From NCBI RefSeq assembly GCF_001270265.1, contig NZ_LGAP01000021.1:1-64000 (forward strand): DNA of 64,000 nt, read 5' to 3'. The position numbers were made by a program, and so were the translations under genes. Below, in pieces: positions 1 to 64,000 of the stretch. Every line of letters starts with the position of its first letter. Position 1 is the first letter of the stretch. This DNA is from Ensifer adhaerens. GTDB taxonomy: Bacteria; Pseudomonadota; Alphaproteobacteria; Rhizobiales; Rhizobiaceae. Below the pieces are notes generated by a model that did no database searches, had not been told where the DNA came from, and saw only the letters and a list, made by a program, of their open reading frames with translations.

Positions 1-117
1 GCCCGACCCCACCCTAAAACTGATGGCGGTCGCGTTCCCGGGTCTTCTGCCAGACAAAGGCAGTTGAGCGCAACCGATCTGTTCGGATTTTGCTGAGGCA
101 GGGGCGATCCCGAAAAC

Positions 118-144
118 AAAAAAGGCCGGCGATGCCGACCTTTT
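118..144. terminator. Intrinsic terminator-like hairpin
   Basis: AAAGGCCGGC and GCCGACCTTT form a stem with one G-T-type mismatch around a GAT loop. The flanking A-run and T-run would allow termination in either direction; read on the minus strand it ends in T6-G-T4, the stronger U tract. I see no convincing gene between position 1 and the VOC gene at 432, so the transcript it serves is unknown and may start outside the window. Confidence 0.55.
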
Positions 145-431
145 CCCGTTCGCTGCTTTACCCTGCCAGTACATCCGTGGTCAGCGGTTGAGCGCGAACT
201 CTGACCGGAACACATCCGTCTCACCGAGACTGTCTATGCTCAACGATCAATTTGTTATGCCGCATATGGCGGGCGATTGCGGCTATTTCAAGCCCTGACA
301 ACAACGTCGTCAATAATCTCTTATCCGGCCCGCCCAGAGATGCGGGCCGCCAAGGTGCTCGCGCCCGGCCGCCATTGACGGACCTCTGGTCGGACCTAAA
401 TTCCTGCCGATTGCGAACGGAGGATTTCAGG

Positions 432-851
432 ATGGAACTGCATCGTGGGCGGCTGATCGACCATATTCAGCTTGTGATCAAGGACCTGGGCGCAAGTCGG
501 CGTTTCTATGACGGCGTGTTTCGGGCTCTCGAGGTGCCGATGGGAGGCGAGGGCGAAGATTATTTCTGGGTCGACGAGCTGTTCGTCTCGACTGCCGACA
601 GCGAGGCGGCCCAGGGCAAGCTCACCGGGCGCCATCACATCGCCTTCCAAGCCCGCGACCGCGCGATGGTTGACGCCTTTCACAAGGTCGGTCTGGAAAA
701 TGGCGGGAAGGACAATGGTCGGCCCGGCGAACGTCCCTATCATCCCGGCTATTATGCTGCGTTCCTGCTCGACCCGGATGGCAACAACATTGAGGCCGTG
801 TTTCACGGGCCGGCCAACCGCAGCGCCAGTTCGGTAATGATCACGTTCTAG
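432..851 (+). CDS. VOC (glyoxalase/bleomycin-resistance fold) family protein
   Basis: A 139-residue single-domain member of the vicinal-oxygen-chelate superfamily, probably cytosolic. The usual metal-ligand positions are visible: His11 in IDHIQLVIKD, His68/His69 in GRHHIAF and Glu121 in DPDGNNIEAVFHG. DPDGNNIE is the hallmark last strand of small glyoxalase-like proteins. An upstream in-frame start at 252 exists, but the extra 60 residues are low-quality sequence. ATG 432 follows GGAGGATTTCAG, a good ribosome binding site, and begins exactly at the first beta strand. Substrate cannot be read from sequence; members include dioxygenases, isomerases and thiol transferases. It precedes the SOS-controlled small gene but has its own start signals. 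Confidence 0.8.
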   Translation: MELHRGRLIDHIQLVIKDLGASRRFYDGVFRALEVPMGGEGEDYFWVDELFVSTADSEAAQGKLTGRHHIAFQARDRAMVDAFHKVGLENGGKDNGRPGERPYHPGYYAAFLLDPDGNNIEAVFHGPANRSASSVMITF

Positions 852-978
852 CGGCGGCCGGGCCACGGCGCTGCTCGAGCGCTGCGTGGCGTCGATATCC
901 AGATGCAATGCCTGCAGTCCCGTCCGCAGGCAGCGACGGGCGGGGCGGAGCGCACAGCGCGCCTGCGAACCCGTTCAC

Positions 979-1013
979 TTGACATTCCTCAAAAAATAGA
1001 ACAAAAAGAGAAC
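979..1013 (+). promoter_or_regulatory. LexA (SOS) box with -35 element upstream of a small ORF
   Basis: GAACAAAAAGAGAAC at 999-1013 is GAAC-N7-GAAC, the reverse complement of the alphaproteobacterial LexA site GTTC-N7-GTTC, with the A/T-rich spacer typical of strong sites. A perfect TTGACA lies at 979-984, so LexA bound here would cover the -10 region. The box ends 17 bases before the ATG of the 1031 ORF, whose GGAG ribosome site is at 1020-1023. The 8 fixed bases alone are expected about twice by chance in 64 kb; placement and spacer make this one convincing. Confidence 0.8.
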
Positions 1014-1030
1014 AGATGTGGAGATGAACC

Positions 1031-1240
1031 ATGACCCGCACTGAAATCATTAATCGCGCACTGGCCGCAGTCGCCGACTCCCGCTTGAAGCGAGAGCGCG
1101 ACAGCGAGCGCCGCAAGCAGATTTTTGGCCGTATCGACCTCACTACGCCTTTGCCGAAGTTGAGCCGAGGCGTGCAACTGAACTTGAATCTGGAGGGCGG
1201 CCGGAAACGGTCCGAGCTGACGAAGACAAAGTCCCATTGA
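1031..1240 (+). CDS. Small basic protein, putative SOS-regulated
   Basis: A 69-residue hydrophilic, Arg/Lys-rich protein of unknown function. It has no signal peptide or membrane segment, so it does not resemble the hydrophobic SOS toxins such as TisB. The N-terminal half (TEIINRALAAVADSRLKRER) is predicted helical with alternating charge, and could bind nucleic acid or a protein partner. Evidence that it is a real gene is mainly regulatory: TTGACA, a GAAC-N7-GAAC LexA box and GGAG-N7-ATG in the expected order within 60 bases, plus a hairpin at 1249-1266 just after the stop. I do not recognise the family. The opposite-strand reading frames across this stretch lack any such signals. Confidence 0.6.
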   Translation: MTRTEIINRALAAVADSRLKRERDSERRKQIFGRIDLTTPLPKLSRGVQLNLNLEGGRKRSELTKTKSH

Positions 1241-1248
1241 CCCCGAGA

Positions 1249-1266
1249 GCCACCGGGATCGGTGGC
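1249..1266 (+). terminator. Hairpin after the SOS-linked small gene
   Basis: GCCACCG-GGAT-CGGTGGC is a perfect 7-bp stem with a 4-base loop starting 8 bases after the stop codon of the small gene. There is no T-tract, so it may stabilise the 3' end rather than terminate. Confidence 0.35.
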
Positions 1267-1775
1267 GCGTGCGGTCGCCGAAGAAGCGGCGGAGAGAGTC
1301 TGCCGCATCGGATGAGCCCTCCAGCGCCGCAAGCGCGTCCTGTTACGCGCGACGGCTTCGGCAGTTGCTGATCTTCGTCTTCGATGGTCCGCAAAATCGA
1401 TTGCCCGCCTCGGCTCAACCTCGTCAAATGGCGTTGCGCGAGCCAAGGTTCCAGCAGGAGCTGCCGCGATCTCGATGTCGGTATTGTCGCCTGGCTCTGG
1501 CGGATATCGCCGACCCGCCAACGGCAAAACGCATCATGCGGCTACACAACGGCCTGACGTTGAAGTCGGCCGATGTCAGCTTTCTCTCCGGCCTCGGCCG
1601 GCGGCTTCTCATCGGGGATCCGGGCTCGACAGTTCCTGCAAGGCGCGGGCAAGGGCTTGCCGCTTGCGATGCCAAGCCTCCGGCGAGCCGGACCGATGAG
1701 GGCCCGACAGGGTATCAACATTCTGACGATCGCTCCCGGCCGGCGTACCCAGCGTCAGAGCGATGCCAATGCCCC
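1267..1775. other. Unassigned intergenic stretch downstream of dadA
   Basis: About 510 bases without a gene I can support. Several short frames are open on both strands, but none has a ribosome site or recognisable family. A minus-strand frame (about 1775 to 1612) reads like plausible coding sequence but has no start of its own, so it may be a remnant of a gene that once followed dadA. Confidence 0.3.
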
Positions 1776-3029
1776 TCAGTGATACCGGCTGATCGCCAGA
1801 CCCGCCGTCTCGATCTCGGGTTTGGTGCCGCTGATCAGATCGCTCAGCACGCGGCCCGAGCCGCAGGCCATGGTCCAGCCGAGCGTCCCGTGACCGGAGT
1901 TGAGGAACAGGTTGGCAAAGCGGGTGGCGCCGACGACCGGCGTTCCATCCGGCGTCATCGGCCGCAATCCAGACCAGAAGGTCGCTTCCTTCTGATTGCC
2001 CGCGCCGCCGAACAGGTCCTCGACCGAATGCTCGAGCGTCGCGCGACGTGTCTGAGGAAGATCGTTGCTAAAGCCGGCAATCTCCGCCATGCCGCCGACA
2101 CGAATGCGATCGCCAAGCCGCGTGATGGCAATCTTGTAGGTCTCGTCCATGATCGTCGATACCGGCGCACGCGTCTCGTCGACGATCGGCACGGTGATGG
2201 AGTAGCCCTTCACGGGATAGACGGGCAGGCGAAGGCCGAGCGGCTTCAGAAGCGCCGGCGTATAGCTGCCGAGTGCGGCGACGAAGATGTCGGAACGGAT
2301 CTCGCCCTCTGCCGTTTCGACGGCGACGACGCGGTTGCCCTCCTGTCGAAGCCGGCGGATATCGACGCCGAAGCGGAACTGGACACCGAGGGCTTCGGCG
2401 CGCTTCTGCAACTCGTTGGTGAACTTGAAGCAGTCACCGGTTTCATCATTGGGCAGCCGGAGACCGCCGACGATCTTGCCGCGGACCGGTTGAAGGCCCG
2501 GCTCTGCAGTCACGCAGCCCGCCGGGTCCAGCACCTCGAAGGGCACGCCGTCGGCCTTCAGCACCTCGATATCCTTGCCGATGCCGTCGAGTTGCTTGGC
2601 GGTGCGAAACAGTTGCAGCGTGCCTTGTGTGCGGTGGTCGTAGGCGATGCCCGTTTCCTCGCGAAGCGCAATCAGGCAATCTCGGCTGTATTCGGCAAGG
2701 CGGACCATACGACCCTTGTTGACGGCATAACGCGCCGACGTGCAGTTGCGCAGCATCGCCGTCATCCAGCGCCAGGTGGCAGCGTCCACCATCGGGCGGA
2801 TGATCAAGGGCGCGTGCTTCATGAATAGCCACTTGAGCGCCTTCTGCGGGATGCCGGGTGCCGCCCAGGGGGAGGCATAGCCGGGAGAAATTTCGCCGGC
2901 ATTGGCAAAGCTTGTCTCCAGCGCAGGACCGGACTGACGATCGAGGACGGTCACCTCGTGCCCGGCCTTGGCGAGATAATATGCGGAGGTCACGCCGATC
3001 ACGCCGGCGCCCAAAATAGTAATCTTCAT
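1776..3029 (-). CDS. dadA: D-amino acid dehydrogenase small subunit
   Basis: A 417-residue FAD-dependent oxidoreductase that deaminates D-amino acids (classically D-alanine) to 2-oxo acids and passes electrons to the respiratory chain at the inner membrane. The N-terminus carries the Rossmann dinucleotide motif [18 protein letters not shown] (residues 7-24) followed by the VLDRQ acidic strand end, and the family signature [20 protein letters not shown] near residues 40-59. The C-terminus has the second FAD contact region [15 protein letters not shown]. Length is close to E. coli DadA (432). It is divergent from an Lrp-family gene starting at 3240, the common arrangement in which the regulator responds to alanine or another amino acid and controls dadA. 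No alanine racemase gene follows it here. Confidence 0.93.
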
Positions 3030-3239
3030 CGCATCCTCAGGATCACAGATCGATCGTCAAAAAGGCTGAGGCGCGCGCAAGGTGCCTGCTGTTGCCAGCC
3101 CACCTCCCGGATCCCCAACACCGGCAGAACTGCGCTAGAACATAGTGAAATAATCGAGCGTGATCATGCGAACTAGCGCTTGATAATTCGAGAATTCGCT
3201 GATTTTAAGAATGATCGGCGGAAAAATGAAAGAATCTGC
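3030..3239. promoter_or_regulatory. Divergent dadA / Lrp-family promoter region
   Basis: The 210 bases between the divergent starts contain A/T-rich stretches with repeated AATTCG/GAATTC words (3185-3196) of the kind Lrp/AsnC proteins bind. No single -35/-10 pair stands out. Control of dadA by the adjacent regulator is inferred from gene order. Confidence 0.4.
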
Positions 3240-3701
3240 ATGTCCGGTCTTGATGCTATCGATCGCAACATCATTCGTCTGCTGCGCCTCAATGCGCGCA
3301 TGAGCAACACCAAGCTCGCGGCCGAGGTGGGACTGTCGCCTTCGGCCTGCCTGAGGCGCATCAATCTGTTGGAGCAGGGGGGCGTGATTCGCGGCTATAC
3401 GGCGCTGGTCGGAAATGCTGACGGCGACAACGCCATCGCGGTGATCATCAACATCACGCTCGAGCGCCAGACCGAGGAGCACCTCAATCGCTTCGAGGCG
3501 GCGGTGAGGAAACACCCGGAAATCCAGGAGTGTTACCTGATGACCGGCGGTTCCGATTATCTGTTGCGGGGGGAGGTCGAAACTGCCGGCGATTTCGAGC
3601 GCATCCACAAGGAAATCCTCGCAAAGCTCCCGGGCGTCCTACGGATTCATTCCAGCTTTTCGATCCGCAACGTCCTCGTGTCGCGATCAAGGCGGCGCTA
3701 A
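3240..3701 (+). CDS. Lrp/AsnC family transcriptional regulator
   Basis: A 153-residue feast/famine regulator. Residues 4-55 form the AsnC-type winged helix (LDAIDRNIIRLLRLNARMSN and the recognition helix LSPSACLRRINLLEQGGVIRGY), and residues 65-140 the RAM/AsnC effector-binding domain (ECYLMTGGSDYLLRGEV). The upstream in-frame ATG at 3180 would add 20 residues that do not fit the family; ATG 3240 is preceded by a GAAAGA site and gives the usual length. Divergent from dadA, so probably an alanine- or other amino-acid-responsive activator of dadA (DadR-like). Confidence 0.88.
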   Translation: MSGLDAIDRNIIRLLRLNARMSNTKLAAEVGLSPSACLRRINLLEQGGVIRGYTALVGNADGDNAIAVIINITLERQTEEHLNRFEAAVRKHPEIQECYLMTGGSDYLLRGEVETAGDFERIHKEILAKLPGVLRIHSSFSIRNVLVSRSRRR

Positions 3702-3834
3702 GCCCTGACGCTCGCTCGATCGTGTTGCTATAGCTGAACCGGGTGCTGCTTCGGGCGTTGTGGAAAGCAGCGGGCGGTGCTGACCAAGCGAATTTCGCCG
3801 TGCCGCCCGTCAACTGGTCTTGCCGGCGCCGGGA

Positions 3835-4092
3835 TCAGTGAAGCGCGCGCTGTGCTGGCGGGGGTGGTTGCAGCCACCGCGGGGAAGCCCCGCCCGAAAC
3901 CAGACGGGGGATCAGGCGCCCGCTTGGACTGAGGACGTCGACGATCGCGCCACGATATTCGTAATCCTCGGCGAGCTCATCGACGATGAGCTGTCCGTAA
4001 GCAACCGCGCGACCGTCATTGGGGTGCTGTTTGCCGGCCGGATCGCGGCTCGTCACGCCGGCCGCATGGATATGGTACATGTAGCGGGGCAT
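3835..4092 (-). CDS. DUF6894-type small protein
   Basis: An 85-residue protein that begins MPRYMYHIHAAG and continues with the conserved DPAGKQHPNDGRAVAYG region seen in DUF6894 proteins, which are abundant single-domain proteins of unknown function in rhizobia and methylobacteria. The start at 4092 follows AAGGAG with proper spacing; the longer frame from 4119 lacks this. The last 20 residues are Pro/Trp/Gln-rich and atypical. It is convergent with the Lrp-family gene. Function unknown. Confidence 0.6.
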   Translation of the reverse strand: MPRYMYHIHAAGVTSRDPAGKQHPNDGRAVAYGQLIVDELAEDYEYRGAIVDVLSPSGRLIPRLVSGGASPRWLQPPPPAQRALH

Positions 4093-4436
4093 AGTCCGCC
4101 GCTCCTTTCCGATTTGCATGGGCTTTCAATGCTTCTCGCATCCACAACCGATGGCGGAGGGATGTCTGAGACACGCGATGACGGCATTTTATAACATGGT
4201 TTGTGGGGCCGTTCCCGTGACATGGGCGTGACGGGCAAAATGGAAGTCGTTAAAATGCAGATAACAATTTGATAAGATGCCGCTTTTTCGGTCCGCTATT
4301 GGCGGGTGCCTCCGTGCAAGAGGCAACTGTCCGCCGGCATTTCGGCCCTCTCTTCACCCAAAGCGCAAGCGGCTGCTGCGCATCACCTGGTGCGATCGGA
4401 CATTCGATCGGCGCTGAGCGCATGGCTGGTCTGCGA
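4093..4436. other. Intergenic stretch upstream of the small RNA gene
   Basis: About 340 bases without a supported protein gene. Plus-strand frames starting at 4269 and 4306 run through the small RNA gene and look like chance frames. A direct repeat CGTGAC...GCGTGACGGG lies at 4217-4235. Nothing else is recognisable. Confidence 0.3.
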
Positions 4437-4473
4437 ACTTCGATCTACGAAGTCGGGCGGGTTCTTGTATAGT
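4437..4473 (+). promoter_or_regulatory. Putative promoter and dyad of the small RNA gene
   Basis: TATAGT at 4468-4473, preceded by TTG, fits a -10 hexamer and would start transcription at about 4480, exactly where the first hairpin of the RNA begins. Just upstream, ACTTCG-ATCTA-CGAAGT (4437-4453) is a perfect 6-bp dyad in the -35 region, a candidate operator. No TTGACA-like -35 is visible. Confidence 0.45.
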
Positions 4474-4479
4474 CAACTC

Positions 4480-4636
4480 ATCGAAGCGATGCATCTCCTC
4501 CCGCAGGACTTCGATAGTGCAGGCGCTTTCTCCTCCTCCCAACGAGCGCTTGCCGGAATGGCGACACTCCTCCTCCCGGTTGCCATTCAGTCTATTTAAG
4601 AGCCTGCCGCACCTCCTCCCGCGGCAGGCTTTTTCG
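4480..4636 (+). ncRNA. CUCCUCCC multi-hairpin small RNA (cuckoo / alpha-r14-like)
   Basis: Four consecutive hairpins each present CTCCTCCC in the loop. Hairpin 1 uses ATCGAAG/CTTCGAT (4480-4515). Hairpin 2 uses CAGGCGCT/AGCGCTTG (4520-4552). Hairpin 3 is a 10-bp GAATGGCGAC/GTTGCCATTC stem (4556-4588). Hairpin 4 is a perfect 10-bp AGCCTGCCGC/GCGGCAGGCT stem (4601-4630) followed by TTTTTCGTTT, a clear Rho-independent terminator. The loop motif is complementary to Shine-Dalgarno sequences. Small RNAs with this anti-SD loop are known in alphaproteobacteria (the cuckoo group; NfeR1 and other alpha-r14 RNAs in Sinorhizobium), where they repress translation of many mRNAs, often nutrient-uptake genes. 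Family membership is by motif and architecture; the exact 5' end is inferred. Confidence 0.82.
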
Positions 4637-4655
4637 TTTCGGGGCAGACCGACCT

Positions 4656-5786
4656 TCAGAAAGAAAGTTCCAGCTGCGAGCGGGCTTCCTCATCATTGCC
4701 GTTGAGCGATGACAGGGTGACGCCAAGCAGGCGCACGCCGCGCTTGAATGGGTGGACCGATCTGAGTAGCGCGACTGCCACCTCGAGTATCTCAGGCACT
4801 CCGTCGACTGGTGCGCTGAGCGTTCTGCTTCGCGTCGCCTGGGTGAAGTCCGAGTATTTCACTTTGACGGTCACCGTCTTGCCGCTCATCCCGTGCGCCT
4901 CGCAATAGCGCCAGACCTTGTCGGCCAATGGCAGCAACTCGGCGCATGCCGGTTCAAACTCGAAAATATCCTCGACGAAGGTGTCCTCCGCACCAACCGA
5001 TTTGCGCACCCGGTCGGGCTGCACCCGGCGGTCGTCGATGCCGCGGGCAATGCCGTAGAAATACGGGCCGGATTTGCCGAAATGTTCCTGCAGGAATGCC
5101 AGGGTCTGCTGCCGCAGATCGAAACCGGTTTCGATGCCCAGGCGCTTCATCCGCTCGGCCGTCGCCGGTCCGACGCCATGAAATTTCTTCACCGGAAGCG
5201 CCTCGACAAAGGCCGGCCCGTTCTTGGGCGTGATGACGAACAGCCCGTCCGGTTTTCGCTGGTCGCTCGCCATCTTGGCGAGGAACTTGTTGTAGCTGAT
5301 CCCGGCCGAGGCCGTCAGGTTCGTCGTCGCCTTGATTTTCGCGCGGATCTCCTCGGCGATCTCGGTCGCGATCTCCATGCCCTTCAGGTTGTCCGTCACG
5401 TCGAGATAGGCTTCATCAAGCGACAGTGGTTCGATCATCGGCGTATACTCGGCAAAAATCTCGCGGATCTGTTGCGACACGGCCCGGTAGATGTCGAAGC
5501 GCGGCTTGACGAAGATGAGGCCGGGGCATTTTCGCTTTGCCGTGACGGACGGCATGGCGGAATGGACTCCGAACTTGCGCGCCTCGTAGCTTGCCGCCGC
5601 GACGACGCCGCGTGCTGCCGCTCCGCCGACCGCCACCGGTTTGCCGCGCAACTCCGGATTGTCGCGCTGCTCGACCGATGCATAGAAGGCATCCATGTCG
5701 ATGTGGATGATCTTGCGCTGCCGCTCTGCGTCCGCAGCATTGGCTGCAGGCTGCCTTTCGACCACAGTGTCGCTGGGCTCGGCCAC
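4656..5786 (-). CDS. dinB: DNA polymerase IV (Y-family translesion polymerase)
   Basis: A 376-residue error-prone polymerase that bypasses lesions at stalled forks. Catalytic carboxylates are intact: Asp30 in IIHIDMDAFYASVE and Asp124-Glu125 in SLDEAYLDV. The fingers motif SYEARKFGVHSAM (66-78) and the HhH region (KFHGVGPATAERMKRLG) are present, and the C-terminus QLELSF resembles a beta-clamp-binding peptide. The open frame extends to 5960, but those residues overlap the helicase gene. GTG 5786 follows TAAGGAG with six-base spacing, and only 10 bases separate it from the helicase stop, so the two genes are cotranscribed. A LexA box upstream of the helicase suggests joint SOS induction. Confidence 0.93.
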   Translation of the reverse strand: MAEPSDTVVERQPAANAADAERQRKIIHIDMDAFYASVEQRDNPELRGKPVAVGGAAARGVVAAASYEARKFGVHSAMPSVTAKRKCPGLIFVKPRFDIYRAVSQQIREIFAEYTPMIEPLSLDEAYLDVTDNLKGMEIATEIAEEIRAKIKATTNLTASAGISYNKFLAKMASDQRKPDGLFVITPKNGPAFVEALPVKKFHGVGPATAERMKRLGIETGFDLRQQTLAFLQEHFGKSGPYFYGIARGIDDRRVQPDRVRKSVGAEDTFVEDIFEFEPACAELLPLADKVWRYCEAHGMSGKTVTVKVKYSDFTQATRSRTLSAPVDGVPEILEVAVALLRSVHPFKRGVRLLGVTLSSLNGNDEEARSQLELSF

Positions 5787-5796
5787 GTGCCGCTCC

Positions 5797-7863
5797 TTAC
5801 TTCCACATGGTCCGCATGCGCGCCCCGACATCGATGCGGATCTGTCGGGCGCTGCGCTCGGAAGCGGCGGCACTGACGATCGGCCAGGATGCCGTTTCGA
5901 AGAACTGCAGGAGCGTTGCCGGAATGAAACGCGTGCGCGAGGCGTAGACGTGGCGATCACCCTGCGCGTGTTGCCCGCTTGTGAAGAACCGCTGCGGGGT
6001 GATGAGCGTCAGGCTGTCCTTTGCCCTCGTCATTCCGACGTAAAGCAGCCGGCGTTCCTCTTCGATCTCGTGCGTGGTGCCGACGCCAAGATCGGAGGGG
6101 ATGCAGCCGTCGACGACATTGAGCATGAAGACCGAGCGCCATTCCTGCCCCTTGGCCGAATGGATGGTCGAAAGGATCAGGTAGTCCTCGTCAAGCAGCG
6201 GCACGCCAGCCTGGTCGCTGGTCGCGTCCGGAGGGTCGAGCGTCAGTTCGGTGAGGAACCGTTCCCGACTGGGATAGCCGCCGGCGATCTGCTCCAACTG
6301 CAGGAGGTCGGCCTTTCTGGTGTCCGCATCCTCATGGATGCGGTCTAGATGTGGCTCGTACCATTCGCGCGCCTGGGCTATTTCGCCCGGCCAGCCGCCC
6401 GCCTGTTTGCGCAGCCCTTCGATCAGGGTCACGAAAGCGTTCCAGTTGTCGCCGGAGCGGGGCGGCGCGGGTATTTCAGCAAGTGCTGCCAGCGGTTCTG
6501 GATCCGCGGCAATTGCGTCAAGGATCTTGCCGGCGGTCTGCGGGCCGACGCCCGGTATCATATGCAGCAGGCGAAAGCCGGCGACCCGGTCTTTCGGGTT
6601 CTGGGCAAACCTGAGGACCGCCAGCATGTCCTTGACATGGGCGCTGTCGAGAAACTTCAGCCCGCCGAACTTTACGAAGGGAATGTTGCGCCGGGTCAGT
6701 TCCACCTCAAGCGGTCCGCTGTGGTTCGACGAGCGAAACAGCACCGCCTGCTGCTTCAGCGTCATGCCGATCTCACGGTTCTCCAGGACCTTCTCGACGA
6801 TATAGCGTGCCTGGTCGGTTTCATCCGCGACCGCCAGCAATTTTGGCCTTTCCGCCGATTGCCGCTCGGTCCAGAGGTTCTTGGTGAAGCGTTCCCGGGC
6901 GAGATCGATGACGCCATTGGCGGCGGCAAGAATCGTCTGGGTGGAACGGTAGTTTCGATCGAGCGTGATGACGTCCGCCGGCGGGGTGAACTCGCCTGGA
7001 AAATCCAGGATGTTGCGCACCGTCGCAGCCCTAAACGAATAGATCGACTGGGCATCGTCGCCGACGACCGTCAGGCCCCTGCCGCCCGGTTTCAACGCCA
7101 TCAGCACGGATGATTGAAGGCGGTTGGTGTCCTGATATTCGTCAACCAGCACATGATCGAAACGGTTGCCGATGTCCTCGGCGAGTTCCGGGACGCTGAC
7201 AGTCTGCGCCCAGTAGAGCAGCAGGTCGTCGTAATCGAGCACGTTCTGCGTCTGCTTTGCCTCGACATAACAGGAAAACAGCTGCTTCAGTTGCTCCTCC
7301 CAACCGGCGACCCAGGGATAATGGGCTCGCAAGACCTCGCTCAGTGGCGTCTCGGAATTTACCGCCCGCGAATAGATCGAGAGGCATGTGCCCTTGGTCG
7401 GAAACCGGCTCTCGGTCTTGGAGAGGCCAAGCTCATGCCGGACGAGGTTCATGAGGTCGGCACTGTCTTCGCGGTCGTGGATCGTAAAGTCGACATTCAA
7501 CCCGATCTGCTCGGCGTAGATGCGCAGCAAGCGCGCGCCGATGCCGTGAAATGTTCCGGCCCAGGTGAGCGCGTCGGTGGCGACAGCGGCGTTTGTCCCA
7601 AGCACCTGGGCGCAGATGCGTTCGACCCGTCGCGCCATTTCGGATGCAGCACGGCGCGAAAACGTCATCAGCAGAATGCGGCGCGGGTCGGCGCCATTGA
7701 CGATGAGGTGGGCAACGCGGTGGGCAAGCGTGTTCGTCTTGCCAGACCCGGCGCCGGCGATAATCAGCAGCGGCCCTGCAATCGTTTCGCCCGGTGCGGT
7801 TACGCCAAACTCGACGGCATCGCGCTGTCGGTCATTCAATTTTTCCAGATAGGCCGCCGCCAC
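5797..7863 (-). CDS. UvrD/Rep-family superfamily 1 DNA helicase
   Basis: A 688-residue ATP-dependent 3'-5' DNA helicase. The SF1A motifs occur in order: Q motif LNDRQRDAVEF, Walker A AGAGSGKT (36-43), Ib region, Walker B VDEYQD (about 245), motif III VVGDDAQSIYSFRAA, motif IV NYRST, motif V STIHSAKGQEW and motif VI LLYVGMTRAK. The GTG start at 7863 follows GGGGA with seven-base spacing. It is shorter in the 2B/C-terminal part than UvrD proper and resembles the UvrD2/PcrA-like helicases. It heads an operon with dinB, and the perfect LexA box at 7986-8000 lies about 120 bases upstream, so it is probably DNA-damage inducible. Confidence 0.9.
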   Translation of the reverse strand: MAAAYLEKLNDRQRDAVEFGVTAPGETIAGPLLIIAGAGSGKTNTLAHRVAHLIVNGADPRRILLMTFSRRAASEMARRVERICAQVLGTNAAVATDALTWAGTFHGIGARLLRIYAEQIGLNVDFTIHDREDSADLMNLVRHELGLSKTESRFPTKGTCLSIYSRAVNSETPLSEVLRAHYPWVAGWEEQLKQLFSCYVEAKQTQNVLDYDDLLLYWAQTVSVPELAEDIGNRFDHVLVDEYQDTNRLQSSVLMALKPGGRGLTVVGDDAQSIYSFRAATVRNILDFPGEFTPPADVITLDRNYRSTQTILAAANGVIDLARERFTKNLWTERQSAERPKLLAVADETDQARYIVEKVLENREIGMTLKQQAVLFRSSNHSGPLEVELTRRNIPFVKFGGLKFLDSAHVKDMLAVLRFAQNPKDRVAGFRLLHMIPGVGPQTAGKILDAIAADPEPLAALAEIPAPPRSGDNWNAFVTLIEGLRKQAGGWPGEIAQAREWYEPHLDRIHEDADTRKADLLQLEQIAGGYPSRERFLTELTLDPPDATSDQAGVPLLDEDYLILSTIHSAKGQEWRSVFMLNVVDGCIPSDLGVGTTHEIEEERRLLYVGMTRAKDSLTLITPQRFFTSGQHAQGDRHVYASRTRFIPATLLQFFETASWPIVSAAASERSARQIRIDVGARMRTMWK

Positions 7864-7985
7864 GCCGAAGTCCCCGGTAAGTCTCTGCCGATTCTACCCC
7901 TTGCGCCGCGCGCCGGCATCAATTGCCCGGCCCTACGGGCGATGCCGAGGCATCCCCGCGCTCAAGATGAGAGATTCATGGCGAG

Positions 7986-8000
7986 GAACGAATAAGGAAC
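7986..8000 (-). promoter_or_regulatory. LexA (SOS) box of the helicase-dinB operon
   Basis: On the minus strand the sequence is GTTCCTTATTCGTTC, an exact GTTC-N7-GTTC direct repeat as bound by alphaproteobacterial LexA. It lies 123 bases upstream of the helicase GTG, in the gap between that gene and the TetR-family gene ending at 8122. The repair function of the downstream genes makes it likely to be functional, although the bare 8-base pattern also occurs by chance. Confidence 0.72.
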
Positions 8001-8121
8001 ATATCAGCCGGAGACCATATTGCAAAGGCCCCATCGGCCATGGCTAAAATGCTCCATCGGTTTCTGCTCGCGAAGTCGGACTTTTTGATCGGAGATCGCG
8101 GCCAAACGCACCCTTCGCTCG

Positions 8122-8646
8122 TCAAGGCGCGATTGACAGCCCGTGCCTCTCTGCGACCGTGTGGATGGAGGGCAACTCGCCGGCTGCCGGGTCGCTGAGA
8201 TGGCGAAGGCCGATGCCGCGCAGCTCGTCGACGAAGGACCGTACGGCCGCGTCGTCGGCATGCCGACCGAGCCGGGCTGCGACGACGTGCGCAAGTTCGG
8301 CCAGGTGGCCGTGCAGCACCGCCTGCAGTTCTCGGTCTTCATCGATTTCGAGCATGATCGCGAGCAGGAAGCGCATGCGCTCGCGATCGAACAGCAAACG
8401 CGACAGCATGTCTTCGAGTGAAGGCTCGGCCGCCGGTGCCCGTCGTGCGGCGCGGTTGTGGGACGCATCGAGCAGGGCGATGAACAGATCGGCCTTGCGC
8501 GGGAAATAGTAGGTGAGGTGCGACTGGCGCAGGCCTGTCGCCTTGGCGATCTTCGGCTGCGTCAAGGCCTTCATGCCCTGCGTCTCGATGATGTCGAGCG
8601 CTGCATCCAGAATGCGCTCGCGGGTCGTGTTGTCCGGTTTGGGCAT
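8122..8646 (-). CDS. TetR/AcrR family transcriptional regulator
   Basis: A 174-residue repressor. Residues 8-54 form the TetR helix-turn-helix (TRERILDAALDIIETQGMKAL, then TGLRQSHLTYYFPRKADLF with the LTYYFPRK recognition segment); the rest is the variable ligand-binding helical domain. It is the last gene of a three-gene operon after the oxidoreductase (24-base gap), which suggests autoregulation and control of these neighbours. A perfect 7-1-7 palindrome at 10570-10584, upstream of the first gene, is a candidate operator. Ligand unknown. Confidence 0.88.
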   Translation of the reverse strand: MPKPDNTTRERILDAALDIIETQGMKALTQPKIAKATGLRQSHLTYYFPRKADLFIALLDASHNRAARRAPAAEPSLEDMLSRLLFDRERMRFLLAIMLEIDEDRELQAVLHGHLAELAHVVAARLGRHADDAAVRSFVDELRGIGLRHLSDPAAGELPSIHTVAERHGLSIAP

Positions 8647-8670
8647 GGTCTCTCTTTCCTCAGCCGATTT

Positions 8671-9723
8671 CTAGCCGATAAACGGCGGGCAACAACGGCC
8701 CTCGCTGAGATGGGTCATGCCGCCTTCGTCGTGAAGCTGTGCAGCGATGTCGTCAAGCTTCATCAGCGTTTCGAGGTGGTGGACACCGGCGGCGGGGCGA
8801 ACTGACAGCACGCGCTCGACGGCCAGCGCAGCGACCTCAGCGGTTATCTCGGCTTCTCGCTGCCCTTCGTAGAGGGTCGTGACGGACCATGGCTCACCCT
8901 TGCGGGTGCCGGTAACGGTGATCGAAAGTGCCGCACGTTTGGAGCCGAAGCGCATCCGCGACAAGAGGCTGGTCAGAATTGGCACGGCCGCCACACGGCC
9001 GCGCAGCAACGGCAAAGCGCGAAACGTCAGGCGGCTGATCGCGGCAGAATCGAAGGTGAGGTAGGTCGCGGTATCAGGGATTGCGAGCGTGCGACGCAGG
9101 ACATGCTGGTCGGCGAAATCGAAAGCCAGAGCCGGATGTTTCTTTCTCTTCAGCCCGAACGGAAGCTCGACGACCTTGGACGATTGCTCAGCAGCGACGA
9201 TCCTGTTGAGGGTCCAGGCGATCGCGGCGGGACCATGATCGTCACCGAGCCCGAGCATGATGCCGATCGCCGCGTTGTGCACGCGATCCAGCCGCTCGGC
9301 GCAGGCTTTGACCATCAAATTGGTAAGGCCCGGCGCGAACCCGACCGACAGGACGGCGCAGCCGCGGTTCACCCTTGCCAGATCCTCCAGTTGCTCGACC
9401 TTTCTGAAAAAGTCGTCGCTGGCGGTCACGTCGATATAGATAAGGCCGCGGGAGAGGGCGAAGGAAGCAAACGCGACCTCGTCCTGGTCGATGCAGACAA
9501 CGACCATGTCGATATCGGCGAGAGCATGTTCCCAGTGGCAAGGATCGGATAGATCGATGGTACTTGCGCAGCAGCCCAATTGTGCAGCCGCTTGGCTGGC
9601 TTTGTCGACGTCCCTGCCGGCAATGACAACCGCGCCAGTCCTTCGGTCGATCAGGCGTCGCGCGATACGGGTGCCAACATGGCCATAACCGCCGACAATG
9701 AGGATTGTCTGTTCCTCTCTCAT
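8671..9723 (-). CDS. Saccharopine dehydrogenase-like NAD(P)-binding oxidoreductase
   Basis: A 350-residue cytosolic protein with an N-terminal Rossmann fold: ILIVGGYGHVGTRIARRLI (about residues 7-25), then VVIAGRDVDKA, and MVVVCIDQDEVAFASFALSRGLIYIDVTA, typical of the saccharopine dehydrogenase/homospermidine synthase NAD(P)-binding domain. The C-terminal half is not recognisable. Its start overlaps the stop of the upstream methyltransferase (ATGA at 9720-9723), so expression is translationally coupled. A joint role with the methyltransferase in modifying or degrading a small molecule is plausible, but the substrate cannot be named. Confidence 0.75.
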   Translation of the reverse strand: MREEQTILIVGGYGHVGTRIARRLIDRRTGAVVIAGRDVDKASQAAAQLGCCASTIDLSDPCHWEHALADIDMVVVCIDQDEVAFASFALSRGLIYIDVTASDDFFRKVEQLEDLARVNRGCAVLSVGFAPGLTNLMVKACAERLDRVHNAAIGIMLGLGDDHGPAAIAWTLNRIVAAEQSSKVVELPFGLKRKKHPALAFDFADQHVLRRTLAIPDTATYLTFDSAAISRLTFRALPLLRGRVAAVPILTSLLSRMRFGSKRAALSITVTGTRKGEPWSVTTLYEGQREAEITAEVAALAVERVLSVRPAAGVHHLETLMKLDDIAAQLHDEGGMTHLSEGRCCPPFIG

Positions 9724-10391
9724 GGCTTGCGGCTCCTTGAGGCAATGATGCCGCGGTAGCCGAACGCCGTGAAGAACGGTTCGGACACCTCAAAACCGGC
9801 TTGCAGAAGCAGCGCCGACAGCCGTTCCGGCATCACACAGAACCAGGCGCTTTTGGTGCGGGCCACGACCTCGTCGGCGGCTTCGGCGCCGAGCCCTTGC
9901 TGCACCATCCATTGCCGGTAGTCGTCGTCGAAAGCAGATGAATCAGCCGGATCGACAAGGACAAGCAGTGCTCCGTCACCGAGCCGGTTGGCAAGGGCTT
10001 GCAGGAAGTTCGCCTTCGCGCCGTCATCCCTCAGGAAATGCAGGACGAGGAAGGCGATGGCCGCGTCATAGGTTTCGGCGGGCGCATCATGCACAGCCAC
10101 CTGCAGGAATTTTACCCTGTCTGCAAAGCTTTGGTCGCTGGCCTTCGTTGCTGCCTGCTCCAACATGCCGGCGGAGGGATCGATCGCGGTGAAGCGGGCG
10201 GCAGGCAGCGCACGGGCAAGCTCAGCCACCTCTCCGCCGGTGCCGCAACCGGCGACCAGAATATGGGCATCGCCCTTGAGCCGGTTCGCCAAGACAGCGG
10301 CGGCCAGCTCCTGGCCGAGCCGGTAGCCCGGCACTCTCCTGACGATGCGTTCGTCATAATCGTCGGCGGCCTGATCGGGGAAGGCGGTCAT
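9720..10391 (-). CDS. Class I SAM-dependent methyltransferase
   Basis: A 223-residue methyltransferase with the Rossmann-like SAM-binding core: motif I ILVAGCGTGGEVAELARAL (44-62), the acidic end of strand 2 in FTAIDPSAGML, and motif IV-like YDAAIAFLVLHFLRDD. The fold is of the UbiE/small-molecule type rather than a DNA methylase, because no DPPY/NPPY motif is present. First gene of the operon with the oxidoreductase (4-base overlap) and the TetR regulator. Substrate unknown. Confidence 0.82.
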   Translation of the reverse strand: MTAFPDQAADDYDERIVRRVPGYRLGQELAAAVLANRLKGDAHILVAGCGTGGEVAELARALPAARFTAIDPSAGMLEQAATKASDQSFADRVKFLQVAVHDAPAETYDAAIAFLVLHFLRDDGAKANFLQALANRLGDGALLVLVDPADSSAFDDDYRQWMVQQGLGAEAADEVVARTKSAWFCVMPERLSALLLQAGFEVSEPFFTAFGYRGIIASRSRKP

Positions 10392-10837
10392 GTCGTTTGC
10401 TCCCTTGGAGAACTAGGCGAGAGGATGGTGGTCCGGCGCGAGATTGCGTCCTTACGGACTTCGACCTCGGGCGCAGGAGGCGCCGGAATGTCGGGTCGGT
10501 TGTGGCCGCGATATCCTTCGTTCCTTTGCGCGCCCGAGGCGCGTGGTGTCGTTGCTCATTTTCATTTAGTTGGTAGCCTACCAAGATCTTCGATTTAACA
10601 AAGACGTCTTCGTGTGGCAATCCAATTTCGGCAGTCGGCCGAGCTCCATCAGTACGCCATTCTGACGATTGCGGCGGGACAGGCGCATCCTCTGTTGCGC
10701 CAACGCTCGCCCGGCGAACAGATTGCCCGCACAACTATCAATCCGGTTTGCAACGACTACCGAAGCGTTATGTTTGCCGTTATCTCTGTGGGCGACATCT
10801 CGCCCATCAAGTGCACCGCAACGAGCCCACCCGCCCC
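10392..10837. other. Intergenic region with a candidate TetR operator
   Basis: A 446-base gap between the divergent methyltransferase operon and recX. It holds the palindrome at 10570-10584 and low-quality open frames in all phases. No gene is supported. Confidence 0.4.
10570..10584. promoter_or_regulatory. Perfect palindrome, candidate TetR operator
   Basis: TTGGTAG-C-CTACCAA is a perfect 7-1-7 inverted repeat, the size and symmetry of many TetR-family operators. It lies about 180 bases upstream of the methyltransferase start. TTGTTA on the minus strand at 10601-10596 could be its -35 element, which would place the palindrome over the -10 region. Confidence 0.5.
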
Positions 10838-11422
10838 GTGACATCAAACGATCTGCAAGCCGACAATCCGCCTTTTGACGCGTCGCCTTCCGATACGCCG
10901 ACCGCGCGCATGCTGTCCTGGGCGCGCAACTCGGCGGTCTATCGCCTCGAGCGACAGATGATGACGGAGAAGCAATTGTTCGACGCCATCACCAGAAAAG
11001 CGCGACAGAAGTTCGAGGATATAAGCCAGGAGCAGCTGAAGGCCGTTGCCGAGTTCGCGGTCAAGTTTGCCTATGACCTGAATGCGCTGAATGACGCCGA
11101 TTATGCGCAGATCAGCACCCAATCGGCGGTGCGCAGCGGAAAGTCAAAACGGGCGATTGCCCAGAAGCTTTCGGCGAAAGGCATCGACAGGGAAACTGCA
11201 GCAGTGGCGCTGGAGGAGACCGACGATCTGTTCGCCGCCGTCGTCTTCGCCCGAAAACGCGGTTTCGGGCCCTTCCGCCGCGGCGAGCTCGACGACAAGC
11301 GCAAGGCCAAGGAGCTGTCCGCATTCGCCCGCAACGGCTTCGGCTTCGATATCGGCAGAAAAGTGTTCGACATGAGCTTGGGCCAGGCCGAAAGCGTGCT
11401 GCGGAAGGATGCCGTCACCTAG
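10838..11422 (+). CDS. recX: Regulatory protein RecX
   Basis: A 194-residue all-helical modulator that binds RecA filaments and limits their activity, indirectly tuning the SOS response. The three-helix repeats are visible: RMLSWARNSAVYRLERQMMTEKQL, FAVKFAYDLNALNDADYAQ with the conserved SGKSKRAIAQKLSAKGI segment (about 95-111), and LFAAVVFARKRGFGPFRRGELDDKRKAKELSAFARNGFGF. GTG 10838 is the most likely start by length, although its ribosome site is weak; ATG 10910 (RMLSW) would cut into the first repeat. As in other rhizobia it is not next to recA. No LexA box is visible in front of it. Confidence 0.88.
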   Translation: MTSNDLQADNPPFDASPSDTPTARMLSWARNSAVYRLERQMMTEKQLFDAITRKARQKFEDISQEQLKAVAEFAVKFAYDLNALNDADYAQISTQSAVRSGKSKRAIAQKLSAKGIDRETAAVALEETDDLFAAVVFARKRGFGPFRRGELDDKRKAKELSAFARNGFGFDIGRKVFDMSLGQAESVLRKDAVT

Positions 11423-11661
11423 ACGGACGGCGATATGTGGCTGCTGGGCTGCGCGCGACTTGCCGTTTCGGCATCCGGTCTTCGGAACCCAAATGGCCTC
11501 CCACGAGCATCTGACCGAGTGAATTATGCAACACTGCGGCGATGGCAAACGGCTGGCGAGGATCATCCACCAAAGAGATCGGCTTTGACCACATTTCGGT
11601 CACGAATGGGACCAACAGCCACAACTCTCTCCTCGCATGACCCCAACCCGGAATAGAAAAA

Positions 11662-12396
11662 GTGTCTTTTCAATTGTCCCGCCGATCACTGCTCGCAGTG
11701 GTCGCCAGCTCTATTTTGAGCGCCTGCACCCAGGTCCCGAAGCCTGGCCTCGAGGCAAAAGCCGCCGACAAAGCCAACAAGAGCGTCATCACCCCGCCGG
11801 AAAAGGCTCCGGTCGAGCTTGAGCGCAAGGACGAGCCTGCGCCGAAGCTCGATTACGCGCAGATTTATGGTCCGGTAAAGGATGAGGGCTATGACGTTCC
11901 GGCGGTTGAGTTCGATGCGATCAAGCCGGAATTCCTGCGGCAGGAGGTTGCCTACGCCACCAACGAGCCGGCCTATTCGATCGTCGTCGACACGCAGAAG
12001 ATGTTTCTCTACTGGGTACTGCCAGGCGGCAAGGCGATCCGCTACGGCGTCGGCCTCGGCGCACAGGGGCGTGCCTGGAAGGGCAGGGCCGTTGTGCACT
12101 GGAAGCGCAAATGGCCACGCTGGACGGTGCCGGACGACATGGTCGCGCGCCAGCCGCACCTGAAGAAATACGGGATCGAGGCAGGCGGCATGGATCCGGG
12201 CCTCAGCAATCCGCTCGGCGCGCGGGCGATGTACATCTTCCAGGACGGCCAAGATACGCTCTACCGCATCCACGGTTCGCCGCAATGGCGCTCGATCGGC
12301 AAGAATGCTTCGGCCGGCTGCGTGCGGATGCTGCAGCAGGATGCGATCGATCTCTACAACCGCGTTCGCGGAAAGACGCCGCTCCTCGTCATCTGA
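11662..12396 (+). CDS. L,D-transpeptidase (YkuD) lipoprotein
   Basis: A 244-residue periplasmic enzyme that forms or exchanges 3-3 crosslinks or lipoprotein attachments in peptidoglycan. The N-terminus has an RRS-containing signal sequence and a lipobox ending in SILSAC, so it is probably an outer-membrane lipoprotein. The YkuD domain starts near residue 98 (YSIVVDTQKMFLYWVLPGG) and contains the active-site motif HGSPQWRSIGKNASAGCVRM with His and Cys (about 209-228). GTG 11662 is chosen because it places the signal peptide correctly, although its ribosome site is weak. It is convergent with a close paralogue and shares the hairpin at 12412-12436. Confidence 0.88.
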   Translation: MSFQLSRRSLLAVVASSILSACTQVPKPGLEAKAADKANKSVITPPEKAPVELERKDEPAPKLDYAQIYGPVKDEGYDVPAVEFDAIKPEFLRQEVAYATNEPAYSIVVDTQKMFLYWVLPGGKAIRYGVGLGAQGRAWKGRAVVHWKRKWPRWTVPDDMVARQPHLKKYGIEAGGMDPGLSNPLGARAMYIFQDGQDTLYRIHGSPQWRSIGKNASAGCVRMLQQDAIDLYNRVRGKTPLLVI

Positions 12397-12411
12397 GGCC
12401 CTGCCTTCAAG

Positions 12412-12436
12412 CGTGGGAGCAACGGATGCTCCCACG
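12412..12436. terminator. Bidirectional terminator-like hairpin
   Basis: CGTGGGAGC-AACGGAT-GCTCCCACG is a perfect 9-bp stem in the 55-base gap between two convergent L,D-transpeptidase genes, so it can end both transcripts. There is no strong T-tract. Confidence 0.55.
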
Positions 12437-12451
12437 TCGGCGCGGCCCGCC

Positions 12452-13249
12452 TTAATAAAGCGGGGCTGGAGCTGCGCCGGGGATGCCGCCTTCGCCGGGC
12501 AAGAGATTGTCCTGTGCCTGTACTTGTCCTTGCGCCGCCATTCCGCCGCCCAACAGGTCCGTCACGACGACCGGCGTGCCGTTCGGCACCCGATCGTAGA
12601 GATCGACAACGTCCTGATTGATCATGCGCACGCAACCGGAGGAGACGGACTGTCCGATGGTCCACCATTCCGGGGAGCCGTGGATGCGGTAGAGCGTGTC
12701 TTCGCCATTCTGGAAGATATACATGGCGCGGGCGCCGAGCGGGTTTTTCAGCCCCGGCTCCATGCCGCCGGCCTCGATGCTGTATTGCTGCAGCTCCGGC
12801 TGGCGCGCTACCATTTCATTCGGTGGCTTCCAGCGCGGCCATGGCCGCTTGTACTGGATGACGCCGCGGCCGGCCCAGGCGAAACCGGCCCGGCCGAGGC
12901 CGACGCCGTAGCGCATCGCCTGGCCGTTCTCGTAAACCCGATAAAGGAAATGGTTGCCGACATCGACGACCAGCGTGCCGGGCTGTTCGCCCGTGGGATC
13001 GGCAACCATCTGCCTGTAGTAGCGAGGGTCGATCTTCTCGTAGGGGATCGCAGGCAGGGGATAGAGCTCTGAGGGCCGTTCGCCGTACATCTCGGAAAGA
13101 AAGGTATTGGCGGCCGGCACCGGTTCCGGCTCGGGAGCGTATTGCTGCGAAACCCGCTCGCGCGTTGAGCCGCACCCCGCCAGTCCGAGCGCCGCCATGC
13201 CGGCGGAAAGCTTGAGAAAGGATCGGCGACAGACGTCACGTTGCGGCAT
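12452..13249 (-). CDS. L,D-transpeptidase (YkuD) lipoprotein, second paralogue
   Basis: A 265-residue paralogue of the convergent gene. The signal sequence has a twin-arginine start (CRRSFLKLSAGMAALGLAGC) with a lipobox LAGC, so it may use Tat export before lipidation. The YkuD domain contains MRYGVGLGRAGFAWAGRG and the catalytic HGSPEWWTIGQSVSSGCVRM. After the domain there is a 35-residue Gly/Gln/Pro-rich tail (GGGMAAQGQVQAQDNLLPGE) that the other copy lacks. The order suggests an old inverted duplication followed by divergence. Confidence 0.88.
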   Translation of the reverse strand: MPQRDVCRRSFLKLSAGMAALGLAGCGSTRERVSQQYAPEPEPVPAANTFLSEMYGERPSELYPLPAIPYEKIDPRYYRQMVADPTGEQPGTLVVDVGNHFLYRVYENGQAMRYGVGLGRAGFAWAGRGVIQYKRPWPRWKPPNEMVARQPELQQYSIEAGGMEPGLKNPLGARAMYIFQNGEDTLYRIHGSPEWWTIGQSVSSGCVRMINQDVVDLYDRVPNGTPVVVTDLLGGGMAAQGQVQAQDNLLPGEGGIPGAAPAPLY

Positions 13250-13323
13250 GGGAACCTCAAATACCTGTGTTCGATGACCACCGGGCGAATGACGAATTTG
13301 CTGTCATCGCCCGTCGCCACCGA

Positions 13324-14385
13324 TCATAGGCCGGCATAGGGATCTGCCAGCGCCGCGTCCGGTCGGCTGATGGGGTATTTAGTTGCCGAAATCTTGGCGG
13401 CCAGCTTTTCCGCGCCGTTTTTCTCAAGCAGCGCCCGGAAACTTGGATGCATGCCGCCGTCGACATAGGCATTGACGGGGGCGGGTGTCTGATTGGCGAC
13501 CAGCCCTGTGATTTTGGCATCTTCCGTCTGCAGCCTGGCCATCAGCCCGGCGTCCGGTGTTGCGGTGGTCGCGGGGCAGGCGGCAAGCGGATCGGTCGGT
13601 TCGCCATTGGCAAACTCGGTGTTGAAGACGTATCGACCGTCACAGACGGAAACCTTCGGCTGGCGCTTCGTCGCCTCGAAGATGTCGTAGCCCTGTTTGA
13701 TGTTCTTCCAGAAATTGAAGTTCGGGTCGCTGCCGTGCTTCGCCATGTTCGCCGCCGTCATGCGGAACGGGTAGGCCTGCACCTGGAATTGTCCCTGGCC
13801 GCCGGCAAGCGCGCGCTGGACGACCGCATAGATTTCGCCGACCCCCTGGTCCGTCAATGCGTAGCAGCCGGATGACGAGCACGCGCCATGCACCATCAGT
13901 GCCTCGCCGGTATAGCCGAGCGCCGACTCAAGCCGGTTTGGATAGCCGAGATTGAACGACAGGTAATATTGCGACTTCGGGTTCAGCATGTTCGCCGAGA
14001 CATGATAAAAGCCTTCCGGCGCCTGGCGGTCGCCCGCCTTGGTCTTCGGCCCGAGCTTTCCTGACCAGCGGCACATCGGATAGGTCTTCAGCAATGCGTA
14101 CTGGCCGGCCTTGTTCTGTTTCCAGATCTCGAGTTCGCTTTCCTGCTTGAAGATGCGAACGAGCACCGGGCTTTCCGGCTTGGAGCCGTTCTTGGCCATG
14201 GCGCTGATCAGCTTCGCCGGGATCGGCGGCGGCGCACGAACGTCGTCAAAGGCCGACATGCAGCCGGAAAGGGCGATGGCGATCGTTGCGGCCATGGCGG
14301 CGCGTCGGGCGGGCTTCGTCTTGCCCAGGAAATCGCCGGCGTTTGCGGGCGACAGGGAAAGAAGGTGTCTCGTTATGCGCCGCAT
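13324..14385 (-). CDS. YafK-like murein L,D-transpeptidase family lipoprotein
   Basis: A 353-residue protein of the YafK/YkuD-type catalytic family. ATG 14385 follows AAGGAG-N5, which rejects the longer frame beginning at 14544. A signal sequence ends in the lipobox AIALSGC, indicating a lipoprotein. The catalytic segment VHGACSSSGCYALTD (about 180-194) carries the His and Cys of L,D-transpeptidases, preceded by KLGPKTKAGDRQAPEGFYHV, typical of YafK. The C-terminal third is not recognisable. E. coli YafK (DpaA) cleaves Lpp from peptidoglycan, so this one may edit rather than make linkages. It is the third L,D-transpeptidase-fold gene in a row. Confidence 0.82.
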   Translation of the reverse strand: MRRITRHLLSLSPANAGDFLGKTKPARRAAMAATIAIALSGCMSAFDDVRAPPPIPAKLISAMAKNGSKPESPVLVRIFKQESELEIWKQNKAGQYALLKTYPMCRWSGKLGPKTKAGDRQAPEGFYHVSANMLNPKSQYYLSFNLGYPNRLESALGYTGEALMVHGACSSSGCYALTDQGVGEIYAVVQRALAGGQGQFQVQAYPFRMTAANMAKHGSDPNFNFWKNIKQGYDIFEATKRQPKVSVCDGRYVFNTEFANGEPTDPLAACPATTATPDAGLMARLQTEDAKITGLVANQTPAPVNAYVDGGMHPSFRALLEKNGAEKLAAKISATKYPISRPDAALADPYAGL

Positions 14386-14606
14386 GCGGGCTCCTTGAAA
14401 TGGCGACCGGACCATAAAACCTCTAGCGGCTTTAGCTGCAAGCGCTTGCCGTTGGCTTTCGTCTGTCGGCAGTTCAATAAAACTTGAACACCGGACATCC
14501 CCACTGCTCACCAGCCTTGGCATGTGATGGTAAATTTTGTCCAAACAGCGGCATCACATGGGCGTTACCCGTCGGGCAGCGGGTGTCGTGCGTTCGGCGA
14601 GGGCGG

Positions 14607-15254
14607 CTAGGCTGCCGAGTTGAGCGATGTCGCCATGGCGCGCAGAATGACGACGGACGAGGCGGCTCCCGGATCGACATGTCCAAGCGAGCGTTCGCGT
14701 ACCCGAGCGGCGCGTCCCTTGGTGGCGATCATCGAGCGTGTCGCGTTGGCGCCGGCCTCGGCCGAGGCGACGACATCGCGCCAGAAACCGTCGGCGCCCT
14801 TGTTTTCGGCAAGGGCTGCTGCGGCGGCATCGGCGGCTGGCAACCAGGCGTCGAGCATCGTCTTGTCGCCGCGTTGCCCCTTGCCGCGCTCGCGCATTCC
14901 CGAACCCATGGCATCGATGATGGCGGCGCAGGTGGCGAGATCGAGCTCGGTCTTGCCGGCGACCGCCTGCGCGGCACGGCGAAAGGCCGTGGCATAGAGT
15001 GGTCCGGTCGAGGCGCCGACCGCATTGAGAAAGGCACTTGCCGCCGTCGCCATGACGTCGGAGATCTGCGCCTGGTCGAGGTCTAGCTTTGCCAGTTCGG
15101 CTTTGACCGCCAGGAAACCGAGCGACATCGTCGTGCCGTGATCGGCATCGCCGATGGCGCCGTCGAGTTCCGACAGATGATCCTTCTCGGCTTCCACGGC
15201 ATCGGAAATCGCCTGAAACATGCTGACCAAGCGGCGCGCCGCATTTTCCGACAT
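14607..15254 (-). CDS. dhaL: DhaL-type dihydroxyacetone/ketose kinase subunit
   Basis: A 215-residue ATP-binding subunit that pairs with a DhaK subunit to phosphorylate dihydroxyacetone or a four-carbon ketose. The nucleotide/Mg motif GAIGDADHGTTMSLGF (about 34-49) and the lid region AVGASTGPLYATAF are present. Start 15254 follows GGGAGG-N6; the frame from 15284 is longer but lacks a site. It lies 57 bases downstream of the regulator-DhaK fusion, so this pair forms one kinase. A second DhaK-DhaL pair sits just upstream at 17.7-19.3 kb. Confidence 0.9.
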   Translation of the reverse strand: MSENAARRLVSMFQAISDAVEAEKDHLSELDGAIGDADHGTTMSLGFLAVKAELAKLDLDQAQISDVMATAASAFLNAVGASTGPLYATAFRRAAQAVAGKTELDLATCAAIIDAMGSGMRERGKGQRGDKTMLDAWLPAADAAAAALAENKGADGFWRDVVASAEAGANATRSMIATKGRAARVRERSLGHVDPGAASSVVILRAMATSLNSAA

Positions 15255-15311
15255 CGCTGTCCTCCCAGAACGCCCGGTTGCCATGCTTGATCATGGGTCC
15301 GTGACGGAACG

Positions 15312-17399
15312 CTAATTGATACGCAGGAAAGCCGTTTCGCAAGGGTGGTGCAGCAGATCGGTCAGTTCCTGGTCGAGATGAAGGATCGAGATCGATGCGC
15401 CGACCATGTCGAGAGACGTGCAATAATGGCCGATCCAGTTGGCTTCAATCACTATGTTTTTGGCGGCAAGGCGCTGCGCCACGCGCCGGTATAGAATGTA
15501 GAGTTCCATCAGCGGTGTCGCGCCGAACGAATTGATGAGAACGGCGACGCGATCTCCGGCCGTCGCTTTCATCTCCTTGAAGATGTTGTCCATGATGGCA
15601 TCGGTGATGTCGTCGGCCGGCTTGATGCGCTCGCGCGTTACCCCGGGCTCGCCATGGATGCCCATGCCGATTTCCATGTCGTCAGGACCAATCTCGAAAT
15701 TGTGCCGCCGCGTCTGCGGCATCGAGCAGGGCTCGAGCGCAACGCCGACCGTATAGGTTCGCAAGTTCGCCTTCCGCGTCACGGCCTCGCATGCGTCGAG
15801 CGAAAGACCCCGGTCGCAGGCGGCGCCGGCGATCTTGAAGATGAAGAAATTGCCGGCAACGCCGCGCCGGCCTTCGCGATCCTCGATCGGCGAGGAGGCG
15901 ATATCGTCAGTGGTCAGCACCGTGCGGACCTTGATGCCCTTTTCCTCGGCGATCTCGGCCGCCATCTCGAAGTTCATCACGTCGCCGGCATAGTTTCCGT
16001 AGACGAACAGCACGCCTTCGCCGCCCGATGCTGCAACGGCGCACTGAACGATCGGGTCCGGCGGCGGCGACGAGAAGATATTGCCGACCGCCACGGCGTC
16101 GGCCAGTCCCTTGCCGACATAGCCGAGGAAGCAGGGCTCGTGACCCGTGCCGCCGCCGATGACGAGGCCGACCTTGCCTGGGCGCGGCCCGGATTTGGCC
16201 ACGAGCGCGCGATGCGAGCCGTTGATCGGTTCGATGTAATCGCGGTGTGCCCTGACGACGCCGTCGAGCATTTCCTCGACAACCTCGTTGGGATTGTTGA
16301 GGAACTTCTTGACGTGGGTGCGGTAGGAGCTGGGTGTCTGCGCAAGCTTCGGCCGCTGCGATATCCGGGTATCGAGGTCGGTGACGCCATCGGCCCGGAG
16401 GATGCCGTGGCCGGTCGCGGCGTCGGTGATCAACACGTTGACGTATCCGCCGCGCAGTGCCGCGAGCAGGGCCGGCACCTTGTCGAAGCCGCCGGCAACG
16501 GCAATGCGCGTGCCGATCCGGCGCAGCATGTCGAGCGAAATGCCGACGGTCCTGTCGTCGAGCGAACCCGCGACGGGCCGGCCGCGCTCATCGATGAAGC
16601 GCCCGGCGACGACGCCGACCGCGCCGGCGGCGAGATAATGTTGCAGTGAGACGGACTCGAAGAAACCGCTGGTATGGATGGTCGAGTTGGGCCGCAACGA
16701 CGAAATGCCGAAAAGGATGCGGTTCGCCTGCGCCAGCGTGGCGAATTGTTCCTGCAGCAGCGGCTCGTCGAGCAGCATCTGCCGCAATTCCGGCGACTTG
16801 ACGATCGCCGGCGCGGTTATGCCGACGCAGCGCGCGGAAATCGCCCGGGCGATCGAAGCGGCGCAGAGTTCCGGCGTATAGGAGAACGCGGCCGTCGTGC
16901 CGCCGGTCGCCTGCACCACCGTGGTGTCCTGGAGTGCGTGCACGTCCGCATGTTCGCCAACGGACATCACGGTTCGTCCCCATGACACCGCCAGCGTGTC
17001 GCCGGATTTCACCAGCTTCTGCAGTGCCCTGGCACCGGCCACGCCGAGCCGGTCGATCAGCGGCCGGGCATTGTCGTCGCTTGGAACGACGAGACAGTCG
17101 GCCAGGCCGAAATGGCGTTTCAGTTCCTGGGCGATGGTGAGAGACGCAAGGCGCGCCGGCTCCAGCGAAATGTTGACGATGCCCTTTTCCCGGGCCTCGG
17201 CGAGGTAGCTGTTAACAGTCGCACGCGAGACGCCCATCGCATCGGCGATCTCGCCCTGGGTCATTCCATCTTCGTAGTAGAGCCAGCAGGCCCAGACGTA
17301 GGGATCGTCACCATAGCGCAGAGGGATGGCATCCGACGTATCGGCCGCGCTGCTCCTGCTCGCACCGCCCTTGCGTGGTGAGGATGTCTTCGATGTCAT
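15312..17399 (-). CDS. SorC-type transcriptional regulator fused to DhaK kinase subunit
   Basis: A 695-residue fusion. Residues 35-75 carry a SorC/DeoR-like helix-turn-helix (WLYYEDGMTQGEIADAMGVSRATVNSYL). About 85-345 form the SorC sugar-phosphate-binding domain (SWGRTVMSV, GITAPAIV, VAGGFDKVPALLAALRGG). About 363-695 are a complete DhaK, with GGGTGHEPCFLGYVGKGLADA and the substrate-binding His582 in MGIHGEPG. DhaK binds ketoses covalently through this His, so the kinase part looks active. The effector of SorC proteins is usually a phosphorylated sugar, here possibly made by its own second half with the DhaL encoded downstream. Start 17399 is favoured over 17444 by domain position. Similar fusions exist in other rhizobia. 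Confidence 0.88.
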   Translation of the reverse strand: MTSKTSSPRKGGASRSSAADTSDAIPLRYGDDPYVWACWLYYEDGMTQGEIADAMGVSRATVNSYLAEAREKGIVNISLEPARLASLTIAQELKRHFGLADCLVVPSDDNARPLIDRLGVAGARALQKLVKSGDTLAVSWGRTVMSVGEHADVHALQDTTVVQATGGTTAAFSYTPELCAASIARAISARCVGITAPAIVKSPELRQMLLDEPLLQEQFATLAQANRILFGISSLRPNSTIHTSGFFESVSLQHYLAAGAVGVVAGRFIDERGRPVAGSLDDRTVGISLDMLRRIGTRIAVAGGFDKVPALLAALRGGYVNVLITDAATGHGILRADGVTDLDTRISQRPKLAQTPSSYRTHVKKFLNNPNEVVEEMLDGVVRAHRDYIEPINGSHRALVAKSGPRPGKVGLVIGGGTGHEPCFLGYVGKGLADAVAVGNIFSSPPPDPIVQCAVAASGGEGVLFVYGNYAGDVMNFEMAAEIAEEKGIKVRTVLTTDDIASSPIEDREGRRGVAGNFFIFKIAGAACDRGLSLDACEAVTRKANLRTYTVGVALEPCSMPQTRRHNFEIGPDDMEIGMGIHGEPGVTRERIKPADDITDAIMDNIFKEMKATAGDRVAVLINSFGATPLMELYILYRRVAQRLAAKNIVIEANWIGHYCTSLDMVGASISILHLDQELTDLLHHPCETAFLRIN

Positions 17400-17587
17400 C
17401 TGGTTGCGTTCGTTCCCTGTTTTGGATCGTGAACATGGAAGCAACGTCGTGCTTTTGCAACCTTACTGCGCCGCTACTTCGGCCGGGCCTGATTGAAGTG
17501 CCGAGTTTATACAGTAGATTTGGAATGTCGCCCATTCCGTGGCGGATGCCGCCCGGCACCACTTTCTGAAATGCCTGTCGTCGCGGT

Positions 17588-17620
17588 GCACGATCCCGCT
17601 GTCTTTCAGCGGGATCGTGC
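17588..17620 (-). terminator. Strong hairpin between the two kinase sets
   Basis: GCACGATCCCGCTG and CAGCGGGATCGTGC form a perfect 14-bp stem with a 5-base loop. It lies after the first DhaKL pair and before the regulator-kinase fusion. There is no U-tract, so it may be a 3' stabiliser or partial terminator that separates expression of the transport/catabolic genes from the regulator. Confidence 0.55.
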
Positions 17621-17684
17621 CGGCCTTGGGAGGCGATGATGCCTTGGCGAAGGCACGATCTCGGGCCGTCGCCTTCGTCAGGCG

Positions 17685-18326
17685 TTATGCCAGGCGCGCG
17701 CGCGCGCCGAGCGAAAGCTCCTTCAGGATGATCGCGCAGGAGGTCGCGCCTGCGTCGAGCACGCCAAGCGACCGTTCACCCAAGCGGCTGGCGCGTCCAA
17801 CCCTTGCCACCAGGTTCAAGGTCGAATCACGACCTGCTTCCGCCGCGGCAACAAGCGCGTCGAGCGCCTCGTCGAACGGTTTGCCACTGGCGGTCGCGCC
17901 GTCAAAGGCGTCCACGGCTGGAACGAGGGTGTCGATCAGCGTCTTGTCCCCAACCTTGGCCGAGCCGATCGACTGGATGCCTTCCAAACCAGCATGCAGC
18001 ATACGGCTATAGGTTGCCGCATCGATGGCGGGAACGCCGTCGAGCTTCTCGGCGAACTCGGTGAACATCACCCCGTAGAGTGGGCCCATGGATCCGCCGA
18101 TCTCGGTCATCAGCACGGTGCCGAGCGTGTCCAGCGCCTCGGACAGGGTGATTTCCTTGCCCTTCAGCCGATCGGCCGCCAGGCCAAAGCCCTTGGCCAT
18201 GTTGACGCCGTGGTCGCCGTCGCCGATCTTGCCGTCGATTTCGCTTAAGTAGGCGCGGTTCTCGATGATGCGCTCTGCGAGCGACAGCACGATCGCGCCG
18301 GCATTGGCGTTGCTAAACGTCTGCAT
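17685..18326 (-). CDS. dhaL: DhaL-type ketose kinase subunit
   Basis: A 213-residue ADP/ATP-binding subunit. Motifs: SEIDGKIGDGDHGVNMAKGF (28-47) with the Asp residues that chelate Mg-nucleotide, and EIGGSMGPLYGVMF. It begins 15 bases after its DhaK partner. In ATP-dependent enzymes DhaK and DhaL act together; in PTS-linked ones a DhaM is needed, and none is seen here. The paralogue at 14607 is clearly diverged (SMGPLYG versus STGPLYA), so the two complexes may prefer different ketoses. Confidence 0.92.
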   Translation of the reverse strand: MQTFSNANAGAIVLSLAERIIENRAYLSEIDGKIGDGDHGVNMAKGFGLAADRLKGKEITLSEALDTLGTVLMTEIGGSMGPLYGVMFTEFAEKLDGVPAIDAATYSRMLHAGLEGIQSIGSAKVGDKTLIDTLVPAVDAFDGATASGKPFDEALDALVAAAEAGRDSTLNLVARVGRASRLGERSLGVLDAGATSCAIILKELSLGARARLA

Positions 18327-18341
18327 GATGCGCCTCTTTCG

Positions 18342-19334
18342 TCACAGGATGGTGGTGCAGCGAACCTCGACGTCGAGGAGCGCCTTGAGTTCGTCGTCGA
18401 GCGCCAGCACGGTCAGCGTCGCGCCGACCATCTCCAGCGAGGTGAAGTAGTTGCCGATATAGGTCCGGTGGATGCTAAGACCGCGAGCGGTGATTTCCTT
18501 CTCGATCGTGTCGTTCAGGATGTAGAGCTCGTTGAGCGGTGTGGCACCGAGGCCGGAGACCAATACCGCGACCTCGGTTCCCGAAGCGAGGTTGTGATCG
18601 TCGAGCACGATCTGGCACATGTCCTTGGCGACTTCGTCGGCGGTCTTCAGCGCTTCGACGCGTACGCCCGGTTCGCCGTGGTGACCGATGCCGACTTCCA
18701 TCGTGCCGGGCTCGATCTGGAAGTTCGGATGGCCGACCGCCGGAAGCGTGCAGGGCCCAAGGCCGACACCGATCGAGCGGCAATTGTCGATCGCCTTCTG
18801 CGCGGTTGCGCGGACGTCCTCGAGGCTCGCGCCTTGCGCCGCCTTGGCGCCGCCGATCTTCCACATGAAGATCTCGCCCGCCACGCCGCGGCGCTTCTCG
18901 CGCTCCTCCGGCGGTGCCGAGCAGACGTCGTCATTGGCAACGACGGTCAAAACGTCGATGCCGTCCTTGGCGGCGAGTTTCATCGCCATCTTCACGTTCA
19001 TGTTGTCGCCGGCGTAGTTGCCATAGAGGCAGACGACGCCCTTGCCACCATTGGCTTCGCGAATGGCGTCGTGGAAACTCTTGGCGGTCGGCGACGAGAA
19101 GAGCTCGCCGACGGCGACCGCGTCCAGCATGTTGCGGCCGGTGTAGCCGATGAAGGCTGGCTCGTGGCCGGAGCCGCCGCCGGTGACGACGCCGACCTTG
19201 CCGGCGACCGGTGCGCCCTTGGCGACGACCACGCGCGGATTGTCAGCCAGACGCACGATGTCGGAGTGAGCCTTGACGAAGCCCTTGACGGTGTCCTCGA
19301 CCACCTCGTCGGGATTGTTGATGAACCTTTGCAT
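18342..19334 (-). CDS. dhaK: DhaK-type dihydroxyacetone/erythrulose kinase subunit
   Basis: A 330-residue substrate-binding subunit. GKVGVVTGGGSGHEPAFIGYTG (46-66) and GNYAGDNMN (105-113) are the conserved substrate-site segments. His219 in GIGHHGEPGV is the residue that forms a hemiaminal with the ketose carbonyl and matches His218 of E. coli DhaK. The gene lies between the SDR and dhaL with short gaps, in a sugar ABC operon. A tetrulose (erythrulose) is as likely a substrate as dihydroxyacetone, given the adjacent DthD-like dehydrogenase. Confidence 0.92.
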   Translation of the reverse strand: MQRFINNPDEVVEDTVKGFVKAHSDIVRLADNPRVVVAKGAPVAGKVGVVTGGGSGHEPAFIGYTGRNMLDAVAVGELFSSPTAKSFHDAIREANGGKGVVCLYGNYAGDNMNVKMAMKLAAKDGIDVLTVVANDDVCSAPPEEREKRRGVAGEIFMWKIGGAKAAQGASLEDVRATAQKAIDNCRSIGVGLGPCTLPAVGHPNFQIEPGTMEVGIGHHGEPGVRVEALKTADEVAKDMCQIVLDDHNLASGTEVAVLVSGLGATPLNELYILNDTIEKEITARGLSIHRTYIGNYFTSLEMVGATLTVLALDDELKALLDVEVRCTTIL

Positions 19335-19364
19335 GGTGTCTCCTGTAGATGGGGTCGTGCTTCG

Positions 19365-20138
19365 TCAGAGAATGGTGTAGCCGCCGTCGATCAAAAGATC
19401 GGCGCCGTTGATCATGTCGGCTCCCGCCGACGACAGGAACACGGCGGCGGCCGCGATCTCCTCGGGATAGGCAAACCGGCCGGTCGGGATGCGCTTCTTG
19501 GCAGCTTCGCCCTTTTCGCCGCTCCAGGCCTTCTTGCCGAGTTCGGTCAGAACGATGGTCGGCGAGATGGTGTTGACGGAGATGCCGTATTTGCCCCATT
19601 CGGCCGCAAAGGTCTTCGACATGCCGATGACGCCGAACTTCGACGCGCAGTAGGCGACATGGTCTTCGATAGCGACGGTCCCGGCCTGCGAGGCGAGGTT
19701 GATGATCTTGCCGCCCTTGCCGGCGGCGATCATCGCCCGGCCGACGGCCTGGGTGACGAGGAAGCTGCCCTTCAGATTGATGGCGATGGTCTTGTCCCAG
19801 TAGTCGAGCGACAGCTCTTCGGCAGGCGCCAGGAACACGACGCCGGCGCTGTTGACGGCGACGTCGATGCCGCCGAAGGCGGCGACCACGCCCGACACGG
19901 CCGCATTGACCGAGGCCGGGTCCGAAACGTCGCAGACGAAGGGTCTTGCGTCCCCCCCAAGAGCCTCGGCTTTTGCTCGTGCGACATCTTCGTTGATGTC
20001 GAGCACGGCCACTTTCGCACCCTTTGCTGCAAAAGCGCTGGCAATCGCCGCTCCGATACCGGAGGCACCGCCGGTGACGAGGGCAATCTTGCCCGTCAGC
20101 GGGAAGTTGAGGTCGATCTGGGGTGTGGTCTCGGTCAT
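19365..20138 (-). CDS. GolD/DthD-like short-chain dehydrogenase (polyol oxidation)
   Basis: A 257-residue classical SDR. NAD-binding TGGASGIG (20-27), NSAGV at about 97-101, and the catalytic Ser and YCASK segments (NLASQAGTVAIEDHVAYCASKFG) are present. Start 20138 follows GAGGGAAC; the longer frame from 20252 runs into the binding-protein gene. Its place between a sugar-binding protein and DhaK predicts oxidation of an imported polyol to a ketose that DhaKL phosphorylates. GolD/DthD dehydrogenases next to erythrulose kinases are known in D-threitol and related pathways. Substrate remains inferred. Confidence 0.88.
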   Translation of the reverse strand: MTETTPQIDLNFPLTGKIALVTGGASGIGAAIASAFAAKGAKVAVLDINEDVARAKAEALGGDARPFVCDVSDPASVNAAVSGVVAAFGGIDVAVNSAGVVFLAPAEELSLDYWDKTIAINLKGSFLVTQAVGRAMIAAGKGGKIINLASQAGTVAIEDHVAYCASKFGVIGMSKTFAAEWGKYGISVNTISPTIVLTELGKKAWSGEKGEAAKKRIPTGRFAYPEEIAAAAVFLSSAGADMINGADLLIDGGYTIL

Positions 20139-20197
20139 GTCGTGTTCCCTCGGCGGTTTGAAAGCGGGGGGGGCAAGCCGCCCCGCCCGTGATGGCG

Positions 20198-21184
20198 TTA
20201 CTTGCGGGCTTCGAGCAGCTTGTCGACGTTCTCGGTCGTGACCGGCGTCCACGGAACGTTGTATTCCTTGTCCTTGCCGTCGTTGAACGGCATGTCCGGA
20301 TACTGCGCCCAGATGTCGGACTGCGGCTTGTAGTCACCCTTCTTCGCCTGGAGGATTGCGAGGTCCAGCGCGCCCTGTGCCTGGGCGCGGGCATCCTGCA
20401 GGATCGATGTCATCGTGCCTTCCTTGACGGCCGTCAGAGCATCGGTCACGCCGTCGATACCGGCAATGGCGAAGTCGTCGACCTTGAGGCCGGCCGACTT
20501 GATCGCTTCGATCGCGCCGAGCGCCATTTCGTCGTTCTGGCCGATGACACCGTTGATCTGGCCGGCATGGGCCGTCAGCCAGTTTTCCATCAGGGTCTGG
20601 GCTTCGGCGCGCGACCAGTTGGCCGTCTGCTGTTCGAGAACCTTGACGTCAGGGCATTCGGCAAGCGCCTTCTTGTTGCCCTCAAGGCGGGAGATCTGGG
20701 CAGACTGGCCGATCGGACCCTCGATGATGACGACATTGCCCTTGCAGCCGATCTTGTCGAGCACGGTCTTGGCTTCCATGTAGCCGGACACAGTGTCGTC
20801 GGAGCCGACATAGGCGGTCAGAAGGTCGGAGTTGACGCGGGTGTTGGAACCGACGACCGGGATCCCGGCGTCGTGTGCCGCCTGGACGGCGGTTGCGCCG
20901 GCTTCGATGTCGATCGGAACGAAAATGATCGCATTGAACTTCTGCGTGATCATCGTGTTGAACTGTTCCTGCTGGACCAGCGCATCGTAGCGACCGTCAA
21001 AGACGGTCAGTTCGACTTCGCCGCTCTTGACGGCGGGATGCTCTTCAAGGGCCGCCGACCAGATCTGCATGAATTCGGCATTGAGGCCGTAGGGGGCTGC
21101 GCCGATCTTGAGCTTCTCCTGCGCGACGGCCGACGACGCGAAGAGGGCCGTGGCGGAAGCCAGGGCGATCACGAGTTTCTTCAT
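20198..21184 (-). CDS. Ribose-type ABC transporter sugar-binding protein
   Basis: A 328-residue periplasmic binding protein with a Sec signal peptide (MKKLVIALASATALFASSAVAQ). The type 1 periplasmic-binding fold is clear: AIIFVPIDIEAGATAVQAAHDAGIPVVG in lobe 1 and GVIGQNDEMALGAIEAIKSAG with DFAIAGIDG in lobe 2, as in RbsB-like proteins. Start 21184 follows GGAGGAGTAGC. Hairpins flank the gene (GGCCGCC/GGCGGCC at 21240-21257 upstream; a G8-containing one near 20163-20190 downstream), consistent with the higher expression usual for binding proteins. It delivers the polyol or sugar to the permease and ATPase encoded just upstream. Confidence 0.9.
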   Translation of the reverse strand: MKKLVIALASATALFASSAVAQEKLKIGAAPYGLNAEFMQIWSAALEEHPAVKSGEVELTVFDGRYDALVQQEQFNTMITQKFNAIIFVPIDIEAGATAVQAAHDAGIPVVGSNTRVNSDLLTAYVGSDDTVSGYMEAKTVLDKIGCKGNVVIIEGPIGQSAQISRLEGNKKALAECPDVKVLEQQTANWSRAEAQTLMENWLTAHAGQINGVIGQNDEMALGAIEAIKSAGLKVDDFAIAGIDGVTDALTAVKEGTMTSILQDARAQAQGALDLAILQAKKGDYKPQSDIWAQYPDMPFNDGKDKEYNVPWTPVTTENVDKLLEARK

Positions 21185-21268
21185 GCTACTCCTCCATTTT
21201 GTGGTTTCCGCCGCCTTCATGGCGTACGGATTGGTTGACGGCCGCCGCGGGGCGGCCATTTCTCGGGG

Positions 21269-22273
21269 TCAGAGACCCTGATTGCGTTTCTGGTCGAGCA
21301 TCACGGCGCCGACGATCAGCGCGCCCTTGAGGACCTGCTGGTAGTAGGATTGGATACCCATCAGATCGAGGCCGTTGTTCATCACGCCGATGATCAGTGC
21401 GCCGATCAGCGTTCCCGTCACCCGGCCGACGCCGCCCGAAAGGCTGGTGCCGCCGATCACGACCGCGGCGATCGCGTCCAGTTCATACGCGATGCCGGCC
21501 TGCGGCAGGGCGGAGCCCGTTCTGGCCGAGAGCATCATGCCTGCAAGGCCTGAAAGACCGCCGGAGATGACGTAGACGAGGAACCGGATGCGGGTGACGT
21601 TGATGCCCGAGGTCTTGGCCGCATGCGGGTTGCCGCCGACGGCGTAGATGTAGCGGCCGAAGCGCGTGCGGGTCAGCACCCACCAGGACGCCAGAAAGAC
21701 GATCGCCAGTAGAATGACCGGCATCGGGATGCCGAGAATGCTGCCCGTTCCGATCCAGCGGAACTCAGGCGTCAGCGCCGGCACCGGTTTGCCGCCGCCG
21801 TAGATCAGCGTCATGCCGCGGGCGGCAGACAGCATGCCGAGCGTGGCGACGAAGGCCGGAACCGAGAAGCGCGAGACGATGAAGCCGACGATGATGCCGC
21901 AAGCGACGCCGACGAGAATGCCGATCGCAAGCGCGACGAAGAAGGGGTAGGGCGCGCCGGCGACGCCGGCTGTTATCGAAGTCGTCGCGAAGCTGGCGCT
22001 CACCATGCCGGCAAGGGCGACCACCGAGCCGACGGACAGGTCGATGCCGCGCGTCAGGATGACGAAGGTCATGCCGATGGCGAGCACGCCGTTGATCGAC
22101 GTCTGCAGGAGCACGTTCGAGATGTTGCCCGGCGTCAGGAAGTATTCGTTGGAGAGCGACAGGATGAACGCCAGCAGCAGGAAGGCGAGAAAGATGCCGT
22201 ATTCCTGGATCAGCGTGCCGCGGTTTTCGGCGGTGAACCAGCTTCTGGATGAATTGTTTTCGATGTTGGACAC
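21269..22273 (-). CDS. Ribose-type ABC transporter permease
   Basis: A 334-residue inner-membrane permease of the RbsC/BPD_transp_2 family with 8-10 hydrophobic segments. Signature stretches: MTFVILTRGIDLSVGSVVALAGM (68-90) and GYAVGGN-like YIYAVGGNPHAAKTSGI, and near the end AIAAVVIGGTSLSGGVGRVTGTLIGALIIGVMNNGL. Start is GTG 22273 with AGGGG upstream. One permease gene is enough for a homodimer in this family. It lies between the ATPase and binding-protein genes. Confidence 0.92.
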   Translation of the reverse strand: MSNIENNSSRSWFTAENRGTLIQEYGIFLAFLLLAFILSLSNEYFLTPGNISNVLLQTSINGVLAIGMTFVILTRGIDLSVGSVVALAGMVSASFATTSITAGVAGAPYPFFVALAIGILVGVACGIIVGFIVSRFSVPAFVATLGMLSAARGMTLIYGGGKPVPALTPEFRWIGTGSILGIPMPVILLAIVFLASWWVLTRTRFGRYIYAVGGNPHAAKTSGINVTRIRFLVYVISGGLSGLAGMMLSARTGSALPQAGIAYELDAIAAVVIGGTSLSGGVGRVTGTLIGALIIGVMNNGLDLMGIQSYYQQVLKGALIVGAVMLDQKRNQGL

Positions 22274-22331
22274 GGTTCTCAGGCCCCTTTGATGTCGGAC
22301 AATCGCCTTTGGCGTCGATCTCGCGGGTGGT

Positions 22332-23810
22332 TCAGGTCGACAGATGAACGAGCGACTGGGCGTCCGTCGCCCGGCGATCGTAGATGCCGGCGGACTTTCC
22401 CTGACGCATGACGAGGATGCGATCGGACATTCCGAGCACCTCGTCGATCTCCGAGGAGATCATGACGACGGTGCCGCCGGATGCGGTGAAGTCACAGATG
22501 ATGCGATAGATTTCGCGCTTCGCCCCGACGTCGACGCCACGGGTCGGCTCGTCGAGCAAGAGCAATCTCGGCTCGCGCAGGAACCATTTGCCGAGCACGA
22601 CCTTCTGCTGATTACCGCCCGAAAGACCCGACACCGGCATCGTGTCGCGTGCAGCCTTGATCCCGAAGCGGGCAATCATCTCGGCGCTCGCCGCGGCCTC
22701 GTCCCGCCGCTTCATGACGAAGCTCGGGCTCATCTCCGGAAGGCTCGCAAGGCAGATGTTGCCGCGAACGCTGTCGGCGAGGTTGAGACCCGTGACTTTC
22801 CTGTCTTCGGTGACGAAGGCGATGCCGTTTGCCATCGCGTCGGCCGGCTTGGTGACAACGATCTGCTCGCCTTCGAGCCGGATGTCGCCTTGCGTCGGGC
22901 GGTCGAGGCCGAACAGGCAGTTGAAGATCTCGGTGCGGCCAGAGCCCATCAGCCCGTAGATGCCGAAGATCTCGCCCTTGCGCACCGAAAACGAGATGTC
23001 CTCGATTTTGCCCGGCAGCGTCAGGCCTGAGACCTCCAGCCCGATCTCGTCGGTCGGGTCGTTGGTCTTGATATATTCTTCGCCGAGTTCGCGCCCGACG
23101 ATCATCTTGATCAGGCCGGGGCGATCGATGTCGGCGATGAGGCCGCTGCCGACATAGCCGCCATCGCGAAAGACGGTGTAGCTGTCGGCGATCTGGAATA
23201 TTTCCGACAGCCTATGCGAGACGTAGACGACGCCCTTGCCTTCGGCCTTGAGGCGGGCGACGGCGGCAAACAGATGCTGCGCTTCCTTCTCGCCGATCGC
23301 CGATGTCGGCTCGTCCATGAAGATAACCTCGGCTTCGTGGCTGAAAGCCTTGGCGATTTCGACCAGCTGCATCTGCGCGACCGAAAGGTTCATCATCGTC
23401 TGGGTGGCGCGGATGCCGAATTCCAGCCGGTCCAGCAGTTGCTGGGCATCCTGGTTCATCTTCTTGAAGTCGATGCCGCCGAAGCGCCCTGATGGTTCGC
23501 GGCCGAGATAGATGTTTTCCGCCACCGTCATATGCGGGACGGGGCTCAGTTCCTGCTCGATGATGGCGATGCCGGAGGCCAGCGCTTCGGCGGGGCTGAC
23601 ATAGTGCACTTCCTTGCCGCGCCGCCAGATCGTGCCGCCGTCGCGCTGCTGGATGCCCATCAGGATCGACAGAAACGTCGACTTTCCGGCGCCATTGCCG
23701 CCGCAAAGCGCGTGAACGGAGCCGGCTTGAAGCTCCAGGCGGCCGTCGCGCAACGCGGCGACGCCACCGAATGATTTCTTCAGTCCTTCAACCTTCAAAA
23801 GCGGTTGCAT
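22332..23810 (-). CDS. Ribose-type ABC transporter ATP-binding protein (two domains)
   Basis: A 492-residue RbsA-type ATPase with two fused ABC domains. The first has Walker A GGNGAGKST (about 36-44) and a degenerate signature (LSVAQMQ) before IFMDEPTSA. The second has the degenerate Walker A MGSGRTE and a normal LSGGNQQK signature with LLLDEPTRGVD, which is the standard asymmetry of sugar ABC ATPases. Start 23810 follows GGGAGG-N6; the longer frame to 23888 crosses the promoter region. First gene of the polyol operon. Confidence 0.92.
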   Translation of the reverse strand: MQPLLKVEGLKKSFGGVAALRDGRLELQAGSVHALCGGNGAGKSTFLSILMGIQQRDGGTIWRRGKEVHYVSPAEALASGIAIIEQELSPVPHMTVAENIYLGREPSGRFGGIDFKKMNQDAQQLLDRLEFGIRATQTMMNLSVAQMQLVEIAKAFSHEAEVIFMDEPTSAIGEKEAQHLFAAVARLKAEGKGVVYVSHRLSEIFQIADSYTVFRDGGYVGSGLIADIDRPGLIKMIVGRELGEEYIKTNDPTDEIGLEVSGLTLPGKIEDISFSVRKGEIFGIYGLMGSGRTEIFNCLFGLDRPTQGDIRLEGEQIVVTKPADAMANGIAFVTEDRKVTGLNLADSVRGNICLASLPEMSPSFVMKRRDEAAASAEMIARFGIKAARDTMPVSGLSGGNQQKVVLGKWFLREPRLLLLDEPTRGVDVGAKREIYRIICDFTASGGTVVMISSEIDEVLGMSDRILVMRQGKSAGIYDRRATDAQSLVHLST

Positions 23811-24110
23811 GGTGTCCTCCCACGCTGCGATGGCGATTTTGCCGCTATCGATTTCGACAAAAATCACAGAATGATCGACATATGTCAATATCGGGATTTT
23901 ACTTTTGATTTTTTGTTTCGTCTTTTGTCAAACTTCGATGCGGGTCGGAGGGGAATTGACATGAGTCAATGCAATGGCCTGGTCCTTCGGGCCTGCTTTA
24001 GCGATCCGTTTACGCCGCGGTGACCGTTCGTCATCTCAGGCCTATTCCCGGTTGTGTTTGAATGACCGCGGACTATTGTCGTGGTGTGCATTTGAAGGTG
24101 GGACGCTGAA
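23811..24110. promoter_or_regulatory. Polyol operon control region with TGACA/TGTCA repeats
   Basis: The 300-base divergent gap contains GACATATGTC (23877-23886, perfect 10-bp palindrome), ATTGAC-ATGA-GTCAAT (23955-23970, perfect 6-4-6 repeat), TTTTGTCAAA (about 23923-23932) and TCGACAAAAA (about 23853-23863). The recurring TGACA/TGTCA word in an A/T-rich stretch suggests operators for the SorC-type fusion encoded in the same cluster. No protein gene is seen here. Confidence 0.5.
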
Positions 24111-25182
24111 ATGGAAAAAGCCCGTAAGAATTGGCTTGTGGTCGGTCGGGTCGTTCTTGCCCTGGCGGGCGGCTACTACGCCTGGCAGAAGATGGATCGC
24201 AACGCGCTGCCCGCCGGGATCGCCAGCGGCAACGGACGCATCGAGGCCGTCGAGATCGATATCTCGACCAAAACGCCGGGCAGAATCAAAGAGATCCTGG
24301 TGGACGAGGGTGACTTCGTCACCGCCGGTCAGGTGCTCGCTCAAATGGATACTGTGCAACTGGAAGCGCATAAGCGGCAGGCCGAAGCACAGCAGCAGCG
24401 CGCCATCATCGGCGTAGAGGCGGCAAAGAATCTGGTGACCCAGCGCGAGGCGGAAAAGGCGGCAGCCGAGGCCGTGCCTGGCGCAGCGGCGGGCACAACT
24501 GGACGCTGCCGAACGACGGCTCGCCCGTTCCGAGCAGCTCGTCAAGACAAGCACGGTTTCGCAGCAGGTGCTTGACGACGACAGGGCGACCGCAGAGGGC
24601 GCAAGGGCTGCGGCCAGTGCCGCGGAAGCTTCGCTCGCCGCTTCGAATGCGGCGATCAACTCGGCCAAATCCCAGGTCGTCGATGCCGAAGCCTCGGTCG
24701 AGGCAGCCAAGGCATCGGTCGAGAGCATCGTCGCCGACATCAACGACAGCACCCTGGTCTCACCGCGCGATGGCCGCATCCAGTATCGCGTCGTCCAGCC
24801 CGGCGAAGTGCTGGCGGCCGGCGGCCGCGTTCTCAATCTCGTCGATCTCGGCGATGTCTACATGACGTTCTTCCTGCCGACGGATCAGGCGGGCCGCCTG
24901 TCGATCGGCAGCGAGGTCCGGCTCGTGCTCGATGCCGCGCCGCAATACATCATTCCCGCCAAGGTGTCCTATGTCGCCGATGTCGCGCAGTTCACGCCGA
25001 AGACCGTCGAGACGGCCGAAGAGCGGCAGAAGCTGACGTTCCGCATCAAGGCGCAGATCCCGAAGGAACTCCTGAAGAAATATATCCGCATGGTGAAAAC
25101 AGGGCTTCCGGGCGTTGCCTATGTGAAGGTCGATCCCAATGCGGAGTGGCCGGCGAGCCAGACCGGCACGCTGGTGCAGTGA
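24111..25182 (+). pseudogene. HlyD-family membrane-fusion adaptor, frameshifted (yhiI-like)
   Basis: Two frames together spell one HlyD/AcrA-type adaptor of the RbbA export operon. The first (24111 to about 24476) has an N-terminal membrane anchor (WLVVGRVVLALAGGYYAW) and the lipoyl-like half GRIEAVEIDISTKTPGRI. The second (about 24478-25182) has the coiled-coil region, the second lipoyl half and the beta barrel ([20 protein letters not shown]). Skipping one C in GTGCCTGG at 24477-24478 joins ...AEAV to [12 protein letters not shown], an uninterrupted coiled coil. The damage is therefore a single-base insertion, either real or a sequencing error. The rest of the operon is intact and overlaps its stop (TGATG). 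Confidence 0.82.
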
Positions 25183-27968
25183 TGGCAGATCCCGACCGGG
25201 CCGGCTTGCCGCCGGCAGAGCTCGTGGTTCGTCTGAACGCCGTCACGCTTTCCTACGGGAAGACGAAGGCGCTGGATGATGTGACGCTCGACATACCGTC
25301 CGGCTGCATGGCCGGTCTGGTCGGACCGGATGGGGTGGGAAAATCGAGCCTGCTCTCTCTTGTTGCCGGGGCACGCGCCGTGCAGGCAGGACGGCTCGAG
25401 GTGCTCGGCGGCGACATCGCCGATGCCGGCCACCGGCGCCGGATCTGCCCGCGCATTGCCTATATGCCGCAGGGCCTCGGCAAGAACCTCTATCCGACGC
25501 TCTCGGTCTTCGAAAACGTCGACTTCTTCGGCCGTCTCTTCGGCCACGATCGCAAAGAGCGCGAAAGGCGGATCGCCAGCCTTCTCAAAAGCACGGGCCT
25601 TGCCCCCTTCGCCGAACGTCCCGCGGGCAAGCTTTCCGGCGGCATGAAGCAGAAGCTCGGGCTTTGCTGCGCGTTGATCCACGATCCCGATCTGCTGATC
25701 CTCGACGAGCCGACCACGGGCGTGGACCCGCTGTCGCGACGGCAGTTCTGGGAGCTGATCGACGAGATCCGCACCGACCGGCCGGGCATGAGCGTCATCG
25801 TGGCGACCGCCTATATGGAAGAGGCGGCCCGTTTCGACTGGCTGGTCGCAATGGATGCGGGCCGGGTTCTGGCAACGGGCACGCCCGACGAACTTCTTGA
25901 AAAGACCGGCGTCGACACGCTGGATGCCGCCTTCATCGCCTTGCTTCCTGAGGAGCTGCGGCGTGAGCACCACGATGTCGTCATTCCGCCGCGTCCCGAA
26001 GGCGCAAGCGATGATATCGCCATCGAGGCGAACAATCTCACCATGCGCTTTGGCGATTTCGTCGCGGTCGACAATGTCAGCTTCCGCATCGGCCGCGGCG
26101 AGATCTTCGGCTTCCTCGGCTCCAATGGCTGCGGCAAGACGACGACGATGAAGATGCTGACGGGCCTGCTTGCCGCCAGCGAAGGCACGGCAAAGCTTTT
26201 CGGACGCGAGGTCGACCCGCGCGACATGGAAGTGCGCCATCGCGTCGGTTACATGTCGCAGGCTTTCTCGCTCTATACCGAGCTTACGGTTCTGCAGAAC
26301 CTCGAGCTGCACGCCAAGCTTTTCGGCATGGCGGCGGATACCATTCCTGATCGAATCGAGGAGCTGGCGGAGCGCTTCGACCTGACTGGCGTGATGGAGG
26401 CCTTGCCAGACGCCTTGCCGCTCGGCGTGCGCCAGCGGCTCTCGCTCGCTGTCGCCCTGATCCATTCGCCCGACATCCTCATTCTCGATGAACCGACATC
26501 GGGCGTCGATCCCGTGGCGCGCGACAGTTTCTGGCAGATCCTCGTCGACCTCTCCCGCAACGAGCAGGTGACGATCTTCATCTCCACCCATTTCATGAAC
26601 GAGGCGATGCGCTGCGATCGCATGTCGCTGATGCATGCCGGCAAGGTGCTCATCAGCGATACGCCCGCCGGCATCATGAAGAGCCGTTCGGCATCGACAC
26701 TGGAAGAAGCCTTCATCGCCTATCTGGAAGAGGCGATTGCCGGAGCGAAACAGGCGGCTCCCGCGGTGGTGCGAGCCAAAGCGCCGTTGGAGCCGGTAGC
26801 CGAGCGACAGGCCGGGACGAGGCGGTCCTCTAAGTCCAGGGTTTTCGATATCGGGCGGATGTTCAGTTACACTCGCCGCGAGGCGCTGGAACTGGTTCGC
26901 GACCCCATCCGTGCGACGCTTGCCACCATCGGCACCGTGATCCTGATGTTCGTCATCGGCTACGGCATCAACATGGATGTCGAGGACCTGACCTTCGCGG
27001 TGCTCGATCATGATCAGACGACGACCAGCCGCGAATATATTCTCGAGATCGCCGGCTCGCGCTACTTCATCGAGAAGGACCCGATCATCGATTATGCCGA
27101 CCTCGACCGACGCATGCGCAACGGCGAACTCAGCCTGGCGATCGAGATCCCGCCGGGTTTTGCCCGCGACGCGGCCCGTGGTAACACGGTGGAGATCGCC
27201 GCCTGGATCGATGGCGCCATGGCGAGCCGGGCTGAAACGGTCAAGGGTTACGTGCAGGGGCTGCACGCCCATTGGCTGACCGGCAAGATCCGCGAACGCT
27301 ACGGGGCCGCTGCGACCACCGGCAGCTTCAAGATCGAAACGCGCTTTCGCTACAACCCTGATGTCAAGAGCATCGTCGCCATGGTTCCGGCGGTCATCCC
27401 GCTGTTGCTGATGCTGATCCCGGCCATGCTGTCGGCGCTCAGCGTCGTGCGCGAGAAGGAACTGGGGTCGATCGTCAATCTCTACGTTTCGCCGGTAACG
27501 CGGCTGGAATTCCTGGTCGGCAAGCAGATACCCTACATCGCCCTGGCGATGCTCAACTTCGTGCTGCTGACGGCGTTCGCCATCTTCGTCTTTCGGGTGC
27601 CGTTTACCGGCAGCCTGCTGACCTGGACGGTTGCGGGACTGATCTATGTCTCAGCGGCAACGGCGATGGGGCTTGTCATTTCCACCTTCATGTCGAGCCA
27701 GATCGCCGCGATCTTCGGCACGGCGATCCTGACGCTCATTCCGGCCATCCAGTATTCCGGCATGATCGATCCGGTCTCTTCGCTTGAGGGGGCAGGCGCC
27801 TTCATCGGCCAGATCTACCCGACCACGCATTTTATGACGATCGCCCGCGGTACCTTCTCCAAGGCGCTGGGCTTCGGCGATCTCGCTGGCGCCTTCGTGC
27901 CGATGCTGATTGCGGTGCCGGTGTTGCTTGTCATCGGCACCCTGTCCCTCAAGAAGCAGGCGAGGTGA
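25182..27968 (+). CDS. rbbA: RbbA-like ABC transporter, two ATPase domains fused to permease
   Basis: A 928-residue protein with two ABC ATPase domains followed by an ABC-2 membrane domain, as in E. coli RbbA/YhiH. Domain 1 has Walker A GPDGVGKS (48-55), [11 protein letters not shown] and [13 protein letters not shown]. Domain 2 has [10 protein letters not shown] and [12 protein letters not shown] with the atypical signature [11 protein letters not shown], also typical of RbbA. The C-terminal third has a membrane segment near [14 protein letters not shown], a periplasmic part and five more segments. The operon layout HlyD-RbbA-YhhJ points to an export pump; RbbA was also reported to bind ribosomes. 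The start at 25182 overlaps the HlyD stop; an earlier ATG at 25146 lies inside HlyD. Confidence 0.88.
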
Positions 27969-27970
27969 CG

Positions 27971-29083
27971 ATGCGCCTGTCCCATATCTACCATCTTGGC
28001 ATCAAGGAACTCTGGGGGCTCTGGCGCGACCCGATCCTGTTGATCCTGATCGTCTATTCCTTCACGCTGTCGGTCTATACCGGCTCGACGGCCATGCCGG
28101 AAACGCTCAACCGCGCGGCGGTCGCCATCGTAGACGAGGATCGTTCGCCGGTGTCGACGCGGGTCTCGACGGCTTTCTATCCACCTTATTTCGTGCCGCC
28201 GCAGATGATCACGCCGGCGGAAATGGACCGCCGGATGGACCAGGGGCTCGACACCTTCGCGCTCGACATTCCGCCGAATTTCCAGACGGACCTTTTGGCC
28301 CGACGCTCGCCGACGATCCAGCTCAATGTCGATGCGACGCGCATGAGCCAGGCCTTCTCCGGCAACGGCTATATCCAGCAGATCGTCACCGGCGAGGTCT
28401 CGGGCTTCCTCGACCGCCACCGCAGCGAACAGAAGTTGCCGGTCGACCTCGTCCTGCGCGCAAGGTTCAATGCCGAACTGAACAAGGGCTGGTTCGGCGC
28501 CGTGATGAACGTCATCACCAATATCACCATCCTGTCGATCGTCCTGACCGGGGCGGCCCTCATCCGCGAGCGCGAGCATGGAACGGTGGAGCACCTGCTG
28601 GTGATGCCCGTGACCCCGTTCGAAATCATGGTCAGCAAGGTCTGGTCGATGGGGCTGGTGGTGCTGCTGGCCTCGGCGGTTTCGCTCGTCTTCATCGTCA
28701 AGGGGGTGCTGGCGGTGCCGGTGCAGGGCTCGTTTGCGCTGTTCCTGCTGGCGACGGCCTTGCAACTGTTCGCAACGACGTCGATGGGCATCCTGCTTGC
28801 GACGATCGCCGGCTCGATGCCGCAGTTCGGCCTGTTGCTGATGCTCGTGCTTTTGCCGTTGCAGGCGCTCTCCGGCGGCATGACGCCACGCGAAAGCATG
28901 CCTGAAATCATCCAGAACATCATGCTGGCGGCGCCGAACACCCACTTCGTCATTCTGGCACAGGCGGTTCTTTTCCGCGATGCGGGGTTGGACGTGGTCT
29001 GGCCGCAGCTTCTTGCCTTGCTGGTGATCGGCGCCATTCTCTTTGCCTTCGCCATGCGCCGTTTCCGGGCGTTTCTGAAATAG
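27971..29083 (+). CDS. yhhJ: YhhJ-like ABC-2 type permease
   Basis: A 370-residue inner-membrane permease partner of the RbbA-like protein. It has one N-terminal segment (LLILIVYSFTLSVYTG), a long periplasmic domain (about 45-180) with VNVDATRMSQAF-type family sequence (LNVDATRMSQAFSGNGYIQQI), and five C-terminal segments including ALIREREHGTVEHLLVMPVTP, the conserved ABC-2 loop. ATG 27971 is preferred over GTG 27965 because GAGG at 27962-27965 spaces correctly to it and the start then matches E. coli YhhJ. The gene overlaps or abuts the rbbA stop. A 14-bp hairpin follows the stop. Confidence 0.88.
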   Translation: MRLSHIYHLGIKELWGLWRDPILLILIVYSFTLSVYTGSTAMPETLNRAAVAIVDEDRSPVSTRVSTAFYPPYFVPPQMITPAEMDRRMDQGLDTFALDIPPNFQTDLLARRSPTIQLNVDATRMSQAFSGNGYIQQIVTGEVSGFLDRHRSEQKLPVDLVLRARFNAELNKGWFGAVMNVITNITILSIVLTGAALIREREHGTVEHLLVMPVTPFEIMVSKVWSMGLVVLLASAVSLVFIVKGVLAVPVQGSFALFLLATALQLFATTSMGILLATIAGSMPQFGLLLMLVLLPLQALSGGMTPRESMPEIIQNIMLAAPNTHFVILAQAVLFRDAGLDVVWPQLLALLVIGAILFAFAMRRFRAFLK

Positions 29084-29086
29084 CGC

Positions 29087-29119
29087 ATGCGCCACAGGCG
29101 GCTCTCGCCTGTGGCGCAT
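29087..29119 (+). terminator. Hairpin closing the rbbA operon
   Basis: ATGCGCCACAGGCG-GCTCT-CGCCTGTGGCGCAT is a perfect 14-bp stem starting three bases after the yhhJ stop. There is no T-run, so it is an end-of-operon stabiliser or Rho-assisted terminator. Confidence 0.55.
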
Positions 29120-29154
29120 GATGCGATGTGTGATTGGACGTAGGGGCGGCCGTG

Positions 29155-29307
29155 ATGGCACCGGGACTGCTCATCACCTTCAACGCCGGATCTTCGACGG
29201 TGAAGATCGGCCCCGAGCTTCATGGCAAGCTCGACGAACACCATCGGTATGTCCGCGAATATGGCGAGGACATGCCTGAAATCCAGGATTGGCGCTGGCC
29301 GGGCTAG
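29155..29307 (+). pseudogene. Chimeric remnant: acetate kinase start joined to phosphoketolase end
   Basis: A 50-codon open frame. Residues 1-19 (MAPGLLITFNAGSSTVKIG) match the acetokinase N-terminal phosphate-binding signature [LIVM]xxxNxGSSS-K. Residues 20-50 contain KLDEHHRYVREYGEDMPEIQDWRW, which matches the extreme C-terminus of phosphoketolases (HGEDMPEI-DW-W). The two genes (xfp and ackA) are commonly adjacent. An internal deletion or recombination between an ackA and an xfp gene that left both ends in one frame would explain it. GTAGGGG upstream might still serve as ribosome site. Family assignment rests on short motifs. Confidence 0.65.
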
Positions 29308-29451
29308 TCTTCGCCGGTGCGGTTTGTACAGGCCGTTGAAGGCGCTGACGGAGTGCTCTACAGCAATAGACCGGCAACGGCAGTCAAGGCCGATGCAATG
29401 GCCGCGATCGTGCGCGGTGACAATGCTTGAATGGGGAAGGGCGGAGGGAAG
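29308..29451 (+). other. Possible further remnant of the same deleted locus
   Basis: A frame ending at the TGA near 29430 reads VRFVQAVEGADGVLYSNR followed by PATAVKADAMAAIVRGDNA. It looks like ordinary protein sequence but has no start of its own. It could be another fragment of the decayed ackA/xfp region or of a third gene. Unproven. Confidence 0.3.
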
Positions 29452-30072
29452 ATGGCCGAACGTAAACACGGAGAAGCAGCCCCCGCAACGGAAACCACTC
29501 TTGCGGGCGCAGACTGGTACGGTCTGGATATCTCCGACCGTAACCACAGCCGTACACTTTTCTCGGATCTTGATATGATCGAGGCAACAAGCGCCGGTGC
29601 CGTCTTCAAGGAATGCACCTTCCGTCGCGCCAAGTTCAATTGCTCGCGCCATGAGGGCAGCGCCTTCATTAACTGCACCTTTGTCGGCTGCAATTTCTAC
29701 GACGTCACCTTCAACGACTGCAAATTCGTCGGCAGCATGTTTGACGGCTGCAAGTTCGACGCGACGAGGGTCAAGGGTGGGAACTGGTCCTTCGTCGGAT
29801 TGCCGGGCGCGGACCTTCGCAGCGCCGTTTTCGCCGACACGGTCATGCGCGAGGCCGACCTTACCGGGGCGCGTTGCGAGGGCGGAACCATGAATGGGCT
29901 CGACCTGTCGGGTGCCTGGCTTCACAGTGCCAATTTCAGCGGATGTGATCTGCGCGGCAGCGATATAAGTTCAATCGAGCCTGAAACGGTGACGCTGAAG
30001 CGCGCCGTCATCACGATCGAGCAGTCGGTGATGATCTGTGAGGCCATGGGCCTGGTGGTCCGGGCGTCTTAG
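29452..30072 (+). CDS. Pentapeptide repeat protein, Qnr/MfpA-like
   Basis: A 206-residue protein built of A(D/N)LXX-like five-residue units, predicted to form a right-handed beta helix that mimics DNA. The repeat register is clear across residues 40-175, for example CTFRRAKFNCS, CTFVGCNFYDVTFNDCKF, GADLRSAVFADTVMREADLTGA and GLDLSGAWLHSANFSGCDLRGS. The tail after the repeats (TIEQSVMICEAMGLVV) resembles the C-terminal dimerisation helix of Qnr proteins. Start 29452 follows GGAGGGAAG. Qnr proteins protect DNA gyrase; whether this one does is inference. It is cysteine-rich compared with typical Qnr, which is unusual. Confidence 0.82.
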   Translation: MAERKHGEAAPATETTLAGADWYGLDISDRNHSRTLFSDLDMIEATSAGAVFKECTFRRAKFNCSRHEGSAFINCTFVGCNFYDVTFNDCKFVGSMFDGCKFDATRVKGGNWSFVGLPGADLRSAVFADTVMREADLTGARCEGGTMNGLDLSGAWLHSANFSGCDLRGSDISSIEPETVTLKRAVITIEQSVMICEAMGLVVRAS

Positions 30073-30142
30073 AGAGCATTTCCAGGAAAAGTGCGAAGCG
30101 GTTTTCCATCAGGAAATGCGTAAGATCAAAGCGATAGAGCTT
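30069..30142. repeat. Rhizobial intergenic palindromic element
   Basis: GCATTTCC (30076-30083) and GGAAATGC (30112-30119) are perfect inverted copies, and GGAAAA/TTTTCC nests inside them. The words AGAGCATTTCC, AGCGGTTTTCC and GATAGAGC are, from memory, characteristic of a short dispersed palindromic repeat found between genes in Rhizobium, Agrobacterium and Sinorhizobium. It sits directly at the stop of the pentapeptide gene and can fold into a long hairpin in RNA. Only one copy is in the window. Confidence 0.5.
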
Positions 30143-30179
30143 TTCCACGATACCTGCGGGTGCAGGCAGCGAACTCCGT

Positions 30180-30431
30180 TTAATTTCGCGGTTCGCCGCT
30201 CGGCGCATAGACCGTCTTCTGCTTGAAGGCGAAGATATTGCCGCAGCGGCACCGCATCATGTGTTTGGAAGGGTCGCTCGACGGGCGCTCCGTTGAAAAG
30301 CCGGTTGGCATATGATCGATGAGGAAACCACGGGTCCTGCTTTTCGGATCGTCGTTTTCCGAGGCCTCGGCAAAGCCGGACGCCCCACATTTCGAGCATT
30401 CCAGTTTTCTCGAATAACGATCTCTCGACAC
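30180..30431 (-). CDS. Small zinc-ribbon-like hypothetical protein
   Basis: An 83-residue protein with CSKCG (Cys12, Cys15) near the N-terminus and CRCG (Cys61, Cys63) with an adjacent His57, spaced like a zinc ribbon. No signal peptide. GTG start at 30431, with a weak TGGGA site upstream. Family not recognised; it is called from composition and the cysteine pairs. It is convergent with the pentapeptide gene, with the palindromic repeat in between. Confidence 0.5.
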   Translation of the reverse strand: MSRDRYSRKLECSKCGASGFAEASENDDPKSRTRGFLIDHMPTGFSTERPSSDPSKHMMRCRCGNIFAFKQKTVYAPSGEPRN

Positions 30432-30549
30432 GATTGTCCCAATCCAAAATCAACTCGGGACCCGAACTATAGGAGGCGAGGGGTGCGTTCAAGGCCGTCC
30501 ACCGAAACAGCGCCAGGCCGAGGCCGTCTTGAGGGCCGCCTGTTGCCGA

Positions 30550-33500
30550 TCAGACATTGTCCTGCCGACGCCGTATCTCCGCAGCGATGGTCGCCTCGTC
30601 CTGCCTGAGCGAAAGGCGCTTGGCTGCGGCCAGACCCTGCTGCCACGTCGACAGCGCGCGGTCCTTGCTGTCGTCCAGCCAGTGCGCCAGGCCGCACCAC
30701 AGCCCGTATTGCGCCGTGCCGACCGGGAAGACCCGGCAATAGCGCGAAAGCTCATGCAGCACCTGGCGCTCCCAATGACTCCATTGTTCATACTCGCGCG
30801 ACAAACCCGCCTCCCGTCCACGAAACAGGACCTCGGCCACGCCGGAAATGCCGATCAGCGTGCTGTGTGAGGAGGGGCGGCGCATGGCGCGCAGGAGGCG
30901 AAGCGTATCGACGGCTGCCTCGACGCTTTCTCCGTGTCTGCCGACACGGGCGAGCGCCAGCGCCAGCGCCCCGCGCGCCGATATCTGCGCAGCAAGATCG
31001 ACGGAGCCGAGCATGGCCGACGTGATCAGCCTGAGCACCTCCACCGCTTCGCGCGGTCGATCCATGTGCAGCACGCAAAGGGCCTTGCAACGCAAGGCCC
31101 AGATTTCCTGCTGAATGTTTCCCGCATTCTGGGCCCGAGATAAAAGCGTCAGCGCCGTCGGCTCCAGCGCGCTCCAGTCCCCGCGATAGTAGAGCGACCA
31201 GAAGCGCATGCCCTGCGCATTGCACCAGCGCAGCTGGTCTCCGGCCCTGAGGCTCAGATCCTGCGACTGGTCGAGGCGGCGATCGACCATCTCCCAGTCG
31301 CACTGGCCGATGCGCCAGAGCGCGTCGAGATTGCAGACATGCGAATGGATTGCGGGATCGGCGATCTCGATCGCGACCTTTTCGGCCCTCGACATGAAGT
31401 GGCGGCATACGCGCCGCCAGCCCATCATGCCGAAGCCGCAGGCGAGTTGTGACGACGCAACCGCGGTTTCGACCGAAGAGCCGGTGCGTTCCGCATGGGT
31501 GACGGCGCCGACGAGATTGCACATCCCGCGCGAGAAGCGCAGCTCGAAATAGTCGACCATCGCCGCCTGGTTAAGGCAACGGGCCATTTCGCGCTCCCAC
31601 CGCAAGCGGGTCTGTTTTCCAGCCCAGTCCGGTGACGGCGGGAACGCCTGCTGGTAGGCAAGCCGGGTACCCCGCAGCATCAGGCCAACCAGCGTCCCGC
31701 TCGCCGAGGTCGGCACGGGGGCGCCGGCCGCCTTCAACGCACGCCGGACGGCAACGCCCTGCGCGTGGATATCACCCCGGCTATAGTGGGCTTCGGCGAG
31801 CTGCCGGCGCCATCGGACGGCCTGCAGTCGTTGATCGTCGCTCCACGGGTGCTTCCGGGGTTCGTGGCTGAGGCAGATGCCGACAAACGCCTCGACCTCG
31901 CGGAAGGCGCCGATCTGCAGCGCGTTGGTCGCGGCGAGATCGGCATATTTCACCGCCTTCTCGTTGTTGCCCGCCGCTTCGAAATGTTGGACGAGGACCG
32001 CGACGTCCGCGCCTACCGCATCCTTCCGACCTGCCTCGATCCAGGTTGCGAGCGCACCATGAAGCCGGTTGCGCAGGTCCCCCGGAATGGATCCATAGAC
32101 GACGTCGCGCGTCTGGTCGTGGCGAAACGCATAGTTTCCCGGTTGCTCTTCTGCGCGCACCAGATGTGCGGCCACAAGCGTTTCGAGCGCGGCATAGACG
32201 CTCTCGCCGTCCAGCTCCGGCTCCAGCAAGGCCTCGAGCTCCGTGGCGGTGAACGAGCGCCCGACCACGGCCGCAGCCTTGATCACGTCCTGGGCCGAGC
32301 CGGTCAGGCGATCGAGACGCTCGCGAATGACCCGCTCGACGCCCTCGAAATATCTGAGGTCGTCGAGCGGGCGGATGGAGCGCCAGAAACCGTCACGAAT
32401 GGCGATCAGGCCCTCGCTCTTCAGCGTCAAGGCGATTTCTTCTGCAAAAAACGGATTGCCGCCGGCAAGCTTTGAAATCCGATGCGCCAGTTCGTCATGC
32501 GGCGGCGCCTTGCCCAACGTCCGCTCGACCAGCTTGCAGATCGAGGCATCGTTCAGCTCGTCAAGTTCCAGGATTTGACAAAAGCGCGCCGGATCGTCGC
32601 TCTCCGATGTCCCGGCGCTCATGCGGGCGGATTCGGCCCTGCGCCTGAGGCTTTTCACCTCGTCCGGGATCTCCTCGGAGCGCACGCAAAGGATGACCAG
32701 CAGTGAGGAGTGCGATCCGAGTACCCATTCCACAAGCCGCCAGGAGGCCGAATCGAGCCATTGGCTGTCTTCCAGCACCAGGGTCAGCGGATGTGGTGCT
32801 GCCGTGGCGATGATGTCGCCCATCAGACGCATGGTCGCGTCCGCCCTGTGTGCGCCGTCGAGGTGCCTAGTGCCTTCGTTTTGGGGGGATGTCGACGGCC
32901 AGGACGTCGGCAAGCAAGGGCAGCCGCGCCAAGATGGCGGCGTTTGTCTTGACGCGCTCATGAATACGTTCAAACAGGCGGGTACCATCACAGTCCGCGG
33001 GCAGGCCAAGCAGGCTCTCGATGACCCGGCGCCATGCCCAAAGCGAGGTGCGCCGATCATCCCGTTCGGCGGGGGCAACGGCGACGACCGCGCCCTTTGC
33101 CCGCAATTCGTTGGTGAAGGCGGTGACGAGCCTGGTCTTGCCGATGCCCGGTTCGCCGAGAACCACGACGAGGCTGTTGGTGCCGCCGCTGACGCTGGCA
33201 AATGTGGCTCGCAGGAACCGCAGTTCGCGTTCGCGGCCGATAAGGCTCGTCGGGACGGGTGCAGCCGGGGACCGCGTCTGGGGGCGGAACGCCGGCGCCA
33301 TGTCGCCGAGGCCTTCCAGTTGCAGGGCGCCACGTCGTTCGAAGGAGAACGCCGCCCGGCTTGCCCGCTCGGTCGGCGCATCGCAGAGGATGTCATCCGC
33401 AGCGACGGCCATCAGACGCGCGGCCCGATTGACCGGCGGCCCGAGAACCATCAGTTGACGCCTGCGGGGGCTGCCGACGATGCGAAAGAGTGCGTCGCCC

Positions 33501-34579
33501 GTCGCCACGCCTACCGATACGGCGAGGTCGAAGCGTTGGGCAGTTCGACAGATGGCCCGTGCCGCATCGACGGCGCGCTGCGGGTCGTCGCGGTGAAAGG
33601 TCCCGCGGGCGCCGAAAGCCGCGATGAAGACGAGGCCCTTGTCATCGAAGAGCAGTTCACCAGGTGGCCCGCCTGAATTCTGCAGGTCGGCTTGCAGCGA
33701 AGCGCAGAGGTCATGGTGGCGGGAAAGTGCCATAGGGTCGCTGTGATCGAGCCCGGCGATCCGCGCGAACAAGGCCGAAATTGGCCGGATCTCGGCAAGC
33801 CGGTCCAGCCGTGCGTCTGATCTCAAGCCATTGCCTTCGTCATGCGAGAAACCGTTATGTGTGACGACCGCCGTCTTCTCGGTGGCCCGGACGATGTCTT
33901 GCAGTTGCGGCGGCAGGAAGCCCGCCAGCCATTCGGTCGGCAGCGCCGACGGCATGGAACGCGCACTATGAGAGACGTCCGCAGCGCCTGTGGTTTCCGC
34001 AAGCGCGATCGCCTGCGTCGCGCCGTCCGACAGCACATATTCCCAGCGACGGGCCTGGCTCTGCGCTCTCGCTGCCTGCATCACGGCGTCGCCGCCGGCA
34101 ATCAGGTTCCAAACCGGCTGGCCACCGAGTGCCGCGGCCCAGAGCTGTCCCGCTCCGACGCCGACGTGAAGTGCAGGCCCGACTTCACCCGTGGCCGCCT
34201 CCGGTCGAGCGCCTTGGTCCCGGCAGATCGCTTCTGCGCAGTCGGTTGCGGATCGCACGGCATGGCCAAGGCCGACATCGCCCGCGGCCCAGTAGGCAAG
34301 GAGGGAATCGCCGGAGAAATAGAGGACCTCGCCGCCACGGCTGCAGATCTGCTCGGCACAGCGGGCGTAGGAAAGCGTCAGCAGTTTTGGGATCTGCTCC
34401 AGGCCTTCCTGTCCACGCCGGGCCAATTGTTCGACGAGGGCCGTGTAACGCGACACATCCACGAACAGCACCGCGGCCGGAAACTCGACCGCTGCGGGGC
34501 GGTCGCCGTTGGCGCCATGGATCCTGCCGAGCAATTCCAGCGGCAGGAAGCCCTCCAGGAGCGGATCGTTTTTTCCCAT
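30550..34579 (-). pseudogene. Class III nucleotidyl cyclase-like / AAA ATPase / TPR regulator, frameshifted
   Basis: Two frames together make a protein of about 1340 residues. The first (34579 to about 32884) has two class III cyclase-like domains (LFVDVSRYTALVE, then GGEVLYFSGDSLLAYW; a second copy near GLVFIAAFGARG) and the AAA Walker A GEPGIGKTR. The second (about 32882-30550) continues the ATPase (LVLEDSQWLDSASW, Walker B type) and a TPR-rich half. Removing one G from the G6 tract at 32883-32888 joins ADVLAVDIP to QNEGTRHLDGAHRAD without a gap. Catalytic metal residues of the cyclase domains look incomplete, so they may sense rather than synthesise. Divergent from the giant gene at 35052. 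Either a true mutation, slippage at a homopolymer, or a sequencing error. Confidence 0.82.
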
Positions 34580-35051
34580 GACTTCTTTCTCACGGCCGCA
34601 GAAAGACGGAGGAAGCGTCGGCGCCCAGTTTGCTCATACGATGGGGTGAGGAGCCTACTACTTCTGGATTAGTGTGCCCCCACTCACGTATCTGCAGACT
34701 TTCGCATATAATTCGCCCGGCGCTAAGAGGGGTCTCTCAACCTCAGTCGGAATAAGGGTATGGGTCGGAAGGGCCGATGTGTTGCTTTGTGCCCATATGC
34801 AACCCAAGGTTAAGTCGACATTTCTCGGCTTCGAAGCATGGAACGGATGCGAACATATTTTGCAGGCGTGGAAAGACCGGAAGAAAAGCGGCCGCGATCG
34901 AGGTGGCTGCATATCTGGTGGGGAACACTATGCAGAGAAGCGACATCGGCAAAGACAGATCGCAGGTCGACAACCGATCGGCGGCCGCCATCGACGAGGC
35001 GTTGCGATATCCCATCCCTGGGTGCTGCGGCCGCTCGCCGCGGAGGTCGGC
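34580..35051. promoter_or_regulatory. Divergent promoter region between cyclase-like regulator and giant gene
   Basis: A 472-base gap. TATAAT occurs at 34707-34712 without a good -35. GGAGG-N5-ATG marks the 35052 start. The open frame of the giant gene runs back through this region to 34674, but the residues are not protein-like and match no family. No other gene is seen. Confidence 0.4.
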
Positions 35052-38000
35052 ATGAGCGACCTCGACACGGAATCGAAAACGGCCTGGATATCGCAGGGCT
35101 TCGAACGGCTGGTTGATCGCGTGCGCAAGGCGCCGGCCGATGTGCACTTCGATGTCCTGATCATCGGCAGCGGTTATGGCGGCTCCATCGCCGCGTCGAC
35201 CTTCGCCGGCCGCACGCATGAGGGCCGACCAATCTCCGTCGGCGTGCTCGAGCGCGGGCGGGAATATCTGCCGGGCTCGTTTCCGACAGGGCTCGGTGAA
35301 TTGCCGCGCCATATTCGGGGCGACAACAACAAAGAGGGGCTGATCGACATCAGAATTGGCGAGGAGGTCGTTGCCGTCGTTGCCAATGGTGTGGGCGGCG
35401 GTTCGTTGATCAATGCCGGGGTCATGGAAACGCCGCTACCAAGCGTGTTTCACGAGGGATGGCCGGCGGCACTCAAGGACCTCTCGGACTGGAAATCCTA
35501 TTTCGATCGTGCCCGCGATCTGCTCGGCAGCACCATCAAGGGCGCCCCCAACACCATCGCCGATCATGTCGATGGTGTGCCGCAAAAGTTTCGTTCGGTG
35601 CGCGCCATCGCGCCTGACGGCAATTTCCGGCCGGCTTCGATTACGGTCGCGATGAGCGACACCACCAGCTCGGGCAATGTGCGCCTGAACAAATGCGTGC
35701 GCTGCGGCGACTGCGCGACCGGCTGCAATGGTGGCGCGAAGAACTCGCTCGACGTCAATTTGCTTGTACGGGCGAATGAATACGACGCCGAAATCTTCAG
35801 CGGCGCAACGGTGCTCAGCATAGCCAGGGATGGAGATGCCGGGTGGATCATCAGAAGCGTTCACACCAACGCGAAACTACGCAAGCGCGACGCGGATCCG
35901 GTGCTGATAAGGGCACGCAAGGTCGTGCTCGCCGCCGGCACGCTGGGCTCGAGCGAAATTCTCATGCGGTCTCGGGGTGCAGGCCTGCGGTTGGCGGACA
36001 AGAACCTCGGCACGCGGTGCTCGACCAATGGCGACATGCTGGTTGCCGACTATGCCACCGGTGCTGACGTCAACACCGTCGCCGACGAAACCGTCAAGCC
36101 ATCGATCCGGGCCATAGGGCCGACGATCACCGGCGTGATCGACCTGCGTGCCTCCGCCGGTGTGATGATCGAGGAAATGTCGGTGCCGGCAGCCTTGCGC
36201 ATCGCCTTCGCCGAGGTTTTTGCCACGCTCAATACGCTGCACGGTCTTGCAAGATATGACGGTACCAGGCACCGGCAAGGGTTTCCGGATGACGATATCT
36301 ATGCGGTGCCGGCGGCGCGCATCGGGCGCTCGGCGCTTTATGCCGTCATGGCCGACGACGGCGCGGCGGGCAGGATCGAGCTCGACGGTGATCCAGTTGA
36401 TGTCGGTCGCGATGGCATTGCCCGGATCCGCTGGGACAAGCTGCAAAACCTGCCCATCTTCGACCAGGAGGTCGAGGCGCTCGCCGCACTGACAAGGAAC
36501 TCAGGCGGTCGCCTCATTCCCAATCCGGTCTGGAAGCTGTTGCCGGCCGACCTGGCCTGGCTGCTTAAGGATCAGCGCGGACCATTGGCAACCGTTCATC
36601 CACTTGGCGGCTGCGCGATGGCCGATACCGGCACGGATGGCGTGGTCGACCATCTTGGCCGCGTGTTCACATCGACGGATTCCGATGCGGTGCATGACGG
36701 TCTGGTTGTCCTTGACGGGTCGATTGTTCCGACGGCGCTTGCGACGAACCCTGCGCTGACGATTGCAGCGATTGCGCTGCGTGCTGCCGAGGCGCTGGCG
36801 GCCGAATGGGATTATGCAGCGGCCGAAACCCGGCCTGTCGGCGTACCGCTGGTGCGGCCCGTCTTTCGCAGCACCGATATCGCCGCGCGAGCGCAGTCGA
36901 GCGAGGTGGAGATCATCGAACGGCTCGTCGGCCCCGTTTGCCTGACGCCGAAGGGTGGGGTCGAGGAAACCCGGATCGTCGAGCTGACCATGCGGTTCAC
37001 ACCCACGACGCTCGGTCAGTTGACGCCGAACAATGGCAGCCATCCGATCATTCGTGTCGCGACCGAAGTGCCGGACCGCGCCATCCGGAGCCAGATCCGG
37101 ATTTTCCCCAGGGAGGTATGGGAAACGCTCGAAAGGACCTGGCTGCCTTTGCATGTGAAGGAGCAAAAGCTCGATGCAGCCGTCGAATTCAGCGCGCCGA
37201 TCTCCGGCAGCCTGCGGATCTTCGAGCGGCAGCAGAGTTCCGTGCTCGGGCGCGTGTGGCGCGCCGGCAAGGCCTGGACGTTGAACCGGGGTCTTCGCGA
37301 CAGCTATCAGGCTCTCGTCGACCGTGATGGCGGACCCGGCATCTGGTCGCGGGTCAAATCGGCCTTTTCGATCGCCAGCCGCTCTGGCGAGATCAGGGCG
37401 CTGCGCTATGATCTGACCATTGGACCGCCGGACGTCGGCGGCAAGATCGCGCTTGCCGGCAACCGGATCGTCGGCACCAAGACCTTTACCTATGAGAGGC
37501 GCTGCAATCCATGGCGCCAGCTCATGGAGGTGACGCTCGACAGGTTTCCCGGGCTGAGCCCCGACGGCGGCGAGCGCGTGCTGAAACTCGATGCCGGCTA
37601 TCTCGCGCGGATCGGCGTGCCGTTGTTCCGGATCGTCAATCAACGCGATGGCGCCAACACTATCGGCGAACTGCTGATGTTCTTCGGCTTCGTGACGCGG
37701 CTTCTGCTTGGTATGCACATCTGGAGTTTCCGTGCTCCTGACCAGGACAGGCGGCCACGGGAGGCAATCGTCAACCGTTTACCGCCGAGCACGCTCAGCC
37801 TGCCCGGCGGTGCATCGATTACGGCCGAACTGCATCGCATCGCAATTGCCCCCGAACGACCGGATGGCGGAGGCAACGACATTCCCGGCGAAGTGCGGCT
37901 GACGCGCTACCGCCATCCCAACACCAAAAAGCGCCCACTGGTGATGTTCCACGGCTATAGCGCCAGCGGCACGACCTTTGCCCACCATGCGGTCAATCCC

Positions 38001-40841
38001 AATTTCGCCAGCCATTTCTGGTGCACGGGCCGTGACATATGGATCGCTGATCTCAGAACCAGTGCCGGCCAGCCGACGGCGACGGAAGCCTGGAGCTTCG
38101 ACCAGATCGGCAATGTCGACGTACCGGCAGCGCTGAAGGCAGTGGCGGCGACGTCGCTGGACGGGACGGTCGATGTGATCGCCCATTGCATGGGTACCGT
38201 CGTGTTCAGCATCGCGGTGCTGAACGGCCATGCCGCCGGGCTCGTCAATCGTGCAGTGTTCACGCAGGTTGGCCCGCTCGTGGTCTTTGCGCCGGCCAAC
38301 ATCTTTCGCGCCTATGTCGTGCGCTATCTCATCGATTTCCTGCCGGACAGCTACAGTTTCCACCCGAAGGACCCGACCCTGGCCGATGATCTTCTCGACC
38401 GGCTGCTGTCGACGCTGCCCTATCCGGTCGAGGAGTTCGACGTCGAGAATCCGCTGTGGCCAACGAAGCGAACGCCTTGGACGCGCACGCGGCATCGCAT
38501 GGACGCGCTTTACGGGCGCGACTTCAACGTGCGCAACATGGAGCCGGAGATGCTGCGCCATATCGACGAGCACTTCGGTCCGCTGAGCCTGTCGACGGTG
38601 TCGTCGACCCTGCATTTCGTGCGTTACTCAACGATGACGGACTTTCACGGGCGCAACCGTCTGGTGTCGCGCCAGAACCTGGAAAAGCACTGGTCGTTCC
38701 CGACCTTCAGCGTGCATGGGGCAGAAAACGGCCTGTCGCATGTGTCGACCGTCGATCGCATGCGGCAGATTTTTGGAGATGCCGGGCGGATCTATACCCC
38801 GCCATTCGTCAATCCGGGCGCCGGCCATCAGGATGCTCTGGTCGGAACGACGCGTCACGCGACCCTGCAGCAGATCCAGCAGTTTCTCGACGCCGACATT
38901 CCTGCGGGTGCAGTCAAGGCCGACAGTGAAAAAGTGGTCTATCCGCCCTGGATCGGCCCGATCCTCACCGAAGAGCGCCCAAAGACCCCGGCATTGGTTA
39001 TCCGCCTTGGTTCGGCGCCCTCGCATCGGGCAACCGAAGCCGCTTTACTCCTGCGCATCCGGCTGGTCGATGATCGTATCTGCCGGCCGGATGATCCGGC
39101 GCTGCCCTGGGATACCGGGTATCTCATGGAACACCTGGTAGCCTATGCTTCCAAGGCGCTTGAAGACGATGGCTGGGATGCATTCGAAGTCCCGCTGCCG
39201 GCCCGCATGCCGGGCAACGGCGGTGCAGATCGCAGCAATGCCCTTTTGGTCCTGCTGGTCTATGACGAGGATGCCGCGCTGGCTGCGCCTGACCTGGAGC
39301 ACGAGGAGCCTCCGCCGCCGCTCGAACCCGTCGCGGCACCACCGCCTGTGATCGTGTTCCGCGAGACTGCGGCTCCCCTTGACCCGACGGGTGACGTTGG
39401 GCCAACCGGTGATGTTGGAGGAGGTCTGTCGCTGCCGACCTTTGACTTTGACAGGGACTTGGCACAGCCCGGTCGTGTCGCGCGAGGGCCTGCCTACGGC
39501 TATTTCGTTGCCGATATCGGGCAGAAACGGATGCGACGGCTGGATCCGACAGGGGCCGGCAATGCCTCACGCGGGCAGGCGGTCGCATTCGCCTTCAGCC
39601 GGTTTGAAAAGATGGCCGCTGCCGTGGCGCGCGCAATCGCCTTTCCGCCTCCGAATGCAAGGCGCCAGGGCGTCAAGCAGACGGCGCGTCCGCCGGTTGT
39701 CGAACAGGATTTTGCCCTCCGGGATGGCATCATCCCCTATAATCCGCCGGTACAGCCGCCCCTGGAGCCGACATCGGACGGCACCAGTTTTACGCTCTCT
39801 TCGTGCCAGTATCCGGCCGGCTTTCTCGACGAGGCGGTCGCCTACCATTCCTATGGCCGCATCGGCTCGCGGCTGGAGGCCAAAGCCGGGATCACGCCAC
39901 GCTTCGCGCTCTTCGTCGGCGATCAGGTCTATGTCGACCCGACTGCGGGGCTTTATGATCCGACACGACGGGACGATCGTTACCGCCTGCCCTATGAAGC
40001 CTGGCTCAGCCAGGACAGTGTGCGCAACGTGCTCAGGCAGATTCCGTCCTTCATGCTGCTTGACGACCATGAGATCGACGACAATTGGGAGCCGATCGCC
40101 GAGCCCGACGACTGTGTCAATGCCGAAAAGGCGACGCGCGGTATCGACGCCTACTGGAAGTATCAGCGCGGCATGCATGCCAAGCTTGAGATGTTCGATT
40201 TCGACGGCTTCCATTTTTTCATGCTCGACACGCGGACGCAGCGAACGCACCGCAAGGTCGGCGACGGCCTAAAGTCGGCGGCGATGATCGCACCGGCGAC
40301 GATGGAGAGTTTGAAGCAATGGCTGCTGCTGGCGCCGGCGCCGAAATTCGTCGTGTCACCGGTGATGTTGCTGCCACGGCACCGGCGTGCCATCCAGCGC
40401 GACAGCAGCCTCTCCTGGACGAACCTGAGCGCGCTGCATTCCGACGGTTGGGACGGCTATCCCAACACGCTTCGCGAGGTGCTTGCCTACATCGCCGAGA
40501 ACCGGATCGAGCATGTGGTGTTTCTCTCGGGCGACGAACACCGGGCCTGCGTCGCGACGGTCGATCTTTGCGATGAGGATGGCTCCGTCACCCGTCTCCA
40601 CTCGATCCACACGGCGGCGATGTTTGCGCCCTATCCCTTCGCCAACGGCATCGACGAGGAGATCGTCGACAGCGAGACAATCGAAATCCGGCATGGCGCC
40701 AGGAAATACCGCTGCGTCGTCAATGCAGCGCGCCCGGCGCCGGGAGACGGCGCGACGTTCTTCCATGTCCGTCCGGCGGGAACCGGCTGGGAGTTGGATT
40801 GCGAGTTCGGCGATGGCGCGGTGCAGACGCTGACGATCTGA
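35052..40841 (+). CDS. Giant three-enzyme fusion: GMC oxidoreductase, alpha/beta hydrolase, PhoD-like phosphatase
   Basis: A 1929-residue protein with three enzyme modules. Residues 30-580 are a cholesterol-oxidase-like GMC flavoenzyme: FAD motif GSGYGG (39-44), GVGGGSLINAG, and the active-site HPLGGCAM. It includes Cys215, 218, 221 and 225 in CVRCGDCATGC, an iron-sulfur-like cluster. About 940-1290 form an alpha/beta hydrolase (FHGYSASG) whose nucleophile elbow reads AHCMG, giving Cys1046 in place of Ser, with candidate His1259 in PGAGHQD. About 1575-1929 are a PhoD-type metallophosphatase: LSSCQYP, FVGDQVYVDPT, LLDDHEIDDNW and LSGDEHRA. A Pro-rich linker (about 1415-1450) precedes it. No signal peptide. 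ATG 35052 has GGAGG-N5. Sterol, lipid or similar hydrophobic substrate is plausible but unproven. Confidence 0.85.
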   Translation: MSDLDTESKTAWISQGFERLVDRVRKAPADVHFDVLIIGSGYGGSIAASTFAGRTHEGRPISVGVLERGREYLPGSFPTGLGELPRHIRGDNNKEGLIDIRIGEEVVAVVANGVGGGSLINAGVMETPLPSVFHEGWPAALKDLSDWKSYFDRARDLLGSTIKGAPNTIADHVDGVPQKFRSVRAIAPDGNFRPASITVAMSDTTSSGNVRLNKCVRCGDCATGCNGGAKNSLDVNLLVRANEYDAEIFSGATVLSIARDGDAGWIIRSVHTNAKLRKRDADPVLIRARKVVLAAGTLGSSEILMRSRGAGLRLADKNLGTRCSTNGDMLVADYATGADVNTVADETVKPSIRAIGPTITGVIDLRASAGVMIEEMSVPAALRIAFAEVFATLNTLHGLARYDGTRHRQGFPDDDIYAVPAARIGRSALYAVMADDGAAGRIELDGDPVDVGRDGIARIRWDKLQNLPIFDQEVEALAALTRNSGGRLIPNPVWKLLPADLAWLLKDQRGPLATVHPLGGCAMADTGTDGVVDHLGRVFTSTDSDAVHDGLVVLDGSIVPTALATNPALTIAAIALRAAEALAAEWDYAAAETRPVGVPLVRPVFRSTDIAARAQSSEVEIIERLVGPVCLTPKGGVEETRIVELTMRFTPTTLGQLTPNNGSHPIIRVATEVPDRAIRSQIRIFPREVWETLERTWLPLHVKEQKLDAAVEFSAPISGSLRIFERQQSSVLGRVWRAGKAWTLNRGLRDSYQALVDRDGGPGIWSRVKSAFSIASRSGEIRALRYDLTIGPPDVGGKIALAGNRIVGTKTFTYERRCNPWRQLMEVTLDRFPGLSPDGGERVLKLDAGYLARIGVPLFRIVNQRDGANTIGELLMFFGFVTRLLLGMHIWSFRAPDQDRRPREAIVNRLPPSTLSLPGGASITAELHRIAIAPERPDGGGNDIPGEVRLTRYRHPNTKKRPLVMFHGYSASGTTFAHHAVNPNFASHFWCTGRDIWIADLRTSAGQPTATEAWSFDQIGNVDVPAALKAVAATSLDGTVDVIAHCMGTVVFSIAVLNGHAAGLVNRAVFTQVGPLVVFAPANIFRAYVVRYLIDFLPDSYSFHPKDPTLADDLLDRLLSTLPYPVEEFDVENPLWPTKRTPWTRTRHRMDALYGRDFNVRNMEPEMLRHIDEHFGPLSLSTVSSTLHFVRYSTMTDFHGRNRLVSRQNLEKHWSFPTFSVHGAENGLSHVSTVDRMRQIFGDAGRIYTPPFVNPGAGHQDALVGTTRHATLQQIQQFLDADIPAGAVKADSEKVVYPPWIGPILTEERPKTPALVIRLGSAPSHRATEAALLLRIRLVDDRICRPDDPALPWDTGYLMEHLVAYASKALEDDGWDAFEVPLPARMPGNGGADRSNALLVLLVYDEDAALAAPDLEHEEPPPPLEPVAAPPPVIVFRETAAPLDPTGDVGPTGDVGGGLSLPTFDFDRDLAQPGRVARGPAYGYFVADIGQKRMRRLDPTGAGNASRGQAVAFAFSRFEKMAAAVARAIAFPPPNARRQGVKQTARPPVVEQDFALRDGIIPYNPPVQPPLEPTSDGTSFTLSSCQYPAGFLDEAVAYHSYGRIGSRLEAKAGITPRFALFVGDQVYVDPTAGLYDPTRRDDRYRLPYEAWLSQDSVRNVLRQIPSFMLLDDHEIDDNWEPIAEPDDCVNAEKATRGIDAYWKYQRGMHAKLEMFDFDGFHFFMLDTRTQRTHRKVGDGLKSAAMIAPATMESLKQWLLLAPAPKFVVSPVMLLPRHRRAIQRDSSLSWTNLSALHSDGWDGYPNTLREVLAYIAENRIEHVVFLSGDEHRACVATVDLCDEDGSVTRLHSIHTAAMFAPYPFANGIDEEIVDSETIEIRHGARKYRCVVNAARPAPGDGATFFHVRPAGTGWELDCEFGDGAVQTLTI

Positions 40842-40872
40842 TGGACCACCAAACGGGTTCGGGCGAGATGGC

Positions 40873-41781
40873 TCAGCGATACCCCGCCGCATCCGCGGGC
40901 TTGTCCTGCTCCATCACCTCGCGCATGTAGCGCCAGCAATCGGGGCGCGAGCCGTCGATGTCGGTGAAGCCGTATTCCTGGGCAAGGCCGCCGCTCGACA
41001 GCGACTGCCCGTTCCACCGCGCCTTTTGCGGGTCCGCGGCTAGCGCCGCGATGGCGCGGCCGACGAAGCGCGGGCTTTCGGAAATGACGAAATGCGGCTG
41101 GATCTTCGTTGCTTCCTGCCAGGTCTCTTCCTTCGCCTGAAAATGCTCCAGCATCATCTCCGATCGCATCCAGCCAGGCGTAATCGAGACGGCCGTGGCG
41201 CCGTACGGCTCCAGGTCCTTGGCGTGCGCCCAGGCCATGCGATTGGCCGCGACCTTGGCGAGGTCGTAGAACGGCGAGAGCCGATAATGCTCGGCATTGT
41301 ACTCGGCCGTACCGTCCGTCACCTCGACAAGCAGCCCACCGCGATTTTCGATCATCAGGGGCAGGGCGTGATGGGCGGTGATGAGGTGCGTGTCGATCGC
41401 CAGGCGAAGCAGCTTCAAACCGTTGTCGAGATCGTGGTCCCATACCGGCTTGTTCCATTCGAACAGGTTTTCGCCGCCCCAGACGTCGTTGACGAGAATG
41501 TCGAGCCGACCCTGCTCCCGGCGGATGCGTTCAACGAGAGCCTTCACCTGCGCGGACTGCAGATGATCGACCTGCACCGCGATGCCTTGACCGCCGAGTT
41601 CGCTGACGAGTTCCGCCGTTTCCTCGATCGTTTCGGGGCGCTTGTATTCCGATTGCTGGCTTTTCGTGGTGCGGCCGGTGACATAGACGGTGGCACCCGC
41701 CGCACCGAGTTCGGCGGCGATGCCGCGTCCGCCGCCGCGGGTGGCGCCTGCGACCAATGCAATTTTTCCCCTAAGCGTCAT
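40873..41781 (-). CDS. Short-chain dehydrogenase/reductase
   Basis: A 302-residue SDR with the nucleotide motif GATRGGGRGIA (12-22), an extra Gly-rich run compared with the usual TGxxxGIG, the NDVWGG segment in place of NNAG (about 97-102), and FYDLAKVAANR as the YxxxK active site. Larger than classical SDRs, with an extended C-terminus (residues 230-302). Divergent from a TetR-type gene 89 bases away that probably controls it. Convergent with the giant fusion gene (31-base gap). Substrate unknown. Confidence 0.88.
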   Translation of the reverse strand: MTLRGKIALVAGATRGGGRGIAAELGAAGATVYVTGRTTKSQQSEYKRPETIEETAELVSELGGQGIAVQVDHLQSAQVKALVERIRREQGRLDILVNDVWGGENLFEWNKPVWDHDLDNGLKLLRLAIDTHLITAHHALPLMIENRGGLLVEVTDGTAEYNAEHYRLSPFYDLAKVAANRMAWAHAKDLEPYGATAVSITPGWMRSEMMLEHFQAKEETWQEATKIQPHFVISESPRFVGRAIAALAADPQKARWNGQSLSSGGLAQEYGFTDIDGSRPDCWRYMREVMEQDKPADAAGYR

Positions 41782-41836
41782 ATTTTCCTCCTTTGGCGAT
41801 CAAAGCCATCTGGCCATGGCTGCGGCAATAGAATAT

Positions 41837-41856
41837 ATAAACGATTATTCGGTTAT
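41837..41856. promoter_or_regulatory. Candidate operator between SDR and TetR genes
   Basis: ATAAACG-ATTATT-CGGTTAT is a 7-6-7 inverted repeat with one mismatch, in the only A/T-rich part of the 89-base divergent gap. Position and size fit a TetR-family operator controlling both genes. Confidence 0.45.
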
Positions 41857-41870
41857 TAATGAGAGTCAAG

Positions 41871-42455
41871 ATGCCACGTCCCAAAACGATGCCTGATGAA
41901 GACGTATTGGCCGCCGCACTGGCAATCATGCATGCGAGCGGGCCGGAGGGCCTGACCTTTGCCGCCCTTGCCACGGGCACGGGGCTTTCGGCCTCCACCC
42001 TGGTCCAGCGGTTCGAGAACAAGCAGAAGCTCGTTCAGCGCGCACTTCTGCAGGCCTGGGACGGGCTCGACCGCTTGACCGCCGAGCTGTCGGCAACCCT
42101 GCCGAAGACACCGGACGGCGCCGTCGATCTGCTCGTCGGACTGTTAGGCGACTATGGCGGCATCGAAACCTATGCCGACGGCCTTCGGATCCTGCGCGAG
42201 GATTTGCGCGACCCTGCGCTTCGCGCCCGAGGTGCGATGTGGCGCGATGTGCTTTCCCAGGCGTTGGACGAGTGCTTCGCTGGCCCGTCGGCGCCGGTGC
42301 CCGGCATCGGTCTCCTGATGGCGTCCCACTGGCAGGGGGCCTTGCTTTGGTGGAGTTTCGACCCGCAGACCCCGGTTGCCGATTTCGTCAAGCAGAGCTT
42401 GCGTCGGTTTGTGTCAGTCCTTGCCACAGGCGCATCGGCCCCACACGCATCGTGA
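41871..42455 (+). CDS. TetR family transcriptional regulator
   Basis: A 194-residue regulator. The N-terminal helix-turn-helix is recognisable (VLAAALAIMHASGPEGLTFAAL, then TGLSASTLVQRFENKQKL), with QRF in place of the usual HYF. The C-terminal part includes SHWQGALLWWSFDP, as in TetR_C-type ligand domains. ATG 41871 follows GAGAGTCAAG; the ATG at 41859 has no site. Divergent from the SDR gene, which it most likely represses. Confidence 0.85.
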   Translation: MPRPKTMPDEDVLAAALAIMHASGPEGLTFAALATGTGLSASTLVQRFENKQKLVQRALLQAWDGLDRLTAELSATLPKTPDGAVDLLVGLLGDYGGIETYADGLRILREDLRDPALRARGAMWRDVLSQALDECFAGPSAPVPGIGLLMASHWQGALLWWSFDPQTPVADFVKQSLRRFVSVLATGASAPHAS

Positions 42456-42564
42456 AGCCTTTGCGCGACTGAGCCACAACGGGGCCGGTCACCCGGCTTC
42501 AAATCCCCGTGACATTGTTCGCGGGGCCATGACGTGGCCGCCCATTCACCCTAGATCGGAATGC

Positions 42565-43587
42565 ATGATCAGGTTTGCTGCTGCATTTTTCTCTCTGCTG
42601 GTGATGTGCTCCTTGGCCGTCGCGCAGGATCGGCCATCGCTTTCGGCGTTGTTGGACGGACTTGCGGCGCGCGACGACCTCGGGCCATTGAAAACGGTGA
42701 TTGTCGCCAGGGCCGGCTCTGTCGTTGCAGAACGCGGCTACCAGGGCAACCGCCCGACGGATACCACCAATATCAAGTCGGCCTCCAAATCGATCGTATC
42801 GACCCTGGTCGGCATCGCGATCGGCAAGGGCTTATTGGAAGGGCCGGACCAGAAGATCGCTCCGATCCTCAAGGCGGAGCTGCCGGCTTCGCCGGATCCG
42901 CGGCTTGAGGACATCACCATCGGCCATCTGCTGTCGATGCAGGCGGGTCTTGGGCGGATGTCCGGCCCCAATTACGGACGTTGGGTGTCCAGCCGCAACT
43001 GGGTTCGTTCCGCCCTGGCGCAGCCATTCGACGATGATCCGGGTGGGCCGATGCTCTATTCGACCGCGTCCACCCATCTGCTCTCCGCAATCCTGACCAA
43101 GGTCAGCGGCAAGTCGACACTTGCCTTGGCCCGCGAATGGCTCGGTCCGATCAAGGGCTTTCGCATCGATGCCTGGGACCGCGATCCCCAGGGCATCTAC
43201 CTCGGCGGCAACCAGATGGCGATGAGTGCACGATCGTTGCTTGCCTTCGGCGAGACATACCGTAACGGCGGCAAAACCGCCGATGGTCGACAGGTGGTGC
43301 CGGCGCAGTGGATTGCGCTTTCCTGGCAACCGCGCACCAATTCGCGGTTCTCCGGCGACATCTACGGCTACGGCTGGTTTCAGCGCCAGATCGCCGGCGA
43401 GACCGTGCATTTCGCCTGGGGCTATGGCGGTCAGATGCTCTATATCGTTCCGGCGCTTGACCTCACCGTTGTGATGACCTCGCAGGAGAGCGGCCCGTCG
43501 GCACGCACCGGCTATCGCGATGCGCTGCATCTGCTGCTCGGCAACATCATCGACACGGTCAAGGCGGCGCCACGTCTCGGCGAATAA
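42565..43587 (+). CDS. Periplasmic serine hydrolase, beta-lactamase class C fold
   Basis: A 340-residue protein with a Sec signal peptide (MIRFAAAFFSLLVMCSLAVAQ). The S12/class C fold is indicated by SASK (SxxK nucleophile, about residue 73) in NIKSASKSIVSTLVG, YSTAS in the YxN position, and HFAWGYGGQ near the C-terminus, where these esterases carry HxG instead of KTG. Such enzymes are usually esterases or peptidases rather than true beta-lactamases. ATG 42565 is chosen for the signal peptide; the frame is open further upstream. Confidence 0.85.
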   Translation: MIRFAAAFFSLLVMCSLAVAQDRPSLSALLDGLAARDDLGPLKTVIVARAGSVVAERGYQGNRPTDTTNIKSASKSIVSTLVGIAIGKGLLEGPDQKIAPILKAELPASPDPRLEDITIGHLLSMQAGLGRMSGPNYGRWVSSRNWVRSALAQPFDDDPGGPMLYSTASTHLLSAILTKVSGKSTLALAREWLGPIKGFRIDAWDRDPQGIYLGGNQMAMSARSLLAFGETYRNGGKTADGRQVVPAQWIALSWQPRTNSRFSGDIYGYGWFQRQIAGETVHFAWGYGGQMLYIVPALDLTVVMTSQESGPSARTGYRDALHLLLGNIIDTVKAAPRLGE

Positions 43588-43969
43588 TGGTGCGGCCAAG
43601 ATCCGCCGGTTGTTGAACGCCGTTTGGGCTCGGGTTCGCGGCCGCTGTCGGGCCGTTGCTGCTGTGCAACACCCATTGTCAAAACACACGGTCCGTGTGC
43701 ATCGACAGGGCGCCTGTCGCGGCCCTGATAGGTAAAAACGACAGGAAATCAATGCGAAATGCCTTCTCCGGGCAATCGCCGACCGGCGGCAAAGTTCCCA
43801 TTGCCGTGGCATTGCAGCACCGTGCCACTTCGCCTATCAAACATGAGTAACATATTCAACATAAGTGGCGTGGAGCGATATCGGCCGATGGCCATTCGAC
43901 CTGCGCGCAATGCGGCGGTCCCTGTACGCGGCGCGCCGCTGCCATGGACAATGAAGAGGCGGCAGTCTG
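43588..43969. promoter_or_regulatory. Control region before the fecI-like gene, with candidate iron-responsive operator
   Basis: A 380-base gap. TGA-GTAACATAT-TCA at 43844-43858 fits the TGA-N9-TCA iron-responsive operator of rhizobial RirA. It lies 112 bases before the sigma-factor start. The pattern has only six fixed bases and is common by chance, so the call rests on context. No gene is seen. Confidence 0.4.
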
Positions 43970-44476
43970 ATGACCGATGCAATGGTGCGGCGGCTTCACG
44001 AACGAGAAGAAGGTCGCGTCCGAAACTTCTTCCGCCGACGTCTCAGGAATCGCGAGGATGCGGTCGACGCCACTCAGGAAACGTTCATGCGCATGCTCGA
44101 AGCGTCGCGCTCTACTTTGATCGAGAACCCGCAGGCCTATCTGTTCCAGGTCGCCCGTTCGGTGGCGCGGGTCGCATCACAGCGTGCGGCGCGCGAAATG
44201 ACGATGTTCGTCGCGGAAAGCGAGGGGCTGGAGCACGCCGAGGACAGGCCGATCCAGGACCGCATCGTCAACGGGCGTCAATGCCTGCTGATCATGGCGC
44301 GCACGATCGAAGGGTTGCCGAACCGCTGCCAGCAGGTTTTCATCCTCAGCCGCCTGCACGGGCTTGCCAATGGTGAGATCGCCGATCAGTTGGGAATTTC
44401 TCGAAATATGGTCGAAAAGCACATCATTCGGGCATTGCTTGAGTGCCGGAAAATGCGCGCCGAGATTTTTTTCTGA
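43970..44476 (+). CDS. FecI-type ECF sigma factor
   Basis: A 168-residue ECF sigma factor. Region 2 is RVRNFFRRRLRNREDAVDATQETFMRMLEA (16-45), with an NPQAYLFQVARSVA segment typical of FecI. Region 4 is LPNRCQQVFILSRLHGLANGEIADQLGISRNMVEKHI (about 117-153). The next genes are a FecR-type anti-sigma/activator and a TonB receptor with a signalling domain, the classical cell-surface signalling trio. Its likely promoter sequence is repeated before those two genes (44480-44513 and 45537-45570). Confidence 0.92.
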   Translation: MTDAMVRRLHEREEGRVRNFFRRRLRNREDAVDATQETFMRMLEASRSTLIENPQAYLFQVARSVARVASQRAAREMTMFVAESEGLEHAEDRPIQDRIVNGRQCLLIMARTIEGLPNRCQQVFILSRLHGLANGEIADQLGISRNMVEKHIIRALLECRKMRAEIFF

Positions 44477-44479
44477 TCG

Positions 44480-44513
44480 GACGTCAGGTGGCGTCTTCAT
44501 TTCAACTCTAAGA
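44480..44513 (+). promoter_or_regulatory. Putative FecI-type promoter of the fecR-like gene
   Basis: GACGTCAGG (44480-44488), 16 bases, then ACTCTAAGA (44505-44513). The same two blocks with identical spacing occur at 45537-45570, and each ends 60 bases before the next start codon (44573 and 45630). The conserved spacing fits -35 and -10 elements read by the adjacent ECF sigma. Confidence 0.7.
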
Positions 44514-44572
44514 TGATGTGCGCGCATCCTTGAGATGTCGCTTGCCTGAAATTCATTTCGACCGGAACCGCG

Positions 44573-45523
44573 ATGAACGACAATCGCCAGGACATAGACG
44601 ATAGCATCCTTCAGTCCGCCGCCGCCTGGGTGGCAAGGCTGCAATCGCGCGACGCGACGATGGTCGATCGGGAGGCGTTCGAGGCCTGGCGCGTCGAGAA
44701 CCCTGAGCACGCGCGTGCCTACGACGACTTGCGCACGTTATGGGCCGACCTCGAAGACGTGCCGATACCGCCCGAGCGTCTTGGCAGGTTGCGTGCCTTA
44801 AGGCGTCGCAAGACAAGCGGTATTGTCGCGCTCTGTCTGACCGCAGGTGTCGCCGCGGTACTGATGACCACGCCCTATGCCGACCGCTGGCGCGCCGATT
44901 ATTATACCGGCGTTGGCGAAGTTCGCCGTGTGACGCTGGCCGATGGCACGCAGGTCGACTTGAACACCGATACCGCGCTTGCCGTCCGCTTTGACGAGGG
45001 GCGCAGACGCATCGAGCTTTTGCGCGGAGAAGCCTTCTTCGACGTGATGAAAGATCCCAGGCGCAGCTTTATCGTCGAGGAGGGCACGATCACAGCGACG
45101 GCGCTCGGGACGCACTATTCTGTCAAGGCGGCCACCGGCTCCTTGTCACCGGATGTGCAGGTTGAAGAAGGGCGTGTGCAGGTGTGGACGACCGGGCAGG
45201 ATGTCGTGCTCGGCGCGGGCGACGTTGCGACGATCGATCGAGAGGGCCGGCTGGCATTGGCAAAAGCCGATGTCGCGGCCCGGGCGGCCTGGCGTGACGG
45301 CAAGCTCGTGTTCTCGCGACGCCCGCTGCGCCAGGTGCTGGCGACCCTTGAGCGTTATCGCCACGGCCGCATCTTGCTGATGGACGGTGCCGTCGGCGAC
45401 CTGGAAGTCTCCGGCATCTTCGACCTTCACGATACCGACGATGCCTTGCGCGTCCTTGAAGCCAGCTTGCCGCTCAGCGTCATGCGGCTGTCGGATCTGA
45501 TGGTCGTCGTCCGTTCCCGATAA
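44573..45523 (+). CDS. fecR: FecR-type sigma regulator, inner membrane
   Basis: A 316-residue anti-sigma/sigma-activating protein. The cytoplasmic N-terminus (1-78) has the DUF4880/FecR_N signature (ILQSAAAWVARLQSRDATMVDREAFEAWRVENPEHARAYD). One membrane segment follows (IVALCLTAGVAAVLM, about 84-98), then the periplasmic FecR domain (GEVRRVTLADGTQVDLNTDTAL and RGEAFFDV) and a C-terminal STN-like part (GIFDLHDTDDALRVLEASLPL). It relays the receptor state to the sigma factor encoded upstream. Confidence 0.92.
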   Translation: MNDNRQDIDDSILQSAAAWVARLQSRDATMVDREAFEAWRVENPEHARAYDDLRTLWADLEDVPIPPERLGRLRALRRRKTSGIVALCLTAGVAAVLMTTPYADRWRADYYTGVGEVRRVTLADGTQVDLNTDTALAVRFDEGRRRIELLRGEAFFDVMKDPRRSFIVEEGTITATALGTHYSVKAATGSLSPDVQVEEGRVQVWTTGQDVVLGAGDVATIDREGRLALAKADVAARAAWRDGKLVFSRRPLRQVLATLERYRHGRILLMDGAVGDLEVSGIFDLHDTDDALRVLEASLPLSVMRLSDLMVVVRSR

Positions 45524-45536
45524 AAAATTTCCGATC

Positions 45537-45570
45537 GACGTCAGGAGATCGTCGCGCGTGCACTCTTAGA
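45537..45570 (+). promoter_or_regulatory. Putative FecI-type promoter of the TonB receptor gene
   Basis: GACGTCAGG (45537-45545), N16, ACTCTTAGA (45562-45570), matching the element before the fecR-like gene. Only the central A/T of the second block differs. It ends 60 bases before the receptor ATG at 45630. Confidence 0.7.
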
Positions 45571-45629
45571 CAGCGAGTGGCTGCGCGACGAGCATATGCG
45601 CTGCCTCAGAATTCTGTTGGGGATTACGG

Positions 45630-48041
45630 ATGACATCTTTCGAGGCACGCGGATTTCGGCGCCGGCTTTTCTCTCGTTCGGCACTGGCCGGCATTTCCCT
45701 CATTGCATGCGCGACGGCGCTGCATGCCGAAACGCCGGTCGGAGCACCCGCATCGGTCTCGTCGTCCCAGCGTGATGTCTCGGTTTCCGCAGGTGCACTG
45801 GAAGGGGCACTGCTGAAGCTTGGGCAACAGACAGACTTGCGGCTCTTCTATCCGAGCGCACTAACCCAGGGAAAGCTGACCAAGGGCGTGAGCGGCAAGA
45901 TGGCCGCCGACAAGGCGATCGCACAGTTGCTGGAAGGCACCGGTCTTAGATATCGCATGACCGGCGCCAAGACCGTTCAGCTCTATGACCCGACCGACGC
46001 GACGATCGTAACCGGTGCCGTCGTCAAGAATGGGGCGACGCAACTCGAGAAGATCACTGCGACCGGAAAGCGCGAAGGTGTCGAGGGCATCATCGAGACC
46101 GAGGGCTATGTCGCGAAATCCGCCCGCACCGCCACCAAGACCGATACGCCTGTCATGCAGACGCCACAGTCGATGTCGGTCATCAGCCAGAAGCAGTTGC
46201 AGGACCTGAAGCCTCAGAACCTGATGGAGGCGTTGAATTACACGCCCGGTGCGCGCGTCGGCCAGTATGGCGCCGAGCCTCGTTTCGATGCCTTCAAGGT
46301 ACGCGGCATCGACCTTACCCTTACCGGCATCTTCCGCGACGGCCTGCGCCAGATTTCGAGCCCGAACGCCCTCTTCCGCCTGGAGCCCTATGGCGTCGAG
46401 GCAATCGCCACCCTGCGCGGCCCGGCGGCTTCGATCTACGGCGCCAGCAGCTCCGGTGGCATCGTCGACATCGTCTCGAAGCGGCCGACCAGCGATCCGC
46501 TGCGTGAGGTCGAGGTGCAGTACGGCTCCTACGGCCGCGTGCAAGGTGCCTTCGACTTCTCCGGACCGCTCGACGACGAAGGCACCATGCTCTACCGGAT
46601 GACGGGCCTTGCCCGCGACGGGCGCACCGAGATCGAGGCGGTGAAGGACGATCGCCTGTTCATCGCTCCGGCCTTCACCTGGCAGCCGGACGAGGGCACC
46701 AAGTTCACCCTTCTCGGCGAATACATGGATTCGACGACCGGGGGCACCTGGGGCTACCTCAATCGCTACGGGCCTGACGGCAAGTCGATCGGCGCCATCC
46801 CAACCTATGGCGGCGACGCCCGTTTCAACGACTTCACCCAGAAGCAGGCGCGCATCGGCTACGAATTGGAGCATGAACTCAGCGACAGCGTCACGCTCTA
46901 TCACAAGCTGCGCTATTCCGACATTTCGACGAACCAGGAATGGGTGTTCGACGCCTATCCGGGCCTGACTGTCGAAGACAACACCGGCGTTGCCAGCGAC
47001 ACCTACCTGAAGTTCGATTTTGACACCGGTGCTGCTGCCCACCAGCTCATCGCCGGCGTCGATTACAGCTACATGAAGTACACCTCGCAGCAGGGCAGCG
47101 GGCCGGATCTTTTCACCGACGACTTCACTTATGTGCCGGCACTGACGTCGACGCAGAAGCAGTCGCAGAGCGGCATCGGCATCTATGTCCAGGACCAGAT
47201 CGAGTATGACGCCTGGCGCCTGACGGCGGGCCTACGCCACGATTGGGTGGACAACAAATATTCGGTCGACGGCTCGCCCTTCAATCGGGATGACAGCGAA
47301 ACGACCGCGCGCGCCGCACTCGGCTACGTCTTGCCGAACGGCCTCATGCCCTATGTCAGTTATGGCACTGCCTTCGTCTCCAACCCAGGCGTCATCATCA
47401 ACCTTGGCGGGGTCAACCAGGCGGCCATGCCGACGCTCGGTAAGCAGTGGGAAGCGGGCGTCAAGTACGAGATCCCCGGCCAGAACGCGACGATCACCGC
47501 GGCGGTCTTTGACATCGACCAGGAAAACGCCACCGTCTACGAGACGTCTTCGGGCATAAACCTCCTGCGTCAGCTCGACCTCAAGTCCCGCGGCTTCGAA
47601 CTCGAAGGCAACGCTTCGCTCGACAACGGCTGGAGCTTCATCGCCTCCTACTCCTATAATGACGTCGAGATCACCAAGCTGACGTCGGAGACGCTCGGCA
47701 ACACGCTGAACTCCTCGCCCTATCACATGTTCTCGCTCTGGGCGGATTACGAGGTACAATCCGGCGTGCTTGAAGGGCTCGGCGTCGGTGCGGGTGTCCG
47801 TTATGTCGGGTCCAGTTTCGGCGACAACGTTCACACGCCGATCCTCAACAACCAGGCCCGTACCTTCGTCGACGCCTCGGTTCGTTATGACCTCGGTGCC
47901 GTTAACCCATCCTTCGAGGGCGTTCGGCTGCAGCTGAACGCCACCAATCTGCTGAACGAAGTCGAGCAGTTGTGCACCACCGGCTTCTGCTACTTCGACG
48001 AGGGTCGCAAGGTCGTCGCCAGCCTGCGGTACCGCTTCTGA
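45630..48041 (+). CDS. TonB-dependent siderophore receptor with STN signalling domain
   Basis: An 803-residue outer-membrane receptor of the FpvA/FhuA-type siderophore family. Signal peptide cleaved near TALHA-ET (about 34). An STN domain (about 50-117, ALEGALLKLGQQTDLRLFYPSAL) signals to FecR. Plug domain from about 170: QTPQSMSVISQKQLQDLKPQNLMEALNYTPG, ending near RGPAASIYGASSSGGIVDIVSKRP. The beta barrel closes with ASLRYRF, with the terminal Phe needed for assembly. CTTGFCYFDEGRK near the end is the usual last-strand cysteine pair. Ligand is probably a ferric hydroxamate or catecholate; the downstream RhtX-type importer points to a citrate-hydroxamate or pyochelin-like siderophore. Confidence 0.93.
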   Translation: MTSFEARGFRRRLFSRSALAGISLIACATALHAETPVGAPASVSSSQRDVSVSAGALEGALLKLGQQTDLRLFYPSALTQGKLTKGVSGKMAADKAIAQLLEGTGLRYRMTGAKTVQLYDPTDATIVTGAVVKNGATQLEKITATGKREGVEGIIETEGYVAKSARTATKTDTPVMQTPQSMSVISQKQLQDLKPQNLMEALNYTPGARVGQYGAEPRFDAFKVRGIDLTLTGIFRDGLRQISSPNALFRLEPYGVEAIATLRGPAASIYGASSSGGIVDIVSKRPTSDPLREVEVQYGSYGRVQGAFDFSGPLDDEGTMLYRMTGLARDGRTEIEAVKDDRLFIAPAFTWQPDEGTKFTLLGEYMDSTTGGTWGYLNRYGPDGKSIGAIPTYGGDARFNDFTQKQARIGYELEHELSDSVTLYHKLRYSDISTNQEWVFDAYPGLTVEDNTGVASDTYLKFDFDTGAAAHQLIAGVDYSYMKYTSQQGSGPDLFTDDFTYVPALTSTQKQSQSGIGIYVQDQIEYDAWRLTAGLRHDWVDNKYSVDGSPFNRDDSETTARAALGYVLPNGLMPYVSYGTAFVSNPGVIINLGGVNQAAMPTLGKQWEAGVKYEIPGQNATITAAVFDIDQENATVYETSSGINLLRQLDLKSRGFELEGNASLDNGWSFIASYSYNDVEITKLTSETLGNTLNSSPYHMFSLWADYEVQSGVLEGLGVGAGVRYVGSSFGDNVHTPILNNQARTFVDASVRYDLGAVNPSFEGVRLQLNATNLLNEVEQLCTTGFCYFDEGRKVVASLRYRF

Positions 48042-49282
48042 TGGCGCATCGAGAGCGGGCATCCGCGACACCGTCTCCGGTCGCGGTCTTCCTTACGGTC
48101 GGCGGCCTTTATGTCGCCCAGAGCGTCATCGGCGGGCTGACGATGCTGGGCCTGCCGGCAGTCCTGCGGGAGCGGGGGCTGCCGCTCGACCAGATCGGCC
48201 TGGTGTACCTGACCGTACTGCCCTGGGCGCTCAAATTTCTTTGGTCGCCCTATGTCGAACGGTTCCGCCTGCCGGCCGCCGGCCGCAACCGATCATCGAT
48301 CATCGTTGTCCTCGGGGGCGTGCTCTGCGCACTCGCCCTGGCGGCGCTCGGCATTCTCGGACCCGAGCGACTGAGCCTAATGCTTGTTTGCCTCGTCTTC
48401 ATTGCCCTTGTTACGTCCACCGTCGACATCGCTTGCGATGGATATGCGGTGGAAACGCTCGCCAAGGAGCACCACGGTTGGGGCAACGCTGCCCAGGTGG
48501 GCGGCGCCTATGTCGGTTCGGCGATCGGCGCGGGATTGTTTCTCGTGTTCGTCGACCGGCTTGGCTGGGCGCCTGCCGTATGGATCATGGCAGCGATCGT
48601 GCTCGCCCTTGGACTTCCCTTCCTGCTCGGGCCCGGTCGGCGTGCTTCGAGCGAGGTGCGCGGCCACACACCGTCGCTTGCGGCGGCTCTCAGGCGACCC
48701 GAAGTTCGCAAGGGGCTGCTGATGGCTGCCATCTACGTCTCGGCCCAGAAATGGGGGCTCGCCATGCTCGGGCCGTTCCTGATCGACTATGGTTTCAGCC
48801 TGGCCGATGTCGGCATCTTGAACGGTCTCGGCAGCATGCTGGTCGGTTTCGGCGGAGCGCTGCTGGGCGGCTTGCTTGTGCGTCTGTGGGGTGCCGGCGT
48901 GGTTCTGGTCGGCGCGCTGCTGCTGCAGGTCGTCATGCTGGGCGGTTTTGCCTTCATCGCCTCTCATGGAGAGCTGCCAAGATCGCTGGTGATCACGATC
49001 GCTGTTGCCAGTTCGTCCGGCGTCATGGCCGTTGGCTTCGTCGCACTTTACGCCCAGTTCATGGGCTGGGCGGATCCGCGGCAGGCGGGCGTCGACTTCA
49101 CCCTGTTCCAGTGCATGGACAGTCTCATCAGCATGGCCGGCGGCCTTGGGGCCGGCTGGATCGCCGAGCACTTCGGCTATACGGCTTTCTTCCTCAGTGC
49201 CGCGATCGTCTCGACGCTGGCAGCGCCACTGCTTGTGCTTCTCGTGCGCCAGCGTCGTTTGCCACGCCAAGCCGTTGCCTGA
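48041..49282 (+). CDS. RhtX/FptX-type MFS siderophore importer
   Basis: A 413-residue inner-membrane permease with 12 predicted helices, overlapping the receptor stop (TGATG at 48039-48043). Family features: LTMLGLPAVLRERGLPLDQIGLVYLTVLPWALKFLWSP at the N-terminus and VDIACDGYAVETLA in helix 4-5. RhtX (rhizobactin 1021) of S. meliloti and FptX (pyochelin) of Pseudomonas are single-protein importers that replace an ABC system. It therefore completes a receptor-to-cytoplasm route without a binding protein. Confidence 0.9.
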   Translation: MAHRERASATPSPVAVFLTVGGLYVAQSVIGGLTMLGLPAVLRERGLPLDQIGLVYLTVLPWALKFLWSPYVERFRLPAAGRNRSSIIVVLGGVLCALALAALGILGPERLSLMLVCLVFIALVTSTVDIACDGYAVETLAKEHHGWGNAAQVGGAYVGSAIGAGLFLVFVDRLGWAPAVWIMAAIVLALGLPFLLGPGRRASSEVRGHTPSLAAALRRPEVRKGLLMAAIYVSAQKWGLAMLGPFLIDYGFSLADVGILNGLGSMLVGFGGALLGGLLVRLWGAGVVLVGALLLQVVMLGGFAFIASHGELPRSLVITIAVASSSGVMAVGFVALYAQFMGWADPRQAGVDFTLFQCMDSLISMAGGLGAGWIAEHFGYTAFFLSAAIVSTLAAPLLVLLVRQRRLPRQAVA

Positions 49283-49321
49283 CGTCGGCTTCCCCCGATC
49301 GGTCGGCGTTGAGAACTGGGT

Positions 49322-50359
49322 CTACGCCGAGCCGCGCAGCATGATCTCGGCGCTCAGCAGAATGCGCTCGTCGGCGGGAAAGGCCTGGTCGGCATTTTCC
49401 GTTTCGCCAAGCTTGAACAAGAGAAGCTCGATCGCCAGCCGGCCGATCTCGTTGTAGTTCTGCGCCACGGTGGTCAGCGGGGGGCAGGTGTAGCGCGACA
49501 GCGGATGGTCGTCGTGCCCGGCCACGCGCAGGTCGCTGTCCGGTTCGCGGCCGACCTTGACGCCGGACTGGAAGGCCGCCGCGATCACGCCGAAGGCGAC
49601 GCGGTCGTTGGCGCAGAGCACCGTCTTCGTCGGAAAACCGCCTTCACCCAGAATGCGCAGTGTCTCGTCATAGCCGAATTTTTCGAAGTCCCATGAGGCA
49701 TTGGGCGCCGTCGGCACGATGACGGGATCCATCTTCAGCTGCTGCATCGCCTCCTCATAGGCGTGCTGGCGGGCCAACGCGTTATTATTGACCGGCGGCA
49801 TGCCGAAATAGCAGGGCGGCTCGCCGGATCGGCAGAGATAATCGACCATCAGCTTGAAGCTCTGCCGGTTGTCGGTGCCGACGAAGGAGGAACTGCCGTC
49901 GAGCGGCGAGTCGACATAGATCAGCGGGATGCTCTGGCCGAGCGAGGTGAGCTTCTGGTGATGGGACTGGACGCCGAGCGGGGCGATGATTGCGCCGGCA
50001 ACGTTCATCGACTTGAAGGTCTCGATGGCGCGCTCCTCCATCTCCGGCTTGCCGTCCGAGGAAAGGACGAAAGCCAGAAAGCCCGCCTGGTTGGCGATAT
50101 GCTCGATCCGCCGCGTCAGCGCCATGTAGAACGGGTCGGTGGAATTGGGAACGATGACGCCAAGAATATTGGTTCGCCGCCTGTTGAGATTGACGGCGAA
50201 GATGTTGGGCCGGAAGCCCGATTGCTTGATCGCGGCCTCGATGGCGTCGCGGGTCTTCTTGCGAACCGAAGTTGGATCGTTGAAATATTTGGAGACTGTG
50301 GGGCGCGACAAACCGACGAACTCCGAAAAATCCTCCATCGTCTTGATTTGTCTGTCCAC
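49322..50359 (-). CDS. LacI family transcriptional regulator
   Basis: A 345-residue repressor with an N-terminal LacI helix-turn-helix (KTMEDFSEFVGLSRPTVSKYFNDPTSVRKKTRDAIEAAI) and hinge, then a sugar-binding periplasmic-protein-like domain (ILGVIVPNSTDPFYMALTRRIE, VAGHDDHPLSRYTCPPLTTV). The last gene of the minus-strand operon with the tagatose-type kinase and KbaZ-like genes, so it probably senses the sugar or its phosphate and represses the operon. GTG start 50359, with GAGGGCG upstream. A LacI-like palindrome is at 56507-56520, upstream of the operon. Confidence 0.9.
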   Translation of the reverse strand: MDRQIKTMEDFSEFVGLSRPTVSKYFNDPTSVRKKTRDAIEAAIKQSGFRPNIFAVNLNRRRTNILGVIVPNSTDPFYMALTRRIEHIANQAGFLAFVLSSDGKPEMEERAIETFKSMNVAGAIIAPLGVQSHHQKLTSLGQSIPLIYVDSPLDGSSSFVGTDNRQSFKLMVDYLCRSGEPPCYFGMPPVNNNALARQHAYEEAMQQLKMDPVIVPTAPNASWDFEKFGYDETLRILGEGGFPTKTVLCANDRVAFGVIAAAFQSGVKVGREPDSDLRVAGHDDHPLSRYTCPPLTTVAQNYNEIGRLAIELLLFKLGETENADQAFPADERILLSAEIMLRGSA

Positions 50360-50461
50360 GGTCGAAGCGCCCTCATTCTTCTTTTGGGTTTCGTTTATAG
50401 ATTTATTTCCGAGGGATAGGCAGTGTCGACTGCGAAATATTCACGGAATGAACGGCCGGCT

Positions 50462-51742
50462 CTATCCTTTGCAGGCGGCGAAGTAATCCTCCAGAACCGC
50501 GTCGACGGCCGCAATCGCCAGCGCCTTTGCTTGCGGCGGCACTTGACCGTCTCGCACACGCTCGTAACTGCCCGAGAGATACTGGCTGATCAGCGTCTCG
50601 GGGATGGTGACGCCATCGAGCAGGCGCAGAAGCTCTTCCACGGTGCTGGCGACCTTCGGGTGCGGCCAATAATAACGGATGCGGTCGCTGTAGGAGAAAT
50701 GGCGCTGAAGGCGCAGTGCATCGGGTGAGCCGTGATAATATTTGCCCCAGTTCGCCGGCTCCTCGCGCATGACCTCTTCGGTGATCTCGGCCAGCGTCTT
50801 CGACCGTGCATCGGGAAAAAGGAACGCGGCGATCTGGTCGAGCCCGTAAAGGGCCTCACGCAAAGCAAATGTCAGGCCGGGACCGACCTTGAGGATGGCA
50901 AAACCATCGGCCACCAGGTCGCGAAGCGCCTCTTGCGTTTGATAGTCGGTGGAGTGTGCCTCGAAGATGAGACCGTCGAGCTTCGTCAGGCTAGCGCTCA
51001 ACTTGGCGGCCTTCGGCCTGTCATAGGCAATGACGTTCTCGTTGCCGAATTCGACGCCGGGCTGGACCACCGCGCCGACGACACGCGCAAAGGCCTCGCC
51101 GGCACCGGCATGCTCGAACGCCTGGCGGTGAATGGCGACGGTCTCGACGGCTGCTTCCGGTGCCGTGACTTCCAGCGTGTCCAATTCCTCGAGCGCGCCA
51201 CCGGGGACCGGAACTTCGGTGCCGATGATATAGACCGGGGCGATGCCATCGCGTCCACGGATAGCGTCTTCGGCGGCAGCGGCAAGCCTCGCGGCGCGTA
51301 ACGCCGTCGTTGCGTCGGGAAGCGCTATCGGTTCGCCTGCGCAGCCCATGCTGGTGTCGAGATGCAGCTTCGTGAAACCGGCCTCGGCATAGGCGCGGAT
51401 CATCGCTTCGGCCTTCGCCATCGCTTCATCGGCCGGCAGATGCTTCCAAGGATTGGGGCCGAGATGGTCCCCGCCGAGGATGATGTTTTCGATCGGAAAG
51501 CCGGTCTTTGCGGCGATCTCTCCGACAAAGCCGGTGAAGTCGGCCGGCGTCATGCCGGTATAGCCGCCGTCCTGGTTGACCTGGTTACAGGTGGCCTCGA
51601 TCAGTAGATGGGTGCCTTCCTTCAGCGCCCGCAACATCGCGGCCTCGATGACCAGCGGATGCGCCGAGCAGATCGAGGGGATGCCACGCAGACCCGGACG
51701 GTCGCGCCACTGGGCGATATCGATCAGATAGTTCGGTCTCAT
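50462..51742 (-). CDS. kbaZ: KbaZ/GatZ-like tagatose-phosphate protein (possible 4-epimerase)
   Basis: A 426-residue member of the D-tagatose-bisphosphate aldolase non-catalytic subunit family (COG4573). Conserved segments: RGIPSICSAHPLVIEAAML, LIEATCNQVNQDGGYTGMTPADF, LGGDHLGPNPWK and IGTEVPVPGG. ATG 51742 is chosen over an upstream TTG. No KbaY/GatY catalytic subunit is encoded here, which argues against a simple accessory role. In Agrobacterium a homologue next to tagatose kinase was reported as a D-tagatose-6-phosphate 4-epimerase making fructose 6-phosphate; this fits the kinase one gene upstream (5-base gap). Confidence 0.85.
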   Translation of the reverse strand: MRPNYLIDIAQWRDRPGLRGIPSICSAHPLVIEAAMLRALKEGTHLLIEATCNQVNQDGGYTGMTPADFTGFVGEIAAKTGFPIENIILGGDHLGPNPWKHLPADEAMAKAEAMIRAYAEAGFTKLHLDTSMGCAGEPIALPDATTALRAARLAAAAEDAIRGRDGIAPVYIIGTEVPVPGGALEELDTLEVTAPEAAVETVAIHRQAFEHAGAGEAFARVVGAVVQPGVEFGNENVIAYDRPKAAKLSASLTKLDGLIFEAHSTDYQTQEALRDLVADGFAILKVGPGLTFALREALYGLDQIAAFLFPDARSKTLAEITEEVMREEPANWGKYYHGSPDALRLQRHFSYSDRIRYYWPHPKVASTVEELLRLLDGVTIPETLISQYLSGSYERVRDGQVPPQAKALAIAAVDAVLEDYFAACKG

Positions 51743-51747
51743 GGTCT

Positions 51748-52689
51748 TCAATCCTTTCGCGCGCTGATGAAGGCTTCCAGTTCCGCTCTCGTCGACGCGC
51801 CTTCCATCGGGCCGGAGATCATTACGGCGCGGGCGCCGGAAGCATTGGCAAGCTCGAGCGCGTCGCGGGGTGTCGCACCGTTCAGCCAGCAGGTGACGAA
51901 GGTGGCACCGAAGCAGTCGCCCGCCCCGGTCGGATCGACCTCTTCGACCGCAAAGCCGGGGAGGGTGAATGCCGTTTCGGCGTCGTAATAGCTGGCACCA
52001 TCGGCGCCGCGCTTGACGACGACGACCTTGATGCCGGAGGCGAGGAGTTCTGCGATGGCCTCAGCCTCGCTCTTCGCCTGCGTGAACAGGAAGAGTTCGG
52101 CCCCGCTCGGCAGGAATACGTCGGTCTTGGCAAGGACCGATCTCAGCGCCTCGCGCATCCCTGGGCTTTCGAGGATTTCTGCCCGAAGGTTAGGGTCGAA
52201 GGAGACCGTGCCGCCTGCCGCCTTGACGATGTCGATCGCCGCCAGAATGCTCTCGACCACGCTCGGCGCGTAAAGCGACGACCCCATGACATGCATGTGG
52301 CTGCAGCTTTGAGCGAGCGCGATCGCCTTCTCATCGAGGCGAATGGTGCCGCAGGCGCTGTCACGGATGTTGAAGACGAAAGCCCGGCTGCCGTCATGGC
52401 GATAGCGAACGAAGGCGCTGCCGGTCGTGGCGAGTGCATCGACCTCGATGCCGGAAATATCGACGCCGTCCGCCTCAAGGCGTGCGAGGTTGACGTGACC
52501 GAAATCGTCGCCGCCGACGCGGGAAATGATCGCGCTCGCCTGGCCGAGCTTGCCGACCTGATCGATGAAGATGGCCGGTGCGCCGGAGGGGAAGGGGCCG
52601 ACCAGCGGTGTTGCCTGCCGGAAGCCGTCGCCTTTTTCGGTGGCGATGATCTCGACGAGAATCTCGCCGATCGTCAGTATCTTGTGCAT
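51748..52689 (-). CDS. PfkB-family sugar kinase (tagatose kinase-like)
   Basis: A 313-residue ribokinase-fold kinase. N-terminal LTIGEILVEIIATEKGDGF, the lid region, and the catalytic DPTGAGDCFGATFVTCWL near residue 250 with the GAGD anion hole and Asp base. It is probably cytosolic and phosphorylates an imported ketohexose. Adjacent KbaZ-like protein and ABC transporter point to tagatose or a related ketose rather than fructose. Start and stop overlap closely with neighbours (21 bases after the permease). Confidence 0.88.
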   Translation of the reverse strand: MHKILTIGEILVEIIATEKGDGFRQATPLVGPFPSGAPAIFIDQVGKLGQASAIISRVGGDDFGHVNLARLEADGVDISGIEVDALATTGSAFVRYRHDGSRAFVFNIRDSACGTIRLDEKAIALAQSCSHMHVMGSSLYAPSVVESILAAIDIVKAAGGTVSFDPNLRAEILESPGMREALRSVLAKTDVFLPSGAELFLFTQAKSEAEAIAELLASGIKVVVVKRGADGASYYDAETAFTLPGFAVEEVDPTGAGDCFGATFVTCWLNGATPRDALELANASGARAVMISGPMEGASTRAELEAFISARKD

Positions 52690-52710
52690 GGGTCTGTCAC
52701 TCGTGTCGGG

Positions 52711-53673
52711 TCAGCGCTTTGCCTGCTTGGCGCGAACGTCGAGCCAAACGGCGACAAGGATCACGAGGCCCTTGACGATGAGCTGGTAGAAATAGGGGAC
52801 GGAAAGCATGTTCATGCCGTTGTTCATCACGCCGATGATCAGCGCGCCGATGAGCGTGCCGACCATGGTGCCGACGCCGCCGGCAAGCGAGGTGCCGCCG
52901 AGAACGGCCGCGGCAATGGCATCGAGCTCGTAGCTCATGCCCGCATTGGTCTGGGCGGAGAAGAGCCGCGAGGAGAGCAGCACGCCGCTGATCGCTGCCA
53001 TGACGCCGGAGATCATGAAGATGATGATCTTGAGGCGGTCGACCTTGATGCCCGAATAGATCGCCGCTTCGCGGTTGCCGCCGGTGAGATAGGCACGGCG
53101 ACCGAAGCTCGTCTTGCTGAGCACGATCTGGTTGATGACGAAGAGCACGGCAACGACCCAGATGATAATGGGCAGGCCGAGGAAGCTTTCAGTGCCGATG
53201 GCGGTCCAGGTGGCGTTGTCGATCATCGCCGGCGCGCCGTTTGTCGGCAGGCTGACGAGGCCGCGATAGATGCCCATGGTGGCGACGGTGACGATGAACG
53301 ATGGCAGCAGGAGCTTCGCCGTCAGCACGCCGTTGAGCATCCCCATCAGCGCGCCCGCGATGAGCGTCACGGCGAGGGCCGGGCCGAAGCCGAGCCCGAA
53401 GGCGAAACATTGCGCCCCGACCATGCCGGCCACCGCGATGATCGAGCCGACCGACAGGTCGATCTCGCCGAGCAGGATCACCCAGGTCATGCCGAAGGCG
53501 GCAATGGCGATCACGGCCACCTGCTGCAGGATGTTCATGAAGTTGACAACCGACATGAATCGCGGATTGAGGAAGGAAAAGATGATGCAGAGCATCACCA
53601 GCGAGAGAAAGATGCCGCCATATTGCTTCAATGCCCTGACGAGGGCGGCCTGGGCTGCAGTTTGCTGGGTCAT
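52711..53673 (-). CDS. Ribose-type ABC transporter permease
   Basis: A 320-residue inner-membrane permease of the BPD_transp_2 family. VILLGEIDLSVGSIIAVAGMVGA and AIAAAVLGGTSLAGGVGTMVGTLIGALIIGVMNNGM are the conserved helices; YLTGGNREAAIYSGI is the cytoplasmic loop contacting the ATPase. Start overlaps the ATPase stop by four bases (ATGA). It is paralogous to the permease at 21269 but clearly distinct. Confidence 0.92.
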   Translation of the reverse strand: MTQQTAAQAALVRALKQYGGIFLSLVMLCIIFSFLNPRFMSVVNFMNILQQVAVIAIAAFGMTWVILLGEIDLSVGSIIAVAGMVGAQCFAFGLGFGPALAVTLIAGALMGMLNGVLTAKLLLPSFIVTVATMGIYRGLVSLPTNGAPAMIDNATWTAIGTESFLGLPIIIWVVAVLFVINQIVLSKTSFGRRAYLTGGNREAAIYSGIKVDRLKIIIFMISGVMAAISGVLLSSRLFSAQTNAGMSYELDAIAAAVLGGTSLAGGVGTMVGTLIGALIIGVMNNGMNMLSVPYFYQLIVKGLVILVAVWLDVRAKQAKR

Positions 53674-55193
53674 GATTGGAAACCTGTCGCGTGCGCCATG
53701 ATCGTTTCGGGAGTGAGCTCGGTGCCGGCAAGGGTCGCGCCGAGCACGCCCTCATGCATGACGACGACACGGTCGCTCATTCCGAGCACCTCCGGCAGCT
53801 CGGAGGAGATCAGCAGGATTGCCGTTCCTTCGGCCGCCAACTGGCGGATGATCTTGTAGATTTCGAATTTCGCGCCGACGTCGACACCGCGCGTCGGCTC
53901 GTCGAGGATCAGCACCTTCGGCCGGGTTAAGAGCCATTTGGCGAGCACGATCTTCTGCTGGTTGCCGCCGCTTAAAGCGCCCGCAGGCGTGTCGAGCGAG
54001 CGCGTCTTGATGGCAAGCCGGCCGACTTCGGCCGCCGCTGCCTTCCGCTCGGCGCCGCCACGAGTGAAGCCGAATGGACCGGTGAAATCGGGAAGGGCCG
54101 CCATGGAGATGTTCCATTCGACGCTGTGCCCGAGTACGAGACCCTCTTCCTTGCGGTTCTCGGTGACGAAGCCGATGCCGCGGCCGATCGCTTCGGCCGG
54201 CGAGCGGAAGCGCACGTCCTGGCCGTCGAGCCGAACCGTGCCGCTGGCATTCTTCATGCCGAAGAGCGCATTCATGACCTCCGAGCGGCCGGAGCCGACC
54301 AGGCCGAAGAAACCGAGGATTTCGCCAGCGTCGACCTTGAAGGAAATATCGGCGAATTCGCCGTCGCGCGTCAGGCGCTCGACCGCAAGCACCGGCCGCT
54401 GATCCGCGGCACTCGCCTTCGACCGGTCATGGATGGGTGGGGGATAGATCTCGTCCATCCGGCGCCCGACCATCAGGGCAATCAGCGCCTCGATCGTGAC
54501 GTCGTTGCGATCATGGGTGGAGACATACTCGCCATCGCGGATGACGGTGATGTCGTCGCTGAGCCGCATGATCTCTTCCATGCGGTGGGAAATGTAGATG
54601 ACGGCGACGCCACGGCTTTTCAGCCGGCCGATGATGTCGAACAGGATCTCGGCCTCGCTGTCGCTGAGCGACGAGGTCGGCTCGTCGAGAATGACGACCT
54701 TTGCGTCGTGGCTGAGCCCCTTGGCGATCTCGACCAATTGCCGCTGGGCGATCGAGAGATTGCCGACCTTCTCGGTGACATCGATCGGCAGGCCGAGTTC
54801 AGCGACGATGGCTTTCGCCTTGGCAACGAGCGCCGTGTCGTTGATGAAGCCGAACTTGCGCGGCTCGCGGGTCGCAAGGATGTTCTCCGCCACCGTCAGG
54901 TTGTTGCAGAGGCTCAGTTCCTGAAAGACGATCGCAAGCCCCAGGGCTGACGCCTGCTGTGGGTTGGCGGGGCGAAAGGGTTGATCGTCGAGGGTAATCT
55001 CGCCTGATGTCGCGCTGTGGACGCCGGCAAGGATTTTCATCAGTGTCGATTTGCCGGCGCCGTTTTCGCCGAGCAGCGTATGCACGCGGCCGCGGCGGAC
55101 ATCGAGCCGCATGCTCTTCAGCGCGGCGACCTGCCCGAAGGATTTTGTGACATTGCTGATCTTGAGAACGGTGTCCGTGGTCGAACCATGCAT
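53670..55193 (-). CDS. Ribose-type ABC transporter ATP-binding protein (two domains)
   Basis: A 507-residue two-domain sugar ABC ATPase. Domain 1: Walker A GENGAGKST (41-49), signature LSIAQRQLVEIAKGLSH, VVILDEPTSSL. Domain 2: degenerate Walker A LVGSGRSEV, LSGGNQQKIVLAKWL and VLILDEPTRGVD. Start ATG 55193 follows AAGGAGG. Lies between the binding-protein and permease genes. Confidence 0.92.
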   Translation of the reverse strand: MHGSTTDTVLKISNVTKSFGQVAALKSMRLDVRRGRVHTLLGENGAGKSTLMKILAGVHSATSGEITLDDQPFRPANPQQASALGLAIVFQELSLCNNLTVAENILATREPRKFGFINDTALVAKAKAIVAELGLPIDVTEKVGNLSIAQRQLVEIAKGLSHDAKVVILDEPTSSLSDSEAEILFDIIGRLKSRGVAVIYISHRMEEIMRLSDDITVIRDGEYVSTHDRNDVTIEALIALMVGRRMDEIYPPPIHDRSKASAADQRPVLAVERLTRDGEFADISFKVDAGEILGFFGLVGSGRSEVMNALFGMKNASGTVRLDGQDVRFRSPAEAIGRGIGFVTENRKEEGLVLGHSVEWNISMAALPDFTGPFGFTRGGAERKAAAAEVGRLAIKTRSLDTPAGALSGGNQQKIVLAKWLLTRPKVLILDEPTRGVDVGAKFEIYKIIRQLAAEGTAILLISSELPEVLGMSDRVVVMHEGVLGATLAGTELTPETIMAHATGFQS

Positions 55194-55332
55194 GGCGGCC
55201 TCCTTGGATCGCGCCGAGAAGCGTCTCCGGAGCTACAGCGCCGCACGTCTTGTCAGACGCGAAAAGATCGCTGCAGCCTTTGAATTGCTGCATGTTTTTA
55301 TGCAGCAGGCAGGAGACGTTCGTCGTATGGGT

Positions 55333-55354
55333 GCCGCCGCCCTTAGGCGGCGGC
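55333..55354 (-). terminator. Hairpin after the binding-protein gene
   Basis: GCCGCCGCC-CTTA-GGCGGCGGC is a 9-bp stem in the 175-base gap between the binding protein and the ATPase. It has no U-tract. Its likely role is to stabilise the upstream mRNA so that the binding protein is made in excess over the membrane parts. Confidence 0.5.
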
Positions 55355-55368
55355 TGTCCTGGGAGGAC

Positions 55369-56259
55369 TTACTTCGCGGTATAGACGCCGGGCACGATCG
55401 GCTGTTCGGCCGGAACCTGTTCGCCGGCGGCAACCTTGACGGCGGTGTCGACCGCCTGCTTGCCCATCTGATCCGGGAACTGCTGGATCACACCGACCAT
55501 CACCGGGTTGGTGTCGACCGCATCGCGGGCTTCCTTCATGCCGTCGAAGCCGATGACCTTGACCTGGGTTTCGAGGCCCGCCGCCTTGACGGCGACGGCA
55601 GCGGCGAGCGCTGCGTCATCGCCGAAGCCGAAGATACCGGTAATGTCAGGGTTGGCCTGGAGCATGTTCTGGGCGGCGGCAAGCGCTTCGGCGCGGGTGA
55701 TGCCGGTCTGGATGGCGACGATTTCCATCTCCGGATGCTTGGCGATCGCTTCCTTGAAGCCGTTGACGCGGTTCACCACCGACTGGACCGTCGGGTAGTC
55801 GATGACGGCGACCTTGCCCTTATTGTCCAGGACCTTCGCCATCAGTTCGCCGGCCTTGACGCCGCCGGTGAAATTATCGGTGCCGATATGCGAGGTGACG
55901 GTCGCGCCATTGGCGGGTACGTCGACGGTGATCACCTTGATGCCGGCCTTCTCGGCCTTTTCGATCGCGGCGCGCACGCCCTGGCTATCGACCGGCGAAA
56001 TGACGATGACGTCGACGCCCTTGACGATGAAGTCCTCGACGTCGGCGAGCTGCTTGTTGAGATCCTGGTTGGCGATCGCAACTTCGAGCGCGACGTTCTT
56101 CTCTTTCGCCTCGGCTTTCATCGCATCGGCAAGCTCGATGTAGAACGGGTGCTGCTGGGTCAGAAGCGAGGCGCCGATGCCTTCGGCCGATGCGGCCGTT
56201 GCAATCAGGGTCAGTGCCGTGCCGGCGACAAGCGCCTTGAGAATACGGGGCATGTTCAT
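55369..56259 (-). CDS. Ribose-type ABC transporter sugar-binding protein
   Basis: A 296-residue periplasmic protein with signal peptide MNMPRILKALVAGTALTLIA ending in ATAASA-E. Type 1 periplasmic-binding fold: DVIVISPVDSQGVRAAIEKAEKAGIKVI (lobe 1) and GFGDDAALAAAVAVKAAG with VKVIGFDGMKEARDAV (lobe 2). Start 56259 follows GGGAGG-N6; the longer frame from 56355 lacks a site. First gene of the operon. Ligand predicted to be a ketohexose or related polyol, from the kinase and KbaZ-like genes. Confidence 0.9.
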   Translation of the reverse strand: MNMPRILKALVAGTALTLIATAASAEGIGASLLTQQHPFYIELADAMKAEAKEKNVALEVAIANQDLNKQLADVEDFIVKGVDVIVISPVDSQGVRAAIEKAEKAGIKVITVDVPANGATVTSHIGTDNFTGGVKAGELMAKVLDNKGKVAVIDYPTVQSVVNRVNGFKEAIAKHPEMEIVAIQTGITRAEALAAAQNMLQANPDITGIFGFGDDAALAAAVAVKAAGLETQVKVIGFDGMKEARDAVDTNPVMVGVIQQFPDQMGKQAVDTAVKVAAGEQVPAEQPIVPGVYTAK

Positions 56260-56506
56260 GGGTTTCCTCCCTGGAAACGACGTGGGCCTTTGGTCTTGGC
56301 GGCCAAGCAGGAGGGCCCTCCCATCACCGTCTTGGCGATGCCGTAAAAACCACAAAACTTTTCGCGCGTCAACTTTTAAAAATACGCGATGAAAATATTA
56401 ACAGGGTAGCGCGAGAAATTTTACCACCTCTCGCCTGGTGGTCGGCAGTGAATTCGGCGGTCGGGCGGCGAAGCGAAAACCTGCTAAATGGCGCAACCGC
56501 CTTTCC

Positions 56507-56520
56507 GGAAAACGTTTCCA
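56507..56520. promoter_or_regulatory. Candidate LacI-family operator
   Basis: GGAAAACGTTTCCA has the central CG flanked by AAA/TTT typical of LacI-family sites; the palindrome GGAAA-ACG-TTTCC is perfect in its arms. It lies about 250 bases before the binding-protein start, which is rather far for direct repression, and about 90 before the sigma gene. Confidence 0.4.
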
Positions 56521-56557
56521 AGGAGAGGGCACGTGCTTGCAATTGGACAAAAATGAC

Positions 56558-56583
56558 GGGAACCTTTGGCGCGACCGTGCATC
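56558..56583 (+). promoter_or_regulatory. Putative ECF promoter of the sigma factor gene (autoregulation)
   Basis: GGGAACCTTT (56558-56567), 11 bases, GCATC (56579-56583), then T-AATG. An element with the same blocks and spacing lies at 57307-57332 before the DUF4142 gene. GGAAC is the usual -35 core for ECF sigmas. It ends 22 bases before the sigma ATG. Confidence 0.7.
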
Positions 56584-56605
56584 TAATGCTGCGGGAGGCC
56601 CGGTC

Positions 56606-57301
56606 ATGACACATATTCGACCAAGCACGATTGCGATAACGGACGCGACTGCGGACATGGAACTGGCGCGCCGGGCGATCGCACGTGACGGGCAGGCCTT
56701 CATGACGATCATGCAGGTTCACAACCAACGCCTCTATCGTATTGCCAGGGGCATCATTCGAAACGACAGCGAAGCGGAAGACATCGTGCAGGAAGCCTAT
56801 GTGCTTGCCTTCGCGCATCTCGCAAAGTTTCGTGGCGAGTCGTCGCTTGGCACCTGGCTGTCACGCATCGTCATCAACGAGGCGCTCGGCCGGTTGCGCA
56901 CGGGGCGCCGCAAGGCCGACGTGCTTCGCCCGATCGGTGACAGCCACGACGCGACGGTCATTCAGTTTCCTCTGCCGGCAAGCGTCGACGATCCCGAACG
57001 CATGATGGCGCAGCGACAGATCCTCAACCTGGTGGAACGGGCGACCGACAACCTGCCCGATATCTACAGAACCGTGTTTGTTGCGCGGGTGATCGAGGGC
57101 CTGAGCGTCGAGGAGACGGCCGACCTGCTTGGCCTGCGCCCGGAGACCGTCAAGACGCGGCTGCATCGGGCCCGGCATCTCGTGCGCAAGCAGTTGCATG
57201 AACAGATCGGCCCGGTACTGCTGGACGCTTTTCCTTTTGCCGGGCGACGCTGCGCGCGATTGGCGGCATCCGTCATGGGGCGACTTGGCCTTTCCAACTG
57301 A
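56606..57301 (+). CDS. RpoE-type ECF sigma factor
   Basis: A 231-residue ECF sigma factor. Region 2: LYRIARGIIRNDSEAEDIVQEAYVLAFAHLAKFRGESSLGTWLSRIV (about 43-89). Region 4: LPDIYRTVFVARVIEGLSVEETADLLGLRPETVKTRLHRARHLVRK (about 150-195). The C-terminal 35 residues (LLDAFPFAGRRCARLAASVM) are extra and include the FAGxRC motif described in some stress ECFs. Start 56606 follows GGGAGG-N7. No anti-sigma gene lies next to it; the next genes, DUF4142 and cupredoxin, share its promoter motif and are probable targets. Confidence 0.92.
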   Translation: MTHIRPSTIAITDATADMELARRAIARDGQAFMTIMQVHNQRLYRIARGIIRNDSEAEDIVQEAYVLAFAHLAKFRGESSLGTWLSRIVINEALGRLRTGRRKADVLRPIGDSHDATVIQFPLPASVDDPERMMAQRQILNLVERATDNLPDIYRTVFVARVIEGLSVEETADLLGLRPETVKTRLHRARHLVRKQLHEQIGPVLLDAFPFAGRRCARLAASVMGRLGLSN

Positions 57302-57306
57302 TTTGC

Positions 57307-57332
57307 GGGAACCTTTCCGAGCAGGCGGCATC
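57307..57332 (+). promoter_or_regulatory. Putative ECF promoter of the DUF4142-cupredoxin genes
   Basis: GGGAACCTTT (57307-57316), N11, GCATC (57328-57332), then C-AATG. It matches the element before the ECF sigma gene in both blocks and spacing, 61 bases upstream of the 57393 start. Confidence 0.7.
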
Positions 57333-57392
57333 CAATGGCTGTCAACTGCAAACAGATCCCGCGCCACGCGCGCCGGATGAGGGAGGAAACCC

Positions 57393-57917
57393 ATGAACAT
57401 GCGACCAATGACTGCGCTTGCCACGCTTTGCCTGCTCGGTCTTGCGTCCCTGGCACAGGCGGCAGACAAGCCGACCGATCCGCAGATCGCTCATATCGCC
57501 TATACGGCCGGAGTGATCGACGTGGAAAACGCCAAGCTCGCGATTTCGAAATCCGGCAACAAGGCTGTCGTTTCGTTCGCCGAAGACATGGTGCGCGACC
57601 ACGAGGCGGTGAACACACAGGCGCTCGACCTCGTCAAGAAGCTCAAGGTGACGCCGGAGGACAACGATACCAGCAAGGCGCTTTCGAAAGCGGCCGAGGA
57701 TGAACGCGCCAAGCTTGCCAAGCTCGACGGTGCAAGTTTCGACAAGGCCTATGTCGACAATGAAGTCGCCTACCACAAGCAGGTGAACGGAGCGCTGGAA
57801 ACCCTGCTCATTCCGTCGGCCAGCAATCCCGAACTCAAGGCACTGCTTGAGACCGGCTTGAAGATTTTTCAGGGTCACCAGCAGCATGCCGAGCATGTTG
57901 CCGCGTCGCTGAAGTAG
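57393..57917 (+). CDS. DUF4142 (ferritin-like) exported protein
   Basis: A 174-residue exported protein. Signal peptide MNMRPMTALATLCLLGLASLA, cut before ADKPT. The mature part is four-helix: AHIAYTAGVIDVENAKLAISKSGN, VVSFAEDMVRDHEAVNTQALDLVKKL, FDKAYVDNEVAYHKQVNGAL and FQGHQQHAEHV. The spaced His/Glu pairs (DHEAV, AYHKQV, HQQHAEH) are typical of DUF4142. Function unknown; members are linked to oxidative and envelope stress. Cupredoxin follows after 8 bases, so the two are cotranscribed. Confidence 0.9.
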   Translation: MNMRPMTALATLCLLGLASLAQAADKPTDPQIAHIAYTAGVIDVENAKLAISKSGNKAVVSFAEDMVRDHEAVNTQALDLVKKLKVTPEDNDTSKALSKAAEDERAKLAKLDGASFDKAYVDNEVAYHKQVNGALETLLIPSASNPELKALLETGLKIFQGHQQHAEHVAASLK

Positions 57918-57925
57918 GCGCGGCC

Positions 57926-58246
57926 ATGCGATCCAGATTTCATCTCATTGCCATTGCCGGGCTCCTGCTCGGCAATGGCGCCGGTGACGTGCGTGCGGAG
58001 ACAATCCGCGTGACGGTGGAAAAGATGGCATTCGTCCCCGCACAGATCCAGGCGCGGGTGGGCGACACGATCGAGTGGATCAACAAGGATATCCTCGTCC
58101 ATACCGCGACCGTGAAGGACGGCTGGGAAGTCTTGATCCCGGCCAAGAAGACCGCAAGCCTGGTCGTGCGAGAGGTGGGGCAGGTGGATTATTATTGCCG
58201 CTTCCATCCCAACATGAAGGGACGCATTTCGGTGACGAAACCTTAG
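57926..58246 (+). CDS. Plastocyanin/amicyanin-like cupredoxin
   Basis: A 106-residue periplasmic type I copper protein with signal peptide (FHLIAIAGLLLGNGAGDVRA-E). Copper ligands visible: His59 in DILVHTAT, Cys91, His94 and Met97 in YYCRFHPNMKG. It probably carries electrons in the periplasm, or binds copper under stress. Cotranscribed with the DUF4142 gene from an ECF-type promoter. Confidence 0.9.
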   Translation: MRSRFHLIAIAGLLLGNGAGDVRAETIRVTVEKMAFVPAQIQARVGDTIEWINKDILVHTATVKDGWEVLIPAKKTASLVVREVGQVDYYCRFHPNMKGRISVTKP

Positions 58247-58332
58247 TGCCGAATGCATCCGCTATGCCTGGGTGACTTGCTTTTGTCGGTCCACGCACCA
58301 GTTTCTCCTCTGTATCGGCAACAGGTGCCATC

Positions 58333-58617
58333 ATGATCAGAGAACGCAAGGCGATGCTGGTTCGTGTCAGCGGAAGGGTGCAGGGCGTCAGCTTTCGCAT
58401 CTGGACCCGCCGAGAGGCCGAGCGTCTTGGCGTGACCGGCTGGGTGCGCAACGAGCGCGACGGATCGGTGGCGGCGATGATCGTCGGCTCCGATGCCGCC
58501 TTGGCAAACATGGTCGAGCGGCTCTGGATTGGGCCGGCGGCAGCCTCAGTCGTCAACGTCGAAACCGAACCGGTCGCCTTGCCCGATCCGGTACAGGGGT
58601 TCCAGATCACTGGATAA
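58333..58617 (+). CDS. acyP: Acylphosphatase
   Basis: A 94-residue enzyme hydrolysing acyl phosphates. The signature VSGRVQGVSFRIWTRREAERLG includes catalytic Arg22, and VTGWVRNERDGSV has Asn40. Length and fold match the family. It may continue from the cupredoxin transcript, 86 bases upstream, but has no strong signal of its own. Confidence 0.9.
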   Translation: MIRERKAMLVRVSGRVQGVSFRIWTRREAERLGVTGWVRNERDGSVAAMIVGSDAALANMVERLWIGPAAASVVNVETEPVALPDPVQGFQITG

Positions 58618-58706
58618 AAGACAGGCAAGACCGGCGCGACGCGGTTGCTGGCAGGCGCTTGCCGCTGACGTCGCGGTGACAAGAATTACTGCGGTGACCC
58701 GATGGC

Positions 58707-59411
58707 TCAGGCCGGTTGGCCGAGGGCTCCGGCTTTTTGCGAGGCTTGTTCGGTTTTGACCTTGCCATAGGCTCGAAGGAAGGTCTTCACGGCGTTGCGG
58801 GCCGAGGTCTGCAGCTGTTCTTCCGTTGGCGCTTCGCCGAAAAGGCTGATCATCTGCATATCCGCCTTGATCAACGCCAAGAATTGCCGCGCGGCCAGAT
58901 CGAGATCGTCGATCTCGAGCGGGGCAGCGTGTGCAAGCCGAGCAAACAGCGCCGACAGCGCCGTATCGATCTTGCCCGGGCCCTGTTCGCGCCAGATCTT
59001 GATGAGTTCGGGGTATCGCTCCCCCTCGGTCTCCACCAGCTTCTGGATGAACTTGCCGTCCTGGTTGCAGATGCAGTTCCTGTTGAGGCGCACGGCAAAG
59101 GCGGTGAGGTCGTCTTCGAGATTGTCGGCCCGCTTCGGAAAGGTCGCGAGGATCGAAAACAGCGCTGCGTTGGTGCGATCCAGGATATCCTGCACCACCG
59201 CCATGAATAGCGTCTCTTTTTCCCGATAGTGATTGTAGATCGTTTGTCTGGAAACGCAGGCTTCCGCAGCGATCTCGTCAATGCTGGCGCCGGAAAAACC
59301 CTCGCGGCAGAAGACCTCTGCGGCCGCATCGAGGATCGAGACGCGTTTGGCGCATTGACCCTTCTGGGTGGGGCCACCGGCGGTCGGCATGGCGGCTTGT
59401 CGTTTTTTCAT
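58707..59411 (-). CDS. TetR/AcrR family transcriptional regulator
   Basis: A 234-residue repressor. Helix-turn-helix about residues 22-70 (AKRVSILDAAAEVFCREGFSGASIDEIAAEACVSRQTIYNHYREKETLF), followed by a TetR_C_7-like ligand domain with CNQDGKFIQKLVETEGERYPEL. The open frame reaches 59474 but that part overlaps the dyad at 59439-59474; start 59411 (or 59429) is therefore preferred, without a strong ribosome site in either case. Divergent from the MFS efflux gene it probably represses. Confidence 0.82.
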   Translation of the reverse strand: MKKRQAAMPTAGGPTQKGQCAKRVSILDAAAEVFCREGFSGASIDEIAAEACVSRQTIYNHYREKETLFMAVVQDILDRTNAALFSILATFPKRADNLEDDLTAFAVRLNRNCICNQDGKFIQKLVETEGERYPELIKIWREQGPGKIDTALSALFARLAHAAPLEIDDLDLAARQFLALIKADMQMISLFGEAPTEEQLQTSARNAVKTFLRAYGKVKTEQASQKAGALGQPA

Positions 59412-59438
59412 GGTCCGACGATAGGACATGTTGACCGG

Positions 59439-59474
59439 TTGGACAATAGTGTCTAATTTGACATCTGTGTCCAA
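59439..59474. promoter_or_regulatory. Candidate TetR operator between regulator and efflux gene
   Basis: TTGGACA (59439-59445) and TGTCCAA (59468-59474) are perfect inverted arms, with GTGTC and GACAT repeats inside. The 36-base dyad lies in the divergent gap, consistent with a site for one or two TetR dimers. Confidence 0.5.
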
Positions 59475-59619
59475 AATTATGGACTATGTAGGTCAGCGCA
59501 GGATGCGTCTCCCAGACGTTCGATCCTGGCACGACCGACTCATTCCAGTTTCAATCCCGGCGGCAACGAATGCAGGCGCGCATCCTCGTTCGTTTCGCGA
59601 CCTCTGAAAGATCATCACC

Positions 59620-60816
59620 ATGACGGCGTCCTTTCTACGCACTGCCATAGTCCTCGGTCTGATTTCAGCGATCGGGCCCTTCGCGATCGACATGTACCTC
59701 CCCGCACTACCATCGATCGGCAAGGATCTTGCCGCGGAGACCGGTGTCGTGCAGCTCAGCCTGCTCGCCTTCTTCATTTCCTTCGCGATTTTTCAACTCG
59801 TCTACGGCCCTTTGTCGGACATGTGGGGCCGCAAGGCGCCGCTCTATCTCGGTATCGGCCTGTTCGCGCTGGCCAGTATCGGTTGCGCGCTCGCGACCGA
59901 TATCGAAACCCTCATCGTTTTCCGCTTCCTCCAAGGTATCGGTGGCGCGGCCGGCATGGTCATCCCACGCGCTATTGTTCGTGACATGCACACCGGCGTA
60001 CAGGCGGCACGCCTGATGTCGCTGCTGATGCTGGTGTTCAGCATCTCGCCGATCCTGGCGCCACTGACCGGCAGCGCTGTCATCGAGTTCTACGGTTGGC
60101 GCGGCGTGTTCTACGCGGTCATGATCGCAGCCTTCATCGGCCTAGTCCTGCTGTCGACGCAACTGGCCGAGACGCGGCCGAAGAAGGACAGGGCCGACAG
60201 CAATTTCGGTACGGCAATCGCCGCCTACCGGCTGCTTCTGAGCGACCGGAACTTCCTGACGCTCACCTTCATCGGCGGCCTCGGCATTTCGAGCTTCCTC
60301 GTCTATCTCGCGAATTCGCCCTTCGTGCTGATCGACCACTACGGCCTGACGCCGACGCAGTACAGCTTCGCCTTCTCGATCAATGCGGTGTCGTTCTTCG
60401 CGGTTTCGCAGGCAACGGGTTGGCTCGGCGATCGTTTCGGCCTCGTCCGTGTCATGCAGCTTGCCGTCGCCGGCTTTGCCTTGACCATGGCCAGCATGTT
60501 CATCGTCATGAGCTTCGGCTTCAATCAGTTGCCGGTGATGGCCGCATTCCTCTTCGTCGGCTACGGCGCTCTCGGTCTGGTCATTCCGACTTCCGCGGTG
60601 CTGGCGCTCGAGGATCACGGCGAGATTGCCGGTACGGCATCGGCGCTGATGGGAACGTTACATTTCGTCACGGCTGCCGTTGCCATGATCGTTGCCGCCG
60701 TCTTCTTCGACGGTACTGCGCTGCCGATGGCCGCCGGCATTGCGATCTGCGCCGTCAGCGCGTTCCTGCTGACGCAGGCAACCATCGGCCGCAGCCGCGT
60801 GGTGCCGGCGGAATAA
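59620..60816 (+). CDS. Bcr/CflA-type MFS drug efflux transporter
   Basis: A 398-residue inner-membrane protein with 12 predicted helices. Bcr/CflA features: AIGPFAIDMYLPALPSIGKDL in helix 1, LVYGPLSDMWGRKAPLYLG as the MFS motif A, and FRFLQGIGGAAGMVIPRAIVRD. Exports small drugs such as bicyclomycin or chloramphenicol in relatives. Controlled probably by the divergent TetR gene. The 12-bp terminator at 60850-60885 ends it. Confidence 0.9.
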   Translation: MTASFLRTAIVLGLISAIGPFAIDMYLPALPSIGKDLAAETGVVQLSLLAFFISFAIFQLVYGPLSDMWGRKAPLYLGIGLFALASIGCALATDIETLIVFRFLQGIGGAAGMVIPRAIVRDMHTGVQAARLMSLLMLVFSISPILAPLTGSAVIEFYGWRGVFYAVMIAAFIGLVLLSTQLAETRPKKDRADSNFGTAIAAYRLLLSDRNFLTLTFIGGLGISSFLVYLANSPFVLIDHYGLTPTQYSFAFSINAVSFFAVSQATGWLGDRFGLVRVMQLAVAGFALTMASMFIVMSFGFNQLPVMAAFLFVGYGALGLVIPTSAVLALEDHGEIAGTASALMGTLHFVTAAVAMIVAAVFFDGTALPMAAGIAICAVSAFLLTQATIGRSRVVPAE

Positions 60817-60849
60817 CGCCATCCTCGCCTCGCAGCGTTGAAACACCGC

Positions 60850-60885
60850 GGCCGGTGAAGACCTTCTTGTCTTCACCGGCCGTTT
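60850..60885 (+). terminator. Intrinsic terminator of the MFS gene
   Basis: GGCCGGTGAAGA and TCTTCACCGGCC form a perfect 12-bp stem with an 8-base loop, followed by GTTTTG. It lies 33 bases past the MFS stop and before the convergent nrdF. Confidence 0.75.
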
Positions 60886-60920
60886 TGCTATTGGCCCTGC
60901 AGTTGAGCGCGACGCGCCCG

Positions 60921-64000
<3,080 letters not shown>

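Follow-up and report, generated by a model that had tools for sequence, protein, structure and literature searches.

A four-module fusion protein of Ensifer is a variant of an unnamed, widespread set of known enzyme families

Introduction

The PHA synthase PhaC carries a cysteine nucleophile on an alpha/beta-hydrolase fold. Bacterial proteins in which a GMC oxidoreductase is joined to an alpha/beta-hydrolase (ABH) domain are, as far as seen, named only by automatic annotation. The PhoD family is described as consisting typically of extracytoplasmic, phosphate-releasing enzymes, and it includes the S. chromofuscus phospholipase D (PMC4223295). For the FAD glucose dehydrogenase of Burkholderia cepacia (BcGDH), the structure paper gives Cys212, Cys218 and Cys222 as the ligands of a 3Fe-4S cluster (PMC6719666).

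Here we describe a gene of an Ensifer in which relatives of these enzymes are joined in one frame. It lies in a window of 64,000 nucleotides, by which we mean the whole stretch of DNA that was analysed. A literature search, judged by title and the start of the abstract, yielded no paper about the combination of GMC, ABH and phosphoesterase.

Results

The fusion gene spans positions 35052 to 40841 of the forward strand and encodes 1929 amino acids plus the stop codon in a stop-free translation. Upstream of the ATG at 35052 the frame is still open as far as a GTG at 34674; the ATG is preceded by a ribosome-binding-like site (GGAGG, 35042-35046, forward strand) and is backed as the start by the orthologues, which have a Met at the equivalent position of the alignment. 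Pfam searches with the protein detected GMC_oxred_N (residues 84-307, E 3.9e-11), GMC_oxred_C (513-575, E 6e-11) and PhoD (1595-1841, E 2.6e-21), and the alpha/beta-hydrolase part is below Pfam detection in the window protein itself. An earlier note on this DNA had described a single frame of 1929 residues with GMC oxidoreductase, hydrolase and PhoD parts, which was confirmed by translation, Pfam, profiles and the predicted fold. Its view that three enzyme classes are united in one cytosolic polypeptide was borne out as well, no signal peptide being seen when the N-terminus was judged by eye. Two parts had been overlooked, namely a region of about residues 591-945, here called MID, and some 290 amino acids (1284-1575) between the hydrolase and PhoD.

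The GMC module (35139-36821, forward strand; about residues 30-590) is cholesterol-oxidase-like (profile E 1e-42 to cholesterol oxidase) and has the N- and C-terminal Pfam domains, the dinucleotide motif and the His/Asn pair of the GMC family. The cholesterol oxidase equivalog NF058674 was not reached (149 bits, cut-off 850). In the alignment used for conservation, whose rows come from 80 loci, another 19 loci and the window and in which at least two contigs are present twice (L064/L083, L187/L088), H516 is conserved in 108 of 109 aligned rows, and position 566 is N in 94, H in 15 and A in one of 110. We take H516 and N566 to be the catalytic positions of the GMC family. Four cysteines (C215, C218, C221 and C225) form a CxxCxxCxxxC motif at 35694-35726 of the forward strand and are kept in 106/106, 105/107, 107/107 and 107/107 rows, respectively. 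The spacing of C215, C221 and C225 (C-x5-C-x3-C) equals that of C212, C218 and C222 in BcGDH (PMC6719666). Judging by this conservation and spacing, the motif is predicted to bind an Fe-S cluster, and since the spacing is that of the 3Fe-4S ligands of BcGDH, the module appears likelier to be a dehydrogenase than an oxidase.

For the ABH module (37887-38900, forward strand; about residues 946-1283) a lipase fold was found by profile and by structure prediction. A profile of the relatives matched gastric and lysosomal acid lipases with E-values of 2e-18 to 2e-14, and the predicted fold (pLDDT mostly 73-97) had gastric and lysosomal acid lipase as its top Foldseek matches. The Ser-His-Asp triad of the acid lipases is not present. 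Cys1046 (38187-38189) aligns with the Ser of GHSQG in gastric lipase and thus takes the nucleophile position; it is C in 100 of 102 rows, with Gly in the other two (L065 and L183). Asn1226 (38727-38729), at the acid position, aligns with the gastric lipase Asp, and His1259 (38826-38828), at the position of the catalytic His, aligns with its His; both are kept in 102/102 rows, and all three codons are on the forward strand. We take the aligned Ser, Asp and His to be the catalytic residues of gastric lipase. The earlier note had judged the motifs of each enzyme to be intact: the catalytic motifs are present, but the "hydrolase" carries Cys-His-Asn and not Ser-His-Asp. The name hydrolase fits the lipase fold, whereas acyl transfer is, because of Cys-His-Asn, as open as hydrolysis. 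Among the matches listed in the literature search, no title dealt with a lipase-fold enzyme with a Cys-His-Asn triad.

The PhoD-like metallophosphoesterase module (39777-40838, forward strand; about residues 1576-1929) scored 76.6 bits with PhoD PF09423 (cut-off 27), and its profile matched B. subtilis PhoD 2yeq with an E-value of 2.5e-22; the PhoD alkaline phosphatase equivalog NF058638 was not reached (22.5 bits, cut-off 1000). Comparison with the Fe/Ca ligands of B. subtilis PhoD, for which the ligand variants were taken from PMC4223295 and Y210 was assigned from the alignment and the tyrosinate ligand of that paper, showed that seven of eight are identical and that the site is of the Cys type. 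C180, D207, Y210, D265, D266, N272 and D436 are kept as C1585 (outside the HMMER match and placed through the conserved SC motif), D1624, Y1627, D1671, D1672, N1678 and D1828, and N271 is replaced by D1677. An extracytoplasmic location with a signal peptide, a trait of the PhoD family, is not seen in the fusion when its N-terminus is inspected by eye; by the same inspection, four separate PhoD proteins and four calcineurin-like ones have no signal peptide. In the reverse direction, this PhoD subtype can also stand apart from GMC-ABH. Seven matches to it were found in 398 Pseudomonadota genomes, two of them attached to GMC-ABH and the other five judged separate by contig or by the absence of an ABH match. 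Six PhoD relatives were fetched with their surroundings: L054 and L055 have the other modules there, whereas L056-L059 have neither GMC nor ABH, although one of these four is close to the end of its contig.

MID (36822-37886, forward strand), located between GMC and the hydrolase, appears from its sequence to be an undescribed domain. In Pfam searches with 14 members no family matched more than one of them (best E 0.022), and a search against the PDB gave no significant match. Elsewhere, MID is a gene of its own in L055 and is joined to patatin in L184, where a patatin-like phospholipase has MID at its C-terminus (L184:10797-12338, forward strand). The linker between the hydrolase and PhoD (38901-39776, forward strand) is the least conserved part of the protein. 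That it might be an N-terminal domain of PhoD was considered and found to be unsupported, with no detectable similarity to the N-termini of separate PhoD proteins. Predicted structures of MID and of linker plus PhoD were too poor for use.

The same uninterrupted single frame is present in nine of 16 genomes of the genus, its own included, and the other fusion orthologues are 63-92% identical to the window gene by piece. In Ensifer sp. PDNC004 the fusion is found as one CDS on a plasmid, and named plasmids of Ensifer adhaerens and E. canadensis also carry it; some of the plasmid records are the same replicons as members of the 16-genome set. Of the 48 records that matched, seven cover at least 80% of the query at a single place. 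The fusion is broken into two frames in G006, PhoD scraps alone remain in G002 and G005, and a search of the 16 genomes found no counterpart in G008, G010, G011 and G014; weak matches in G008, G010 and G011 are to the GMC C-terminus of proteins of about 500 amino acids. Being absent or decayed in six of the 16 genomes and broken in a seventh, the fusion is dispensable for life. Comparison with eight orthologues, three of them so far away that their values depend on high dS, gave dN/dS of 0.08-0.21 for GMC, 0.13-0.39 for MID, 0.03-0.19 for ABH, 0.12-0.43 for the linker and 0.12-0.23 for PhoD; purifying selection acts on every module. The broken frame in G006 and the scraps in G002 and G005 would fit a long frame that is an artefact of an assembly join or of gene decay, but with nine genomes sharing the frame and dN/dS well under 1 in each module we regard this as extremely improbable. 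An assembly join, which the earlier note had itself allowed for, is ruled out on these same two grounds and by the single CDS on the PDNC004 plasmid.

Relatives of the fusion keep the modules as neighbouring genes, which largely answers the concern that other genomes might hold them separate and unlinked. In another genus of the family (G406) a GMC-MID-ABH open frame of 1369 amino acids is followed by a PhoD open frame of 567 amino acids. The two are seven bases apart and in different frames, and the start codon of PhoD is unsettled, so that joining them took more than the loss of one stop codon. L055 (G108), of the same class, has PhoD, MID, GMC and ABH as four consecutive genes. The run in L184 (G754) consists of ABH, an acetoacetate decarboxylase-like gene (ADC), patatin with MID, GMC and a calcineurin-like (Metallophos-like) protein with a Pfam score of 21.4 bits (cut-off 21.5); L185 (G748) resembles L184 by length and profile. 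In L060 a frame of 1432 amino acids (L060:1098-5393, reverse strand) unites a calcineurin-like region (20.2 bits) with a GMC oxidoreductase, the order being the reverse of that in the fusion, possibly an independent fusion of the phosphoesterase-GMC pair. L116, with a frame of 1955 amino acids, was not counted as a second giant fusion because its first 810 amino acids do not look like protein.

Searching genome contigs with the ABH alignment gave 339 relatives, of which the best 80 were kept (ten named phyla); this set was ranked by closeness to a single Hyphomicrobium sequence, and Pseudomonas supplies 15 of its members. The ABH frame also holds GMC in 72 of these best 80, and in some of the others the contig stops within the frame. 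Of the 80, 47 have a metallophosphoesterase gene no more than 5 kb away, 45 of them on the same strand, although these neighbour counts are not blind because the phosphoesterase models derive from the very loci that were counted. Where both flanks reach 4 kb or more, a phosphoesterase is present in 36 of 53 loci, and counting by taxon group (genus, else family or record title) gave 28 of 54. Per 100 kb, phosphoesterase density was 6.6 and 8.8 within 5 kb, compared to 1.05 and 0 farther away; the window genome (7.46 Mb) has 17 Metallophos and two PhoD matches, one of the latter being the fusion. The phosphoesterases beside GMC-ABH come from at least three groups: PhoD in five loci, one calcineurin-like group in 14, another in 29, and single others, where one locus may hold two. 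Calcineurin-like members in L062, L074, L060 and L118 are just below the Pfam cut-off. With the models used, no phosphoesterase was found in 33 of the best 80 of the 339 relatives, 16 of them with short flanks. Phosphate removal, which had been made part of the set, is therefore frequent but not universal. Of the combination that the earlier note had singled out, the joining of GMC to a hydrolase is itself common and occurs in many phyla. In two loci of the cyanobacterium Mastigocoleus (L117:11176-12714 and L119:11341-12843, forward strand) a metallo-beta-lactamase-fold gene, identified by Pfam for L119 and by similarity for L117, follows GMC-ABH instead.

Among 398 drawn Pseudomonadota genomes, ABH occurs in nine, at 11 places. 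A phosphoesterase is fused or near in seven of these (G000, G406, G328 on the other strand, G551, G756, G748:C9 and G754), and none was found by the models used, with Pfam run on one neighbour only, in four (G527 twice, G731 and G748:C32). The sample of 398 genomes overlaps with that of 80 loci, since G328 and L088 are one and the same contig. A quick tree was made of 56 rows that carried hand-set labels, L131 being labelled despite a phosphoesterase 5.5 kb away. On it the PhoD label requires six changes, at least four of them forced by starred branches, and 14 of 500 label shuffles were as low; such changes cannot separate gain from loss, and the Ensifer branch is long. Because linked and unfused versions of the modules recur, the fusion represents one end state of an enzyme set that bacteria have in many arrangements.

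Upstream of the fusion, a divergent gene with class III cyclase and AAA_16 domains by Pfam (30550-34579, reverse strand) is present as two overlapping frames (30550-33396 and 32867-34579). By tblastn it forms a single stretch next to the fusion in G001, G003, G009, G012 and G015 and likewise next to the unfused genes in G406; G004 and G007 lack a match, and G013 has no more than a scrap. Since the fusion is kept in one frame in these last three genomes, the cyclase/AAA gene was rejected as a needed partner; it is possible that it is an old regulator of the fusion. Downstream, the translations of 43970-49282 (forward strand) look like a sigma factor, a FecR-like protein, a TonB-receptor-like protein and an MFS protein, an order reminiscent of siderophore uptake loci. 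Of the best 80 of the 339 relatives, 28 have a di-heme cytochrome gene related to RoxA within 5 kb, and the one that was tested scored above the cut-off of NCBIfam CytoC_perox; no cytochrome gene was seen among the neighbours of the Ensifer fusion. In Pseudomonas L133 a RoxA-like di-heme cytochrome and a calcineurin-like phosphoesterase follow GMC-ABH (L133:11125-14326, forward strand), an arrangement that is shared by Pseudomonas, Acidobacteria and Chromobacterium loci and in which the N-terminal stretch of the cytochrome is hydrophobic. The L133 block is located between ETF/DUF3483 genes and a FAD/NAD/2Fe-2S reductase, and the same clusters flank 14-15 Pseudomonas loci. The surroundings may be a glycine-betaine locus, which makes choline a lead only.

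Discussion

We propose that the fusion is a cytosolic enzyme that acts on a lipid and combines alcohol oxidation with phosphoester and acyl chemistry, with a presumed substrate and order of steps; for and against this reading we see the balance as even. Points against it are the 33 of 80 relatives in which the models used found no phosphoesterase, the metallo-beta-lactamase-fold gene of Mastigocoleus, the occurrence of the PhoD subtype apart from GMC-ABH, the dispensability of the gene and the fact that no cytochrome gene was seen beside the Ensifer fusion. The PhoD-type Fe/Ca centre would cleave a phosphoester, and the Cys-His-Asn lipase-fold domain would form an acyl-thioester and then transfer or hydrolyse the acyl group. 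Each of these reactions, phosphoester cleavage and acyl removal, would expose a hydroxyl for oxidation by the GMC flavin dehydrogenase, whose electrons would exit via a surface Fe-S cluster. This electron route is favoured by the BcGDH-like cysteine spacing and by the di-heme cytochrome genes near 28 of the 80 relatives. MID may hold the lipid-like substrate, a step based on the one relative with MID joined to patatin, and the fusion would retain the intermediate on one chain. The architecture, the conservation of catalytic residues, the selection and the repeated linkage are observed; a shared substrate, its lipid nature, the Fe-S content, the thioester chemistry and the step order are what we infer. 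That the modules occur fused, as unfused operons and with different phosphoesterase groups argues for a single pathway served by phosphoester cleavage, the Cys lipase-fold step and GMC oxidation, and the fused set points to a pathway that is undescribed. Its substrate is probably a lipid-like compound in view of the kin of each module and the patatin partner: the nearest solved relatives are cholesterol oxidase and acid lipase/cholesteryl ester hydrolase, and the PhoD family includes a phospholipase D. To speak of a complete degradative or detoxifying machine, as the earlier note did, was a guess as to both substrate and direction (breakdown or synthesis).

Two other readings were weighed against this model. 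The phosphoesterase could be a passenger, a PhoD for phosphate scavenging or housekeeping that was joined to GMC-MID-ABH through chance adjacency. The seven bases between the open frames of G406 would suit such an accident, as would the fast evolution of the linker, the occurrence of the PhoD subtype apart from GMC-ABH and the typically extracytoplasmic, phosphate-releasing nature of the family (PMC4223295). However, several phosphoesterase groups recur beside GMC-ABH across phyla, neither the fusion nor the four separate PhoD proteins have a signal peptide by eye, and the metal ligands of PhoD are conserved, with dN/dS of 0.12-0.23, so that we find a passenger quite unlikely. The set could also be biosynthetic, with acyl transfer by the Cys domain, oxidation and dephosphorylation serving to modify a lipid or secondary metabolite and not to degrade it. 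A Cys nucleophile on this fold resembles PHA synthase chemistry, and Foldseek lists PhaC among its matches. In R. leguminosarum, phaC/phaE are found about 8 kb or less from the relative, and the distribution is patchy (nine of 398 genomes of the phylum). On the other hand, no adjoining synthase genes were seen among the selected annotated neighbours, and lipases and cholesterol oxidases are the closest relatives of solved structure; a biosynthetic role is rather unlikely in our view.

Extending the proposed lipid-directed enzyme beyond Ensifer, we tentatively suggest, as a possibility that falls short of even chances, an undescribed, phylum-spanning system. It would consist of GMC, MID, a Cys-His-Asn lipase-fold domain and a cytosolic metallophosphoesterase, have a chemistry of its own in which a papain-like triad on a lipase fold is coupled to an Fe-S flavin dehydrogenase, act on a lipid that is both phosphorylated and acylated, and have been condensed by Ensifer into one polypeptide. 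If so, this condensation lets the whole system be tested as a single protein. The fusion ties a phosphoesterase to a widespread GMC-lipase pair that, as far as seen, has been named by automatic annotation only. Should the set form a single pathway, many genes annotated as "alpha/beta fold hydrolase" and "metallophosphoesterase" (339 relatives) would gain a shared, testable function. For an acid-lipase fold to carry a conserved Cys-His-Asn triad would in itself be unusual enzymology.

Among known systems, the bacterial GMC-ABH proteins (about 1150 amino acids, annotated "alpha/beta fold hydrolase") have GMC, MID and ABH in the order of the fusion, but they are without PhoD and are about 32-37% (GMC) and 22-31% (ABH) identical in the rows compared. 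Cholesterol oxidase (PDB 4u2l, 1b4v; NF058674) shares the GMC fold and is the top PDB and NCBIfam match; in contrast to it, the GMC module of the fusion has four conserved cysteines and is joined to other enzymes. The catalytic subunit of BcGDH (PDB 6a2u, 8grj) shares the fold and the cysteine spacing of its 3Fe-4S ligands, whereas the fusion has an additional fourth cysteine, and the PDB match covers part of the chain only. With the PhoD family, represented by B. subtilis PhoD and S. chromofuscus phospholipase D, seven of eight compared metal ligands are identical, yet the module of the fusion has no signal peptide by eye, is fused C-terminally and has Asp at the position of N271. Gastric and lysosomal acid lipases (PDB 1k8q, 1hlg, 6v7n) are closest to the ABH module by sequence and structure and share its fold; they use Ser-His-Asp, while the ABH module has Cys-His-Asn and is bacterial, cytosolic and fused. 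PhaC, a distant relative at Foldseek ranks 25, 42 and 45, has both the alpha/beta-hydrolase fold and the Cys nucleophile in common with the ABH module, and differs from it in having Asp at the acid position, where the fusion has Asn.
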